Origin: Bryum argenteum
Taxonomy: Eukaryota; Streptophyta; Bryopsida; Bryales; Bryaceae
Reading direction: 5' to 3'
DNA: 64,000 nt
Assembly (NCBI GenBank): GCA_037043015.1
Contig: CM073325.1
Location: 20,315,001-20,379,000, forward strand
Part shown: piece by piece, positions 1 through 64,000 of the stretch
Position numbering within the stretch: position 1 is the stretch's first letter
Layout: the number at the start of each line of letters is the position of its first letter
Notes under the pieces: generated by a model
The model's input: only the letters and a program-made list of their open reading frames with translations
What the model was told of the DNA's origin: nothing
Databases searched by the model: none
Translations under genes and position numbers: made by a program

Positions 1-579
1 AGACCCAGCCGCGCTTCTCGGTCTTTTACAACTGCGTACATCGAAATGACTACTCAAAGATTCCGAAACTTTACCGACAATGTAACGAAACCCTTGAAGA
101 AAGAAGGACCAGGGGCTTGAACAGATGCTACTGCTTGAACGCACAACGATTTTAGACAGAGCAAAACCCTCGCTTATCAAATTTGTAAGCACACGCTAGG
201 TCACTCTACCGCCAGAGTCTTAGCTGACTAACCAACCGATCAAACGACATGTCGAAGCTTGGAGCACCCGATCGACAATTCGCAGAGAATTTGTCTCGAA
301 TGTTCGACGAACACTATCAAGTCAACTTGTGCTATTTTGGGTCAACTGCGACCAACGATCCCGGCCGGGTACAGTACACCAGTTAATGAACAGTAAACAC
401 ACGTTGCTTAACGAGGATCTATGATTAGTAAGAATACACCGTACTATTCTCGCGAAAGCCAAGTCGAACTAGCAGTGGATAAGGTGGATTGCTCGGCCGA
501 CTGACGGACCCTGTCTGTCTTGTTTCTAGTCATTTGAAATCTAGAGTTGTCTCTCCATTCTTTAGTTGCTTTCTTGAGG
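1..579. other. 5' flank, no recognisable gene
   Basis: I see no gene, repeat or RNA here. The last part should hold the promoter and 5' UTR of the gene that starts at 580, but I could not pick a convincing TATA box. Confidence 0.4.
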
Positions 580-1561
580 ATGGCCGTGGCCATGGCGCAC
601 CCAGCTGCTACTCTGGGTTCCTCCTTCGTCACTACCCAACGCCCGTCCACTTTCTCTACTGCAAGACGCGTCTCCGCCATCCCTAGACGCTCTCCTATTT
701 GCTCCGCCCAAGTGCAAGGTGCGTGCTACTCGCATCCTATAGCCATTGTAGGCATTGTAGTTCTACAGCCAATGTAGCCATTGTAGTTCTATAGCCATTA
801 CAGTTCATACATAGTTTCTTCTCAAATTTCAGATTTGGTGCTGCAATTCTACTCCCTACTGTCTTCTATTCCCTTTTGTCTTCCATTCCCTCCTTAGTAG
901 CCCTCCAAGGGTGCTGCATCTCACAGCCTGAGTGTAATTCCCATAATCTAGTGAGACTGCAAAAGCGGTGAAATGTTACAGTTCGAGAGTATCCTAGGTT
1001 TACATTTCAGTATTGAGGCAATATCGTGTTGGAAAGATTTGAGCAATACCACGCCCCAATGCTGCTGAAAGGAGTTCGATGACTGCAGACTACGATCGAG
1101 GGATGTTGAAATTTCATTTCAATATTGGTCAGGAAGATTAGAACAATGTTCAGGTTGCTATTCCACCAATGGTGCTGGAGTGTTTTGTGAGGGGAGATTT
1201 ATGACATTGTGGGATTGCAGCGAAGACGCCTATTTCGCTGCACATTGGGGAGACGACTTTGACGATCCCATTCTCGGTGGAGTCAGCCCAGGGACTGAGC
1301 TCAGCGATCACGGGGCTGTTGGCGACCTTCAAGGAGAAGGAGAAGGCGGAGCGGCCGAGGCGGTGGGACAACATGGAGTACCGGCAGAATGTGGACGGCG
1401 TCTTCTTCGAGGTTTTCTGCAACCCCAATGCGCATGCCACGGCGTTTCAGGCCAAGTACTTGGTCACCATTGACGATGCCAAGCTCCGGATCGCGTCGGA
1501 AGGGCAGCTCAGTGCTCTCAAATCCGATGTCGACCAGTACATCGACTCCATGCCCAATTAG
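580..1561 (+). CDS. probable plastid-targeted protein of unknown function, two exons
   Basis: Two exons join cleanly: 580-718, with donor GTGCGT at 719, and 1221-1561, after acceptor TTGCAG. The joined frame is open from ATG 580 to TAG 1559-1561 and gives about 159 residues. The first ~45 residues are rich in Ala, Ser, Thr and Arg and have almost no acidic residues, as in a chloroplast transit peptide. The mature part starts near KTPISLHIGETTLTIPFSVE and continues with a hydrophilic region containing RRWDNMEYRQ and FFEVFCNP. It has no membrane span. I do not recognise the family, and no catalytic motif stands out. It could be a thylakoid or stromal accessory protein; that is inference from the transit peptide only. 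No disruption is visible, so I treat it as a live gene. Confidence 0.75.
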
Positions 1562-2984
1562 AACAATAATAAGCTTTTGTTGCAGGTACTCCAGAATTTA
1601 GGGTTAACTAGGGTTTTGATTATTGTCAATTTTGGATACTTCATGTCAAATATTCACTTCCCAGGCTACTTCGTGTCTTGATCTTGATTGCTTTCCTACT
1701 TTACATATGTGTTGAGTTTTAGGAAAAGGTTCAAACTAACTTCATTTTCTCTTTACATCGACTCCATGTCAAGGTGAAGATGAGCTTTGTTCCTTCGCTG
1801 GCGCTCCAGATCTTAGGAATCGATGTTGATTTTGGATGCTTCTTGTTAAATCTTGAACGCGCTTCACTTACCAGGCTGCTCTTTTCTCCAATTTTTATTT
1901 CTTAAGTTTCTAGGATCTTATGGATGAAGCCATCACAATTCATCTCGGTCATTCCTGTACGAGAGAACACTACAAGATTCAAACATCGCAAGGCTCCACT
2001 TCATACTGTATTCTCCATGAGTAGAGCCACCGAGAGTGCTACGTTCTTGGTTTCTTCGAACATTCATCCTCCCAGATGTACTTACTTGTCAGTGATGCAA
2101 TAGGCTACATAATCAGATAAACTTTGACCTCAAAACACATGCATCCTTGCCATAGCTTCTCGCATGTAAGAGAACCTAAATCCGGCCGCCCCCATAATCG
2201 GACAGACCAGAATGAAGATTTCCTTGCGACCAGATTATTCCTTACACGTACATGCAATCGGGTGAATGAATATAGGTGTACTTACAGTAGTCACTTCCAA
2301 AATTTGTAATTAAATATGTAAGTTCTGAAGAATACCACAAATACAGGGAAACCTTGTCTTTTCTAGTTGCTACTTATTGAAAAATCACATGGGATCACTA
2401 TAAATCAGTGTCAACACTCAGGAGTATGGTGAATGGTATCATTGTAAATCAGTGCCACGAGCATTTCTTGAGTGCAAAGGAGGGGGAGGGGTAAAGAGCC
2501 CCATAAATTTTTAATGTATAGGCATAAAATGCCAAGGAGTAGGCTTCTAGGCTAATCTGGGACCATGCCCTTTTTCTTTTTTTTAAATTATCAAAAATGG
2601 CCGTCTGGGTCCAAATCGAAAATTACGCTGGTAGCACTCTTTTACAGGCGCCCTGGTGAATGGCTTAAATGTTTGAAAATGAAAATAGGTGTACTTACCC
2701 TCAACCTCCACAACGGTGGCAGTCATGTCATCACGCCACATGGGAGAGAGGTGAGCCCATATATTAGCATACTAACAAGCTATAGAGCTGTCACAAATAA
2801 GCCTGATGAACACTACACAGATGGGAGGAGCATAGCCACCTAAGTGCATGTCCCTCATTCGTCAATACTACCCCAAAACTTCATATCAGAATTCCAGTGA
2901 CCAGTCTCGCAGCAGACACAACCTTGCATGTTGAAAATCGACAACAATGGCCTGTCCAAACAGATGGACCGGGTTGAAGACATC
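1562..2984. other. intergenic, no recognisable gene
   Basis: This is the 3' flank of the plastid-protein gene. Short open frames exist but none has a recognisable motif or splice partner. I see no clear repeat. Confidence 0.4.
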
Positions 2985-3055
2985 AACAGAGAGGCACCGA
3001 CGGGATTCGAACCCCGGATTCGAATCCGGTGATAGTCAACGCCGACGGTTTGAAT
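2985..3055 (-). repeat. tRNA-like relic (B-box-like), SINE-type or decayed tRNA
   Basis: Read on the minus strand, this stretch has a B-box-like GGTTCGAATCCC followed by GTCGGTGCC, as in the T-arm and acceptor end of a tRNA. A related relic lies before SKP1-like copies or fragments near 6.3, 11.5 and 16.4 kb. It is too divergent to fold as a functional tRNA by eye. Confidence 0.35.
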
Positions 3056-3098
3056 TAACTATTTGAATACCAATTGAGATATTACCCTGCGACCTACG

Positions 3099-3244
3099 GA
3101 TGCCCTGGAACTCGAAGAGCACCGCGAGTTCACAGCTGATATTGGAGCTTACCAGCTTCACGAGCTTCTAGAACTGCTGGACTTCACCTCTCAGTCTATA
3201 GCCGACATGATAAAAGGCAACATGCTCGACGTACTTTGTCATTA
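3099..3244 (+). pseudogene. SKP1 second-exon-like fragment upstream of an SKP1 copy
   Basis: An open frame ending at TAA 3242-3244 reads GAYQLHELLELLDF and then SQSIADMIKGN. This matches the helix at the start of the SKP1 C-terminal domain, normally AANYLNIK-LLDLTCQ-VADMIKGK. It has no first exon or start of its own. Related stretches with the same ...TKLDIIKGN type ending lie before the SKP1-like copies near 12, 16.9 and 36.9 kb. I read it as a duplicated and decayed half SKP1 that travels with the array unit. Confidence 0.5.
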
Positions 3245-3267
3245 ATACCATTCACTGCACTAAACTA

Positions 3268-3347
3268 AGTATCACTTTTGGAAGGCTCTTTCGATCAGCG
3301 ATTGCGCTTTGTATGTGGATTGTCGTCCTTTGCAAAAATCTTGAAAT
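3268..3347 (+). promoter_or_regulatory. conserved SKP1-copy leader (5' UTR/core promoter)
   Basis: The ~80 bases before the ATG (GGCTCTTTCGATCAGCG, then TTGTCGTCCTTTGCA, then CTTGAAA-ATG) recur before the copies starting at 5943 (minus), 10012, 11922, 16868, 20828 and 36855. Conservation of a non-coding leader over many copies, including broken ones, shows they descend from one duplication unit. It probably contains the 5' UTR; I cannot place the transcription start. Confidence 0.6.
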
Positions 3348-3930
3348 ATGGCAGCGAACCTCGTGAAGCTGATAAGCTGCGATGACAAAGAACTCGAAGT
3401 CGAAGCGGCCGTGGCTATGGAGTCCGTGATGATCAAGGATATGATTGAGGCTATTGGCATCAATGCCCCGATTCCGTTACCGGACGTGTCATACGATACC
3501 CTGGTGAAGGTGATGGAGTATTGCAGGTATCATGTGGAGAGTCGGAAGACTATCCCTGTTATACCCGAGGATGAGATCAACGCATGGGATGCTGATTTTC
3601 TGAAAGTCGATAAAAAAACCATATCCGAGCTTATTCTGGTCCTTCCTGACACCTTTTCTGTTTTCTTCTCTTGTTGGATTGATATCGGCACAGCACATGT
3701 AACGAGTGTTCCTCTGAATTCAGGCCGCGAAATTCTTGAAGATACAGAACTTGGTGGACCTCGCCTGTCAGAGAGCGGCAGATAGGATCAGAAACATGAC
3801 GCCCGAGGAGCTTCTCATTGACGAGCGTGCCTTCACTACTCCTGAAGAAGAGGCAGAATTTCGAAGAAAATGGGCATTAGATAGAGCGAAAGCGTCTGTG
3901 GAGCGAATGAAAGAAGTTCTGTATAAGTAG
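3348..3930 (+). CDS. SKP1-like protein (SCF ubiquitin-ligase adaptor), intact
   Basis: Exon 1 is 3348-3638 (97 codons) and exon 2 is 3724-3930. The phase-0 intron lies at the usual plant SKP1 position, just before the AA-L-I helix. The product is 165 residues. SKP1 bridges CUL1 and F-box proteins in SCF E3 ligases in the nucleus and cytosol. Residues ~1-97 form the BTB/POZ-like domain: VKLISCDDKELEVEAAVA, then VMEYCRYHVE and WDADFLKVD. Residues ~98-165 form the C-terminal helices that hold F-boxes: AAKFLKIQNLVDLACQ and TTPEEEAEFRRKWAL. The usual final WAFE is WALD here and a ~20-residue tail follows it. The frame is undisrupted. Function in an SCF complex is inferred from family membership. 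Confidence 0.85.
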
Positions 3931-4816
3931 CCGTGTGATAAGTAACCGAAGCTGGAAAACAAGGGTCATACGTATTTAAATTGCTTGTATTGAGTGTAGA
4001 TTTAGGTTTACTGCAAGTACATAGAGGCGTGATGACATCGTCAAGAAACTGGAACTTCAACGTGGCAATGGTGTTATAACTTAGCAGATTGGCTTTGTTT
4101 TTCTGTTGTGGTAAGCAATTTCGAACTCTGATGTTCCGGCGCAGATTATAGGCATGAATTTGAGTCCTATCATTCTCACGCAATTGCTCTTGTTTTTGTT
4201 GACATAGAGGAAATCTGCTTCTGTAATTTTGATCTCGATTCGAACTGCAATTTCGTTTGTTTTAAATTTCTAGTCCGCGGCCCGAGAGGGTTGCTTTTGC
4301 TTTTTGTCATCACTTTAGCGTAAATTTCAATTTCCTTGATCATGAACAAGCATGTGGAACTGTGAAGATTGAAGCCGAAGAAAGTAAGTACGCTGAGATT
4401 CTCATAAAATTAGGATGACGCATACACATACCGACACGCTGTCACATGAAATACTGTAAGTATGAAATTGATTACTGGGATTCTAAAATGGTAGTAATAC
4501 GACTCGTAGGGCTCCTTTATAACAGCCGTACGCGTAAAATCAAATGATATACGCGGTTTGCAATTAACTCCTATCCGGCTCTACGTCTCCATCTCCCCTG
4601 CGTGAGGTATGAAACACAACATTGACTAGCTGGGAATCATGGATAAGAGATGCAATACAGAGTACCGAAATAAGAATCACTTGTTCTTGGAGCTCGCCGT
4701 GAATGCAATTTATTGAGTTGTGCACTTCATATGCTCTCATGTAACTGTGATTGGAACCTCACAAAATTAAATTGTACGTGAACTTCGTGTCGGTACGTGT
4801 ATGCGGAAATTTTAAC
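3931..4816. other. 3' module of the SKP1 unit with a conserved short peptide frame
   Basis: A downstream segment of the kind 'tagaggcgtgatgac' recurs after other SKP1 copies (near 10.8, 15.7 and 37.6 kb, and inverted near 5.4 and 7.0 kb). Inside it, 4320-4388 reads VNFNFLDHEQACGTVKIEAE in one frame. The same frame is recognisable near 6.65 kb (minus) and 11.05 kb. There is no full gene here. Confidence 0.45.
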
Positions 4817-4906
4817 TTAATAAAAATTTCAATGTGCTTGCCTTCTTAATAAAAATTTCAATGTGCTTGCCTTCTTAATAAAAATTTCAATGTGCTTGCC
4901 TTCTTC
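4817..4906 (+). repeat. 29-bp tandem repeat, three copies
   Basis: The unit TAATAAAAATTTCAATGTGC plus TTGCCTTCT is repeated three times with almost no change. It lies in AT-rich DNA between SKP1 copies. No coding potential is seen. Confidence 0.8.
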
Positions 4907-5087
4907 GACTTCAATCCTCACAACATTTGGTTGTTCGTGATCAATGAAATTGAATTTACTCTAGCGATTGATGAAAAACAGTATCAACAAATACTGCGAA
5001 ACACTGCGCGATGACGGACTTGGAATTAAAGACAAATGCACATTGCATTTTAAATCTAAAACGTAGGAGTCCTAGAAGCGAATTTAC

Positions 5088-5205
5088 TCCACCACATGAT
5101 CAAGAACAAATGCAATTGCATGAGAATTTACTCCACCAAATGATCAAGAACAAATGCAATTGCATTCCACCACATGATCAAGAACAAATGCAATTGCATG
5201 AGAAT
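5088..5205 (+). repeat. tandem repeat of ATGATCAAGAACAAATGCAA units
   Basis: Three copies of a CCACCA-ATGATCAAGAACAAATG-CAATTGCAT unit are present, with spacing of about 42 and 34 bases. Each unit contains the palindrome TGCAATTGCA. Confidence 0.75.
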
Positions 5206-5480
5206 GGTACAAAATTCATATCCATGTGTGTTATGTGTACCGAAGTATCTCAAGTTTGAAATAATTACTACGTACACAACAGAACGCCGCAAAATGAAGC
5301 CAACATGCTGAGATTTAATGTTCACCATAGCTAAGTTGAAGTTCCAATTTTCTTACCAGCGCCATCACGCCCCTATGTACTTGCAGAAAAAACTAAATTA
5401 AATCTATTGCAAGTAGTTTATTATACTGCAACTCATGTTTGATGTTTCACAAGCTCCACAAGTCCAAAAGCACGGCCACT

Positions 5481-5943
5481 CTACCTATATTGTGCATCGA
5501 CTAGACCCTGAGTGGTGAGTTTCAGCAAGTTCTTGATCTCCAAGTATCTCGCCGCCTGATGCAGACGCACACTCGTTAAATGTGATGTGCCGATAACAAT
5601 CCGACAAGAGAAAAGCAAATAGGTAAAAGTTTCGCACCTTGATAAGAGCGCGAAGAGTATTATGATCTAAGACCTTCACAAACTCAGCATCCCATGCCTT
5701 GATCTCATCCTCGGGAGTAGCCGGCTTATCTTCGCTGGTCTTCCGACTTTCCACATGATACGTGCAATACTCCATCACCTTCTCCAGGGTATCGCCTGAC
5801 ACCTGCTCCAACGGAATCAAAAAATTAACGATGTCCATTTCCTCAATGATGTTCTTCACCTTCCCGGACTCCTTAGCCACCGCCACATCGACTTGGATCG
5901 TTTTGTTATCGCAGGTTATCAGCCTCACTAGACTCGACTCCAT
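5481..5943 (-). CDS. SKP1-like gene with truncated C-terminal domain
   Basis: On the minus strand, exon 1 runs 5943-5638 (102 codons) and exon 2 runs 5555-5481, with GT-AG borders and phase 0. The product is about 126 residues against ~160 for SKP1. The BTB/POZ-like half is complete: VRLITCDNKTIQVDVAVA, VMEYCTYHVE and IKAWDAEFVKVLD. Exon 2 gives only AARYLEIKNLLKLTTQ and then stops a few residues later, so most F-box-binding helices are missing, including the usual WAFE end. If expressed, it could bind cullin but probably not an F-box normally. It may be a pseudogene. Its leader (5944 onward) matches the other copies. Confidence 0.65.
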
Positions 5944-6070
5944 GTTTCAAGATTTCTGCAAAGCACGACAATCAACACTCAAAGCGCAGACGCTGAGCGA
6001 AAGTGCCTCAGTCCCAGAAAGTGATACTGTAGTGAATGACTCTGACAAAGTACTCGGGGCTTATAAGTAG
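5944..6070 (-). promoter_or_regulatory. conserved SKP1-copy leader, inverted
   Basis: The reverse complement carries the same ~80-base leader as the plus-strand copies (…CTGCAGAAATCTTGAAACATG type). It supports the choice of the ATG at 5943. Confidence 0.5.
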
Positions 6071-6119
6071 CCTTTTGTCATCTCCGGTTAATCTTTGAGG
6101 TGATGGCCAGAAGTTCTAG

Positions 6120-6200
6120 AAGCTCGTGAAACTGATACGCTCCAATGACAAATGTTCGGAGTCGAATCGGCGGTGGTGCTTGAGTTCCAGAGCCGCCCGC
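6120..6200 (+). pseudogene. SKP1-like 5' fragment
   Basis: The stretch reads VKLIRSNDK and then, after a frame change, VESAVVLEFQ. These are the first ~25 residues of an SKP1 copy. Unrelated sequence follows, so this is a short decayed remnant. Confidence 0.5.
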
Positions 6201-6309
6201 GCGCGCGATGAACAAAGACTTGAGCAGTGGTATGAAACTAGTTTGTATCAAATTTCAATGGTTGACATGATGCGCTCTCTTCGGCATTCTCCAGGTGAGC
6301 GCACTTGAA

Positions 6310-6372
6310 GCGTCGGGCTTGTTTGCAATCCGAGTTCCCCCGGTTCGAATTCCGTCGGCGTCACATCATTGC
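6310..6372 (+). repeat. tRNA-like relic
   Basis: It carries CCGGTTCGAATTCC followed by GTCGGCGTCA, a tRNA-type B box plus acceptor end. It is related to the relics near 3.0, 11.5 and 16.4 kb. No cloverleaf is convincing by eye. Confidence 0.3.
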
Positions 6373-6405
6373 TGTCTAATCGTGCAGCATTGACTAGATG
6401 GAGAT

Positions 6406-6756
6406 TCATGCATTAAAGATGCAATAGAGCAGTGTCGGCATGAGAATTGTTTGTTCTTGGAGCTCCCCGTGAATGAAATTGCAATTTACCGAGCTCTGCA
6501 CTTCATATGCTATGATGTATCTGTGAATGGGGGCTTCAGATAATGTTTGTTCGTCGTCTCTTTGAAGCACAGTGATTGTTTGTCGATTCGTGTTTGAGTA
6601 AATTTCTAACATGATGAAAATTTCGGTGCTCTTTCTTTCTTCGTCTCTAATCTTTATACTTTCGTATGCTTGTTCAAGGGCAACAAATTCAAAATCCGCG
6701 CTAATTTGACGATGAAGAAGAGCAACATCAACAACCGTCTCGGAAGTTGGACTCAA
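6406..6756 (-). CDS. hypothetical 116-residue frame with the array's conserved peptide
   Basis: The minus-strand frame contains ADFEFVALEQAYESIKIRDE. The same peptide pattern appears on the plus strand near 11.05 kb (FSFINHEQAYESVKIKAEES) and near 4.32 kb. DNA has diverged more than the protein pattern, which hints at past coding constraint. The start is not certain. No known domain is recognised. It could be a relic of a gene that flanked the ancestral SKP1. Confidence 0.35.
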   Translation of the reverse strand: MSPTSETVVDVALLHRQISADFEFVALEQAYESIKIRDEERKSTEIFIMLEIYSNTNRQTITVLQRDDEQTLSEAPIHRYIIAYEVQSSVNCNFIHGELQEQTILMPTLLYCIFNA

Positions 6757-7305
6757 AATTCAGACTGAGCTGCAATTGCAATTCCAATCGAGATCAGGAG
6801 AATAGGAGCATATTTACTCTAAATCGAGAACAATTGCTACATCACAATGCTAGAACTGACATCATACGTATGATCTGTGCACCGAATTATCAAGAGTTTG
6901 AAGCTGCTACGCCAACAAAACTCAACAAAACAGAGCGAACCTGCTGATGGAACACCATTGAGCCTAACTTCACGTTCCAGGTTTCATGGCATCGCCATCA
7001 CGCCTCTATGTTCTTGCAGTAGCACTGAACTTACACAAATGACAAGCAAATATAACACATAGAATCACGACAACATTTTGAAGTACTATCTTCCATTAAA
7101 AAGGTGCTCTCGCTTAGGCTCTCGTTACGTTAAGACACCAAAACCTGCCCATAATGAGCAAGCGTTCTACTCCAGCTTCAACTTCGAATATCATACCGCT
7201 ACTCACATTTGATGTGAAATCACAAGCTCCACAACCACGTGCGGCAACCCTACTTAAACTCCTAATCATCATGTTGTCTTCAGATTTCCGCCTCTTCCTC
7301 TGAAC

Positions 7306-7422
7306 CTATATCTTGATGCTAAAGATCTCCTGAATCTCCTCCAACGTCTTCCCTGTGCTCATGTCTACCAGAGTCTGAAAGGTGAGATCCACCAAGTTAT
7401 TTATCCTCAAGTTATCTGCCGC
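7306..7422 (-). pseudogene. SKP1-like second exon, orphan
   Basis: After an acceptor TTTGATCAG at 7423, the minus strand reads AADNLRINNLVDLTFQTLVD, followed by a KTLEEIQEIF helix, and stops at TAG. This is an SKP1 exon 2 cut short before the WAFE region. No exon 1 lies upstream; the duplicated F-box block begins ~280 bases away. Confidence 0.65.
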
Positions 7423-7839
7423 CTGATCAAAGGTACACTCATTAGATGTTCAATACCAATAAGAATCTAACATGATTGAGACGAAAACGTTTTGTGTCCA
7501 GAGCTCCATTCACAGGTACATCATAGCATGTGAATTGCACAACAGAGTGGAAGCACACTATGGTGGCACGGGGTATACATTACGAGGTGCAAAAAAGAGA
7601 CCTTCCTAGAGGTATTTTTTAACAACCCGCACCCAATCGTACATTATATAGAATGCTCTTCTAGAAGCAAGAGCTTTAAGGGCAATCAATTTTATCTATT
7701 AAAAAAGTACCAAAAAAGTCAAAGCACTAAAACTAGTATCAAAAATATTTTATTAGTATAAGCTACCACCTCTAAGGCTCTAACCAATTCTTCTTCAGTT
7801 ATATAAATGTATCACTCATTAACATTATCCTCTAAGTTA

Positions 7840-9044
7840 TTAATAGTGTGATTCCCACTTGGATCTTATCAAATTTCCACCATCATCATAGCTTCTGACG
7901 TCCAATTGTGGAAGGTCAAGGATAGTCCATTCACTTGTTGAAAAATCATAGAGCATTGCAACCTCCTTTCGAAATGATCCGAATTCCATTTCACAATATG
8001 TAGTTACTATCATCAAGTAACCTTCACAAGCATACATCTTGATATACCTCTTGTATCCAGATGTGTTTATATGCATGATATCACTCTCTAATAGAAGGCA
8101 ATTGTGAACTTTGATTTTTACGGGTTTCATGGAGAGATCATCATGATATTCTTCGATATAGTACTTTGTTGTTGTTGATGGAATACTTAACGAATCATCC
8201 TTTTTCTTCCACAACACAAAGAAAGATTCCTCATAGGAAATCCAAGTAATCATTTCGAGATGGTATTTCGGTTTGCAAACGAAAGTGATAAATAATCCAT
8301 TTTGGTCTCGGTACCTATCTTGATCCCATGAACTTTAGTCCACTTACCATTTCATTTCAAAAGATCAAATATGAACATCTTATATTTGGTCTCATACATT
8401 GTTGCGTTGTTCTTCGGTCGTTTATGGGTTTTAAATCTCTCTACCTTTACTATGACCTTATTGCAATTCTTTTCAACACGTTTAATAAACCACTTGTCAG
8501 GTACAGGAGGCAAGTATTGCCAAGTTCTTGTCAATGGATTGACCAATTGGAATTTATTCTTACATTTATGCCCTCCCGGGTCCTCATCAAGAACAAACAA
8601 TCCTACTCCTCCTGTATTTTCACTTAAAACACATTTATATGGAAATTTGTATGTATACCACTTGTTGCAACCAATGTCCAATGTTCTCACCCATATATCT
8701 TGACGTTGAGTTTCTGTGATGAAAGACAAGATTCTTCGATGAGCTTCATCACAATTTCGGGGAAAAAAAGAACCATTTGTTAAGATATTGTGTTTCCATG
8801 TTTTATTCAAATATTGTAAGCGGCAAATGTCATTGATGGAAAGATAGGCAAATACAACAACATGCAGATTATGAGGAAGCTTTTTCCAAAGGTCATGATC
8901 AAAAATCTCTTCACTGGAATCTCCTTGTTTTGATTCTTCTTGCTCCTCTGAGCTTTTCATTTGATGTTCATAACTTACTTTTATTTTCTCATTAGAGGTT
9001 TTTGTTGCATCTTCTTCCATTGGCTCTTGGCTACTAGGTAACAA
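7840..9044 (-). pseudogene. F-box protein gene, copy A, interrupted
   Basis: The minus-strand frame starts at 9044. It has an acidic Lys/Glu-rich N-terminus, an F-box at about residues 52-92 (DLWKKLPHNLHVVVFAYLSI, then CRLQYLNKTW) and a long C-terminal region that reads like the kelch/FBA-type substrate domain of plant F-box proteins. F-box proteins bind substrates and dock on SKP1. The frame stops at a TGA (…FDLLK-stop) near 8352; copy B has NRNGKW at this point. Coding similarity resumes in another frame and runs to a stop at 7840-7842. Several single-base differences from copy B cluster at 8255-8365. The lesion may be real decay or local sequence error. Confidence 0.75.
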
Positions 9045-10011
9045 GTAAATACTCTCCTTTTTTAAAAATCAATAGTGATAAATATCTAGTTGATATATAT
9101 ATATATAAATATATATTTATGATTTAAGTATCTCAAATCTCAAAATTATTTACTTTTTCATGATCTAGCTTCGTATATAATTTTTTGATTGAAGTAAAAG
9201 ATTTCTTAAATTTATAAAATAAAAAAATATATATATAACAAAGTGAAGTTTACTTTGAAAGATTCTCATGCCTTTTACTTTATGTGCACGGTCTTACTGC
9301 GATCCTACTCTAACTTATTTGGTCATATAATGAACACAAGTGCAAGTTTGAGGAGGACATTGAAGAAATAAAGGAGCTCTCTTAAACACTCAATCCACAA
9401 ATCGCCATCCTCCTCACGAAGGGACGAGATTTGATGCTCGACATGGTGTCTAGGGCCTTGATGGAAGGGGTCGCTTGAAGTTCACATTTTTTGGCATTCT
9501 TGCCCTAAATCAACACTATATTCAAGTACAATTCATGTTCCATATTTCAAAAGCTACTCGTACATTCAAGGGCACGATATGCAAGACGGATATGGGTACC
9601 ACTAAGAGGGGTAAACCTATGTGGAAATCATTATACATGTGCCAGAAATTCCAATCTTAACCCCATGTATACAACTATAACCATATCACCTCTAATACCA
9701 TCTAGTTAGAATAATTAATTTTTCAATATTATTTTTTTATCATAGTAGTTTCAGAAAAATCACAGTATCTTTGAGGGAATGAGGGGTACTCATATCATGA
9801 CTGTATTTATCACTTGACTAATGAGGATGTTTTACGGTTACCCAACTGTGGAGAGTGAATTTCTGGTTTTAGATTTCTGGGTATTTAACCTTGAAGCGTT
9901 CCTGGGTCCAAAAATCGGACCCTAAAAGTCAGGGGCATTTCTTGGGAGGCTCTTTCGGTCAGCGTATGCGCTTTGTGTGTTGATTGTCGTCCTTTTCAGA
10001 AACCTTGAAAC
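9045..10011. promoter_or_regulatory. shared divergent promoter region between F-box and SKP1 (copy A)
   Basis: About 970 bases separate the two divergent start codons. The F-box side is very AT-rich with TATATATATATA runs near 9097-9115. The SKP1 side carries the array leader (9930-10011). No other gene is seen. Shared regulation is inferred only from the geometry. Confidence 0.4.
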
Positions 10012-10643
10012 ATGGCGTCGAACCGTGTGAAGCTTACATGCTCTGATAACACTACAGTCGAAGTCGATGTGGAGGTGGCGAGGAAGTCCGAGATGGTGAA
10101 GGACATCATTAAAGCGAAGGGCATCAATGAACCGATTCCAATGCCGCTGCGGGTGTCGGGCGATATCCTGACGAAGGTGATGGACTATTGCAAGTTTCAT
10201 GTGGAGAGTCGGAAGACCAGCGATGGTAAGCCTGCTACTCCCGAGGATGAGATCAACGCATGGGATGCCAATTTCGTGAACGTCGATCAACAAACTCTGG
10301 TAACTCTTATCGGGGTACGAAGTCTCGACGTATGTGTTACTCGTTAAATCTTCTCTTGTTGGAATCTTGTTGGTACAGCACATCTGATGAGGGCACCTTT
10401 GATCAGATGGCGGAACTCCTGAAGATAAAGAACTTGAAGGATCTTGCCCGTCAGACTCTGGTTGACAGTGTCAAAGGCAAGACCGTGAAGGAGATTCGGG
10501 AGATGTTTAACATCAGGAATGACCTCACAACAGAAGAAGAAGCGAAATACCGATTGCAAAACGGTGAATGGGCATTTGTGATGGTGTCAGATAAGCCGGC
10601 CAAGGAGATGGAAAAGATTGTTAATAACATCATTGACAAATAA
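10012..10643 (+). CDS. SKP1-like protein, intact
   Basis: Exon 1 is 10012-10314 and exon 2 is 10407-10643. The borders are GTACGA and GATCAG, in phase 0. The product is 179 residues, slightly longer than typical SKP1 (~160). The BTB/POZ-like half contains VKLTCSDNTTVEVDVEVA, VMDYCKFHVESRK and INAWDANFVNVDQ. The C-terminal half has LLKIKNLKDLARQTLVD, VKEIREMFNIRNDLTTEEE and a WAF motif, followed by a ~22-residue tail ending NNIIDK. It lies head-to-head with an F-box gene. TTAA at 10507-10510 is the empty counterpart of the piggyBac insertion site in copy B. Confidence 0.85.
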
Positions 10644-11029
10644 CTTCACTTTAGAGAAAGAGGCGGAAATCTTCAGAAGAGAGCATGCTGAATGGCATTT
10701 GAGTAGATTGTCCGTGGTTGTGGAGCTTGTGAAACATTAGATATGTGTAGTAGTATGATAACCGAAGCCGGAAACTCGCGTGATGACGATACATGTCATA
10801 TTACAAACTGGAAAGTCAACTCAGCAATGGTGTTACATCTTCGTTCTGTTAAGGTAGCAATTGTTAACTTGTGATATTCCGGTGCAGATTATATGCGTGG
10901 ATGGGAGTTCTAGCATCCTCACGTAATTCCATTTGTTCTCAATTTTGAATTATTTTTACTTCTATGCTTTTATCTGGATTTGAGCTGCGATTGCATTTGT
11001 TTTCAATCTCAAGCCCGTCGCCCGAGACT

Positions 11030-11130
11030 GTCTTTGATGTTGTGTGGCATCGATTTAGTGTGAATTTCAGTTTTATTAATCATGAACAAGCATACGAATC
11101 TGTGAAGATTAAAGCCGAAGAAAGTAAGAT
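11030..11130 (+). other. conserved short peptide module downstream of SKP1
   Basis: One frame reads ETVFDVVWHRFSVNFSFINH and continues EQAYESVKIKAEESKIL. It parallels frames at 4320 and 6406-6756. There is no complete gene around it. Confidence 0.35.
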
Positions 11131-11504
11131 TTTAGAAGATCAGATGTATCGACCAGGTGCAATTAGTACGGCATTCTTTTGAAAGGTTTTATTATAATAC
11201 TGCGGAGAATTACACTGGCAACAGCAAGAATCTTCTTAAGCTTGGTCCACCCTTTCTTGAAATTCACCGCATTGTGCTCTTTCAGATCTCGAATTCGCAC
11301 CATGGACAAAGGATTAGGAGGTTGTGAGCCCAAAAGATTGGCATGATGTAAGCCAGATGAGTTGAATTACAACCAACTCTGAATCGCAGTGATCAGTTTC
11401 ATTGTTAGAATTTCAGAACAAAAAATGCATTCATCATGGATATGGAAGATAAACAAAATGTCCTGTCTAGGTGCGCCTTCTGCGGATTAGACGCATTGAG
11501 AACA

Positions 11505-11575
11505 ACATCGATAGTGTGGCGACGACGGAAGTCGATCCCGCGGAGCTCGGAATACGGACGATTCCGGTGTGCTAA
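11505..11575 (-). repeat. tRNA-like relic
   Basis: On the minus strand it carries CACCGGAATCG, then GGGATCGACTTCC, in the same order and spacing as the relics near 3.0 and 16.4 kb. The B box is degenerate. Confidence 0.3.
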
Positions 11576-11596
11576 ATTGATAACGCTTCATGTTTA

Positions 11597-11857
11597 TTGT
11601 TGAGATTTCATACGAACCAACTGGCAAAGTGGTTTCATTCTACTCAATTGCTTGTTCAAATGCAATATACTTCCCGCCCTGGAATTCGAACAGCACCATC
11701 AGTTCGAATTCAAAAGTTTGCTACTGGAGCTTACTACCTTCAAGATTCTCTAGAACTGCTCGACCTAGCCTCACGGGTTAAACCCGACGTGACAAAGGGC
11801 GACACGGCCGACGTACTTCTTCATAGTCATTTAGTGCACAAAGTATCTCTTCTGTAA
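11597..11857 (+). pseudogene. array upstream module with SKP1 exon-2-like ending
   Basis: An 86-residue frame reads TNQLAKWFHST…YTSRPGIRT…GAYYLQDSLELLDLASRVKPD. It aligns in frame with 36510-36760 (NQLAEQIHST…RTSRPGART…RAYQLQKLPELLELA) and partly with 16530-16770. The last third resembles the SKP1 helix AA-L-I-LLDL. I do not recognise the first two thirds. Confidence 0.4.
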
Positions 11858-11921
11858 GGCTCTTCCGATCAGCGTAGGCTCCTTGAGTGTTGATTGGCGT
11901 CCTTTGCAGAAATCCTGAAAC

Positions 11922-11987
11922 ATGGCGGCGAACCTCGCGAAGCTGATAAGCTCTCATGACAAAATAGCCGAAGTCGATGTGTGTTGA
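11922..11987 (+). pseudogene. SKP1-like 5' fragment
   Basis: The frame reads MAANLAKLISSHDKIAEVDV and then a stop. It is preceded by the array leader. A second SKP1 start follows 94 bases later at 12016, so two leaders and starts lie in tandem. Confidence 0.6.
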
Positions 11988-12059
11988 TAGTTGTCCTTTG
12001 CAGAAATCGCGAAACATGGCTGCGAACCTCGTGAAGCTGATATGCTTCGATAAGGACTA

Positions 12060-12188
12060 GGTAATGGTCGAGCAGCCTGTGGTTATGAGAAATAACCGAT
12101 GGGGCGGTATCTACTGAGCCGCGCGAGCGGCGAGGTAGGTACTGCCCCATTGGTTATTTCTCATAACCACGGGCTGCTGACCATTGCC
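12060..12188. repeat. ~51-bp imperfect inverted repeat at the left end of the Crypton-like element
   Basis: Arm 12060-12110 (GGTAATGGTCGAGCAGCC…GTGGTTATGAGAAATAACC…) is complemented by 12138-12188 (…GGTTATTTCTCATAACCAC…GACCATTGCC). The 27-base loop contains GAGCCGCGCGAGCGGC, itself a small palindrome. The arm starts at the insertion repeat. It may be a recombinase-binding site or a transcript hairpin. Confidence 0.8.
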
Positions 12189-12369
12189 GGACATAACCGA
12201 AGTCCGTGGATTGATGTGGATGATTTTCATCCAAACGTCTAGTAGGAATCCTTGAATGAAATTTCATTTTCCGTAGGACATCCGTTTGTTCATCCCTCCC
12301 AAATAAATACGCCGCCATTGTGATGAGCCTGCCGTCATTTTCTCGCGAGGTGTGTGCTTCCTGTCTGCG

Positions 12370-14477
12370 ATGGAGCGTTTGAAGCGCAAGAGGGTTCCTA
12401 CATACAAGCGGATCATGTCGACTGCTAATCGTCCTATGCATGGTCGCGGTCGAGGGCGAGGTCGTGGTGGTGAAAGTGGTAGTAGCGCCGCACCAAATCC
12501 CTACATACATCTGACGATAGCTCAACTCTTAACTGCGTGCACTGTTTCACTTCGAAATGATCTAATGACGGAGAATAGTCTCGTTAGTGTGGAAACTCCT
12601 CGGTGTTTGATGAAGAAACACTAGAAGGCTTTGATATCTTCGGAATTGGGATCGATTTTTCAAGTCCTACAACTGTTGAAGTGCCGAATAGGGAGTTATC
12701 GGACACCGTTTTGAATTGAGATAGTTTTTCGTAGATCCCGATGCGAGAGTCGATGTAGTAGCGACGAAGAAAGGTCCACTTTGTGGATTTTTTGATTGTG
12801 ATCCGGAAAAAATGGAAAAAATGTTAAGTTACACAGAAAATCCAAGCAAGAGATGAGATACATGGGCGAGAAATCGGTTTGATGCTTGGAGAAATTTTTG
12901 TGGATTGGATACTTCTATTACAATTGAGAAGCTTCCTCTTCAAGAATTTGGATCAATGTTGTGTAAGTTTTTTATTATGCTGAACAAGGAAAGTGGTGAA
13001 CACTATCCTACTGGAACGATCATGAGTATGCTACAAGCTTTCAATCAAATTCTGTGCCATGCTCAAGATGAAAGGATTGTTACAACCGGAATTGAGGAGG
13101 TGCCGTTTAACATAAAAACGCATCCTTGGTTCAAAGCCACTACTAGGGCTGTACAGGATGCTATGGAACGGAGTAGAGATTTCGGTGCCAACAAACCGAG
13201 GAAGAAGGTTGATTGTATCACATTTGATGAAGAATGTAGAGTACTTTCTCATCCTAAACATTTGGCAACTCATCCGTTGGGAGTTCAGAAGAGATTTGCA
13301 TATTATTGTGTTACGGTGTTTCTTATACGAGGAGGATCTGAATTGCAAGGACTTTTGGTGTCTGACTTTCAACTTGGAAAAGATGAAGCAGGGAAAGACT
13401 TTCTAAGGTAAGTTTGAACCTCTGAAATGTGGAAACTTTGAGCATGATATGTTGTATTGATAAGTTCATGATTATATTTATGCAGGTACGACGAAAGACT
13501 CTCCAAAAACTACAAAGTGTCGTTGAAGCGATTTCAGCAAGAGCACTTTCGAAGTGTGGTTGTTTCCTACAACCGAGACGTGTTGGAGACCTTTTCGACG
13601 CTCATTGAGCACATGCCACCCGAGTCTAAAACATGTGGGCCACTTTTTTATCATGCATTCACAACAAAAAAAACGAATACATGGTTCAAGCAACAACCGG
13701 TTGGTTTGAGTACAATGCGGGGTGCACGAAGCAGAGATGATGGAAAACTGGGATTGAAGGTAATTTCAAAGAACAAAAGCGGAGAGTGACAGCAATTACA
13801 AGAATGTCTGCCGCTCAAGTACCAAAGGAGATAATGTCTAGCATCACGGGCCATTGCAATGAGAAAACTCTCGCCAGGTATGATTACAAAGAAGATTGTT
13901 GCAAGCGGAAAGCGTATGAGCTTTAACACGGAGCCTTACAACATGATAACGGGGAGCCTTTGACTTTCGAGTATCATTACCAACAAGAGTTGGAGGCATG
14001 GCATGCGCAACAATTGACAAGTCGGCTCCAAGTATACATGTTTCTGAAGTTACGTCGGAGTTACAAAGGTAAACATATTTTGCGTCATAGAAAGTGGTTC
14101 AAGGATGTAGCTGCGCTTTGTTGATTTGGCTTCTATTTTGCAGGTTGAGTATTGAGGATATTCCAATGACCGAAAGTCGCGATGAAGAAGGTCTCGCTGA
14201 TGAGGATGAATTTCAGGAGAATATTGATCCAGAAAAGCTAAATAGGATAACAGAAGCTTCGATCAAGTCCAAGAAGTTCAAAGATGAGTGGCGAAAAAAA
14301 CAAGAAACAACCGCGTCCACTTCTCGATCGGTTGTTGGAGGCCAAGAGAGGATTCCAGAATCCCATCCGAGACAAGAAACTGTGATGGTGCCGGAAATTG
14401 AGGAGTTAATCAAGAAATCAATACTACGCGGAAGCTTCACGAACTGTGTTTTCAATGTGCACGTTGGCAAAAAATAG
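12370..14477 (+). pseudogene. DUF3504 (Crypton/KIAA1958-type) tyrosine recombinase, degraded
   Basis: The N-terminal part (from ATG 12370) is Arg/Gly-rich. A broken stretch follows, then RNRFDAWRNFCGLDTSITIE, which opens the SAM-like core-binding region. The catalytic region starts with FLIRGGSELQGL (first catalytic Arg). An intron (13408-13485, GTAAGT…TGCAG) joins DFLR to YDERLSKNYK. The region then has WFKQQPVG, KNKSG, a one-base loss near 13783, RVTAITRMSAAQVPKEIM, SITGHCNEKTLARYDY (catalytic His and Tyr), and a TAA at 13924. The usual HxxR box reads KSGR, so its His is lost. A second intron (14069-14143) leads to an acidic tail ending SFTNCVFNVHVGK, an ending like that of KIAA1958-type proteins. 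Cryptons use this enzyme for integration. This copy is inactive. Confidence 0.8.
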
Positions 14478-15486
14478 GGCAGCTTGGTGTGACAATGTAC
14501 AAAGAACAGTCGGACAATGTAATGTGGAAAGAAATATTGTGCAATAAAGCTGTAAATATTATGTATGTTGAAGTGTCTTTGTGTCGGATGAAGCATGGAT
14601 GGGTGGACGGAAAATCAGAAATCGGATGTCAAATCCAAGGATTCCTACTAGAGCTTTGGATGACATTCATCCTCATTCATCCATGTCTATAGAAGAACCA
14701 TGTATCCCATATGGATAGCACGGTCAAAGGTACCCCTTGCCTAGGCAGGGAGTATAAGCCCCCCCCACAAAAATTGTGGCATACTTCGGAAATTTTTCGG
14801 GTAGTAGCACTGGCATGCATTCGTTGGCGCGGACACATAACGCTGGGAAGGGCGGGAAGGCCTTTGTTATGCATTATAACGTTGATCCTCTTCTCAAGTA
14901 AAAAGCTGCCACGACAGGTCAAATCGACTGGACTGCGGTTATGGTAATGTTTGAAGTCGATGTGGCCGTGGCAGCTGAGTCCGAAGTGGTGAAGCATATA
15001 ATGGAGGTATATTCAAAAGCGGGCATCCGATTTCCGATTCCGTTGCCGCCGCTAGTTTCAGACAAAAGCATGGCGAAAGTGATAATATATTGCAAGTATC
15101 ATGTGGAGAGTCAGAGGAACAAGCCTGCTACTCCCGAGAATGAGATCAAGGAATGGGATGCTGAATTTGTGAAGGTCGATCGACAAACTCTTATCGATCT
15201 TGTCCAGGTACGAAATCTTTATCTGTTTGTATTTTGTAAGTTTGTTTGTTAGATTGTTGTCGACACAACGGGTCTAACAAGTGCACCTTTGTATCAAGCG
15301 GCAAAAGAGCTGAAGATCAACAACTTGCTGAAACTCACCACTCAGACTCTGTTCGATAAATATCAACAAGACCACGGAGCATAGGAAGTGTTTAACAAGT
15401 TCAATCGGATGTTTAACATCGAGAATGACTTCAGTCAAGAATTAGAGGCGGAAAATCGGAGAAATTATGGATACAATGGAAATTAA

Positions 15487-16086
15487 ATAGGGCGGCCGTG
15501 GTTGTGGAGCTTGTGAAACATCAAAGTGATCATATATGAATCACAGCATGGTCACGGAAGCTGGCAAGCAAGGCTTGATATATATGGGCAGGGTTTGGTG
15601 AACATTACTGCGTACCGAGAACACCTCTCATAGAGCGTGTTCAATGTGATACTGTATGTCCTTCAAAATTTTGTTGTATGTGTTTGAGTTGCTTGTAATG
15701 AGTGTAGTTTTAGTTTTGCTGCAACTGAGTACGTAGAGGTGTGATGGCGTTGTTAAGGAAACTGGAACACGTCAACTTCGCAATGGTGCTACATCGTAGC
15801 AAGTTGGCTTCATTCTGCGGAGTTCTGTCGGGGTATCAATTTCAAACTTGTGATCCTTCGAACTTCAAACGGTGCATATTATATACATGGATATGAAATC
15901 TAGCATTCTACTGTAGCATTCTCACGCACTTGTATTTTTTCTTGAATTTAAGTAAATTTGCTTCTTAAAGTTTTTGTTCTGACTGGACTTGAGCTGCAAT
16001 CATGCATTTTGATTTTTAAGTGTCGCAGAGAAAAATTCTGTTTGTCATCAATTTTTACCTTGATTTCAATTTCATCGATGACGAAC
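15487..16086. other. 3' module of the SKP1 unit
   Basis: It repeats the downstream module seen after the other copies (the 'tagaggtgtgatggc' segment near 15735). It ends in a frame reading FYLDFNFIDDEHG, related to the conserved short peptide. No full gene is seen. Confidence 0.4.
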
Positions 16087-16195
16087 ATGGGCAGAGGAAT
16101 AGGAGGGGGTGAGCCCAAAACCACCATAGGCAGAGGAATAGGAGGGGGTGAGCCCGAAACCACCATGGGCAGAGGAATAGGAGGGGTGAGCCCCA
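16087..16195 (+). repeat. 39-bp tandem repeat, three copies
   Basis: GGGCAGAGGAATAGGAGG plus GGGTGAGCCC-AAACCACCAT is repeated three times; the last copy is shorter. A diverged single copy lies near 11300 (CACCATGGACAAAGGATTAG), so the unit existed before it was amplified. Confidence 0.8.
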
Positions 16196-16419
16196 ATCAT
16201 TGGCATGGAAATGCGCCCATATGTACATGGCTGTGACAAAGAATCTCTACGAGTCGTGTCACAACCAATTTTAGAATCTCACCGACCAATTTCATAGTTA
16301 GAATCTCAGGACAGAAAACGAATTTACAACAGGCAAAACCCTAGCATGTGAAAGAGAAACAAAATGGCCTGACTCGGAGCGCCACCTCCGGTTTCAGGGC
16401 TGTGCGAACGAATTGATAT

Positions 16420-16510
16420 TGAGACGCCGATAGGGCTCGAACCCGGGGAATTCAAAAAGCGTGCGATTCCAGTGCGATACCGGTCATCGTCTACTACATC
16501 GCCGAAATTT
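16420..16510 (-). repeat. tRNA-like relic, best preserved
   Basis: The minus strand reads GGCGATGTAGTAGACGATG, then ACCGGTATCGCACTGGAATC, then CCGGGTTCGAGCCC and TATCGGCGTC. This has the D-arm-like start, a middle stem-loop, a B box and an acceptor end in tRNA order. Ends pair only partly. It is either a decayed tRNA or the head of a SINE. Confidence 0.4.
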
Positions 16511-16867
16511 CATTGCACTCATGCAGACAAGTATCTTTCCGAGCTACCAACCATTTGGCAGACTGAGCAGTTTCATTCCAGTGCTCAAGTGCTTGTTCAG
16601 CTGCAAGACACCTCCCGCCCTGGAACTCGAACACTACCCGCCAATTCGACTCCAAATATTTCTTATTTATTAGAGCCTAGTAGCTTCAGGTGCTTCTAGA
16701 ACTGTTGGGCTCGACCTCTCAGACTGAATCCGACATGATAAAAGGCATCACGCCCGACATACTGTCATTGCCATCCAATTCACTAAGGTATCATTTGTTG
16801 GGAGGCTCTTTCAGTCAGCGTATGCGCTTTGTGTGTTGATTGTCGTCCTTTCCAGAAACCTTGAAAC

Positions 16868-17512
16868 ATGGCATCAAACCGCGTGAAGCTTACATGCTCC
16901 GATAACACTACAGTCGAAGTCGATGTGGATGTGGCGAGGGAGTCCGAGACGGTGAAGGATATAATTGAGGCTAAGGGCATCAATGAGCCGATTGTGAAAA
17001 TTGCCGCCGGAGGTGTCAGGCGGTATCCTGGCAAAGGTGGTGGAGTATTGTAAGTATCATGTAGAGAGCCGAAAGACCAGCGATGATAAGGCTCCTACTC
17101 CCGAGGATGAGGTCGAGGCATGGGATGCCAATTTCATGAACGTCGATCCAGAATCTTTGTGGGCTCTTTCCTTGGTACGAAGTATTTCCATATTCGTTAT
17201 TTGTTTTCTTCTCTTGTAAGATTGTTATCGGTACAGTACATGTAATGTATGTACCTTTGATCAGGCGGCGGAATAAAGAACTTGGTGCATCTCACCCATC
17301 AGCGTATGATGAACATTTCTCAAGGCAGGACGACCGAGGAAACGCCAGAGATGTTAGGGATCCATGATGACTTCACTCCAGAGGAAGGGGCGGAAATCGG
17401 GAGAGAAAAATTTGTATGGGCATTAATGGAGGCCACAGGGAAGAAGGCTCAGGAGATTCGAGAGAAGCTTGACAACATTGACAAAATACTTCACGCGATG
17501 GGAAGAGGCTGA
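16868..17512 (+). pseudogene. SKP1-like pseudogene, two frame lesions
   Basis: It starts MASNRVKLTCSDNTTVEVDV, close to the copy at 10012. A short insertion near 16990 (reading VKI where the family has PLP) shifts the frame. PPEVSGGILAKVVEYCKYHV then resumes in another frame to a donor at 17175. Exon 2 loses bases right after AAE (taa, near 17273) and then reads IKNLVHLTHQ in a new frame through DDFTPEEGAEIGREKFVWAL to a stop at 17512. The C-terminal tail is present. Confidence 0.8.
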
Positions 17513-18510
17513 AATCTGAAGACAGCATGATGAATGGCATATAATTAGACTGCTCGTGGTTGTGGAGCCTGTGATACATTAGATATGAGTAGTTGTATGA
17601 TAACCGTAACCGAAGCTGGGAAACAGGGCTTGCTTTATATTGGCAGGTTCTAGTGTACCTACGTACCGAGAGCACCTTTCATGGAATGTCGTCCCCATAC
17701 GTAACCGGTTGGTCGTTTTGTTTTGCCGAGGTGGCAGTATACGATTGGCTCTGAGCATCCAGGTTCGCAGACGATAACCTCGTTATCCGAGTCGCTTATG
17801 ACCATACGATCATCGGAATCATGATGAAAATTAAATAAAAAATCACTTGAAACTAGTTCACGATGAAGTGTAGCCTTGGCAGGCGCAAAATGAGAACAGA
17901 GAAAAGCACTCATGATATATACCTCAATGGGCATAACAATTAGAAGCCTCGATGGACACCACACAATTACACGGAACAATTATACATGATCAATAGCCTT
18001 GGTATCAGGTTCATTCGTTCATTCATCATCATACATGATCAAACATGGTGCTCGAAATGCACTCTGCCACAGTGAAGCTCTTCTCATGCTCCTTAGACCC
18101 TGACAAAAGTGTAAGTACAAATAATATTTGAAATTCTTCAGTCTCTTTATTCAGTAATCGACTGCCTCCATTGCTACGCTTTCTTTACAATGCTACGTTA
18201 TGCTTTTATTAATGTTGCTATGCTTTAACATGTTCCGCATCAAGATTCCGATATTCATATGCAAGTCTCGCTGATGGGGTTGATCTTCATAATGTGGGGC
18301 CTATTTTTCAATACGACTTGTTTCATTTCAGAGGGCAATGTTTGAATCTATTTTTATCCATTTACATGAGAAAACTACCACACATCCATTATTATATCTC
18401 CAGTTTTCAGTAATGAATTACAAAACTACACTAAAACTTTAATTTAAATGAAATTTAAACTTTAATGTTTCTCTAGAGTCAATAAATTTTCAATGTAGAT
18501 GAGTTGGTTT
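17513..18510. other. intergenic, no recognisable gene
   Basis: This is the 3' flank of the SKP1 pseudogene, then AT-rich sequence up to the left edge of duplication copy B. Short open frames lack motifs. Confidence 0.35.
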
Positions 18511-18650
18511 AAAAAAAGTACCAAAAAAGTCAAAGCACTAAAACTAGTATCAAAAATATTTTATTAGTATAAGCTACCACCTCTAAGGCTCTAACCAATT
18601 CTTCTTCAGTTATATAAATGTATCACTCATTAACATTATCCTCTAAGTTA

Positions 18651-19857
18651 TTAATAGTGTGATTCCCACTTGGATCTTATCAAATTTCCACCATCATCAT
18701 AGCTTCTGACGTCCAATTGTGGAAGGTCAAGGATAGTCCATTCACTTGTTGAAAAATCATAGAGCATTGCAACCTCCTTTCGAAATGATCCGAATTCCAT
18801 TTCACAATATGTAGTTACTATCATCAAGTAACCTTCACAAGCATACATCTTGATATACCTCTTGTATCCAGATGTGTTTATATGCATGATATCACTCTCT
18901 AATAGAAGGCAATTGTGAACTTTGATTTTTACAGGTTTCATGGAGAGATCATCATGATATTCTTCGATATAGTACTTTGTTGTTGTTGATGGAATACTTA
19001 ACGAATCATCCTTTTTCTTCCACAACACAAAGAAAGATTCCTCATAGGAAATCCAAGTAATCATTTCAGATGGTATTTCAGTTTGCAAACGAAAGTGATA
19101 AATAATCCATTTTGGTCTCAGGTACCTATCTTCAGTCCACTGAACTTTAGTCCACTTACCATTTCTGTTCAAAAGATCAAATATGAACATCTTATATTTG
19201 GTCTCATACATTGTTGCGTTGTTCTTCGGTCGTTTATGGGTTTTAAATCTCTCTACCTTTACTATGACCTTATTGCAATTCTTTTCAACACGTTTAATAA
19301 ACCACTTGTCAGGTACAGGAGGCAAGTATTGCCAAGTTCTTGTCAATGGATTGACCAATTGGAATTTATTCTTACATTTATGCCCTCCCGGGTCCTCATC
19401 AAGAACAAACAATCCTACTCCTCCTGTATTTTCACTTAAAACACATTTATATGGAAATTTGTATGTATACCACTTGTTGCAACCAATGTCCAATGTTCTC
19501 ACCCATATATCTTGACGTTGAGTTTCTGTGATGAAAGACAAGATTCTTCGATGAGCTTCATCACAATTTCGGGGGAAAAAAAGAACCATTTGTTAAGATA
19601 TTGTGTTTCCATGTTTTATTCAAATATTGTAAGCGGCAAATGTCATTGATGGAAAGATAGGCAAATACAACAACATGCAGATTATGAGGAAGCTTTTTCC
19701 AAAGGTCATGATCAAAAATCTCTTCACTGGAATCTCCTTGTTTTGATTCTTCTTGCTCCTCTGAGCTTTTCATTTGATGTTCATAACTTACTTTTATTTT
19801 CTCATTAGAGGTTTTTGTTGCATCTTCTTCCATTGGCTCTTGGCTACTAGGTAACAA
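18651..19857 (-). pseudogene. F-box protein gene, copy B, frameshifted
   Basis: It is the same gene as copy A. The N-terminal frame (start 19857) contains the F-box (DLWKKLPHNLHVVVFAYLSI) and ends at FFPPKL because of one extra G in a G/A run near 19573. The remaining ~300 residues are open in the next frame down to 18651, without the stop seen in copy A. So each copy is broken at a different place. A homopolymer length error in the assembly could mimic this lesion. With no such error, it is a one-base-inactivated gene. Confidence 0.8.
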
Positions 19858-22179
19858 GTAAATACTCTCCTTTTTTAAAAATCAATAGTGATAAATATCT
19901 AGTTGATATATATATATATATAAATATATATTTATGATTTAAGTATCTCAAATCTCAAAATTATTTACTTTTTCATGATCTAGCTTCGTATATAATTTTT
20001 TGATTGAAGTAAAAGATTTCTTAAATTTATAAAATAAAAAAATATATATATAACAAAGTGAAGTTTACTTTGAAAGATTCTCATGCCTTTTACTTTATGT
20101 GCACGGTCTTACTGCGATCCTACTCTAACTTATTTGGTCATATAATGAACACAAGTGCAAGTTTGAGGAGGACATTGAAGAAATAAAGGAGCTCTCTTAA
20201 ACACTCAATCCACAAATCGCCATCCTCCTCACGAAGGGACGAGATTTGATGCTCGACATGGTGTCTAGGGCCTTGATGGAAGGGGTCGCTTGAAGTTCAC
20301 ATTTTTTGGCATTCTTGCCCTAAATCAACACTATATTCAAGTACAATTCATGTTCCATATTTCAAAAGCTACTCGTACATTCAAGGGCACGATATGCAAG
20401 ACGGATATGGGTACCACTAAGAGGGGTAAACCTATGTGGAAATCATTATACATGTGCCAGAAATTCCAATCTTAACCCCATGTATACAACTATAACCATA
20501 TCACCTCTAATACCATCTAGTTAGAATAATTAATTTTTCAATATTATTTTTTTATCATAGTAGTTGAGGAAAAATCACAAGTATCTTTGAGGGAATGAGG
20601 GGTACTCATATCATGACTGTATTTATCACTTGACTAATGAGGATGTTTTACGGTTACCCAACTGTGGAGAGTGAATTTCTGGTTTTAGATTTCTGGGTAT
20701 TTAACCTTGAAGCGTTCCTGGGTCCAAAAATCGGACCCTAAAAGTCAGGGGCATTTCTTGGGAGGCTCTTTCGGTCAGCGTATGCGCTTTGTGTGTTGAT
20801 TGTCGTCCTTTTCTGAAACCTTGAAACATGGCGTCGAACCGTGTGAAGCTTACATGCTCTGATAACACTACAGTCGAAGTCGATGTGGAGGTGGCGAGGA
20901 AGTCCGAGATGGTGAAGGACATCATTAAAGCGAAGGGCATCAATGAACCGATTCCAATGCCGCTGCGGGTGTCGGGCGATATCCTGACGAAGGTGATGGA
21001 CTATTGCAAGTTTCATGTGGAGAGTCGGAAGACCAGCGATGGTAAGCCTGCTACTCCCGAGGATGAGATCAACGCATGGGATGCCAATTTCGTGAACATC
21101 GATCAACAAACTCTGGTAACTCTTATCGGGGTACGAAGTCTCGACGTATGTGTTACTCGTTAAATCTTCTCTTGTTGGAATCTTGTTGGTACAGCACATC
21201 TGATGAGGGCACCTTTGATCAGATGGCGGAACTCCTGAAGATAAAGAACTTGAAGGATCTTGCCCGTCAGACTCTGGTTGACAGTGTCAAAGGCAAGACC
21301 GTGAAGGAGATTCGGGAGATGTTTAACCCCTAAAGGCCCAAGCGTTTTTGCAACCTCCAATCTCAAAATCTGCGATTTTTGACCACATTGTGGAGTTTGG
21401 AGTATGGCATAAATTTTTATTGTATTCTGGAACATTCAACCGTAAGATCTTGAACCTAACTTCATCCATGATTACCATGTCAAATCTCAACCGTTGGATC
21501 TGCACCATTTGTGAGATCATAACGTTCAAAGTTGATGCAGAAATTTTTTTGTGGCTTGCCCGAAAGACATAGTCTACTTGGTGCAAAGGGAGACTTGGTG
21601 ATTGTTACCCTAAACATTTTGCTAGTATTTTTTTCCATGTTAGAAATCAAGTTGGCCACACCCATGCAAAATTTTAGACACTCATTCCACTTTTTGGACC
21701 TTCATACAATTTTTTTTCTAGAAGGAGGCAAAAAAGTACTCTAAGTGAACAAATTGGGGTTCTAATACAAATCCACCATCAACTTTTTGAATTTTTCAAA
21801 AGTGAACGGTGAAAATGTTCCTTTACACAAATCAGAGTCATGGGGGAAAAAAAAATTTGAAAAAAAGTAAAATCTCAATTATTGACAATTTTGGAGAACA
21901 TAAACACACATATGCAAATTAGTAAATGGACGGGCAACAAAGAAGAATGGGAACCCATTCTCAATCTTACGGGCCCATTGCTGGCAATATGGCAGAGCTA
22001 TGAATAGCCTACTGCCACCATAAATACTTTGCCTAATATTCTATGTAGATAGCTATGACATGTGTCACTTGCAATAAAGGGAGGGCTTTCTTCCCGTTGC
22101 TCCCCACCGTTACTAAGCTCCCTAAGCTCTTTATAAGTTCCCTATAAAAAGATGATCTGACAAAAAGGCCCACGCTTGC

Positions 22180-22365
22180 AACGACAAAGTGGATTTGACT
22201 GGCACCTTGGGGAGCCACATGAGGTGGCAGGAATTTCGTGATCTGGAAAGAGCCGAGCTGGAGGAGCTGGCCCGCCTTGCTGCCGTCCCTGGCCACCACT
22301 TGTACCGTGCAGTAGGCGCACTGATTGAAGCCCCCTTTGCGAAGTCGTTCTCCAGGGCACAAAAT
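22180..22365. other. GC-rich patch inside the piggyBac element
   Basis: A GC-rich stretch is open on both strands (plus strand: RWQEFRDLERAELEELARLA). It contrasts with the AT-rich surroundings. No family is recognised. It may be captured host sequence. Confidence 0.3.
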
Positions 22366-22489
22366 AGAATTCTCCTAACTGGAGAAAGGACTCCAGGGAT
22401 TGCCGAACACCTACAAAATCACCAAAATTTATCAATTTACAAGAATTCTAATGTAACTAATAAAAAATAAATTATCCATAAGCATAGTA

Positions 22490-22800
22490 TTATTCATAGT
22501 ATTATTACTAACTTTTGTATGTGGGGTAAGAAACAAAGCAAAGAATTATTCACAAGCAATATTCAAATTATTGTGGTGTCATTTGTTTGTGGGGTAAGAA
22601 ATAAAGCAAAGTATTATTCATAACTCAACTACTATTCATATTTGTTTGTGGGATAAAAAACATAGCAAAGTATTATTCACAAGCAAAGTACTATTCATAT
22701 TATTATTACTAACGTTTGTTTGTGGGGTTGAAATAAAGCAAAGTATTATTCACAAGGAAAGTACTATTATTCACAAGCAAAGTACTATATGCGCAAAATG
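22490..22800. repeat. degenerate tandem repeat in piggyBac (AAGTATTATTCA… units)
   Basis: Units built from TTGTTTGTGGGGTAAGAAA, TAAAGCAAAGTATTATTCA and TACTATTCATATTATTATTA occur about four times with irregular spacing of roughly 60-90 bases. This is a typical subterminal location. Confidence 0.7.
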
Positions 22801-24789
22801 TGGGGTAACAAACTTGAGCTTCCTCTTTGTATGCAAAAAGAAATACTTACATTCACTCACATATGGCGTTGGCGTCGTATGGCAATATCTGTGTGCCACT
22901 TCTCAAAGCAACCTCGATTGAGACACATCCATTTGTCTCCACACTTCCGGCGATAATAATGTGGTTCAAATTTTTGGCAAACCACACACCGACGTCGTAA
23001 TTTTGTATATGTGGGTACACAAATCAATGGCGTGTTCCTTGCTCGAGGAATATCCGCGGGGTGTGAATCTCTCATAGGCCACCCTTGAAGAAGGGCTTCA
23101 CATAAGCCCTTCTTGAATTGAAGGTGTGTCATCGGCGTGCGGTTATATCGATAGTGTTTCACACACTCCAAATAATATATATACATGTTGACAATCGAGA
23201 CATCCAATAAGAAGAAAAAATACGGTGCCACCACTTGTGGCTCCGCACTTGGCATGAATAGGATGCTCGGAGTTGATCGGCAACATCTACACCTCGCATG
23301 TGAGTTGTATATTCTTTCAAAATCGGGATGTTAGAATCATTTCACGACTTGCACCATTTCGCCGAGGGACCGTTACTACCTTCTCACATGGGGGTTGAAT
23401 TGGCAAATAATGAGTGGAAATAAGAAGCACGGGCTTCTTATCCTTCCACATAACACATGATATCGTGCGGGTGTCATGCATTTTCCATAAAGTTGTGCCT
23501 TGAGGCACATTTTTGAAAAGAATTGGTGTTTTTCAAATCTAAGGGAAGACCAACCCGGTTTGCCCTTATTGTCCCACATGCATACATTTCCCGTGATAAA
23601 AGAGTTGTGAAAAGTCCAAAACTAGTGAAGTAATTATCCATTGTCACGCAATGGCCTAAGTTCCAAAGGCCATCCACTAACCTCATAACTACATTATGGG
23701 CCAATCGAGCATCGCCAAGAACAATATTAGGTTGTTCTATGGGAAGGGGGGCTACAATATTGTCTTTTCCACAATAGATCTCGAAATTCCATACGAACTT
23801 TGAAATCGAGCATGCCAAACACCAAACCTTCAAGCCCCACTTTTGAGGCTTCTTAGGCATATATTGACGTATCGGTGAATATGTCCCCTTATAGCGAATC
23901 ATCATTTCATCAATGGTCAAATATTTTCCAAGAAACCATGCCTTTTTACATTGATCTCTCATAGCATTGACTAACCATCTTGTTTGACCGATTTTGTCAT
24001 AACCCGGGTCCCCTCTAGTTTGTCCTTCCATGTTTGTAAGATGGAGACATCTCCTAATGTCTTGAAATCGGGCCCGTGTAAATATATTTGAAATACTTGG
24101 GCATCCAAAGAGGTCATCACGCATCCAATATGTTCTTACATTAGGTTGAACCCTCAACCCCATATATATGGCTAAGGCCATAAATGCTTTGAGGCTCGAA
24201 ATTGTCATATTCTCCCAAGTAGGACCACCTTTGGTATTTCCATGCTCATCTAAAGGAGCATTTGCATACCGATTAGTTTCTTGAACAATAGTGGCCAACA
24301 TGTGTGGAGTCCAAAAGAGGCCAAATAAATCCATAAAACTTGGCATACCACGATGATGACGAGAAGGACCCATGGGTTTCCCCAAAAATGATATCGGCAT
24401 TGGATTATACATAATACTTGGGTTTCCCCAAGTCTCATTCCTAAATTGCCACCTAATATCCTCTTGTTGATGGGGTAACCCATCGTTACGATTATCTCCA
24501 TCACTATCAGAGGCACTTTCAAAATTGGGTAAGTCCTCACTATCATTCCCACCCAAATCATCCCTCACACCATTGCGTGTCATTCTCCTTCTTATTATAT
24601 GTTCTTCCTCAACATCATCATCCCACTCCATATTATTATTACCGCCCTCAGTATCATTGCCATAGAATTCTCCAGGCCCAATACCAGTACTTCTCTCCCC
24701 AATAAAAATATTTGGCTGCAATGTGAATTGACCAATATTTTCTTCTGAAGTCACAACTACTGGTTGCCCTTGTAGCCCAAGCGTATGGC

Positions 24790-25120
24790 CTGTAAGGGGA
24801 AGGCCAGAAGGCGATGCACCCGCCACAGGAAGGCCCTGGTGCCCGGGTAAGCAGGCGTGCCGGCCGTTGCTGCTGTTCGGCTGGAGATGCCCCGCTGCGC
24901 TCGGCGCCGGACCCCAGCTGGCAGCCGACGCGCTTGACTCGCCGACGTGGCCCGACCTCGTGGCCGCGGCGCTGTGCCAGCCCGCAGTCCGCCGGCTTGA
25001 GTCCCATACTAGTCGCAACGCCGTTGCATCACCGCAATCTTGGTCGACGCCTAGCTGCAGCGCTGGTCCGTGCATCTCACCACTCCCGCTTGCTTCTTCG
25101 GGATCAGGTCCAGCATTGTA
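24790..25120 (-). other. GC-rich in-frame insert in the transposase N-terminal region
   Basis: The base composition jumps to very high GC. The protein becomes Ala/Ser/Gly-rich (SSASAASWGPAPSAAG) inside an otherwise acidic AT-neutral region. The frame stays open through it. It may be a captured fragment rather than part of the family's normal transposase. Confidence 0.4.
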
Positions 25121-26089
25121 GATCTCACCACCTCTCTTCCGTCCTCTTCGGCCAAAGTTTATTGCTGCAAGCAAGACTTCAGGTGGCCAGAGGATATCCT
25201 CAAGACTTGCAGCTCTCTCCATACCACTATCATCTTCTCCTTCTTCATTACACAATTCTTCTGAGCTTGGGTAATACGCATGCACTGGAGATTGCGAATT
25301 CAAGTACTCGCCGTTGAAGCCAACATCTGTATCAGGGAAGGTCATGAGCTCAACTCCAGGTCCTAGATCTGGCAATTCTTGATGTTGAGGAGGTAATATT
25401 GCTTCAGGACTAGATGGTGGGCTTGGAGGAACCGTAGTTGGTTCCGGTTGTGTCTGTAGACGTGAACTCCTTCTCATTGGAATATTGTCCCACTCCATCT
25501 GTATTCTCCAAGTTAGACATTACTCATAACTCTCAACTATGAAATTTAGGTACATGTTACACAAGAGATACTCACCTCCTTTGACTTCTTCCATGATCGA
25601 CGTGGAGGCATTGCTTGTATCGGGCCAAGTAGATTTGACAATATCAAGAAATTCTTGCTCAAAAGCGTGTTGATCAACCCACCCTAGAATATGTGCGGCT
25701 TGCCTGTAGAAATGGTGTCGGAAATTATTTGCTTGTGGATTTCTTGGCCAAGCTTTGGACTTCTTACGAACGCGTAAACTGCGCAAATGTTTTTGATCAA
25801 GCAGTGAAAGGAGGTCATGAATCTGATGTGCTCGAAGGTGTTTGCGTACAGCCCAGGAACGAAGGCGAGCTTCTGGATCGGCAGATGGAGGCGGCAATGT
25901 CGAAATAAGAAGTGGCTGCAAGTTTCCGACACTCACAACCGCAGTATTGGGTTCCTGCATATGGTCATATTAGTCAGTTGATGTGATGTCAGTTTACCAT
26001 GCAAGTTCCACATGCAAACCAAGTTCATGTTCATGTATTCGAACCCGTTGATGTGATCGCTCCTCGATCTGTGCAATCATCTGATCGCT

Positions 26090-26330
26090 CACTGGCGCAT
26101 GGGCTGCCGAAGTTGGTGATGATCTGCAGGCTGCCGAACTTGATGCAGCGGCGACCTTGAAGCTGGACGGTCGGAGGCAGCTGCAGTACGCCTCCGAAGG
26201 AACTCGTCGACCTCCCTGGCACGTACAGTTCGCCGCCGATTCCTCTCGCTGAAGCTCAACCTCGGCGGCAAGTACAGTTGGACCACGAAGGAGCTGTTCG
26301 ATCTCCTGGCCGAAGACTCTACTGCGTAAT
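26090..26330 (+). other. GC-rich patch with a plus-strand peptide, possible captured gene piece
   Basis: The plus strand reads LKLNLGGKYSWTTKELFDLL and ends AEDSTA-stop, like the end of a protein. The minus strand is also open as part of the putative first transposase exon. Origin is unknown. Confidence 0.3.
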
Positions 26331-27140
26331 CACCATTTTCAGTGCTCTGATCATTTTCGGTCCATACTGGCACCTCGATGAATCCTTCTCCTACTGTTGC
26401 ACTCGCCTCTCTCGAATCGGTAGTTGCTAGTGAAATGATGGCAGCAGTCACAGGAACCCCGTCCAAAGAATTTGCAAAACTAGCCATAATGGATTTTTGT
26501 TACTTTTGAAATATGCTTTGGATTTGATGTATGCTGTTTGTTGTTCCCAACATCTTTCCATGAGTTTCTCATTCAAATTCTGAAATTTGAATCGCCCCAT
26601 GTCAGTGTGTTCTCAGCCGCCAGTTTCACGAAGTTTGTAGTTATGACATGTATTTGGAGGGGGCGTCAATCTTTGGCCAGTCCCAAAGCATTCAATTCTG
26701 CCGAATGTTGGGTCCTCCAAAACCCTGCTTGGAACCCCTGCCCCTCTGGAGTTTTCTCGAGTGACCCTCGCAACTGCCCCCATTTCCACCTTGTTCCTTA
26801 GTGGCCACAACAACAACCCGTTCTGCCCTTTCTCAACTCCAAATCAAAAATTTGCTCTACAAGGCACTAAAATTGGAATCTTACTTTGCAAATTTTACCA
26901 CACACAATTACTATGTTTCCCGACACACACACCAAATTACAGCCCAAAACACCAAAATTTGACCTCTCATCTAAGGTGCCCAAAACTGCAAAACGCCGAT
27001 TCGGCTTTCCTGGGCCTTTAGGGGTTAACATCAGGAATGACCTCACAACAGAAGAAGAAGCGAAATACCGATTGCAAAACGGTGAATGGGCATTTGTGAT
27101 GGTGTCAGATAAGCCGGCCAAGGAGATGGAAAAGATTGTT

Positions 27141-27558
27141 TAGACAAGATTGATTTACAAGATAAGACAAACTATGATGATCTACCATGAACCTAAATTT
27201 GTTTCCAAGTAGGTAATGTCTAAACTTTTTCACTGCATAGATCATGGCAAGTGCCTCCCTTTCTGTGGTAGAATAATTTGTCTCTGCCTGATTAAGTAAT
27301 CTGCTAGCGTAGGCAACAGGTTGATCATGTTTGCCATCTACATTTTGGGCTATAATGACCCCCACGGCGATCTGAGAGGCATCTGTGTGGACATGGAATG
27401 GTTTTGTCCAATCTGGTGCCAACAGTATGGGTGCTTTTGAGTAAGCCTGTTTAATCTTTTCTAAGGCGGCTTGAGCTTCTGGTGTCCAGTCACGTGGGTA
27501 GGTGTAGCCAACATGGTTCAACTTGGTGATCGGTGCTGTAATATGAGCCAACTTTTCG
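27141..27558 (-). pseudogene. gypsy RNase H domain fragment
   Basis: It contains FHVHTDASQIAVGVIIAQ (first Asp), YASRLLNQAETNYSTTEREA (Glu) and YLLGNKFRFMVDHHSLSYLV (Asp). It is preceded by the RT-connection IEKLAHITAPITKL. It is cut at 27141 just after the third acidic residue region. It belongs to the same frame as the RT at 32507 once the hAT insertion is discounted. Confidence 0.85.
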
Positions 27559-27566
27559 ATGTACAT

Positions 27567-28109
27567 CAGGGATGTCAATATGGACGTCTTTTGAGTTTTT
27601 TTGGTCGGACGGACGTCCGTCCGTCCGGGGGGGTAAAATGGAATTAATACGACAACAGTAAAAATTTCAACCATTAGATCTTCTTGGAGCTCGCATCTAA
27701 GCCGTTCAAATCTGATCTTCTTTAGAGCGACCGAGAAAATTCGCTCCGACCGGCGCCCGGTCGAGACGACCGAAGGTCGTGGTGACCATGAGATTTGATT
27801 CGGAGATCTACAACCGTCAGATCGATAACGGTCGACCGGTCAGACGGCGGTCAACCGGTCGGAAGGCGGTCGACGGATCGATCGGCGGTCGACCGGTCAG
27901 ACGGCGGTCGACTGGTCAGACGGCGGTCGACGGATCGGTCGGCGGTCGACGGATCGGTCGGCGGTCGACCGGTCGGACGGCCCGACCCGAATTTAAGGAT
28001 AAATAAATAAATAAATAAATAATTTTTTTAAAAAAATAATTTAGAATCCGGTTGCTCCGTCCGATCGGTCGGGCCGACTGATCGGACGGAGCGACCGAAT
28101 TCTAAATTT

Positions 28110-28152
<43 letters not shown>

Positions 28153-29618
28153 CCCCGGACGGCGTGGGCGTCCGAAGCCGCCTTGGTGGGGAGCTAAGGA
28201 TGGCGGCCACTCCTCTTAACCCTAACCCTATTCTAATTTATTCCAACAACCATTTTGAATTTCTTCAGAACTCCCCCCCACCCCCCTAAAGTTTTTCAAG
28301 ACCCAGATTACACTATTTGGGGTTCCCGCTCAAATAAGATTCTCCTTGCTTTGAGCATTACGATCTCATTAATGGAAAAGAATCGACGGTTTAGATTTTA
28401 TAAGTCACTAAAATTTCAAGTTAACTTTAAGATCCTACGGTTGGATCTTTCTAAACATTGCTTCAAATGAGGCTTTACAAGCATGAAGAATGTAGGCAAT
28501 TTCGCATCAAGGATATCTAGGGATTAAGATCTCTTTATTTTATCTAAAATTTAACCATACTTAAGTTACTTTTGCGAATTGATTGATGATTCATTTAATC
28601 TTATTATCATGGTCCGGAAGATATTACCTACTTCGTACTACTTATGGTATGTACTACCTAGTTTGGAATCATGTATTTTTCACACCAACCCCTTTAATCA
28701 CAAACATGACAAGGTTTGCTTAATATTGAATAACTTATTATAAAAGGAGACTAATAGTATCTTCATAGATAAGTATTGGCCTTTATCATATAAGATAAAA
28801 TTTAAGGAAACCATACAAATAAATAAGTACTAAGAATAGAAATGAGAATTATATTTTGCTATTGAAAGTTTAGGTGTCTTTAATCTATTACAAGAGAATT
28901 ATTAATTGTTATGAGGATTTCAACTACAACAATTTAATCTTAGAATTAAGGTTTTTATATTGTCTTTGGGAAGAAAGTTTACAAGAGTTAGAAAACTCAC
29001 ATTTCTTAACACATTTATTTTTCCTTCAAACCCCCCCCCCCTAGCCTTTAGGGGTTAAATAAAAAACCACCCATTTGGATTCAAATAAAATTTGCTTAGA
29101 TACTTAGATCCGTAAATGGTTAGTAACTATAATATTTTTCATTATCATAAGTCAATGTGAATATATTGCAAATTCTATCAAAGCATGACATTGTACCCCT
29201 AAAGAATTCCAAGTGATTCATGGACAGTTAAGATTCATATGAACAACGAGGGGTTATTTATAATAAGTTCTATTTTTCATGTGTGTCCATTTGTCCAAGC
29301 CCATAAGATCTTTTGAGTAAAACATTCCCTTCTATGAAAAGAAGATCTTCCCGACATTCCCCTGACAAAATCGGCATGTGGATTAATGCCCTGATTTAGA
29401 TTGTAGGTACAATGTCAGGTACCTAAAAATAGACAATTCTTAAATGCAAGCAAGAGGAGGAAGAAGAAGGGAGAAGTGGAGAGATGAGGGAGTGTTGGTG
29501 AGTGAGAGAGGAAGAGAGGAGCGCAAGACACCGACCGGTCGCTTGGTCCATCGGTCGGTCGCTCGGTAGGTCAATCGGTCGGTCCCTCCGTCGATCGGTC
29601 CCTCGGGCCATAAGCCAA

Positions 29619-29649
<31 letters not shown>

Positions 29650-32498
29650 CCTTGAATTCCGGTCGCGCCCTCCGACCGATCGGTCGGCCAGCGACCGCGT
29701 CCGATGGACCGACCAATGGACCGACCGATTGACCGAGCGACCGGTCGGTGTCTTGCGCTCCTCTCTTCCTCTCTCACTCACCAACACTCCCTCATCTCTC
29801 CACTTCTCCCTTCTTCTTCCTCCTCTTGCTTGCATTTAAGAATTGTCTATTTTTAGGTACCTGACATTGTACCTACAATCTAAATCAGGGCATTAATCCA
29901 CATGCCGATTTTGTCAGGGGAATGTCGGGAAGATCTTCTTTTCATAGAAGGGAATGTTTTACTCAAAAGATCTTATGGGCTTGGACAAATGGACACACAT
30001 GAAAAATAGAACTTATTATAAATAACCCCTCGTTGTTCATATGAATCTTAACTGTCCATGAATCACTTGGAATTCTTTAGGGGTACAATGTCATGCTTTG
30101 ATAGAATTTGCAATATATTCACATTGACTTATGATAATGAAAAATATTATAGTTACTAACCATTTACGGATCTAAGTATCTAAGCAAATTTTATTTGAAT
30201 CCAAATGGGTGGTTTTTTATTTAACCCCTAAAGGCTAGGGGGGGGGGGTTTGAAGGAAAAATAAATGTGTTAAGAAATGTGAGTTTTCTAACTCTTGTAA
30301 ACTTTCTTCCCAAAAACAATATAAAAACCTTAATTCTAAGATTAAATTGTTGTAGTTGAAATCCTCATAACAATTAATAATTCTCTTGTAATAGATTAAA
30401 GACACCTAAACTTTCAATAGCAAAATATAATTCTCATTTCTATTCTTAGTACTTATTTATTTGTATGGTTTCCTTAAATTTTATCTTGTATGAAAAAGGC
30501 CAATACTTATCTTTGAAGAATACTACTAGTTTTCTTTTATAATAAGTTATTCAATATTATGCAAACCTTGTCATGTTTGTGATTGAAGGGTTGGTGTGAA
30601 CAATACATGATTCCAAAGTCCAAACTAGGTTTTGTAATGTAGATGAGGTTTTCAACCCATCTTACATCTCGGAGGTAAAAAATAAGTCCAACAAGAATCT
30701 TTTTTAAATCAGATACATCTTGTCAAAATTTGGAATAAAGTACAAAATGGTTGATTGGGCCTTTAGTAGTTGAGCGTTAGAGTGAATATCCATTGATGTA
30801 CTATATTGAAAGGCTATTAGCATCATATAAGTATATAAATATGTGAAGGAAAAAGACATATAACATAAAACTTACAATACAAATTCATGCAACCCAAATT
30901 TAGAAGAACAATACTACAAAGTATTATGTGCTAATATTTGTCTTTCAAGTGTATGTATGAGTATGAAGATTATATTTCTATAAGACTCTCCTAAACATTT
31001 AACAAGTTACGTAGTGGTAATGTGTAAATATAGATTTTTCATTTAATTGATCTTGGTAGATGTTCATAACTCCTGAATAAATATGAGTCATGTCCACGTT
31101 TATGGCGTATGTTATTTTTTATTTTTGTAGAAAGTAATGTATCTTCAATATCTTATTATAGCAATTCATAATACTACAAGATCAAATATACAATGATATA
31201 TTATTTTAAGATGCGATTAGTTGATATTGACCCCATTTGATTTATATGGCAATAAAATTTGTATTGAATAAAAATAATCTTTGTGGAAGTGTTTTCTTAT
31301 CCTCAAGTAAAGATTTTTTATTTAATCTTATTTGACCCTTATGATGCTATGTGTTTTTGGCAAATGACACTAAGAACTTACACCCCCAAAATACCAAGTG
31401 CCCTTCACAGTGAATTAAGACATTAGGCTTGTTCCTAAAGCTTGCAATATGGGAATTAAAGAAAAATACGTAATTTAAACTAAAAAACACATGAACATCA
31501 TCCTATTTTCTCTTTTAAGTTGTTAAACATCAACATGCCATAAGTAGTACAAAGTAAGTAACATCTTCCGGACCATGATAATAAGATTAAATGAATCATC
31601 AATCAATTCGCAAAAGTTACTTAAGTATGGTTATAATTTATAGATAAAATAAAGAGATCTTAATCCCTAAATATCCTTGATGCGAAATTGCCTAAATTCT
31701 CCATGCTTATAAAGCCCCATTTGAAACAATGTTTAGAAGATCCAACCGTAGGATCTTAAAGTTCACTTGAGTTTTTAGTCACTTGTAAAATTTAAACCGT
31801 TGATTCTTTTCCATTAGTGAGATCGTAATGCTCAAAGCAAGAAGAATCTTATTTGAGCGGGAACCCCAAATAGTGTAATCTGGATCTTGAAAAACTTTAG
31901 GGGGGTGGGGGGGAGTTCTGAAGAAATTCAAAATGGTTGTTGGAATAAATTAGAATAGGGTTAGGGTTAAGAGGAGTGGCCGCCATCCTTAGCTCCCCAC
32001 CAAGGCGGCTTCGGACGCCCATGCCGTCCGGGGAAATTTTTTTTAAAAAAAAATAAAAATAAAAATAATAATAAAATAAATAAAAAAATAAAATAAAAAT
32101 AAAAAATATATATATATATATATCTAAATTTAGAATCCGGTCGCTCGTCCGATCAGTCTACCGACCAATCGGATTTGAGCGACCGGATTCTAAATTTAGA
32201 TTTTTTAATTTTATTTTTTTTTATTATTTTTTTTTTTTTTTTCCTCGGTCGGGTCGACCGCCGACCGATCAGACGGCCACTGCTCTACCGGTCGCCCCGG
32301 GTTGGGCCGGTCGGCGGGCCAATCGCCCGGGCCAAAGACCGGTCGCCCCGCCCAAAGACCGGTCGCCCAGGCCGAAGATCGGTCGCCCCTTTTACCTTAG
32401 GTAAATAGTTCAAAATCTCTAAGTCACAGACGCTCCCATAACCCCCTGCGGACATCCGACGGACGTCCACCGGACGTCCGGACGCTGTGACATCCCTG
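27567..32498. mobile_element. hAT-like foldback element (~4.9 kb), non-autonomous
   Basis: The termini are CAGGGATGTC and GACATCCCTG, an inverted pair of hAT type. The flanks carry an 8-bp duplication ATGTACAT (27559-27566 and 32499-32506), the hAT target size. The target is the gypsy pol frame, which reads through if the element is removed. The interior has no transposase. It is one large imperfect palindrome centred near 29640. GC-rich CGGTCG/CGACCG clusters lie near both ends (27820-27980 and 32240-32390). Confidence 0.9.
28038..32201. repeat. nested palindromes: long inverted arms plus two end hairpins
   Basis: The left arm (about 28149-29610) is complementary to the right arm (about 29660-32040). 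The right arm has ~0.9 kb extra near 30630-31530. Hairpin 28038-28109 (TTTAGAATCCGGTTGCTCCG… and its complement) and hairpin 32122-32201 are themselves inverted partners. The centre holds ~32 T (29620-29650). Both arms contain 'ccctaaagg'-type ends (29044-29058, 30221-30235). Confidence 0.85.
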
Positions 32499-32506
32499 AT
32501 GTACAT

Positions 32507-33660
32507 CCTGTTAAATTGGGATAAACCCAACAATCTTTGGACGCCCTTTTGATCGGTAGGAGGCGTCATGTCTATGATGTCTTGGATCTTGGCTGGGTCT
32601 GGAAGTTTACCATATTTGCACACTATATATCCCAAGATAACTCCTGCAAAGAATAGAAACATGCATTTGTCGGCATTGAGGCTCACCCCGTTCTGCCGAC
32701 AAGCTTGGAATATCTGTCGTAAATGGTCAACGTGGTCTTTCATTTGTTCATACACCGTGCCATCATCTAGATAAATGCGAAAGAATCTTTTTAAGTAAGG
32801 ACGGAATATTAATTCCATGACCCTTTGGAATGTCATTGGTGCATTTTTAGCTCCGAATGGCATCCTTTTGAATTGATAGGGCCCCCACTCCGTGGAGAAA
32901 GCGGTTTTACTTTTATCTTGTTCAGCCATGGCAACTTGGTAGTACCCCGAAAAGCAATCTAGAAATGAGTACATTTCGTGTCCGGCAACTTCATCGATAA
33001 TTTCCTCCATATGTGGTAATGGATAGTGGTCTTTTTTAGTGGCGGCGTTTAGTTTTCGAAAGTCAACGCAGATTCGCAGGGCACCATTTTTCTTTGGTAT
33101 GATGACCATAGGCGACAACCAAGGAGCGGCATCCACTGGAGATATAAATTTTGCACTAAGTAATTTCTCAAGCTCGGTCTTGACTTTGGCAGCGTAGTTT
33201 GGGTTCATGCGGTATCTCCGTTGTTGCACTGGCTGGGCATTCGGCTTTAAATCGATGTTGTGCTCGGCTATATTCCGTGGTATACCTTTAAGATCCTCAT
33301 GGGACCAGGCAAATATGTCTCGAAATTCTCTAAACAGAGTAACTGCTGTCTGCTTGATGGCATCTGGTGCGTCAGCGTTGATTTTCACGTACTTTGGCTC
33401 TTCTTCGGTGCCCAAGTTGACTAACTCTATTTTTTCTTTGGCTCCGTTAGTCCATCCGGTGACCACTTGCTCCTCGAGCGCCTTTGTTGCCGGGGTAGCA
33501 TTCACCGTGACATCTCCTTGGATCTCTTCAGTAAAACGCGAAGGTATATCCAATACTTCTTCTTGTGGCACAACGCTGGCCAAATGGATCTCGGCAACTG
33601 GGATCAACGAGGGGTCACCATGGAAGACTAGAGCCTCCTGTTCCGGTGTTAAACCTTTGA
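32507..33660 (-). pseudogene. gypsy reverse transcriptase region
   Basis: The frame contains IPRNIAEHNIDLKPNAQPVQ, PWLSPMVIIPKKNGALRICV, SFLDCFSGYYQVAM, MPFGAKNAPMTFQRVM and the YLDD box (FRIYLDDGTVYEQ). This is the palm and fingers of a chromovirus/gypsy-type RT. It ends at the hAT insertion site (LSQFNRMYI). The region is open for >370 codons, so this part decayed little. Confidence 0.9.
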
Positions 33661-33676
33661 CCCAATCGGTGCCTGC

Positions 33677-34354
33677 TCAATTTCGAATTTGGTCAACTTT
33701 TGCCTTGGTAACACATCTGTCCACGGGAATCACAATTGTCCTGCCCTGATGATGTAGTCTAATTTGATTCCGGGCCCAGTCGTGCACAACATTCATATCT
33801 CGTAACCATGGTCTACCGAGTATGATCGGGAAATTGGTAGTATCTGGCATATCAATGACGACAAAGGTTGCCGGTGTCGATATGCCATGCGTGGTAATGG
33901 CTACAGTGGCCAGGATCCCTAAAGGTGTGACCGGGGCATCGTTTGCCATCCTTAGTATAAACTGGGCCATTTTAGGTGATGGCAATCCTAGCTGTCTGCG
34001 AAGGCCTTCACTCATGACGTTGATACCGGAGCCTCCGTCTACTAAGACATTTGACAACTTCTGAGAGCCTAAACGTAGGTGTATCACTGCGGCATCAGGA
34101 TCGATGGTGGTAGCGTTGTTGTCTACAGTCACCATCGCTGTTGACGCATTGGGTATGGCCGTCTGTTGTAAGTATTTCTGCAATTCGGGACTAATTTTGA
34201 GCAAGCTGGTTAGTGTGATACTTACGGTCGTATTGTCCATCACTTGTTGTAGATTGGTTCCTGATGGCAGCTCCAAGTCTTGCTGAATTTGTTGTCGAAT
34301 GTTGTGTAGTCGTTCCCAATGTTGCTCCGGGAATGGTTTGCGATGTTCGATCAC
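33677..34354 (-). pseudogene. gypsy aspartic protease region
   Basis: It contains KLSNVLVDGGSGINVMSEGL (active-site DGGSG, as in many plant gypsy proteases) and FPIILGRPWLRDMNVVHDWA (flap/ILGRP-W motif). It stops at TGA-type breaks on both sides, so it is separated from gag and RT by frame changes. Confidence 0.85.
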
Positions 34355-34415
34355 ATGTTCCGGTGTGGCGGCTTTAGACCTTGTGGTGACGGCGGCAGTA
34401 GAAATGGTGGAGACA

Positions 34416-35593
34416 TTAGTCTCGGTCCCATGAACTTCTGTCAGCGTTACTCCCCCCCCGCCTATTCGGGTTGGGTCTCTGGTTATCGAATGGCGCCGTG
34501 GTGTGTTGATTGGATTCCGCCATTGGACGGGTTTGCGACCAACGTTGCTTTAGGACAGGGCATTGGCTTCGTCGATGGTGTATGGATCCACATTCCCAAC
34601 ACCCATCACTCCTGCCTCGTTGGAATGCGTCGACATGGACTTCCTCCGTATACATGGCCGCAGCGGTAGGTCGAGGTCGCCTGGTGTCTTCGCTGCGATT
34701 GTTGCCTGAAACAAACCAACAACGTCCATTATGGGCCTTCCCGCATGTCGTGCACAGTGTCAATGTTATACGGGCATCGTTTCGTTGTCCTTGACTGGGT
34801 AAAGGCAACAAGGGAGCTTGGGTTTTGTTAAGCAGCCCAAGCTCTCTGCTGATGTCATTCGCGGCTGTTAAGACATCGGGTAGGGTTTTTACCCCTCTGA
34901 TGACAATACCTTGTTGGATCCACGGCAACATCCCTTTCTTGAACCACTCGCATAGGTAGTCATCTGTTGGCCTCTGGTTCAACTTATCAGCCAACTGCTT
35001 AAATCGATCGTAGAAGGTGTCCACAGTTTCTCCCTTTTCTTGAGTAATATTTCCCAAGGCGCGGAGAATTTCAGAAGATGTCTTAAGTTTGCGAAACTTC
35101 TGCAAGAAACTTCTTTCTATATCTTCCCAAGTGGGATTGGCATGTTCGGCTTCAAAGTCGATATACCAGTTGATATGGTTCCCTTGCAACGTGGTACCAA
35201 AGATCTATATTCTGTAAGTCAGCAGTGGTAGAGACGCCATTAGTTCTGGCGATGACCTTAAAACGCCGAATGTCCCAATCAGGGTCGGCATTGTCGTCAA
35301 ATACCGGGTAGGGTATTTTGGGTAACTTAATGAGCCTATCTCTTTCTCCTGCGTCCATCGATGTAGCCACCGTTGGGTTTACAGGAGGTACCAATGTTGA
35401 CGATGAGGGCATCGATCGCAGCGATCCCAGGACTGGGTATGGCAGCGGAAGTAGCCGTGCCTTGCAAATGCTGGTATTGGTGACTAAGCATTTCCAATTT
35501 GGCATTGGTGGCGTCATTTTTGGCAACAAGGTCTGTCATTTGTTGCTTCATCCATTGTAAAAATTCTCTGGTGGCATCAGGGTCGTCAGTCAT
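34416..35593 (-). pseudogene. gypsy gag with zinc knuckle
   Basis: The first piece starts at 35593 (MTDDPDATREFLQWMKQQMT). After frame changes near 35350 and 35190 it continues with NPTWEDIERSFLQKFRKLKT, TVDTFYDRFKQLADKLNQRP and the knuckle CWECGSIHHRRSQC (a CCHC variant). It forms the capsid in intact elements; here it is broken. Confidence 0.85.
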
Positions 35594-35698
35594 CTGGTTC
35601 TTTCTCTTTTTGCTGTCGAGGCGACATCTTGTTTTGTGTAGGGCTTCTACTCGACTTCTGCGTAGCTCAACACTCCCTCCCCAGCATGGTCGCCAAAA

Positions 35699-36389
35699 TG
35701 TTAGCCGGGCAGGTGTGGAAGTGCTTTACGAGACTACCTAAGTCGACCATTGTTCATATTTTGAGGCAACGTGGAGTTCTTTTGTGGGGGAGTAAATAGG
35801 TACAGAAATCCGGTCAGTGTTAAGGAACACTTCGGGCCGCCAACTAATGACAACTAAGGCTAAGACTGGCCACTCTGTGGTATATCGGAGAGTCTAAGAC
35901 AGGACTCAGCGTTGGCGTCTGGTGACTGAAGGTGGCTTCAAAAAGGGGGCGGGACTCCTGGTGCCAGCAGTGTGTTTTCTAAGCTGTCATTCGGATATCG
36001 AGGGTTATTGTCGTCAAGGCCAACGAGGGTAGTTCGAGAGATAGGCTGAGGGAGGTCTTCCAAGATCAGTTCGTACCACCAATGTTGTCTTACGTTGGCT
36101 GGCACCTTGGCATCGGAGAGGGGGAGAGCCTCCACACACACATACACACACAATGGCACTTTCGCGTTCTGCACAACAACTCGGTGCCAACGTGCGGCAA
36201 CGGCTGGGAGTAACTGTTCAAGAAACGTAGAGCAGTTACAGGAAGTAGTTACGCAGACATAGAAGTAAGGAAAAGACTGACCATGGCCTTTGTATTGATT
36301 TTTAGGAAATAAAGTACAATCATATTCAATCCCTATCCTCAATCACAATGCCTATGCTGAGAAAACCAGTGTCTAATCTGTGCTAACTA
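35699..36389 (-). repeat. 5' LTR of the gypsy element (right border approximate)
   Basis: The inner edge is TGTTAGCCGGGCAGG at 35699 (plus strand); read on the minus strand this is …GGCTAACA. It is followed by TTTTGGCGACCATGCTGGGG, which has the position and look of a primer-binding site. The outer edge is probably near TGCTAACTA (36381-36389). No second LTR exists for comparison. Confidence 0.6.
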
Positions 36390-36509
36390 CGGTCTTAAGT
36401 AGTCGTTGGAGACCGGAAATCGCTGGTGCCGTTCGGTGCTCCTATCCTCCCGACTTGGCCGCAAACGGCCTGTGGGCATCGTTGACTTCGGTGACAAAAT
36501 GACTGTTCA

Positions 36510-36760
36510 GAAACTTATGCTCCGAGCTACCAACCAGTTGGCAGAACAAATTCATTCCACGGCTCAGCTGCGTGTTCACTTGCATCGCACTTCCCGCCCC
36601 GGAGCTAGAACACCATCGCGAGTTCAAATCCGAACATCTGCTATTAGAGCTTATCAGCTTCAGAAGCTTCCAGAACTGCTGGAACTCGCATCAGAGACTA
36701 AACTCGACATCATAAAAGGCAACACGCCCGATCGACCGTCACGTTCTTTGTCATCGTCCT
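36510..36760 (+). pseudogene. array upstream module with SKP1 exon-2-like ending
   Basis: The frame reads RATNQLAEQIHSTAQLRVHL, then HRTSRPGART and AYQLQKLPELLELASETKLD, then IIKGNTPD. It is the least damaged copy of the module also seen at 11597 and 16530. The final part resembles the SKP1 helix with IIKGKTPEE. Confidence 0.45.
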
Positions 36761-36854
36761 TCACTGCACTAAGTATCACTTTTAGGGAGGCTCGATCTTT
36801 TGATCAGCGTTGAGCTTTGTGTGTTAAGTGTCGTCCATTGCAGAAGCTTTTAAC

Positions 36855-37399
36855 ATGGCGTCGAAGTTCGTGAAGCTGATTAGCTCTGATCAAAAAATAG
36901 TCGAAGTCGATGTGGCTGTGGCGATGGAGTCTGACACGCTGAAGTACATTATTGAGACTAATTAAGGGCATCGATGAGCCGATTTCGTTGCCGACGGAGC
37001 TGTCAGGCGATATCCTGGAGAAGGTGGTGGAGTATTGCAAGTATCATGTGGAGAGAGAGGATGAGATGTGATGGGATGCTGAGTTTGTGAAGGTCTTGGA
37101 TCAAAATACTCTTCGCGCCCTTATCGAGGTGCGAAACTTTTACCTATTTGCTTTGCTCTTGTCGGATTGTTATCGGCACAGCACATTTAACGAGTGTACG
37201 TCTGCATCAGGCGGCATATGACCTGGAGATCAACATGATGCTGAGACTCACCGTTCACACTTTTCACCATAATGAAAAGAATTCGGAGAATGAGTTGATA
37301 ACAAGCATGGAAGCCGTGTACGTGCTCAAGCTTCGGTTGTCATGCTACTTTCACTCCAGAAGAAGAGGCGGAATTCCGAAGACAATGAGAATTAAGTAG
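36855..37399 (+). pseudogene. SKP1-like pseudogene with stops
   Basis: It reads MASKFVKLISSDQKIVEVDV and VAMESDTLKYIIETN, then TAA. The frame resumes with PTELSGDILEKVVEYCKYHV, then TGA, then WDAEFVKVLDQNTLRALIE to a donor at 37129. Exon 2 (37211-37399) starts AAYDLEINMMLRLTVHT but is then scrambled. The leader at 36770-36854 is that of the array. It is clearly dead. Confidence 0.8.
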
Positions 37400-38759
37400 A
37401 GTGGCCGTGGTTGTGGAGCTTGTGAAACATCAAATATGAGTAGTAGCATGACAACCGAAGCTGGAGCACGTACACGGCTTGCTTATCATGGGCAGGTTTT
37501 GGTGTTGCTATGTACCGAGGGCACCTTTCATGGAACGCCTAGTGTGTCATGTCCATCGAAATGTTGTCGTATGTGTTTGAATTGCTTGTAACGAGTGTAA
37601 TTTTAGTTCTACTGCAAGTATATACATGTAGAGGCGTGATGACGATGTTAGGAAAACTGACGTTGACGTCAACTCAGCAATGGTGTTACACCTTAGTGCT
37701 GAGGTTGGCTTTGTTTTGCGGCGTTCTGTTAACAGATCTTTTCGAACTCTTGATATTCCGGTGCAGATTATATGCATGGACGTGACTTCGAGCATTTCCT
37801 CGCAATTGCACCTTCTTTTCATTTAGAGTATATTTGCTTCTATTATAAAAATCGTCATAGATGAAAATGAAGAGAAGCTAATAAGATCTCAACCGTACAA
37901 ACTTGTAATAGACTTATCGAAGATCATGTGGACCAAAATTTGAGTCATGAGGCCTTATAGATCGGGAGATCATAACATATTAATACTAAAAACAAACTGC
38001 AAAATTTCATCATTTTCACTTTGAGGTGGAAATGCTACCAATATACCTATTGCAATGAAAAAGTCACCAATTAGGAAGATGTTCACCTTCATCTTAATAA
38101 GTCCTTTACCCAACAAAAATTCATCAAAAAAATTTCTTGGCTCAAATAAAAGCCATGCAATGGTAAAAACTGCCGAAAAATTTACAAAGGAAAAATAGTC
38201 CAAAACTAGACCCTTTGCATTCAATTTCATGCCTTATCTTCAAAACATCTTCGATCTTGTTAAGGTTTCTACCACTTAGACTACACTCTAATTGAAGGCC
38301 ATTCCAAAAAATTAAGTTGAAATCCAACGGTGGATGAAGGAGATATAGCTCCTCAAATATCATCCATTTTCTCACTTTTTCTGTTGACAAAACATCAATG
38401 CAAATCCAATAGCAGAATCATTTGGATCAAAAAACTTATCACTACAAAGTTGTTAAGAATCACCTTAAAATCATGACCATGAAAAAAAAAATCATGACCA
38501 TGAAAAAAAAATCATGAAAAACTATTTTTAATTTCACATAATTGGCTTGCAATGGTAATACATGCCCCATGCTTGGAAACCCAAAAACAAGAGCTGCCTT
38601 CACTAAAGTGCATTCCATTAATTCATAATTTATTGTATGGGCTTGCAAATTTTACAACACAAACTAGACTTGATTTGGAACCCAACACAAGTGATTTCAT
38701 CCAAAACGGAGTTTGGATGAAGGCGTTATGGCTCGTCAAAGTTTCTGCCCTCCATCCAA
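37400..38759. other. SKP1 3' module, then AT-rich non-genic DNA
   Basis: 37400-37840 repeats the downstream module of the array (TAGAGGCGTGATGACG at 37629). 37840-38760 is AT-rich with a short triplicated ATCATGACCATGAAAAAA block near 38470-38515. No gene is seen. Confidence 0.4.
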
Positions 38760-38797
38760 AATGTAGAAAAACGACATTGGGGACGTTTAGGGGTTAA
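38760..38797 (+). mobile_element. piggyBac-type right terminus, orphan
   Basis: The sequence GGGGACGTTTAGGGGTTAA matches the right end of the full piggyBac element (…GGGCCTTTAGGGGTTAA). A matching left end was not found upstream. The minisatellite begins directly after the TTAA. Confidence 0.55.
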
Positions 38798-40094
38798 TAT
38801 AGGCTTAGGGGCTTAGGGGCTTAATATGGGCTTAGGGGCTTAGGGGCTTAGGGGCTTAATATGGGCTTAGGGGCTTAATGTGGGCTTAGGGGCTTAATGT
38901 GGGCTTAGGGGCTTAATGTGGGCTTAGGGGCTTAATATGGGCTTAGGGGCTTAATGTGGGCTTAGGGGCTTAATGTGGGCTTAGGGGCTTAGGGGCTTAA
39001 TATGGGCTTAGGGGCTTAATATGGGCTTAGGGGCTTAATATGGACTTAGGGGCTTAATATGGGCTTAGGGGCTCACGGGCTTAATATGGGCTTAGGGGCT
39101 TAATATGGGCTTAGGGGATTAATATGGGCTTAGGGGCTTAATATGGGCTTAGGGGCTTAATGTGGGCTTAGGGGCTTAATATGGGCTTAGGGGCTTAATG
39201 TGGGCTTAGGGGCTTAATATGGGCTTAGGGGCTTAATGTGGGCTTAGGGGCTTAATATGGGCTTAGGGGCTTAATGTGGGCTTAGGGGCTTAGGGGCTTA
39301 ATATGGGCTTAGGGGCTTAATATGGGCTTAGGGGCTTAATATGGGCTTAGGGGCTTAATATGGGCTTAGGGGCTTAATATGGGCTTAGGGGCTCAATATG
39401 GGTTTAGGGGCTTAATATGGGCTTAGGAGCTTAATATGGGCTTAGGGGCTTAATATGGGCTTAGAGGCTTAGGGGCTTAATGTAGGCTTAGGGGCTCAAG
39501 GGCTTAATGCGGGCTTAGGGGCTTAATATGGGCTTAGGAGCTCAATATGGGTTTAGGGGCTTAGGGGCCTAATTTGGGCCTAGGGGCTTAATATGGGCTG
39601 AGGGGTTTAATATGGGTTTAGGGGCTTCACATGGGCTTAGAAGCTTAATATGGGCTTAGGGGCTTAATATAGGCTTAGGGGCTTAATATAGGCTTAGGGG
39701 CTCAGGGGCTTAATATGGGCTCAGGGGCTTAACATGGGCTTAGGGGCTTAATATGGGCTTAGAAGCTTAGGGACTTAATGTAGGCTTAGGGGCTTAATGT
39801 AGGCTTAGGGGCTCAGGGGCTTAATATGGGCTTAGGGGCTTAATATGGGCTTAGGGACTTAATATGGGTTTAGGGGCTTAGGGGCCTAATATGGGCCTAG
39901 GGGCTTGATATGGGCCGAGGGGCTTAATATGGGCTCAGGGGTTTAATATGGGTTTAGGGGCTTCATATGGGCTTAGGAGCTTTATATGGACTTAGGGGCT
40001 TTATATGGGCTTAGGGGCTTAGGCGCTTAGGGGCTTAGGGGTTGAGGGGCTTAGGAGCTTAATATGGGAATATGGGCTTAAAATGGGCTTAGGG
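38798..40094 (+). repeat. 19-bp minisatellite, ~1.3 kb
   Basis: The unit GGGCTTAGGGGCTTAATAT (last bases AT or GT) is repeated roughly 60-70 times. Extra 9-base CTTAGGGGC sub-units occur irregularly. Copies are near-identical at the left and degenerate toward the right. The unit contains TTAGGGG but is not a canonical telomere repeat. Confidence 0.95.
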
Positions 40095-40270
40095 CACTAG
40101 TAGAAAATGGGCATTAAATGATTGCGCTAAATGACTGTATCTGCAGACTGCAGTCATTTGGGCCAAAAACTGCTGTAAATGACTGCAGCGCCGAATTAGG
40201 ATTTATAGTCATCAACAGATAGTCATAGGGGCATTTGGCCCATATGACTGCAATTTCATCCGTACGCTCT
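40095..40270 (+). mobile_element. CACTA (EnSpm)-type terminus with subterminal repeats
   Basis: It begins CACTAGTAGAAAATGGGC, the typical end of plant CACTA elements. Several AAATGACTGYAG-like motifs follow in both orientations. I could not find a matching right end in the window or any transposase, so the element is incomplete or non-autonomous. Confidence 0.6.
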
Positions 40271-41740
40271 CATCCGGCTCACAGCTGAAGTGGCCGGTTT
40301 TTCAACGGAGTACTTCATGTCAGCAAAAGTGACGTACATTCCGACGTGGACATTGACCACGTTGACCAGAAATTCGGACAGGGAGGTACGCTGACTTTAA
40401 ATTAGGAATTAATATCTTGAATCATATAATATAGAATCTACAAGTGGAAGTTGTAAAATGCACCCTAATGCCAGATAATCTAATATATGTGGATACATTG
40501 AAATTTGAAATTACATCTCTATATTGAGAGGTAAGAGTTTTGATGTCTTCCATTCTCTTTGTAATTTGTTCAGAAACGTTATCTGATTGGCAACATTGGA
40601 CGATTGTACCGTATGTAAATGTCACGTTAAACGAGAGCAACTTCAAATAATCACAACTACCACCCGGAGTGAACGGAGTGAACAAACTCCATGTAACTAG
40701 CACCAAAGTGCTCGAAATGTAGCAAATGCTATCAAAACTATCTCCTTTACGCCAATCCAAGCAACAGTCATGTGTAAGAAAAGTGAGTCCCTGAAATATT
40801 AAAATGTGTAACTATATTAATATTCTGATAAGAGACAACACCAAGGTTTTCTACAATCACCAACTCAACTCAATATTTGTGAATGTCAGCCACATAGTAT
40901 GTAAAGGACATCAAAAGAGGTTTCTAAAGAGATTTTAATATTCTCTAACTTCCTTAACAAACCTAACATGTAGTGATCATTCTTCATAATAGCTAAAGGT
41001 AGATACTCAAAAGTAAGATAAAAAAACACTAATTTAAAGTTATAAAATGAATTTGAAGAAAGTAAGAAAATTATAGAAAAGCAGCATAGTAATCCAATCA
41101 TAGAAATAAGTGATTTTATTACAGTGCATGTGTTGAGATTTTGAAATTTGGTTTTCTAAATTCCTTAATTTTATGGGTGGAGCTGTGGAAGTCAAATAAT
41201 GAAGAATGATGCTTGCAAGTTGCAACATGGTGATCATAATTCGAATCTTAGGAATGAATCATTTGCAGATGGCCGTCAATGCATTACTCCATACATTCAT
41301 TGGGGGTATACAAGAGAAAGCGAACAAAAATAATCCTGAGATCTTGAGGTTTTGATTTTCCAAATCAACTTGACTGGTGAAAGTCAAACAATGTGAGGAG
41401 ACCCAACATAACATAGTATGCCAATTGTAGGGAATCTTCAAAGGTGTACTAACAAAATAATACATCCCTTTGGCGGCAACTTAATTACTCAATAGTTTTA
41501 ATTACTCAATTATACTTAAAGGAAAACAATTCTTACAACAAATCAAATCCGTAGCCGTCGTATTAATAATGGCTGCATATGAAGTACAGTACCGAAGCCG
41601 GCGTATACGCAGAACAAGACCAAGACCGTATGTCGCGTACAAGACCGTATGTGTATAAACACGACTGTGGCGGGAAGCAAAATGGCGGGAAGTCGATGAG
41701 AATGACGGCAGTGAGTGACCCATTTGAATTCAAATCTATG
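40271..41740. other. AT-rich intergenic, no recognisable gene
   Basis: I see only short frames without motifs. Part of it may be the body of the CACTA element. Confidence 0.35.
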
Positions 41741-41823
41741 GCCGTGATCCGATTACTATGTCTCGAGAGCAGGAAGGCAAGTTATTGCGTGAAGTTGGCA
41801 GGCAAGGTAGGCCATGCTGCCAG

Positions 41824-42700
41824 GTGCCCGTGATTCTCCACATCAAAAGTGAAAGGGCGAAGGCGTGGAGCCAGATCTACAGCGACACCGACGAGGCCAT
41901 CCCTGTTGCCATAGCATGGCAGCTCAATGAGAGCATGTAAGCTCCCCTCATACTCCCGAACTTTCGTTTGTTCGTTAATTCATCACAATCCCTCTGCCTG
42001 TTCACCGCGAGAGAACCTTGAATTGGAAAGAATTGTACACCTCGCAATTCAGCTTTTGAAATTGCCCTCCTCGTTTGAAGCTCCTTTCCTCGTGGAGACT
42101 CTTCCTGTCAACGTTTTCTTTGTGAACTTTCAATGAAAATTAGCAATGTTGTGTCGTGGCTTAAAGGCACTTAGTCCTCTGATTTTTAGTATGTGGACGG
42201 TTCCTTTCTGATTGAGATGGCACGCAGGTACGGTGAGTTGCAAGGATTGAACAAGAAGAAGACGGCAGACAAGTTCGGTGACGCGCAAGTGAAAGAATGG
42301 CATCGATGCTACGACATCCCCCCTCCCAATGGAGAGAGTCTGGAGATGTGTGCGGAGCGTGCTGTAAAGTACCTCGTGGACAATGTAAGCTAAACCAATC
42401 TCCAAAAAGAGCTCCCAAAAAGCATGACCTGAAGGATACCTGATCATTACTGAAGTTGACTGTTATTAATTTACACAGGTGGTCCCAGAGCTCAAGGCAG
42501 GGAAGAACATCTAGATTGCCGCTCATGGCAATTTATTGCGAGCCATCATCATGTACTTGGACCAACTTACTTCTGAGGAAGTCATCGAACTTGAGCTTTC
42601 CACTGGCATCCCCGTGCTTTATACTTTGAAGGACTCCAAGTTTCTTCGCAAGGGAAGTCCCGTCGGACCCACTGTCCATGGTGTCTATGTCTTGACAGAG
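41824..42700 (+). pseudogene. 2,3-bisphosphoglycerate-dependent phosphoglycerate mutase, 5'-truncated
   Basis: Three exons with GT-AG borders are clear: 41824-41936 (PVILHIKSERAKAWSQIYSD, AWQLNES), 42228-42384 ([34 protein letters not shown] motif as [15 protein letters not shown]) and 42479-42700 (IAAHGNLLRAIIMYLDQL, LSTGIPVLYTLKD, KGSPVGPTVHGVYVLT). The enzyme interconverts 3- and 2-phosphoglycerate in glycolysis. The catalytic region AAHGN is there, but a TAG at 42512 precedes it. The N-terminal RHG active-site half is missing. A last small exon may start near 42822. It resembles the plant dPGAM-like family. Confidence 0.85.
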
Positions 42701-43085
42701 GTAACCAGAGCTACATTTATCTTGAGTATTTACACTCAACCCACTTACACAAGTGAGTATGTAAGTGCATTTTCTGAGTATTTTCGTGTCCTGTTTTCAG
42801 ATGTTTTGTGTGTGCTGTACAGGATCGTGCTAATTACCGGGATCAATCAAACCCCCGCAATTAGACCAGAGTTTGAAAGCAAGTTTGAGTTATATACAAG
42901 TTGACACCGGTCACCAAGTTTTACGAGTGAAGCTGCGATAAACAAGCTGGCGTTGGGCATGAAGAAAGGCACTTCTGCAAGCATGTATCGTAGCGTAAGG
43001 ACCACTTCCTCTTACGAATCATGGAGTTGAAACGCCGTCTGTGTTGTGGTTTTAGGGGTACTTCGAAGGCTCGATTCTTGCTTCT

Positions 43086-44100
43086 TCATCTCAAGGAACG
43101 TACTTTCGGCTTCAGGGTTCCTTCCAAGTTTTCCAAGTATGCAAATGATTGTCTTGTATAAGAGCTCATCAGGGAGGTGTCAGGGAGGTGTCCAGCAGTG
43201 CGCATGTCGTTAAAAGTCTGCAGAGCTTCCTCGAATCGTCCTTCGTTGTTCATAACATGGATGATGATGGCATACATGGTGAAATTAGGCTCCAGTCTCT
43301 CCACGAGAGAATCCTCCCACAACATGATGGCGTCTGAGTAACGTGCAGCTCGGTATAAGGCCACGATCATGGTTCGGTAAACGTGAGATGAAGATACTAA
43401 ACCTCTGTCGCATTGCCTCATAAAACTCGAGGAGAGTGCCGGCCCCATCTCGCACAAGCTTCAAGCATGCAACCAGCTGCAACCTCGTCAGGCTTAACGC
43501 CCGCGTCAAGCGTCAAGCATGTCGGTCAGTGTCTCTTCTGCTAAGGTTAAATTTCCTGCTTGCCCGCAAATTTCTAGCAGGATTGTGAACGCTATCACAC
43601 CCGGGCTATATGGAATGTGCAGCTTCATCCATTCGAAGAACAAGCGTGCTTGTGGCCACTCTCGCTGCTCTTTCAGAATGACACAAGTCCCGGAAACTGA
43701 GCTCTTTCATGTACATGGTTTCATCACCTGCCAGCATTGACACACGGGCTGGCTCAGTATCATCCGAGACCTGCAGTAGCGGATTTTGCAAGAGAAATTG
43801 GCTGACCTGGCGCATGTCGACGTCTTCGGGTGGAAGTTTGGCGGACGGCAGCGACGGCGCCTTTGACAGGGCGAGTGTAACGGCGCTTCCATGGCGATTG
43901 CCATTTGTTGTCTGCCATGGAGGCCTTCATCTGCTCTGGAGTTCGGCTGATCCATTTTCTCGGCAGCTTCTCCTCCGGCGCGCCTGGCGTCCTGCGAAGG
44001 GCGCGCTCGTATGCCTCCCTTTCCTTGAGCACTCGACGTGCTCCGTCGCCTGATAGTGGAGGCCGCTCCCCTCGCCGCATCCGCCAGTGGTTCTACCATC
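43086..44100 (-). pseudogene. EMB976-like PPR protein fragment, frameshifted
   Basis: Pieces in several frames on the minus strand join into a recognisable protein: KWISRTPEQMKASMADNK, MRQVSQFLLQN, MYMKELSFRDLCHILKEQRE, WPQARLFFEWMKLHIPYSPG, VIAFTILLEICGQAGNLTLA and later SSHVYRTMIVALYRAARYSD, with EPNFTMYAIIIHVMNNEGRF. These are 35-residue PPR units preceded by the LSFRDMC-ILKEQRGW segment typical of the EMB976 (At5g27270-like) family. PPR proteins act on organelle RNA. At least four frame changes and a lost C-terminus make this non-functional. Confidence 0.75.
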
Positions 44101-44149
44101 CGCCAGTTTCCATGCCTCTCGCCAATTGATTCGTGGTTTGTCCACTGTG

Positions 44150-45700
44150 CATTACATATGTTACTAGTGGTTATACTTTAGCCCGTAGAAGGAGGAGAAG
44201 GAGGAACGTTTAAAATTCTGTGTGTACAAAATTATCAATGCAGGGTGACATGTGGTTGTTGGGGTTCCGAGGCCCCTGTTGGTAGTATGTTGTTTTTAGA
44301 GATATGTGGGAGCAGATGTGGGTGTGCTTTTCGAGTGTGGAATGGGATGATTGTACACGTACACTAGTAAAAGACTGTAGTTACAGCAACCATACTGTTG
44401 CATTGTTGTGATATATGAGAAACCTGAAGGATTGAAAAAATTAGTGCATAACGGAAAAATTAATGCACAACTGAATGGTAGAACTAATTGCAGAGCATAT
44501 CCGTATGTTGTGATACATCTGTAATTCCGATGAAGGAGTGCTATATAGAGCAGCCTTTGATGTTGCAAGGACAAAGTGAAAGAATGAGGCATATCAAATC
44601 CTAGTTGAGCAATCACGTACGTAACAAGGAAGTGCAAAAATTGTTTTTCAGACAACTGCATTATTTACTAAGAAAGTCCTAGTTCAAAATGATACTCATG
44701 ACTTGAGAATGAAGCCATCACATCACCTGCGTCATTCAACCTAAGTGCCACTATTATCAACCACTACCCGCCCGCCCCATGAAGGAGTCACGCTAGGGAT
44801 CCATGTTCGAATCAAACCGCCAGTCAGTTCCATTGTAACAGAATCTGATTCGACCCTGGCGTACCATAGCGAGCACCTGTGCGTACCATAGCGATTTATG
44901 TAGGTTCCGTTTGCAGGGACCCGTGTAGGAAGCAGCTATTTCAGATCCAATTTTTAGAATAGACGTCACTGGACCTGCCTGCGTTGTAATCGCGCTCATA
45001 ATGATTGATTGTTGCATGGAACCTTGTACGTCGTGGAACCGGAGTGTGCGCTTTGGTTGATGAGTTTGCCACCTTACTCCAATTTAAGCGTCCGGACATC
45101 CAATTACCCTCTCACTACCTTGGTGATCGATCAACGCCTGGCCTGGCTATTTGCTACGCACTGTCATGATCATCGGGGATACTGCCGAGCGTACTATCAT
45201 CATGATGAAACAAGGACGACAGGACGACAGCGATTGTGCTAGTGTCGTTGTTTAACGCCGCCATCATAACCTTGTCAACATCAACTTAACGACTTAACGA
45301 CTGTAGAGGTATGCAAATGGCTTTGTGGATCCGTAGTAAGAGCGCAATAAGTAATCGTCTTGCAAAGCCTCAAACGGCTTGGAGGACAGTTAAGCATAGT
45401 TACTTAAGTGATCGACGGGGCCATGAGGAGAAGCCTCGGTATAAAGATTGTTCAAACTTCAAAGAATGCCGGTCATTCTGCACAGCTGCGCGTTCTGGAT
45501 CTCTCAGCGTTCTTAGCGTTCGGATTTAAGGTCGTTGAGCGATTGTGTGGTTGACAAATCAATAGGACGTAACTATGTGTATAACGCTTCGATAGAGCTG
45601 ATTTGTCGAATTCAGCACACTAGAGTGGTCGCAGTCCTTTGCGATTTGCACGTACATATCCGCACACGGCATGTTTTTGTTTAACATGCGCCCGGACAAC
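44150..45700. other. intergenic, no recognisable gene
   Basis: CACTAGTAAAAGACTGTAG at 44364 resembles a second CACTA-type end. Otherwise I see nothing to annotate. Confidence 0.35.
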
Positions 45701-45708
45701 TATTCTCC

Positions 45709-46792
45709 TTGCAACGTGTAGCCGCTCAACGTGTATCCACTCAGGAGCTTCAGATGCAACATAGGCAAGCGTTCTTGGACAGCATTCAGCCTCACAACGT
45801 GTCGTCGCTCAATATGGCAGATAGGTCCATCTCACATTCTGGCAATGGTTCTCCACTTTCGAGGTCCAACGTCGGTGAGGAGGATATCAAGCATCCGCAG
45901 CAAGAAATGAGTAGCAACGAAGACTTGTCTAGGACTAACTCATGTGAAGGCTCTGTTGAGGATAGAGATTCCACCATCAAAAGTCAGTTGTCTGAGAGTG
46001 TGAGCGACGTTGATTGAAGTACGCAGTGCTGAGCAAGGTCGACCAGTCATGAAGCCTCCTCTCCAGAGTATGGCAGAGAGGTGTGAGGAGTTTCCTGTGA
46101 AGCAGGATAGCAGGTACTTGTATTACGGTAGCCGTATGTCTGCTGTATTTATTTAGGAAGAGTAGTTATCAGAGGCTTATTGGAGTCATTTTTCTGTTCC
46201 TCGGAGCGAAAGTGGATGCATATGTTTGTTCACGTGCGCAACTTTAACACACTGACTGGAATTGAACAGGGCTGCCATCGAAAGCCGTTTGCGGAACATG
46301 TGGAGTAAGATCACTGAAGAAATGGCTGCGCTTGCTGAGGAGAGAAGCGAAGAAGACGTTGGTAGAGAAGAGCTCATTCGGTGGATCATGGACCAAGTAC
46401 CTTCTGTTCTTCAGGATTCCAGTTCGAAGAAGCCAGTCAGTCCCACAAACAGAGTGGTTTTGAGTTATGTAAATGAAAGCACTGAACCTAAGTTAGCGGA
46501 CACTCCTCCAGGTGGGTACACGAAGAGTCGTGTCTTGAATTTGTTGCTCATCTATTGCTTTCTCGATGTAGGTATGATTTGTGCTTTTATAAGTTGTTGG
46601 ACCGTTATGTACTTTACTTTTTGATTAGCTACTTGATGTACAGATGTACCACCACGAAGTATTTCAGACAAGGGTCAACCACACGCGGGTGCAAAAAGGG
46701 CAGCGCTGCTGCATGATGAATTTGCAGCTCAAGAAAATGTTCAACAAGAATGGGAAAGGATCTATTGTGAACGGAAATTGGATCAGGTCAAG
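45709..46792 (+). pseudogene. unknown coiled-coil plant protein, internal exons only
   Basis: Three exons can be seen. One ends at 46113 and includes HSGNGSPLSRSNVGEEDIKH and, after a frame change at 46017, EVRSAEQGRPVMKPPLQSMA. The second is 46270-46511 (AAIESRLRNMWSKITEEMAA, then EERSEEDVGREELIRWIMDQ). The third is 46644-46792 (VPPRSISDKGQPHAGAKRAA, then FAAQENVQQEWERIYCERK). Phases fit at both introns. The middle part is a charged probable coiled coil. It resembles long plant coiled-coil proteins, but I cannot name the family. The frame change and missing ends suggest a gene fragment. Confidence 0.5.
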
Positions 46793-47019
46793 GTAAGCAC
46801 ATTCTTTCGGGGCAGAATCTAATATTCTGCTGCCTGAGAGAACATTCGAGTGTTACAGTTCTAGAGAAAGTTGATTGCAAGTGCTTGACCTACTTCATTT
46901 AGAGCAGGCTCAAGTTGAACTGTGTGTGATGTATGCCCGGTTGTTGCATTTATGATTCTCTTTGTGTGTAAAAGAAGAGTGTCTGAGGTGATTCTTGCCG
47001 AGAAGTGAGAGAAAATCTG

Positions 47020-47310
47020 AGGAACCTAGCTAGCACTGGTGATGGTGATCAAGAGATCCGTGTACGTGAGTGGTGCATCGTTTACTTGTGCTTGTCTTTG
47101 TATGAGATCTGTTTCTCTCACCGTACGTACGTGCATGAGTGTGCATCGTTTAGTGTCGAAAAGGAGCGGTGATCAGTGCCGAGAAGAGACAGAGGGCCGG
47201 ATTGAGATTCAAGCATTACTTCTACATGCTGATCAAAAGACTTTGTGTACCTGAGTGTGCATCATTTAGTCGTGCTTATCACTGTATATATGAGATAAGT
47301 TCCTCTCTCC
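47020..47310 (+). repeat. degenerate ~120-bp tandem duplication
   Basis: GTGTACGTGAGTGGTGCATCG…TATGAGATCTGTTTCTCTC near 47060 recurs as GTGTACCTGAGTGTGCATCA…TATGAGATAAGTTCCTCTC near 47245. A partial copy lies near 47130. It sits in the gap after the coiled-coil exons. Confidence 0.5.
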
Positions 47311-47337
47311 TAACATGCAAGTCTATGGCATCAGGTT

Positions 47338-47631
47338 TGCAGCTCTGATCGTACTGTAAGAAGATGTAAGCGTTCACAAGGCCTCAAGGTACAAAATGAC
47401 GGCTGGGGCCTCGGGGGAGGGCAATCATGGAACAATAGCAAGCTGACGATTATGATGATGGCTCAGTGGGCCGAGCAAGAGAGGGGTGACTCGTCCGGGG
47501 GGACCATCGTGCCGATACGCTCTGCGAGACACAAATCATGCTGCTTCTGCCCTGTTGGAGGTTTATCATGCAGTCAGGTACCGAGAAGGCGACTGTCCCG
47601 TGATGATCATGATGATGCATGGGTCGCATGA
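47338..47631 (+). other. 98-codon open frame, possibly a last exon of the coiled-coil fragment
   Basis: The frame reads SSDRTVRRCKRSQGLKVQND, GWGLGGGQSWNN, then Ser/Arg-rich sequence to TGA at 47629. It follows a CAG-rich acceptor-like stretch. The link with the upstream exons is a guess from position and strand only. Confidence 0.25.
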
Positions 47632-47711
47632 GAACGTTTTTGTGGTTGATATGGTAATAGGCCACTGCTGCGTTATGGAATCTGAGTTGCGTGCTTTGGG
47701 ATAACTTTCCA

Positions 47712-49940
47712 TCATGAGTTAGAGAGTGACTGTTCTGTCGGAATTGCCAGTGGAATGATGGTATGCTGACCGTGCTCTCGATGACGATTATTCGGTGGAG
47801 CCAGGTTAGAAATCACTGGTAAATCGCTTGTTATGGTGCTCATTGCGGTGAACGGACAAGAAGTGCTCTCCCTCAGCTTGTCTTCTGACTGCTTTTCTGA
47901 CTGCTTTTCAGTCGCTGTAGTTCCTGCAGGAGCTTTGCAAAGACGAGCTGACTTGAACGAGCTTGAACCAAGCCTGCAACGTCCACTGGGCAGCAGTGCC
48001 CGCTTCGAAGGAGCTTGGCGTCTGTGGACTCTGCGTAGAATGGAAAGGATGACTTGCATGCAGCTGAAGCGAGTGTTAGCTGTGACCCCACGAGCTCGGT
48101 CGCGTCTCTTAGTAGTGATGCCTAACACCTTGAGTGTTGCTATTTTCCACATTCCTCTTCGAACTGAGACGATGCCGGATGCTGCCAGATCCTCTGGTAC
48201 CGGTAGGGATGACATGGAGTTTTGGAGATGATCCTCTGTGGTTGATGAGGTCGCTGTACACGAAAATCCTTGCCTTGCATGCATGCATGACATAGACATA
48301 CTCATCTGTATCCGTTGACGTTGTGTCGGTTCCAATTCCTTTGCTTGATGTGCTATCAGTTGTAACAGTCTGAAACTGAAGCAAGATAAAGCCGTTCCTG
48401 AACCATGAGTTATGCTCAACTTGGTACCCATAAAAGTGCAATTAGCCGTAAATTCGCTAGTCATGATTTTGTTGGCACATTTCATGGCAATATTGCACAT
48501 TTTATGACAATAGGCGTGCTGTTTTAGTGCAAGTTGGGGGCATGAATCTGTAGTCCAGAACGGCAGCTAGGGATCGATCTATCCCGCGGCAGCGGAGCAA
48601 CGCTGCAATCACATTAGTAGCTGCCATGTCGATCAACGGAGGCATGTCGAGGCCGCAATCGACGTGGGTGGCATCTGTGTGCGATCATGTGGAGCTGAAA
48701 GTCATGACGTGGGCACTCAGCGGGTAGCGATTCATGCCACAGGGAAGACGCCCTCACTGTGCTAGTTTCTCATACGCCCACGTGGAAATTCTCGATCAGG
48801 GGCACCATCCCTGGCCTGCTTGCTTGAGCGGCCACTTCTTTTGCAATGACCCATCCCCAAGTTCCATCCCATCGGTGGATCTCACTGGTAAGCTCGCATC
48901 CATCGATCTGCCATCTTAATTGTTACATGACACTACATACATGCTGAACCTCAATTTTCTCTAGATCGGTGGTTTAGCATGGGAACTGGTGTCATTTCAT
49001 GAGAGTTTTCAGTAGATCTGGATGAAAAGTCTGCACACGAGTTTAGATGAACCCGAAGTACTTGGAATGAATTCATCGGTACAGAGGTGTGAGTAACGGT
49101 GTGAGTAACGCTCCATGGAAAGCTCGTGGTTGTGCGTACCTTCCTCGCATTCTTCTAGCATTTCTGAATACGAACGCGTACCGTCACCTTGCATCCACCG
49201 CCGTAGGATGTAGCTGTAGTAATAAGCTGAACGTCATGGAGACTGACTTTATGCAACTTAGCGACCCAGTTTCGAGTAACCTTAGTTGTGAGCTTGATTC
49301 TTGCATGGGGTGGTCTCTACAGGTGATTGTGGTTACAATGATCATGTATAGCACTGGGTTTCTCGCAAGCTCACCATGAAGCTTATGCTTGTGTGTGTGT
49401 GTGTGGCATTTGTGCAGTGAGCTTGGGACGTGAATGTTCTATCTTGGTAGACTGACGTCTTTTTCAGCTGCAGTGTTAGACAAGGACGTGCTGGATGACA
49501 ACCCCAGGTGGACCTCGTTGATCTAACGATATGACGATGGGAAACATGCATGGAGGCTGAACTCTTCGAGAGTAAAGCAAATTGCAAGACTTGGGCGTTC
49601 ATAAAACCAAAAACATTTCTTACTTGAGGGGAAAACCAGTGAAATCGCGTCAGATACCATCGCTGATCATCTTTCGTCATCGTCGTCCACATCGTCCTCT
49701 CAAGGTACGAGCGGCAGCTATGCAACAAATTATAGCGTAATATGCTTTTCACAGTAAGATTTCTTTTAGTGACTGCCCCTTAAACAATTACAGTCACAAG
49801 CATAGGCTGTGATTACACAAGCACTCAAGCACACTCCAGCCTGTTAAGACTAAACTAAGTACTATTCTCTATCATCAAGTGCCATCAGAACTTCAAGACT
49901 ATTCTCTAAGTATCATAAAGTGCAGTCGAACCTTTACTGA
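47712..49940. other. no recognisable gene
   Basis: A 262-codon minus-strand frame (48500-47712) and a 132-codon plus-strand frame (47833-48231) overlap. Neither has a motif I recognise. A (TG)n run is near 49391. Confidence 0.3.
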
Positions 49941-49943
49941 CAG

Positions 49944-50060
49944 AGAGGGTCAAGTGAGCAATTTTATATGCATGATCGATGTTGTTTTATCCTCATGGAG
50001 AGGGTTAGGTGAGCAATTTTTATATGCATGATCCATGGTGTTTCATTCTCATGGATTGCT
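49944..50060 (+). repeat. ~63-bp direct duplication
   Basis: GAGAGGGT-AGGTGAGCAATT followed by TTATATGCATGATC-ATG and CTCATGGA occurs twice in tandem. It lies just before the partial ABCG duplicate. Confidence 0.7.
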
Positions 50061-50145
50061 TGAATTCACTTACTCTCTGATCAGTGCGAATGTGCGATGT
50101 TGTGCATCAAAGTTTTTGGTTGTTAAAAAGAAACGAAAGAAAGGA

Positions 50146-51345
50146 AGGTGCGATTCGCGAGTCTTTTGTGTTTTCGAATGTGCCTGGGTCTTGCTGCAGT
50201 TTGGGATTGATATTCGAGATGGATTTTTTGTGTGTGTGTGCAGTTTGTGGATATTCGGAATACAGTGAAGATCGAGGGGAAGACGACCTGGAGCCCCAAG
50301 CAACCGTTCAAGTTCAAGCGCCAGCCGCACATACAGAAGGAGATTCTTCATGGGGTCACGGGATCCGTGGCGCCGGGCGAGACGTTGGCCATCATGGGCC
50401 CGTCCGGGAGCGGCAAGACCACGCTTCTTAATCTGTTGGGAGGCCGCAATCAATCCGCTATCACGGGAGGACAGAACACCTACAATGACATTCCTTACAA
50501 CAAAGCTCTCAAGCGAAGGTAAGCCACCGGGACATGCTTAATCTCCGGAAAAGCCCGATTTTCATGTTGTCGAAATGGCGACTGAGTGACTGGTGTGGGA
50601 TTGGGCGTGCAGAATGGGATTCATCACGCAGGACGACGTGCTGCATCCGCACCTCACCGTGCGCGAAACGCTGCTGTACGCAGCGCTGTTGGGGTTGCCT
50701 ACGAGTACCTTCACGCGAGCTCAGAAGATTCAGCGGGCCGAAGAGACTATTGCGGAGCTCGGCCTCGAGTAGTAAGTTCACAATAGTATCTGCATATTTA
50801 CGTAGTCTTGTGGTGGTTCGTACTGGTCATGATTCTGACGTGGGTGCTTGCTGCGCAGGTGTGTGGACACAGTGATCGGCGGTCCGTTTCTTCGAGGTGT
50901 GTCGGGTGGCGAACGAAAGCGGGTGTCCATTGGTCATGAAATCCTCGTGGATCCGCCATTGCTGTTCCTCGATGAACCCACTTCTGGATTGGATTCCACC
51001 ACGGCGCTTCGCATCATTCAAGTGATCCGCAACATCGCTAAGGTACCTCCAATTCCTTACTGATTCTCAGCTTGAAGTTTTTGGTGCCCCGACTATCATC
51101 GGTGGAAGTTCATAGTGATCTTTGTGAGGTTGCTGACGAATTTGTGATGGTGGTTGCAGGAGCCTGGTCGAACAGTGTTGACGACGATTCACCAGCTAGC
51201 CGTCAAGTCGCCTGTTCTACATGTTCGACAAGCTCATCCTGCTATCGCAAGGAAACTCCATCTACTTCGGGATCGCGAGCGACGCCCCCGATTACTTCTC
51301 CTCCATCGGGTTAACGCCGTTCATCGCGATGAACCCCGTATCCTA
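50146..51345 (+). pseudogene. partial duplicate of the ABCG gene
   Basis: It matches 59504-60690 through exons and introns: exon 3 at 50244-50518 (with Walker [17 protein letters not shown]), exon 4 at 50613-50771, exon 5 at 50859-51042 (signature [12 protein letters not shown], Walker [14 protein letters not shown]) and part of exon 6 from 51161. It lacks exons 1-2 and all membrane spans. The last codon of exon 4 becomes TAG once spliced (TA|G, AA|G in the intact gene). A CTAG insertion in the H-loop area (HQLAV instead of HQPSS) shifts the frame. Similarity ends at about 51340. Introns are copied, so this was DNA-level duplication. Confidence 0.95.
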
Positions 51346-52031
51346 TTCAAAACTATTCAGAACATTGTATCCTACATATGATGTAAAACCTGCAATCACT
51401 GCCAAGCCTCCGATCACTGCCACCACTGACAAGCCTCCAATCAATGCCGAAGTAGGTGAGCGAATAGTCTACTATATAGGTATATAGGTATAGGTACAGG
51501 TCTCTTTTCTTCAAACCAGTACAAACTACGGACATTCCGCCCCCCTCCCTCACCCTCCCCATCCTCACCCCTCCGACACCCAATCTTACATTCCGTACTT
51601 TCCGCTCTTCGCCCTCCGCCATTCTTCAAGATTTCCTAGATTTCGGAACCATGCAGATGTGATTTCGGAAGCTAGCACAAAACCGCAACTCGAATCACTC
51701 TAAAACCGGTGCACGCTGCGCCACCTATTCGTAAAATCCATCGAAATCTATGAAATCTGCACCACAATCTATGAAACTCACACACCAAGCTTTCCATCCT
51801 GAAAGTACTAACAAAGCTCGGTGCACAGCTAAGTGAGACAATCACCACCACTTACTTACTAGAGCAATCATAAATCCTGCAAATCATAACGATCTAGCTG
51901 CAGCTTATATGAGCCAGCGCTCCTGAAGTAGCAACACTAGTACATCTAGTTTGAAGACTGCCCTTCTTGAACCAAATTATAAGCAGCATCAAACATAAGT
52001 CATCTTACACGGCCATAATTACTGCTACCAG

Positions 52032-52680
52032 AACTCTAAGGATGGGGCGGAGTTTCTGCGAATTTCGGCAGCGTATCAGAGGATTCTGAACAAGAATGTC
52101 ATATACGAGCCTCCTCGAGCACCAAGGGCTCGTTATACTCCTGGTGTGCGCACTTATGCAGGTTCGTGACGAGAACAATTCACTCTAGAATAACCATCAT
52201 GTGACGATTTCCCAGGCAATAATCTGCTCTTGCGGCAACTGTTCTCAACATTCAGGTCATTTGAACATGGAGCTTTATAACTTTTGGGCCAGTAGAAGGA
52301 CAGGCATGAGCGAATGTGATGTGCTTGGGAGGTGTTGATGTAGTTGGAGAACCACCCCGTTTTCGATACATGTTGGCCTTCCACGAGACTGGAAGCTTTA
52401 TCGCCTTGTATGTACGAGATATTGAGCATGGATGTTCCATTGTTGTGCAGCGCCTGCGAGGCCGTTCAATCAAACGGCAGTGACGGTGTGGGGACTAGGA
52501 CTAGCAATGGGCTGCGTGTTGTTCGGAGCCATACTGCTATGGAGTCGTGTGGAGACCACAGGAGTTTCGTTGAAAGGGCCTTCAAGAGTTATCGAGCCTT
52601 CTTCGAATGTCGTCAAGCGCGAGCGTATCGCAGCTCTGCTCTTGGAGAAATCCAGGCCTCGTAAAGAGAGTGATAATTGA
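52032..52680 (+). pseudogene. membrane-anchored J-domain protein, 3' exons only
   Basis: Exon 52032-52161 reads NSKDGAEFLRISAAYQRILN, which is the end of a J domain right after HPDK, then PPRAPRARYTPGVRTYAG. Exon 52452-52680 continues in phase (APARPFNQTAVTVWGLGLAM) with one membrane span (VWGLGLAMGCVLFGAILLW) and a basic tail ending RKESDN-stop. J proteins stimulate Hsp70 ATPase. The helix II and HPD exon is not upstream in recognisable form. The two exons themselves are undamaged. Confidence 0.65.
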
Positions 52681-54518
52681 TAAAACTTGTTCGTGAAGGT
52701 GGTGTAGCACTACAAGCTCTGGCAAATGGACAAAGGTAAGTCAAGTTTCGGAATGTTTTTGTGGGGCATAGTGTCCATGAAATCTCACTTCGAATGTGCT
52801 GTAGCCTCACCTTATTTCCGCTCTTGTGATCCGCAATAAGGATTTAGAAGCGTCTTCTGAGGATTACGAAAACAAGCATCAAAAGTTGTGCGCTGCACAT
52901 TGCATAGATTGAGTTCTTGAGTATGTTGCACTGCCTTGCTCATATAGTCCTCTTGAATGAGCTTTGACCCATGTCAAAGCTTCATTGCAACGAGCGCCTC
53001 TAGCCGATTCGGTGAGCCGGTAATGAGATTGGATCGCCAGACTTTTCTTGTACACTTTGTCAGACGGTGATTTGTAAAGTGAGATTCACGAACGTAACTG
53101 ATTCAAGCATTGTAGTGTACGTTCGCGCTGTGGTTGCCGGACACCTTTTGGATTGTAGTGATGACTATGATGCATTGTTACATGTCCCAATGCCTGGGAC
53201 CTGTGCAATCTTTCTGCCATTCCTATTTTACCTCAAGGATCTCAGATTTTGATGGGGTTTTAGCGGATTCGAAGTGTCTAAGACCTCTGTACTCGTGTGC
53301 TGAAATGGTTGTTCGTTATCTCTTTATCTTTGCAGGTAAAACATCAACATGTCACTCGCTGGTATCGGACTACTCTCGGCAGTCAGAAAGTGAACCGTAT
53401 TCTTATCAGAGTTACGGATATCATTAGCAGATGTTGAGGTCGGCAATGCGACATGAAAACAGCATATCTGACAGCAGCATTATTGCATACTCCAGTCAAC
53501 CTTGCAGAGTCCAGAGCCAACGGAGTGGAGTACATGCTGTCCGTTACACAGATTTAAGCTGATGATGCCACCTTGTGAAGCGAGTGCAGTCACTAATCAG
53601 CCACTTAAGTAGTGCAGTCCTTTGGGACTTGGCTCCTCTACCTGGCCTTCATGCAGTGGATGTCTCTCAAATGAGAACAATCAGCCTCAGTGTTTGCTGG
53701 ATGCTGCTCATGCACGATACCGGATCATCCAGCGTTGAAGGTTGCTGTACAGTGGGGTACAGAAATAACTCGAATTGCCTCTGAAGGCAGTTTCTGTAAA
53801 AAAGGCTTGAATTGTGCCTGTGTACTCAAAAATGATCCGACTTGCAATCTAGAAGTGTTTTATAGTATCATTGCAAATAATCACTTCTTTTTTTGTAAAG
53901 TTGTACGAAAGAGAATATATCTACATGCTCCATCTACAGTACGCATAGAAAGTCCTCTTTGGAGGCGAATTTTGCAATTCTTAATATCAAATATGCAATT
54001 CTTTTGTGATATCGTTGTATGCTTGCAACACACTTCATATTTTTCAATTTAGATTACTCATCTCCAGTACAATACAGACATGAAGTGGCTGATTAGTGAT
54101 TGCCACTACCAAGAAACCTACTTTTGTCTCATGAATCGCCTTTCAGACTCAAAATCTTGTGAAAAAGCGAACTCCCAATTCACACGAGGTACACTTTCTG
54201 AAGTGCTCACGAAGAGGTGGTGGGCAAGCCAAAGCTCCAGTTCAACCAGCTGTCAACCAATTGCATGCATGCTTACACAACTGAAGCCTCTTTCAGTAAC
54301 CTCCGCACTAGTTCGTTGCACGTTCCTGCCCACTCAAGATATGCACATGCATGCAAACTCCACAGACAACTTCATGTGCACAATTTTGCTCAACATGTGA
54401 AGTGCTTACATGGCAATATGTACTTGTTTGCAGACAACTGAACCTAAAAGCAACCGTGTCTGCAATCCACTGCATCTACTACTACCATGGATTTCAACCT
54501 TCAAACTCGATTCTTGCA

Positions 54519-54546
54519 GTATATATATATATATATATATATATAT
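54519..54546. repeat. (TA)n microsatellite
   Basis: About 13 TA dinucleotides in a row. Confidence 0.9.
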
Positions 54547-57049
54547 GATTAGTATATACTCAAAGGCAGTTGCCTTGTAGGATTTTTACACCATAGACAC
54601 ATGAAACTTCATCAGAATGTACGATTGGTCAAACGAAAGTGTTTCAATTTTGGTTCACATTCCTTTTTAGAATGACGTCGACAAAGTTTGAGGTACTACT
54701 TTTTGTCATTTTAGAAATGTGGCTTTGGTCCATTAAGTTTATTTGTTGTATTAAACAAAAGTTTGAATAGGCTCCACGACATGCAGACACACGAGAAAGT
54801 AGGATTATTGATAGCTTACATTTGGAACTGAGGAGTTCTTATACCTAACGTTAATGTTTCCCTCAAGAAAGGAGTTGTTCAACTTCTTGATTTTGTCACA
54901 TTCCTCACACAATCACATGTTCTTGATTCCTGCTGCTTTTTTTGTCGGAGAATTCTTCTACTCCAAAACAAACCTTCGTCATTGCTAATAGCCTTCTCTC
55001 ATAAAGTCTACGCAATAAACAATATAAAAAAATTTATCATTCCATTGTTAAAAATGAACCCCTCTCATTAAAATTTCCTCAGATTAGTATGTCCCACGAC
55101 GTTAGTATTGCCACACTGTCTTAAAAACTTTTACCATGCTCTTCTTGTTTTTTATACTCAATCTAAAATTAGGTCATTTTAGTAACTTCTCGTGATTTGG
55201 GGGCCATAAAGACTTCAGAATTTCACATCTCGGGACCCATCAACCCCTTTTGCGATCCGATAATTTCCAACAACTCTAAAAAGACCCCCCCCCCTTCTGC
55301 GATCCGATAATTTTCCACAACTCTAAAAAGACCCCCTTTCAACGACACCTCATGCAACTGATCCAACCGACAATATCTCATATCATAATGTCACGTCCAA
55401 AACAAATCCAAACAAAACAAAACAAGATACCTACCTTAAATAATAAATAATAAGTGACACTATTTCGTATTTCGTAACCATGGTAGATTTGGGGTCCGAG
55501 AAACATGAAAAAAACGTGATTTTGGGCCAAGAGTTTTCACGTTTCAAGACGATTGTCCTTACAAAAACCGGGGTGGTGTTATAAAATATGTCTTGTCGGT
55601 ATAACATATCATAGAGAGCCGCCATTCTGGAGGCTTACAATGCAAGTTATGAATACCGCCATAGAATGGTCAATACATGCTTTAAATCATATCATGTAGG
55701 CTTATATATTATTATATGCTGGGGCTTGACGTGGACCCTCTTAAGAAGTCCCACTTGCCGAGAGAGCTCCCTGGCCGTGAGGCTCAAGTCCCCTTTTCAA
55801 GTCCCCGGGGTGACGGGGCCAGCACGGAAGTGGGAGTCTCGAATGGAGGCTGAAATCGAAGTCTAGACTTCCTCAAGTCCCCTTGCTGCCCAAGTCCCCT
55901 GGTGTGAGTGGCTTGCCTTGCGGTTGACGTCGATGCTCTGGCTTGCCTTGATCACCGACCCATCAGTCGGAAAACTGTTCGGATGAATGATATTCATCAT
56001 GTCCCTACACAGGATGATTATCATCCAGTCCAGGCTTCCCTTTTTTCTACCCCATGCACGAGTTGGATTCAGTAATCATTGAAGGTTAGCTTTTCAAAAC
56101 TTGCTCAATATTGTTGCCCATGGGGGAATATTCTGTATTCGTTTCAGGAATCTTTCATATACATATAAATTTTTTATGCTTCTAAATTATTTAGAATCTT
56201 CCGATGATGAATGTTTACGAGTAGAAATATGCTCTGTAAGTAAATATAAATTCATCCACGAGTACGTAGCTGAAATTTGAACATACGGGAAAATTCTTGT
56301 ACTCCGGTAACCTTGATTTAAGTAACTTCAAAATATATATTTGGTGAACATGCACAAACTTTTAGGTTGCAAGTGCCTCTACCACATAAATTTTAGGTTC
56401 AGGGAATTTTGAGAAATTTTAAATAATCCATGGTTGATTTTTTTATGGTCTAGATTACTCATTGATATGGTTGGATATGGTTTGTGTCGTCTAAATTACT
56501 CATCAATATCAAATTTTGGTATCATTGTAAGAAATGCGTTTGAAACAAATCATGGTGTTATTCTGAGATGGAGGGAGTATTTTTAAGATATACTTGTAGA
56601 GATTTACTTTTTATATATATATATATATATTTTTTTTTTATTCATGCCATTAACTTACAACATCTTGGAAAAAGTAGACTTTAATACCAAATTTCTACCC
56701 CACAAATTTTGTCCAAAACGGAGTTTTGATGAAGAAAATGTGGCTTTTCAAGGATTTGGGTTGTCACTCAAAATGATCAAATTCAACATCTGGCGTGTCC
56801 AATGAAGATTAATGATTTCTATGTGATTGTGTTATGAGGAGATTTCACTAGTAACTTTTTTGCATGTCATATTGAGATTACAATATTCAAACTTGAAGGT
56901 TTCTTCTTTTATTAAATTCTTGACTATATATCCAAAACTCAATAACTCATGGAAATCCATATTTGGTTTTTGTTTCCTTGCCTCCCCAATTGTTGAGTGA
57001 TTTATTAACATGTATATACACCACAACAAAATCCACAACCCAAAATATA

Positions 57050-57800
57050 TAGGAGTAGTTGCTTGTTATAATGATACTTATGAACAAATTGCATCACGAA
57101 ATAGGAATGGTGACAAAGTCTATGTCACTCTTACAACATGGAAATTAGATGTGCCTCATGCGGCATTAAAACAAGGTTCTACAAGAATAAAAAGTGTCTA
57201 AATAAGAAGCTTCTAAAGTACTTAAGGAGTTTCTAAAACCATAAAGAATGGTACCTATCGATACAAAAAGATACAATAAGTTTATAAAGTGGGTGTAACT
57301 CTTGCTGATACAACACGGAAGTTTGGATGTGCCTTGGACAAGTGATTATTTTTTTAGTTTAGGTATATTTAGAATTATATAGATTTAGAGTTCTCCAACA
57401 AAGCGTTCAAAAAATAAGTGATGTTTTTACATCTACAATATGAACTTGAATGTGCCCCATGCTACATTGAAGCTTTTGGGGTCACTAGGATTGTTTGGAG
57501 AAAAGGTTCCTAAATAATAAAAGTTGGCAACTGTAGTAAAAAGCATCCAAAAAGTGTGACAATCTTATTCATACAACATCAGTTTGAACGTGCCTCATAT
57601 TGCATTGAATTGCTTCGCCACGTGTCATAAGAAACTTCTAAAAATTAGGTGACATTGCACTGAATCTCTCCGCCACTTGTCACTAACAAACTTCTAAAAA
57701 GTAGGTGGCATTCTCACTTGTAGAACATAGAAATTAAACGTGCCTCTGTCTACAAAGCTCTTGGTGACGTCACTATAAAAAAACAAAAAAGAAGGTTCTA
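57050..57800 (+). repeat. degenerate tandem repeat, ~130-150 bp unit
   Basis: A motif of the form ACAACATGGAAATTAGATGTG-CCTC-TGC-TT…AAGCTTCT-AAA recurs about five times (near 57130, 57305, 57440, 57575 and 57725). It is non-coding and strongly diverged. Confidence 0.5.
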
Positions 57801-58960
57801 AAATAGCTACCAGGAATAGCTACCAGGAGAGTCACTAATTCATTAATTTTTAAAAAAGGACTAACAAACATGTAAGACATGCTCGAGGTCTTTTTGAAAA
57901 CAAGCTTTCAAAGCAACAAATACATGATCAATAAAGATGTTAAGGAGCTTATTAAAAGGAGATGATAGATGGAATAACACAACCTAACACAAATCCTCTA
58001 CACTTTCTCTAAGAAGACTAATAAGATAACCACTCCTCATGTAGTGCCCAAACATCAAATTCTTAAAGGCTCAAAGGTTAACGGCTTAACGCACAAAGAA
58101 TATTTACACCAAATTATATCCTTCTCAATAGATTAATGTTTCAAAAAATAAGATCAAAATACAAAGATAACATTTTCATACCACACATTCACAAGGACTA
58201 GTGACCAAACTTAAACATAATATATAAAATTTTCAAGCTACTAGCCTTGTTGTTTTGAAACCATGCAACAAAGCCTTGGAAAACACCCCAAGGATCCCAA
58301 GAGGTAATAGAGAAAGCATCTAGAAAAAAGAAGCTTCTGTGGGTTTTGTATTGGTTTCTCTTCTTTTAATACTACCCGGAAAGGAACAAAAGCAGCTTTC
58401 TCAGAAGGAGATGATGCCCAAAACAGGAGGTCAAAATGGCAAGCCATATTTAGAGCTCTGCATGAAGCTAATAATAGGCACCCAAACCATGTGGACAAGG
58501 CCAACAGATGGGCCAAGGGATAATCCAAGCCAACCAGCCGTAGCCTGGTAGCAACTCATGAGCAAAGTGAACCCGGGGCACTGGTCCGCTAAGTAAGATC
58601 AGATTCACCAGGAATAGGCTATGAAGCGGAAGAATCTCCCAAGGCCGACAGAAAGGCGAGCGCCTAGAACGTCAATTGCTACCGTCCGATCGATCTGCCG
58701 CTTCGAGGAGCTTTCCGCCGCACCTTCGAAGCTTCTGAACGCAATGTTGTTCGTGGCTCCGACACATTGACGAGCTCCGGAATTTCGCAAATTCGAAAGT
58801 ATTTAAGAGTTGAATCAGTTACGTATTGGAAGACTCAAGGCAAGATCCACAATCTTTCTCTTCTGTTGGAAAGGACAGCTGCAGTGGTAAAGCGCCACGT
58901 CGAGCTTCTAGAGCTGGTGATTCATTGCACCGGCACCCACCCCACGACCCTTTTTTGGTG

Positions 58961-58972
58961 GGCTATATAAAC
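58961..58972 (+). promoter_or_regulatory. TATA box of the ABCG gene
   Basis: GGCTATATAAAC lies ~255 bases before the ATG at 59224, leaving a 5' UTR of about 225 bases. No closer TATA-like sequence is seen, so this is the best candidate. Confidence 0.6.
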
Positions 58973-59223
58973 TCCCGTTGGGAATAGCTTGCAGTTTTGT
59001 AGTGGTAGTTGATCGGGTCAGTGTTCGTTTGAGAGAATCTCGTCCGCATACAGTTTTCGTAAAGGCGTTAGTTCGGTTTGGACGGTCTGCATGTTCTCTT
59101 CGGAACTCAGTGGCATTCCAAGCAAGTAGGGATTTTCCACGCGCTCGGTATTTGACGTGAGGACACGTTGCTTCTTGAATTTTTGGCTCGAGAGAGGCGA
59201 TTGTGAGAATTAGGTTTGCGAAG

Positions 59224-61727
59224 ATGCCACCGCATGCTTCGACTGCGAAGGAGGACGCAGCGTCTGTGGTACCGCCGGTTGTGGCGATGGAGGAGCCTGA
59301 AGTTATGAGTCGAGATTTGGGTTCAAACGGTAATTATTGTTGTTTTTGTGAGTATCGTGAGTTTCAGTGATTAATTGGCGAGCGAGCTAACTCGGAAGTT
59401 TTGTACAGATGTTGTGATTCCGGCTGCGGAGCATACCATCAACATTGACACAAGCGTTAGGAATTTGCACAAGGATCGGAAACCGCCGCTGCCGATTACT
59501 GTGAAGGTGCGATTCGCGAGTCTTTTGTGTTTTCGAATGTGCCTGGGTCTTGCTGCAGTTTGGGATTGATATTCGAGATGGATTTTTTGTGTGTGTGTGC
59601 AGTTTGTGGATATTCGGAATACAGTGAAGATCGAGGGGAAGACGACCTGGAGCCCCAAGCAACCGTTCAAGTTCAAGCGCCAGCCGCACATACAGAAGGA
59701 GATTCTTCATGGGGTCACGGGATCCGTGGCGCCGGGCGAGACGTTGGCCATCATGGGCCCGTCCGGGAGCGGCAAGACCACGCTTCTTAATCTGTTGGGA
59801 GGCCGCAATCAATCGGCCATCACGGGAGGACAGAACACCTACAATGATATTCCTTACAACAAAGCTCTCAAGCGAAGGTAAGCCACCGGGACATGCTTAA
59901 TCTCCGGAAAAGCCCGATTTTAATGTTGTCGAAATGGCGACTGACTGGTGTGGGATTGGGCGTGCAGAATGGGATTCGTCACGCAGGACGATGTGCTGTA
60001 TCCGCACCTCACCGTGCGCGAAACGCTGGTGTACGCGGCGCTGTTGCGGTTGCCGACGAGTACCTTCACGAAAGCTCAGAAGATTCAGCGGGCCGAAGAG
60101 ACTATTGCGGAGCTCGGCCTCGAGAAGTAAGTTCACAATAGTATCTGTATACGTAGTCTTGTGGTGGTTCATACTGGTCATGATTCTGACGTGGGTGCTT
60201 GCTGCGCAGGTGTATGGACACAGTGATCGGCGGTCCGTTTCTTCGAGGTGTGTCGGGTGGCGAACGAAAGCGGGTGTCCATTGGTCATGAAATCCTCGTG
60301 GATCCGTCATTGCTGTTTCTCGATGAACCCACTTCTGGGTTGGATTCCACCACGGCGCTTCGCATCATTCAAGTGATCCGCAACATTGCTAAGGTACCTC
60401 AAATTCCTTAATGAATCTCAGCTTAAGGTTTCGGTGACTCGGCTATCATCGGTGGAAGTTCATAGTGATTATTGTGAGGATGTTGACAAATTTGTGATGG
60501 TGGTTGCAGGAGGGTCGAACAGTGTTGACGACTATTCATCAGCCGTCAAGTCGCCTGTTCTACATGTTCGACAAGCTCATCCTGCTATCGCAAGGAAACT
60601 CCATCTACTTCGGGAACGCGAGCGACGCCCCCGATTACTTCTCCTCCATCGGGTTAACGCCGTTCATCGCGATGAACCCTGCGGACTTCATTCTCGACCT
60701 CGCCAGCGGCAACTTGAGCGACATCTCTGTACCCTCAGCCTTGCAACGTAAAGGCTCCGCGCCCAGCCCGACCGAAGTCCACGATTACCTCGTGGTGCGG
60801 TTCGAGCAGGCGCTCCTACCCAAGGAGCGGGCAAATATCCTAAACGAAGTATCTGCGAAGGAGGAGCTTAAGCAGGCTATGACTGCGAAGCGCGAGTGGG
60901 CGACCTCGTGGAGCTCCCAATTCTCAGTCCTCCTCGTGCGAGGGCTGAAGGAGCGCCGCCACGAGTATCTGAGCTACCTCAAGTTCGTGCAAGTGTTCTT
61001 CATCTCGCTTATCACGGGTTGCCTATGGTGGCGCTCGAAGCGGAATACTGAAGCGGAGGTCGCGGATCAGATGGGACTTGTGTTTTTCATCGCCATCTTC
61101 TGGGGCATGTTTCCGCTCTTCACCGCCATCTTCACATTCCCTCAGGAACGTGCCATGCTGAACAAAGAGCGCGCGTCGGATCTCTACCGACTGAGCTCGT
61201 ACTTCATGGCGCGCACACTCGGCGATCTTCCACTTGACCTCGTGATGCCAGCAATCTTCGTCATCATCGTCTACTTTATGACGAATCTGTACTTGAGCGC
61301 GGGGGCATTTTTCCTCACAATGCTGATTGTGTTCCTGAACGTGGTGACGTCGCAAGGACTTGGGTTCCTGATCGGCGCTTCGCTGATGGAAGTGAAGAAG
61401 GCCACGACGCTGGCGTCCATTATCATGCTGGCGTTCATGCTCACGGGCGGATTTTTCGTGCAGAACATCCCCGTGTGGATGTCATGGCTCAAGTATGTTT
61501 CCTTCAATTACTACAACTACCGTCTGCTCACGAAGGTGCAGTATTCGAGCTCCGAGACCTTCGATTGCGGCACGAGCGGTGGGTGCAGACCCATGGCCAC
61601 GGCGCCGGTGTTTCATGGCATGTCGCTGGAAGGCGGCGGGGTTGACGCCATGGCGTTGCTCATCATGGTCGTGGTCTACCGTTATCTCTCTTACCTATCC
61701 CTCCGCCGTTTGAACACAGGCAACTAG
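59224..61727 (+). CDS. ABCG half-size (WBC-type) transporter, intact
   Basis: Six exons: 59224-59329, 59409-59506, 59603-59877, 59968-60126, 60210-60393 and 60510-61727. All borders are GT-AG and phases fit. They give 679 residues, normal for plant half-size ABCG. The N-terminal ATP-binding domain has Walker [10 protein letters not shown] (~120-128), Q-loop [16 protein letters not shown], signature [12 protein letters not shown], Walker [14 protein letters not shown] and H-loop [11 protein letters not shown]. The C-terminal half has about six membrane spans, e.g. [33 protein letters not shown] and [18 protein letters not shown]. Family members pump lipids, hormones or cuticle precursors across the plasma membrane as dimers. 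The overall look is nearest the ABCG14/21/22/25 group, but I cannot assign substrate. Start chosen as the first ATG after the TATA box. Confidence 0.95.
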
Positions 61728-63000
61728 GTTTTCATCCTTACCACTGTACCATAGCTCCACAATTTTTGTCGATAGAGCAGTACCCACATCAAGCAATCTA
61801 TGGCTTGACCTTAGGGGATTTAGATACAGCTGATGCTTCGGATTTTTGACCATTTGTAAAAAAACTCAACTGTTAAATAAACCGAGGATGAGACTTTGCA
61901 GTCTCCACTGGTTGTTCCACATTCCACTGTAAAACGAGCTCCACGAATATTTATGGGATGATTTGTGGCCGTGAAGATATTTAGCGAGATAGAATCTTGT
62001 CGAGTAAAGTTGCTCAATGAGTATCAAGATGTCCAGCATCTCCTGCATAAGAGAGAGCACCGAGTTTCCGATCCTATATTCGTGGCTCTCGGTTTTTGTG
62101 CGTATCTCGATCTCGTCAGATTCCTTCAGTTTGATATAATATTCGATATGTTTAATTGACTTTGTTATTCTATTGATTCATCATTAGTCTACTGATACTC
62201 ACTTCAGAGGTTCAGAAGACATTGAGAATCTTCTCAAAAATATTAGTTTTTCAGATTCCACTCTTCCCGAAACTTTGTCAATGCTCCAGAGTGATTTTGG
62301 ATATGTCGTGAACCTCGAAACCAACAGACACACGGAATCCTAAATTCAGTCGGTTTTTGGGTCCACTGCCGTAAAATCCATCAATCAAGCTTCAATGCAT
62401 CCTTTATGCATTTGCAAATGCTTAAAGTTAGATATCACTTTCTGCATCGAGTCTTTCTGGACCAGAATGCTGCACCATCTGTATCCTTTTCTTTATGTAA
62501 AAATGAGATCGAACTGTCAATACGCTTCAGACACTCGAGGCTGGAGAAAATTCTTGAACTTCGCCGAGACATAAGTCCATGGAGCTCACTAGGCAGGATC
62601 TTCCAGACTAGCACGCCGCCATGGCAATCCAAATTCACCGATTAGAGAACAAGGTCGGCAAGGAGCTCGCTCAAGTCTCCACATAAAAGCTAAATCATGA
62701 GCACTACAGGCAATGCATGCAGTATACTCCTATTTAGAATAGGTGCAGAAATTCTTCCTGGAGGGAGATGGTACCGCTTAACCGAAATTTTGAGTGGATT
62801 ATGTGTCCCACACAGAATTGATCACGTAGAACCGGCTTGAGCCCCATCTTACAATCAAATCTACACAAAATCACCGTCCAGCGAACAATCCAAAGAAACT
62901 ACTGTTATGTACTTATATGTAAAGCGGCACGATCGGTCAAAGCTTCCCGACCAGCTGAGGGAACGTCTCAGGGCTACCGGCCACCGTGGCAGCACGACTG
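61728..63000. other. 3' flank of ABCG, no recognisable gene
   Basis: It contains the ABCG 3' UTR and then short frames without motifs. Nothing else is supported. Confidence 0.4.
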
Positions 63001-63004
63001 AGGA

Positions 63005-63080
63005 GAGAAAATGACGTGGAGGACAGGTAGGTGAGACAGTGACGTGGAGGCCACGTCGACGAGAAACTGACGTGGAGGTC
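63005..63080. promoter_or_regulatory. cluster of TGACGTGGAGG motifs
   Basis: TGACGTGGAGG occurs at about 63011, 63039 and 63067, plus GCCACGTCGACG between them. These are ACGT-core sequences like bZIP (G-box/as-1/ABRE) sites. No gene start is seen nearby, so regulatory function is open. Confidence 0.35.
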
Positions 63081-63314
63081 GAACAGTTGTCCGTCCATTT
63101 TAATGTCAAGATTCGTTCGTCCGTTCGCTTTGAGACCGGTGAGTTTGGTAGGTTCTGTCGTTTTCGTCCGTCGGTTCCACTGTCCGTCCTCACATGGTGA
63201 GGTGCGGCGGCGGGTCGACCGACGCCGGGCAAATCTGGAAAGCACCCGGTGAATCCATGACTTTTGTCGAACACATTCTCGTCACTAGGTTATTGACCTT
63301 TGCAGTTTATAGTG

Positions 63315-63684
63315 TTAACCCTTGAACGCCCATGGGGTGTGAAACGGGCAGCCCAAAATTGGATCAGAGCATCTTTTGGACTTGGGCATCATGAATAGTG
63401 CACTTTTTGAACAAGGGCATCATGAATGCACCAATCACTGATGAGCTTGCAACCTCCTACAAGGTTATGTACAACCCCAACCTCGCTACCACAATCCTTT
63501 CAAAGCACAAAATCACTCATACAAATTGTGATTTGAATTGTAAAATTTCACTTTTTGAATGCATCACAAGAAGGTGACCAGTTTGACATCAAAGTATAAG
63601 TGAAAAGTTGAGTATAGTGAGAGCTACAAAGAAGATTCTGTTGGAAGGTGACCCCTCGGGTCATCTTGGGCGTTTAAGGGTTAA
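63315..63684 (+). mobile_element. piggyBac-like MITE, copy 1
   Basis: It runs from TTAACCCTTGAACGCCCATG to TTGGGCGTTTAAGGGTTAA. The terminal inverted repeats start at TTAA (CCCTT-AACGCCCA). It is 370 bases long and non-coding. Its interior is ~90% like the next copy. Confidence 0.85.
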
Positions 63685-63999
63685 CCCTTAAACGCCCATG
63701 GGGTCCGAAACGGGGCAGCCCAAAATTTGATCGCAGCATCTTTTGGACTTGGGCATCATGAATGAACTAATCAATGATGAGCTTGTAACCTCCTTCAAGG
63801 TTATGTACAACTCCAACCTACCTACCACAATCCTTTCGAAGCACAAAATCACTGATACAAATTGTGATTTGAATCGTAAAATTTCACTTTTTGAATGCAT
63901 CATAAGAAGGTGACCAGTTTGACATTAAAATATAAGTGAAAAGTCGAGTACAGTGAGAGCTACAAAGCCCTCACGCTTGCTTGGGCGTTTAAGAGTTAA
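63681..63999 (+). mobile_element. piggyBac-like MITE, copy 2, head-to-tail
   Basis: It starts at the same TTAA (63681-63684) that ends copy 1 and finishes TTGGGCGTTTAAGAGTTAA at 63999. It is in the same orientation and ~50 bases shorter, with a small internal deletion near 'gcatcatgaatg'. Confidence 0.85.
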
Positions 64000-64000
64000 C

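Follow-up and report, generated by a model that had tools for sequence, protein, structure and literature searches.

The locus raises the question of what kind of DNA has split an SKP1 exon of Bryum argenteum and by what means it could have moved there. The left part of the window (the whole stretch of DNA analyzed, 64 kb) is occupied by an SKP1 gene cluster, one member of which is split by an insertion. Its exon breaks off after a left half at 12016 to 12054 (MAANLVKLICFDK; plus strand) and continues in a right half at 14944 to 15209 (VMFEVDVAVAAES...; plus strand, with the 3′ limit set by eye at a GT). The coding sequence is broken by the element and is then in frame again, the halves joined at 12054/14944 reading MAANLVKLICFDKVMFEVDVAVAAESEVVKHIM..., and the frame containing the right half matched Skp1_POZ in Pfam (E = 1.2e-7). 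An earlier note on this DNA had described just such an interrupted and resumed SKP1 frame, and that description is borne out. The reading we favor, with a probability of about 0.75, is that the insertion is an apparently young tyrosine-recombinase (YR) DNA transposon in a streptophyte, Crypton-like in its working and with a DIRS-like terminal feature. Of this, three things were observed directly, namely exact ends, paralogous empty sites free of gaps, and the signature of a recombinase.

The LEAFY SAM domain, a streptophyte marker, occurs in this genome (best E = 1.1e-28, with 5 matches above the cutoff) and in none of 14 control genomes. The 258.8-Mb genome (25 contigs) was searched at the DNA level with positions 12060 to 14949, yielding at least 120 matches, and boundaries were mapped by comparing fetched loci with a query that included approximately 500 bp of flank on either side. 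With the flanked query, the match began at 12051 to 12054 in 15 loci and stopped at 14943 to 14947 in 12, the remaining fetched loci being truncated, interrupted, or diverged. The junction letters place the left end at 12055 (GACTAGGTAATGG) and the right end at 14943 (GCGGTTATG), with the flanks beyond unrelated between copies; on the basis of these copy junctions, the whole inserted element occupies 12055 to 14943 on the plus strand (2,889 bp). The left end recurs widely, as 31 of the 79 matches to a 206-base query from 12055 reached its first base, a figure that describes recurrence and is not used for the boundary, since a query that itself starts at 12055 cannot alone reveal the limit of homology.

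All 17 readable left ends were preceded by A-N-G, which was ATG in 12 copies, AAG in 3 (the window copy, L015, and L021), and ACG in 2 (L023 and L028). Further left cores were ATG (L032 and L037) or ACG (L036), and L031, with an unreadable left end, was excluded from the core count. Right ends carried ATG in 14/14 copies and TTATG in 13/14, and L029 and L030 agreed with this. Where the left core was not ATG and both ends were known (the window copy, L015, L021, and L023), A[A/C]G on the left was paired with ATG on the right in 4/4 copies. In the window, the left core AAG lies at 12052 to 12054 and is taken as target sequence, and the right core ATG, at 14941 to 14943 (...GCGGTTATG), is element borne, both on the plus strand. 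The end motif of the element is a 3-bp core, A-N-G on the left and ATG on the right, with no target-site duplication.

Six SKP1 paralogs in the window (at approximately 3310, 5981, 9974, 16830, 20790, and 36818) cross 12054/14944 without a gap, with 40 bases aligned on each side; those at 9974 and 20790 belong to one recent duplication, leaving five independent empty sites. For example, GATAAG/GTAATG of the split gene aligns with GATAAC/AAAACG and similar sequences in the paralogs, which have AAC or GAC (5/6) or CAA (1/6) at the position of the left core. The absence of a gap indicates insertion without target-site duplication, and on the same evidence the left AAG is best taken as target. The earlier note had bounded the element at 12060 to 14949 by a 7-bp direct repeat, GGTAATG, a placement that does not stand. 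The true ends at 12055 and 14943 lie 5 to 6 bp away; the left GGTAATG is internal to the element, being kept in 14/17 left ends (L021, L027, and L028 differ by at least one base), and the GTAATG following 14943 is SKP1 target sequence. The earlier edges would also leave 6 extra bases relative to the six paralogs, whereas 12054/14944 leaves no gap. As for other copies, to which that note had pointed as a check, those with surviving ends stop at the same bases, and what their ends have in common is the A-N-G/ATG core. We give almost no credence to a misassembly of the two SKP1 halves, or to the 7-bp repeat as the limit of the element. GGTAATG does stand at 12060 and 14943, yet other copies have the 12055/14943 ends in unrelated flanks, and the paralogs match across 12054/14944 gap-free.

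The single recognizable protein in the element is a tyrosine recombinase with two predicted GT-AG introns, all parts lying on the plus strand. Predicted exon 1 (12370 to 13407) has a disrupted frame in the window copy and an open one in the copy L009, where a 365-residue and a 192-residue open frame flank predicted intron 1 (13408 to 13485); related families show a frame break at the same place. Predicted exon 2 (13486 to 14068) encodes YDERLSK, KxxR, GHxN, and the catalytic Tyr, and predicted intron 2 (14069 to 14143) is followed by predicted exon 3 (14144 to 14477), which encodes an acidic tail to GSFTNCVFNVHVGKK. In Pfam, a 500-residue reading of L009 matched Phage_integrase (E = 3e-5, below the curated cutoff) and DUF3504 (PF12012; E = 2.9e-4, 21.3 bits against a cutoff of 29.7). 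The DUF3504 assignment made in the earlier note thus yielded a match, yet a weak one. Its wider description, a Crypton-like YR element with introns in a plant SKP1 exon, is supported, with the introns as predicted ones.

The catalytic positions read IRGG, NKSGR, GHRN, and ARYD. Arg, Arg, His, and Tyr motifs are present, and the R-H-R-Y tetrad is incomplete in that the His of HxxR is Lys. This replacement had been read as a sign of a broken enzyme, but Lys is the family norm, occurring in all 15 in-family rows (six from the B. argenteum genome and nine from elsewhere, one of the latter, P0007, additionally being without the Arg of the motif). The outgroup P0006, a DUF3504 protein, has HCLR at this position; it is the single such outgroup and stands on a very long branch of the tree. 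For the relative P0002, the best structural matches of the predicted model (pLDDT 65) were Cre-type recombinases (E = 6e-5) and XerH, and a QRICH1-containing entry appeared at Foldseek rank 37 (E = 7e-3; entry-level match). The predicted structure of P0001 was poor (pLDDT 42) and was set aside. By the frames given to Pfam and the fold match, tyrosine recombinase is the only mobility enzyme found, with no reverse transcriptase (RT) or DDE transposase. The frames given to Pfam came from the family of the window element and from four divergent ones and contained no RT, further frames having been only looked at, and no gag, RNase H, or methyltransferase was found among the frames given to Pfam. 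Nothing was returned by sequence searches of solved structures, by a search of viral contigs with P0005, or by scanning the window for Rfam families and tRNAs.

The recombinase has numerous relatives. A protein search of the B. argenteum genome gave 124 matches, including 14 places at 30 to 60% identity with frames of 293 to 689 residues, and three protein searches outside this genome, two with a ceiling of 7,996 scored candidates, found at least 12 proteins. Three of the latter (P0001, P0010, and P0011) come from Calypogeia fissa, on separate contigs of differing length; they are unnamed protein products related by protein sequence and known without element ends. P0001 shares 40% identity over 77% of the query, and NKSGR is also found in P0001 and P0010.

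The left end of the element carries a hairpin at 12055 to 12205, with arms at approximately 12060 to 12122 and 12127 to 12188. In the DNA search, 12060 to 12188 matched its own inverse, and the arms were 87% complementary over 12071 to 12122 and 12127 to 12178; the DNA fold of 12052 to 12210 gave −64.9 kcal/mol (z = −14.9). The inner half of the hairpin, read on the minus strand, is GGACTTCGGTTATGTCCGGCAATGGTCAGCAGCC, and it resembles the joined element ends, GGACTGCGGTTATG followed by GACTAGGTAATGGTCGAGCAGCC. This inverted, ICR-like copy of the right-end/left-end junction spans 12127 to 12206 on the minus strand, with the left-end part at 12127 to 12188 and the core plus the right-end part at 12189 to 12206. 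In the window, the inner half scored 71 against the joined ends, compared with a shuffle maximum of 27, and in an anchored test the right-end part alone was equaled by 0 of 5,000 random stretches. Significance was confined to this anchored test: when the right 21 bp were compared ungapped with the element, the best score was 15 in the forward and 14 in the reverse orientation, against a 95th percentile of 14.05 and a maximum of 16 in shuffles. Across 17 loci the junction match beat the shuffle maximum in 15, partly through the hairpin arm alone, and L023 and L024 had no inverted junction site above shuffles. Among nine alignments, the right-end part was spanned in four (the window copy, L009, L015, and L018) and not in L021, L023, L024, L027, or L028. 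In a search with the inner site itself, 22 of 38 loci had a readable one, short nonautonomous loci and copies at approximately 75 to 86% identity among them.

A subterminal inverted repeat is also present, its 51-bp arms lying at 12207 to 12257 and 14633 to 14683 (both plus strand; 84% complementary). The first arm seems to extend the inverted right end, from which it is separated by approximately 230 bp of missing sequence. With a minimum length of 16 bp, a repeat listing contained no inverted repeat between the outer ends and no direct repeat within the element. The outermost ends are not inverted copies of each other, although the subterminal pair and the left hairpin are present. Symmetric half-sites, GTCGA around ATG, were apparent on visual inspection of the predicted circle junction; they are absent from the right ends of L023 and L024 and are not claimed.

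Similar hairpins were found in two of four divergent relatives that were fetched (L046, L047, L048, and L049). L046 has a 56-bp hairpin and a left end at ATG followed by AATTAGGTAATCG, and in its sister copy L052 the element begins at this ATG too. Comparison with one further copy gives L052 a right end of GTCTGGTTCATG and a length of approximately 3.6 kb, both ends of the family being placed in one copy. The inner junction of this family is clear for the left end and weak for the right end (224 of 5,000 random stretches were as good). L048 has a 65-bp hairpin, with a left end not placed by a second copy, and L047 and L049 had no such hairpin within the fetched part. Separately, a 67-bp sequence at 3734 to 3800 of L046, next to the stop of homology, occurs in at least 34 other places at 97 to 100% identity.

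We propose that the recombinase would excise the element as a circle, joining the right end (...GGTTATG) to the left end (GACTAGG...), with a predicted circle junction of ...GCGGTTATG followed by GACTAGGTAATG.... The circle would then insert at a short A-N-G core, leaving the target unduplicated. The inverted junction within the hairpin may act as a splint or as a second recombinase site that fixes the exact junction.

Alternatively, this might be a plain Crypton-type transposon whose hairpin and inverted junction are leftovers of a head-to-head insertion, frozen in place and without a function today. The approximately 230 bp absent from the inverted right-end part and the lack of such a site in L023 and L024 would fit, and we consider this possible while leaning against it: the inner site is readable in 22/38 loci, short nonautonomous and diverged copies among them, and a hairpin stands upstream of the gene in L046 and L048. 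Another role for the inner site is suggested by the yeast 2-micron plasmid with Flp, a circle carrying inverted recombinase sites. By this analogy, which extends to inverted sites on a circle alone, the inner site would be a second recombination site for circle inversion or amplification during replication. The circle would indeed carry two inverted junction copies, but no flipped hairpin was seen by eye among the left ends compared, and we regard such a use as very unlikely.

The most different alternative is a DIRS derivative that lost gag and RT, kept the recombinase and the internal complementary region, and was copied through RNA with help in trans. The available text of one source gives, as hallmarks of DIRS1, internal regions inverse-complementary to both ends that overlap on a 3-bp circular junction, and integration without target duplication (PMC3266345), and the window family agrees in having a 3-bp core, in leaving the target unduplicated, and in carrying both ends as an inverted copy with the overlap at that core. 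Sources conflict on the host range, at least in the passages concerned: Dirs1-like elements are present in Viridiplantae according to PMC4157794, whereas green plants are devoid of DIRS1-like elements according to PMC3266345, which would count against such an origin. Neither RT, in the frames and families given above, nor gag, RNase H, methyltransferase, or inverted terminal repeats were found, and the present element carries the inverted copy at its 5′ end rather than its 3′ end. The predicted introns are still present in the DNA copies, a point against movement through spliced RNA. A DIRS derivative is therefore judged unlikely, and the YR DNA transposon remains the preferred reading.

As to its place among known elements, Ngaro elements are defined by RT and by long or split direct repeats, whereas the frames given to Pfam contained no RT, and a repeat listing with a minimum of 16 bp showed no direct repeats within the present element. 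It resembles Cryptons (CryptonF, CryptonS, CryptonA, and CryptonI) as a YR-encoding DNA element in which no RT was found, with no target duplication and a short core shared by both ends. It differs in its plant host, its Lys for the His of HxxR, its DUF3504 score below the cutoff, and its 3-bp core; most copies have the 3-bp ATG at either end, compared with the short (4 to 6 bp) direct repeats of Crypton termini, none of which were found in animal groups as far as the available account goes (PMC3212892). The left hairpin with an inverted end junction is likewise absent from the portion of that account describing Cryptons (PMC3212892). We file the element near Cryptons as a variant; membership by sequence is unproven because the DUF3504 match is weak.

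Cryptons were recorded in fungi, animals, and stramenopiles, in the relevant passages of Kojima and Jurka (2011; PMC3212892), and had not been described in plants according to the available part of a May 2026 review (PMC13317346). Automatic annotations list up to a few hundred Crypton hits in plants, in the excerpts concerned (PMC8729191, PMC10722297), and the printed claim of absence is thus one about described elements. A bounded, multicopy, apparently young family in a streptophyte with liverwort relatives points to a wider host range, and a DIRS-like inverted junction with no RT found bears on the origin of DIRS elements. With so precise an A-N-G core, a simple recombination assay could test the mechanism. 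It is conceivable, though rather improbable, that bryophytes harbor a large, recently active superfamily of RT-less YR transposons with a DIRS-type ICR as a built-in splint, by which the 5′ end of a single-stranded form would fold back as the hairpin and the 3′ end would pair beside it, so that the ends meet at the 3-bp core. In that case the ICR would predate, or not depend on, reverse transcription, and these elements would be living intermediates between Cryptons and DIRS.

To judge from its sequence, the element family looks young. Ten copies were compared, nine of them against L009, with L016 excluded as an older subfamily. At distances above 6 bp from CAG/CTG, isolated substitutions amounted to 0.35 to 0.72% over the nine copies, a low estimate, since the filter removes clustered changes. 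Several copies are split by kilobases of other DNA, at differing places, so that not all copies can be recent. The rate of difference among aligned bases reached 23% at up to 2 bp from CAG/CTG, compared with 1.5% more than 40 bp away. Within 3 bp, they comprised 352 transitions, 191 indels, and 174 transversions, a mixture for which cytosine deamination alone is insufficient. The clustering was seen at CAG/CTG and not at CCG/CGG, as would fit base-calling trouble at CWG methylation. Controls from five duplications in the window were mixed, two showing a weaker excess and three none (differences near CAG/CTG versus elsewhere, 5/250 versus 14/2,561, 20/254 versus 34/939, 0/28 versus 34/911, 1/14 versus 43/533, and 34/144 versus 163/671).

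Between the window copy and L009, 24 of 48 difference clusters touch CAG/CTG, a motif that accounts, neighboring bases included, for 18% of the sequence. The coding sequence holds 10 frame-changing clusters, of which 4 do so; two others, at 13643 and 13665, adjoin runs of T or A, as judged by eye. Part of the decay is likely to stem from errors of sequencing or assembly at homopolymers and at putatively methylated CWG, and some breakage may be assembly error.

Elsewhere in the window, a 681-residue frame at 23474 to 25519 (minus strand) contains a DDE_Tnp_1_7 transposase domain (E = 2e-59), which we take to be of the PiggyBac type, unusual for a plant. Positions 7701 to 10511 and 18512 to 21327 form a duplication, 99.3% identical, with SKP1 and F-box genes. 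Overlapping self-matches at approximately 80 to 87% at 38787 to 40094 look like a tandem-repeat array, and 28106 to 32081 contains inverted duplications at 93 to 97% identity.
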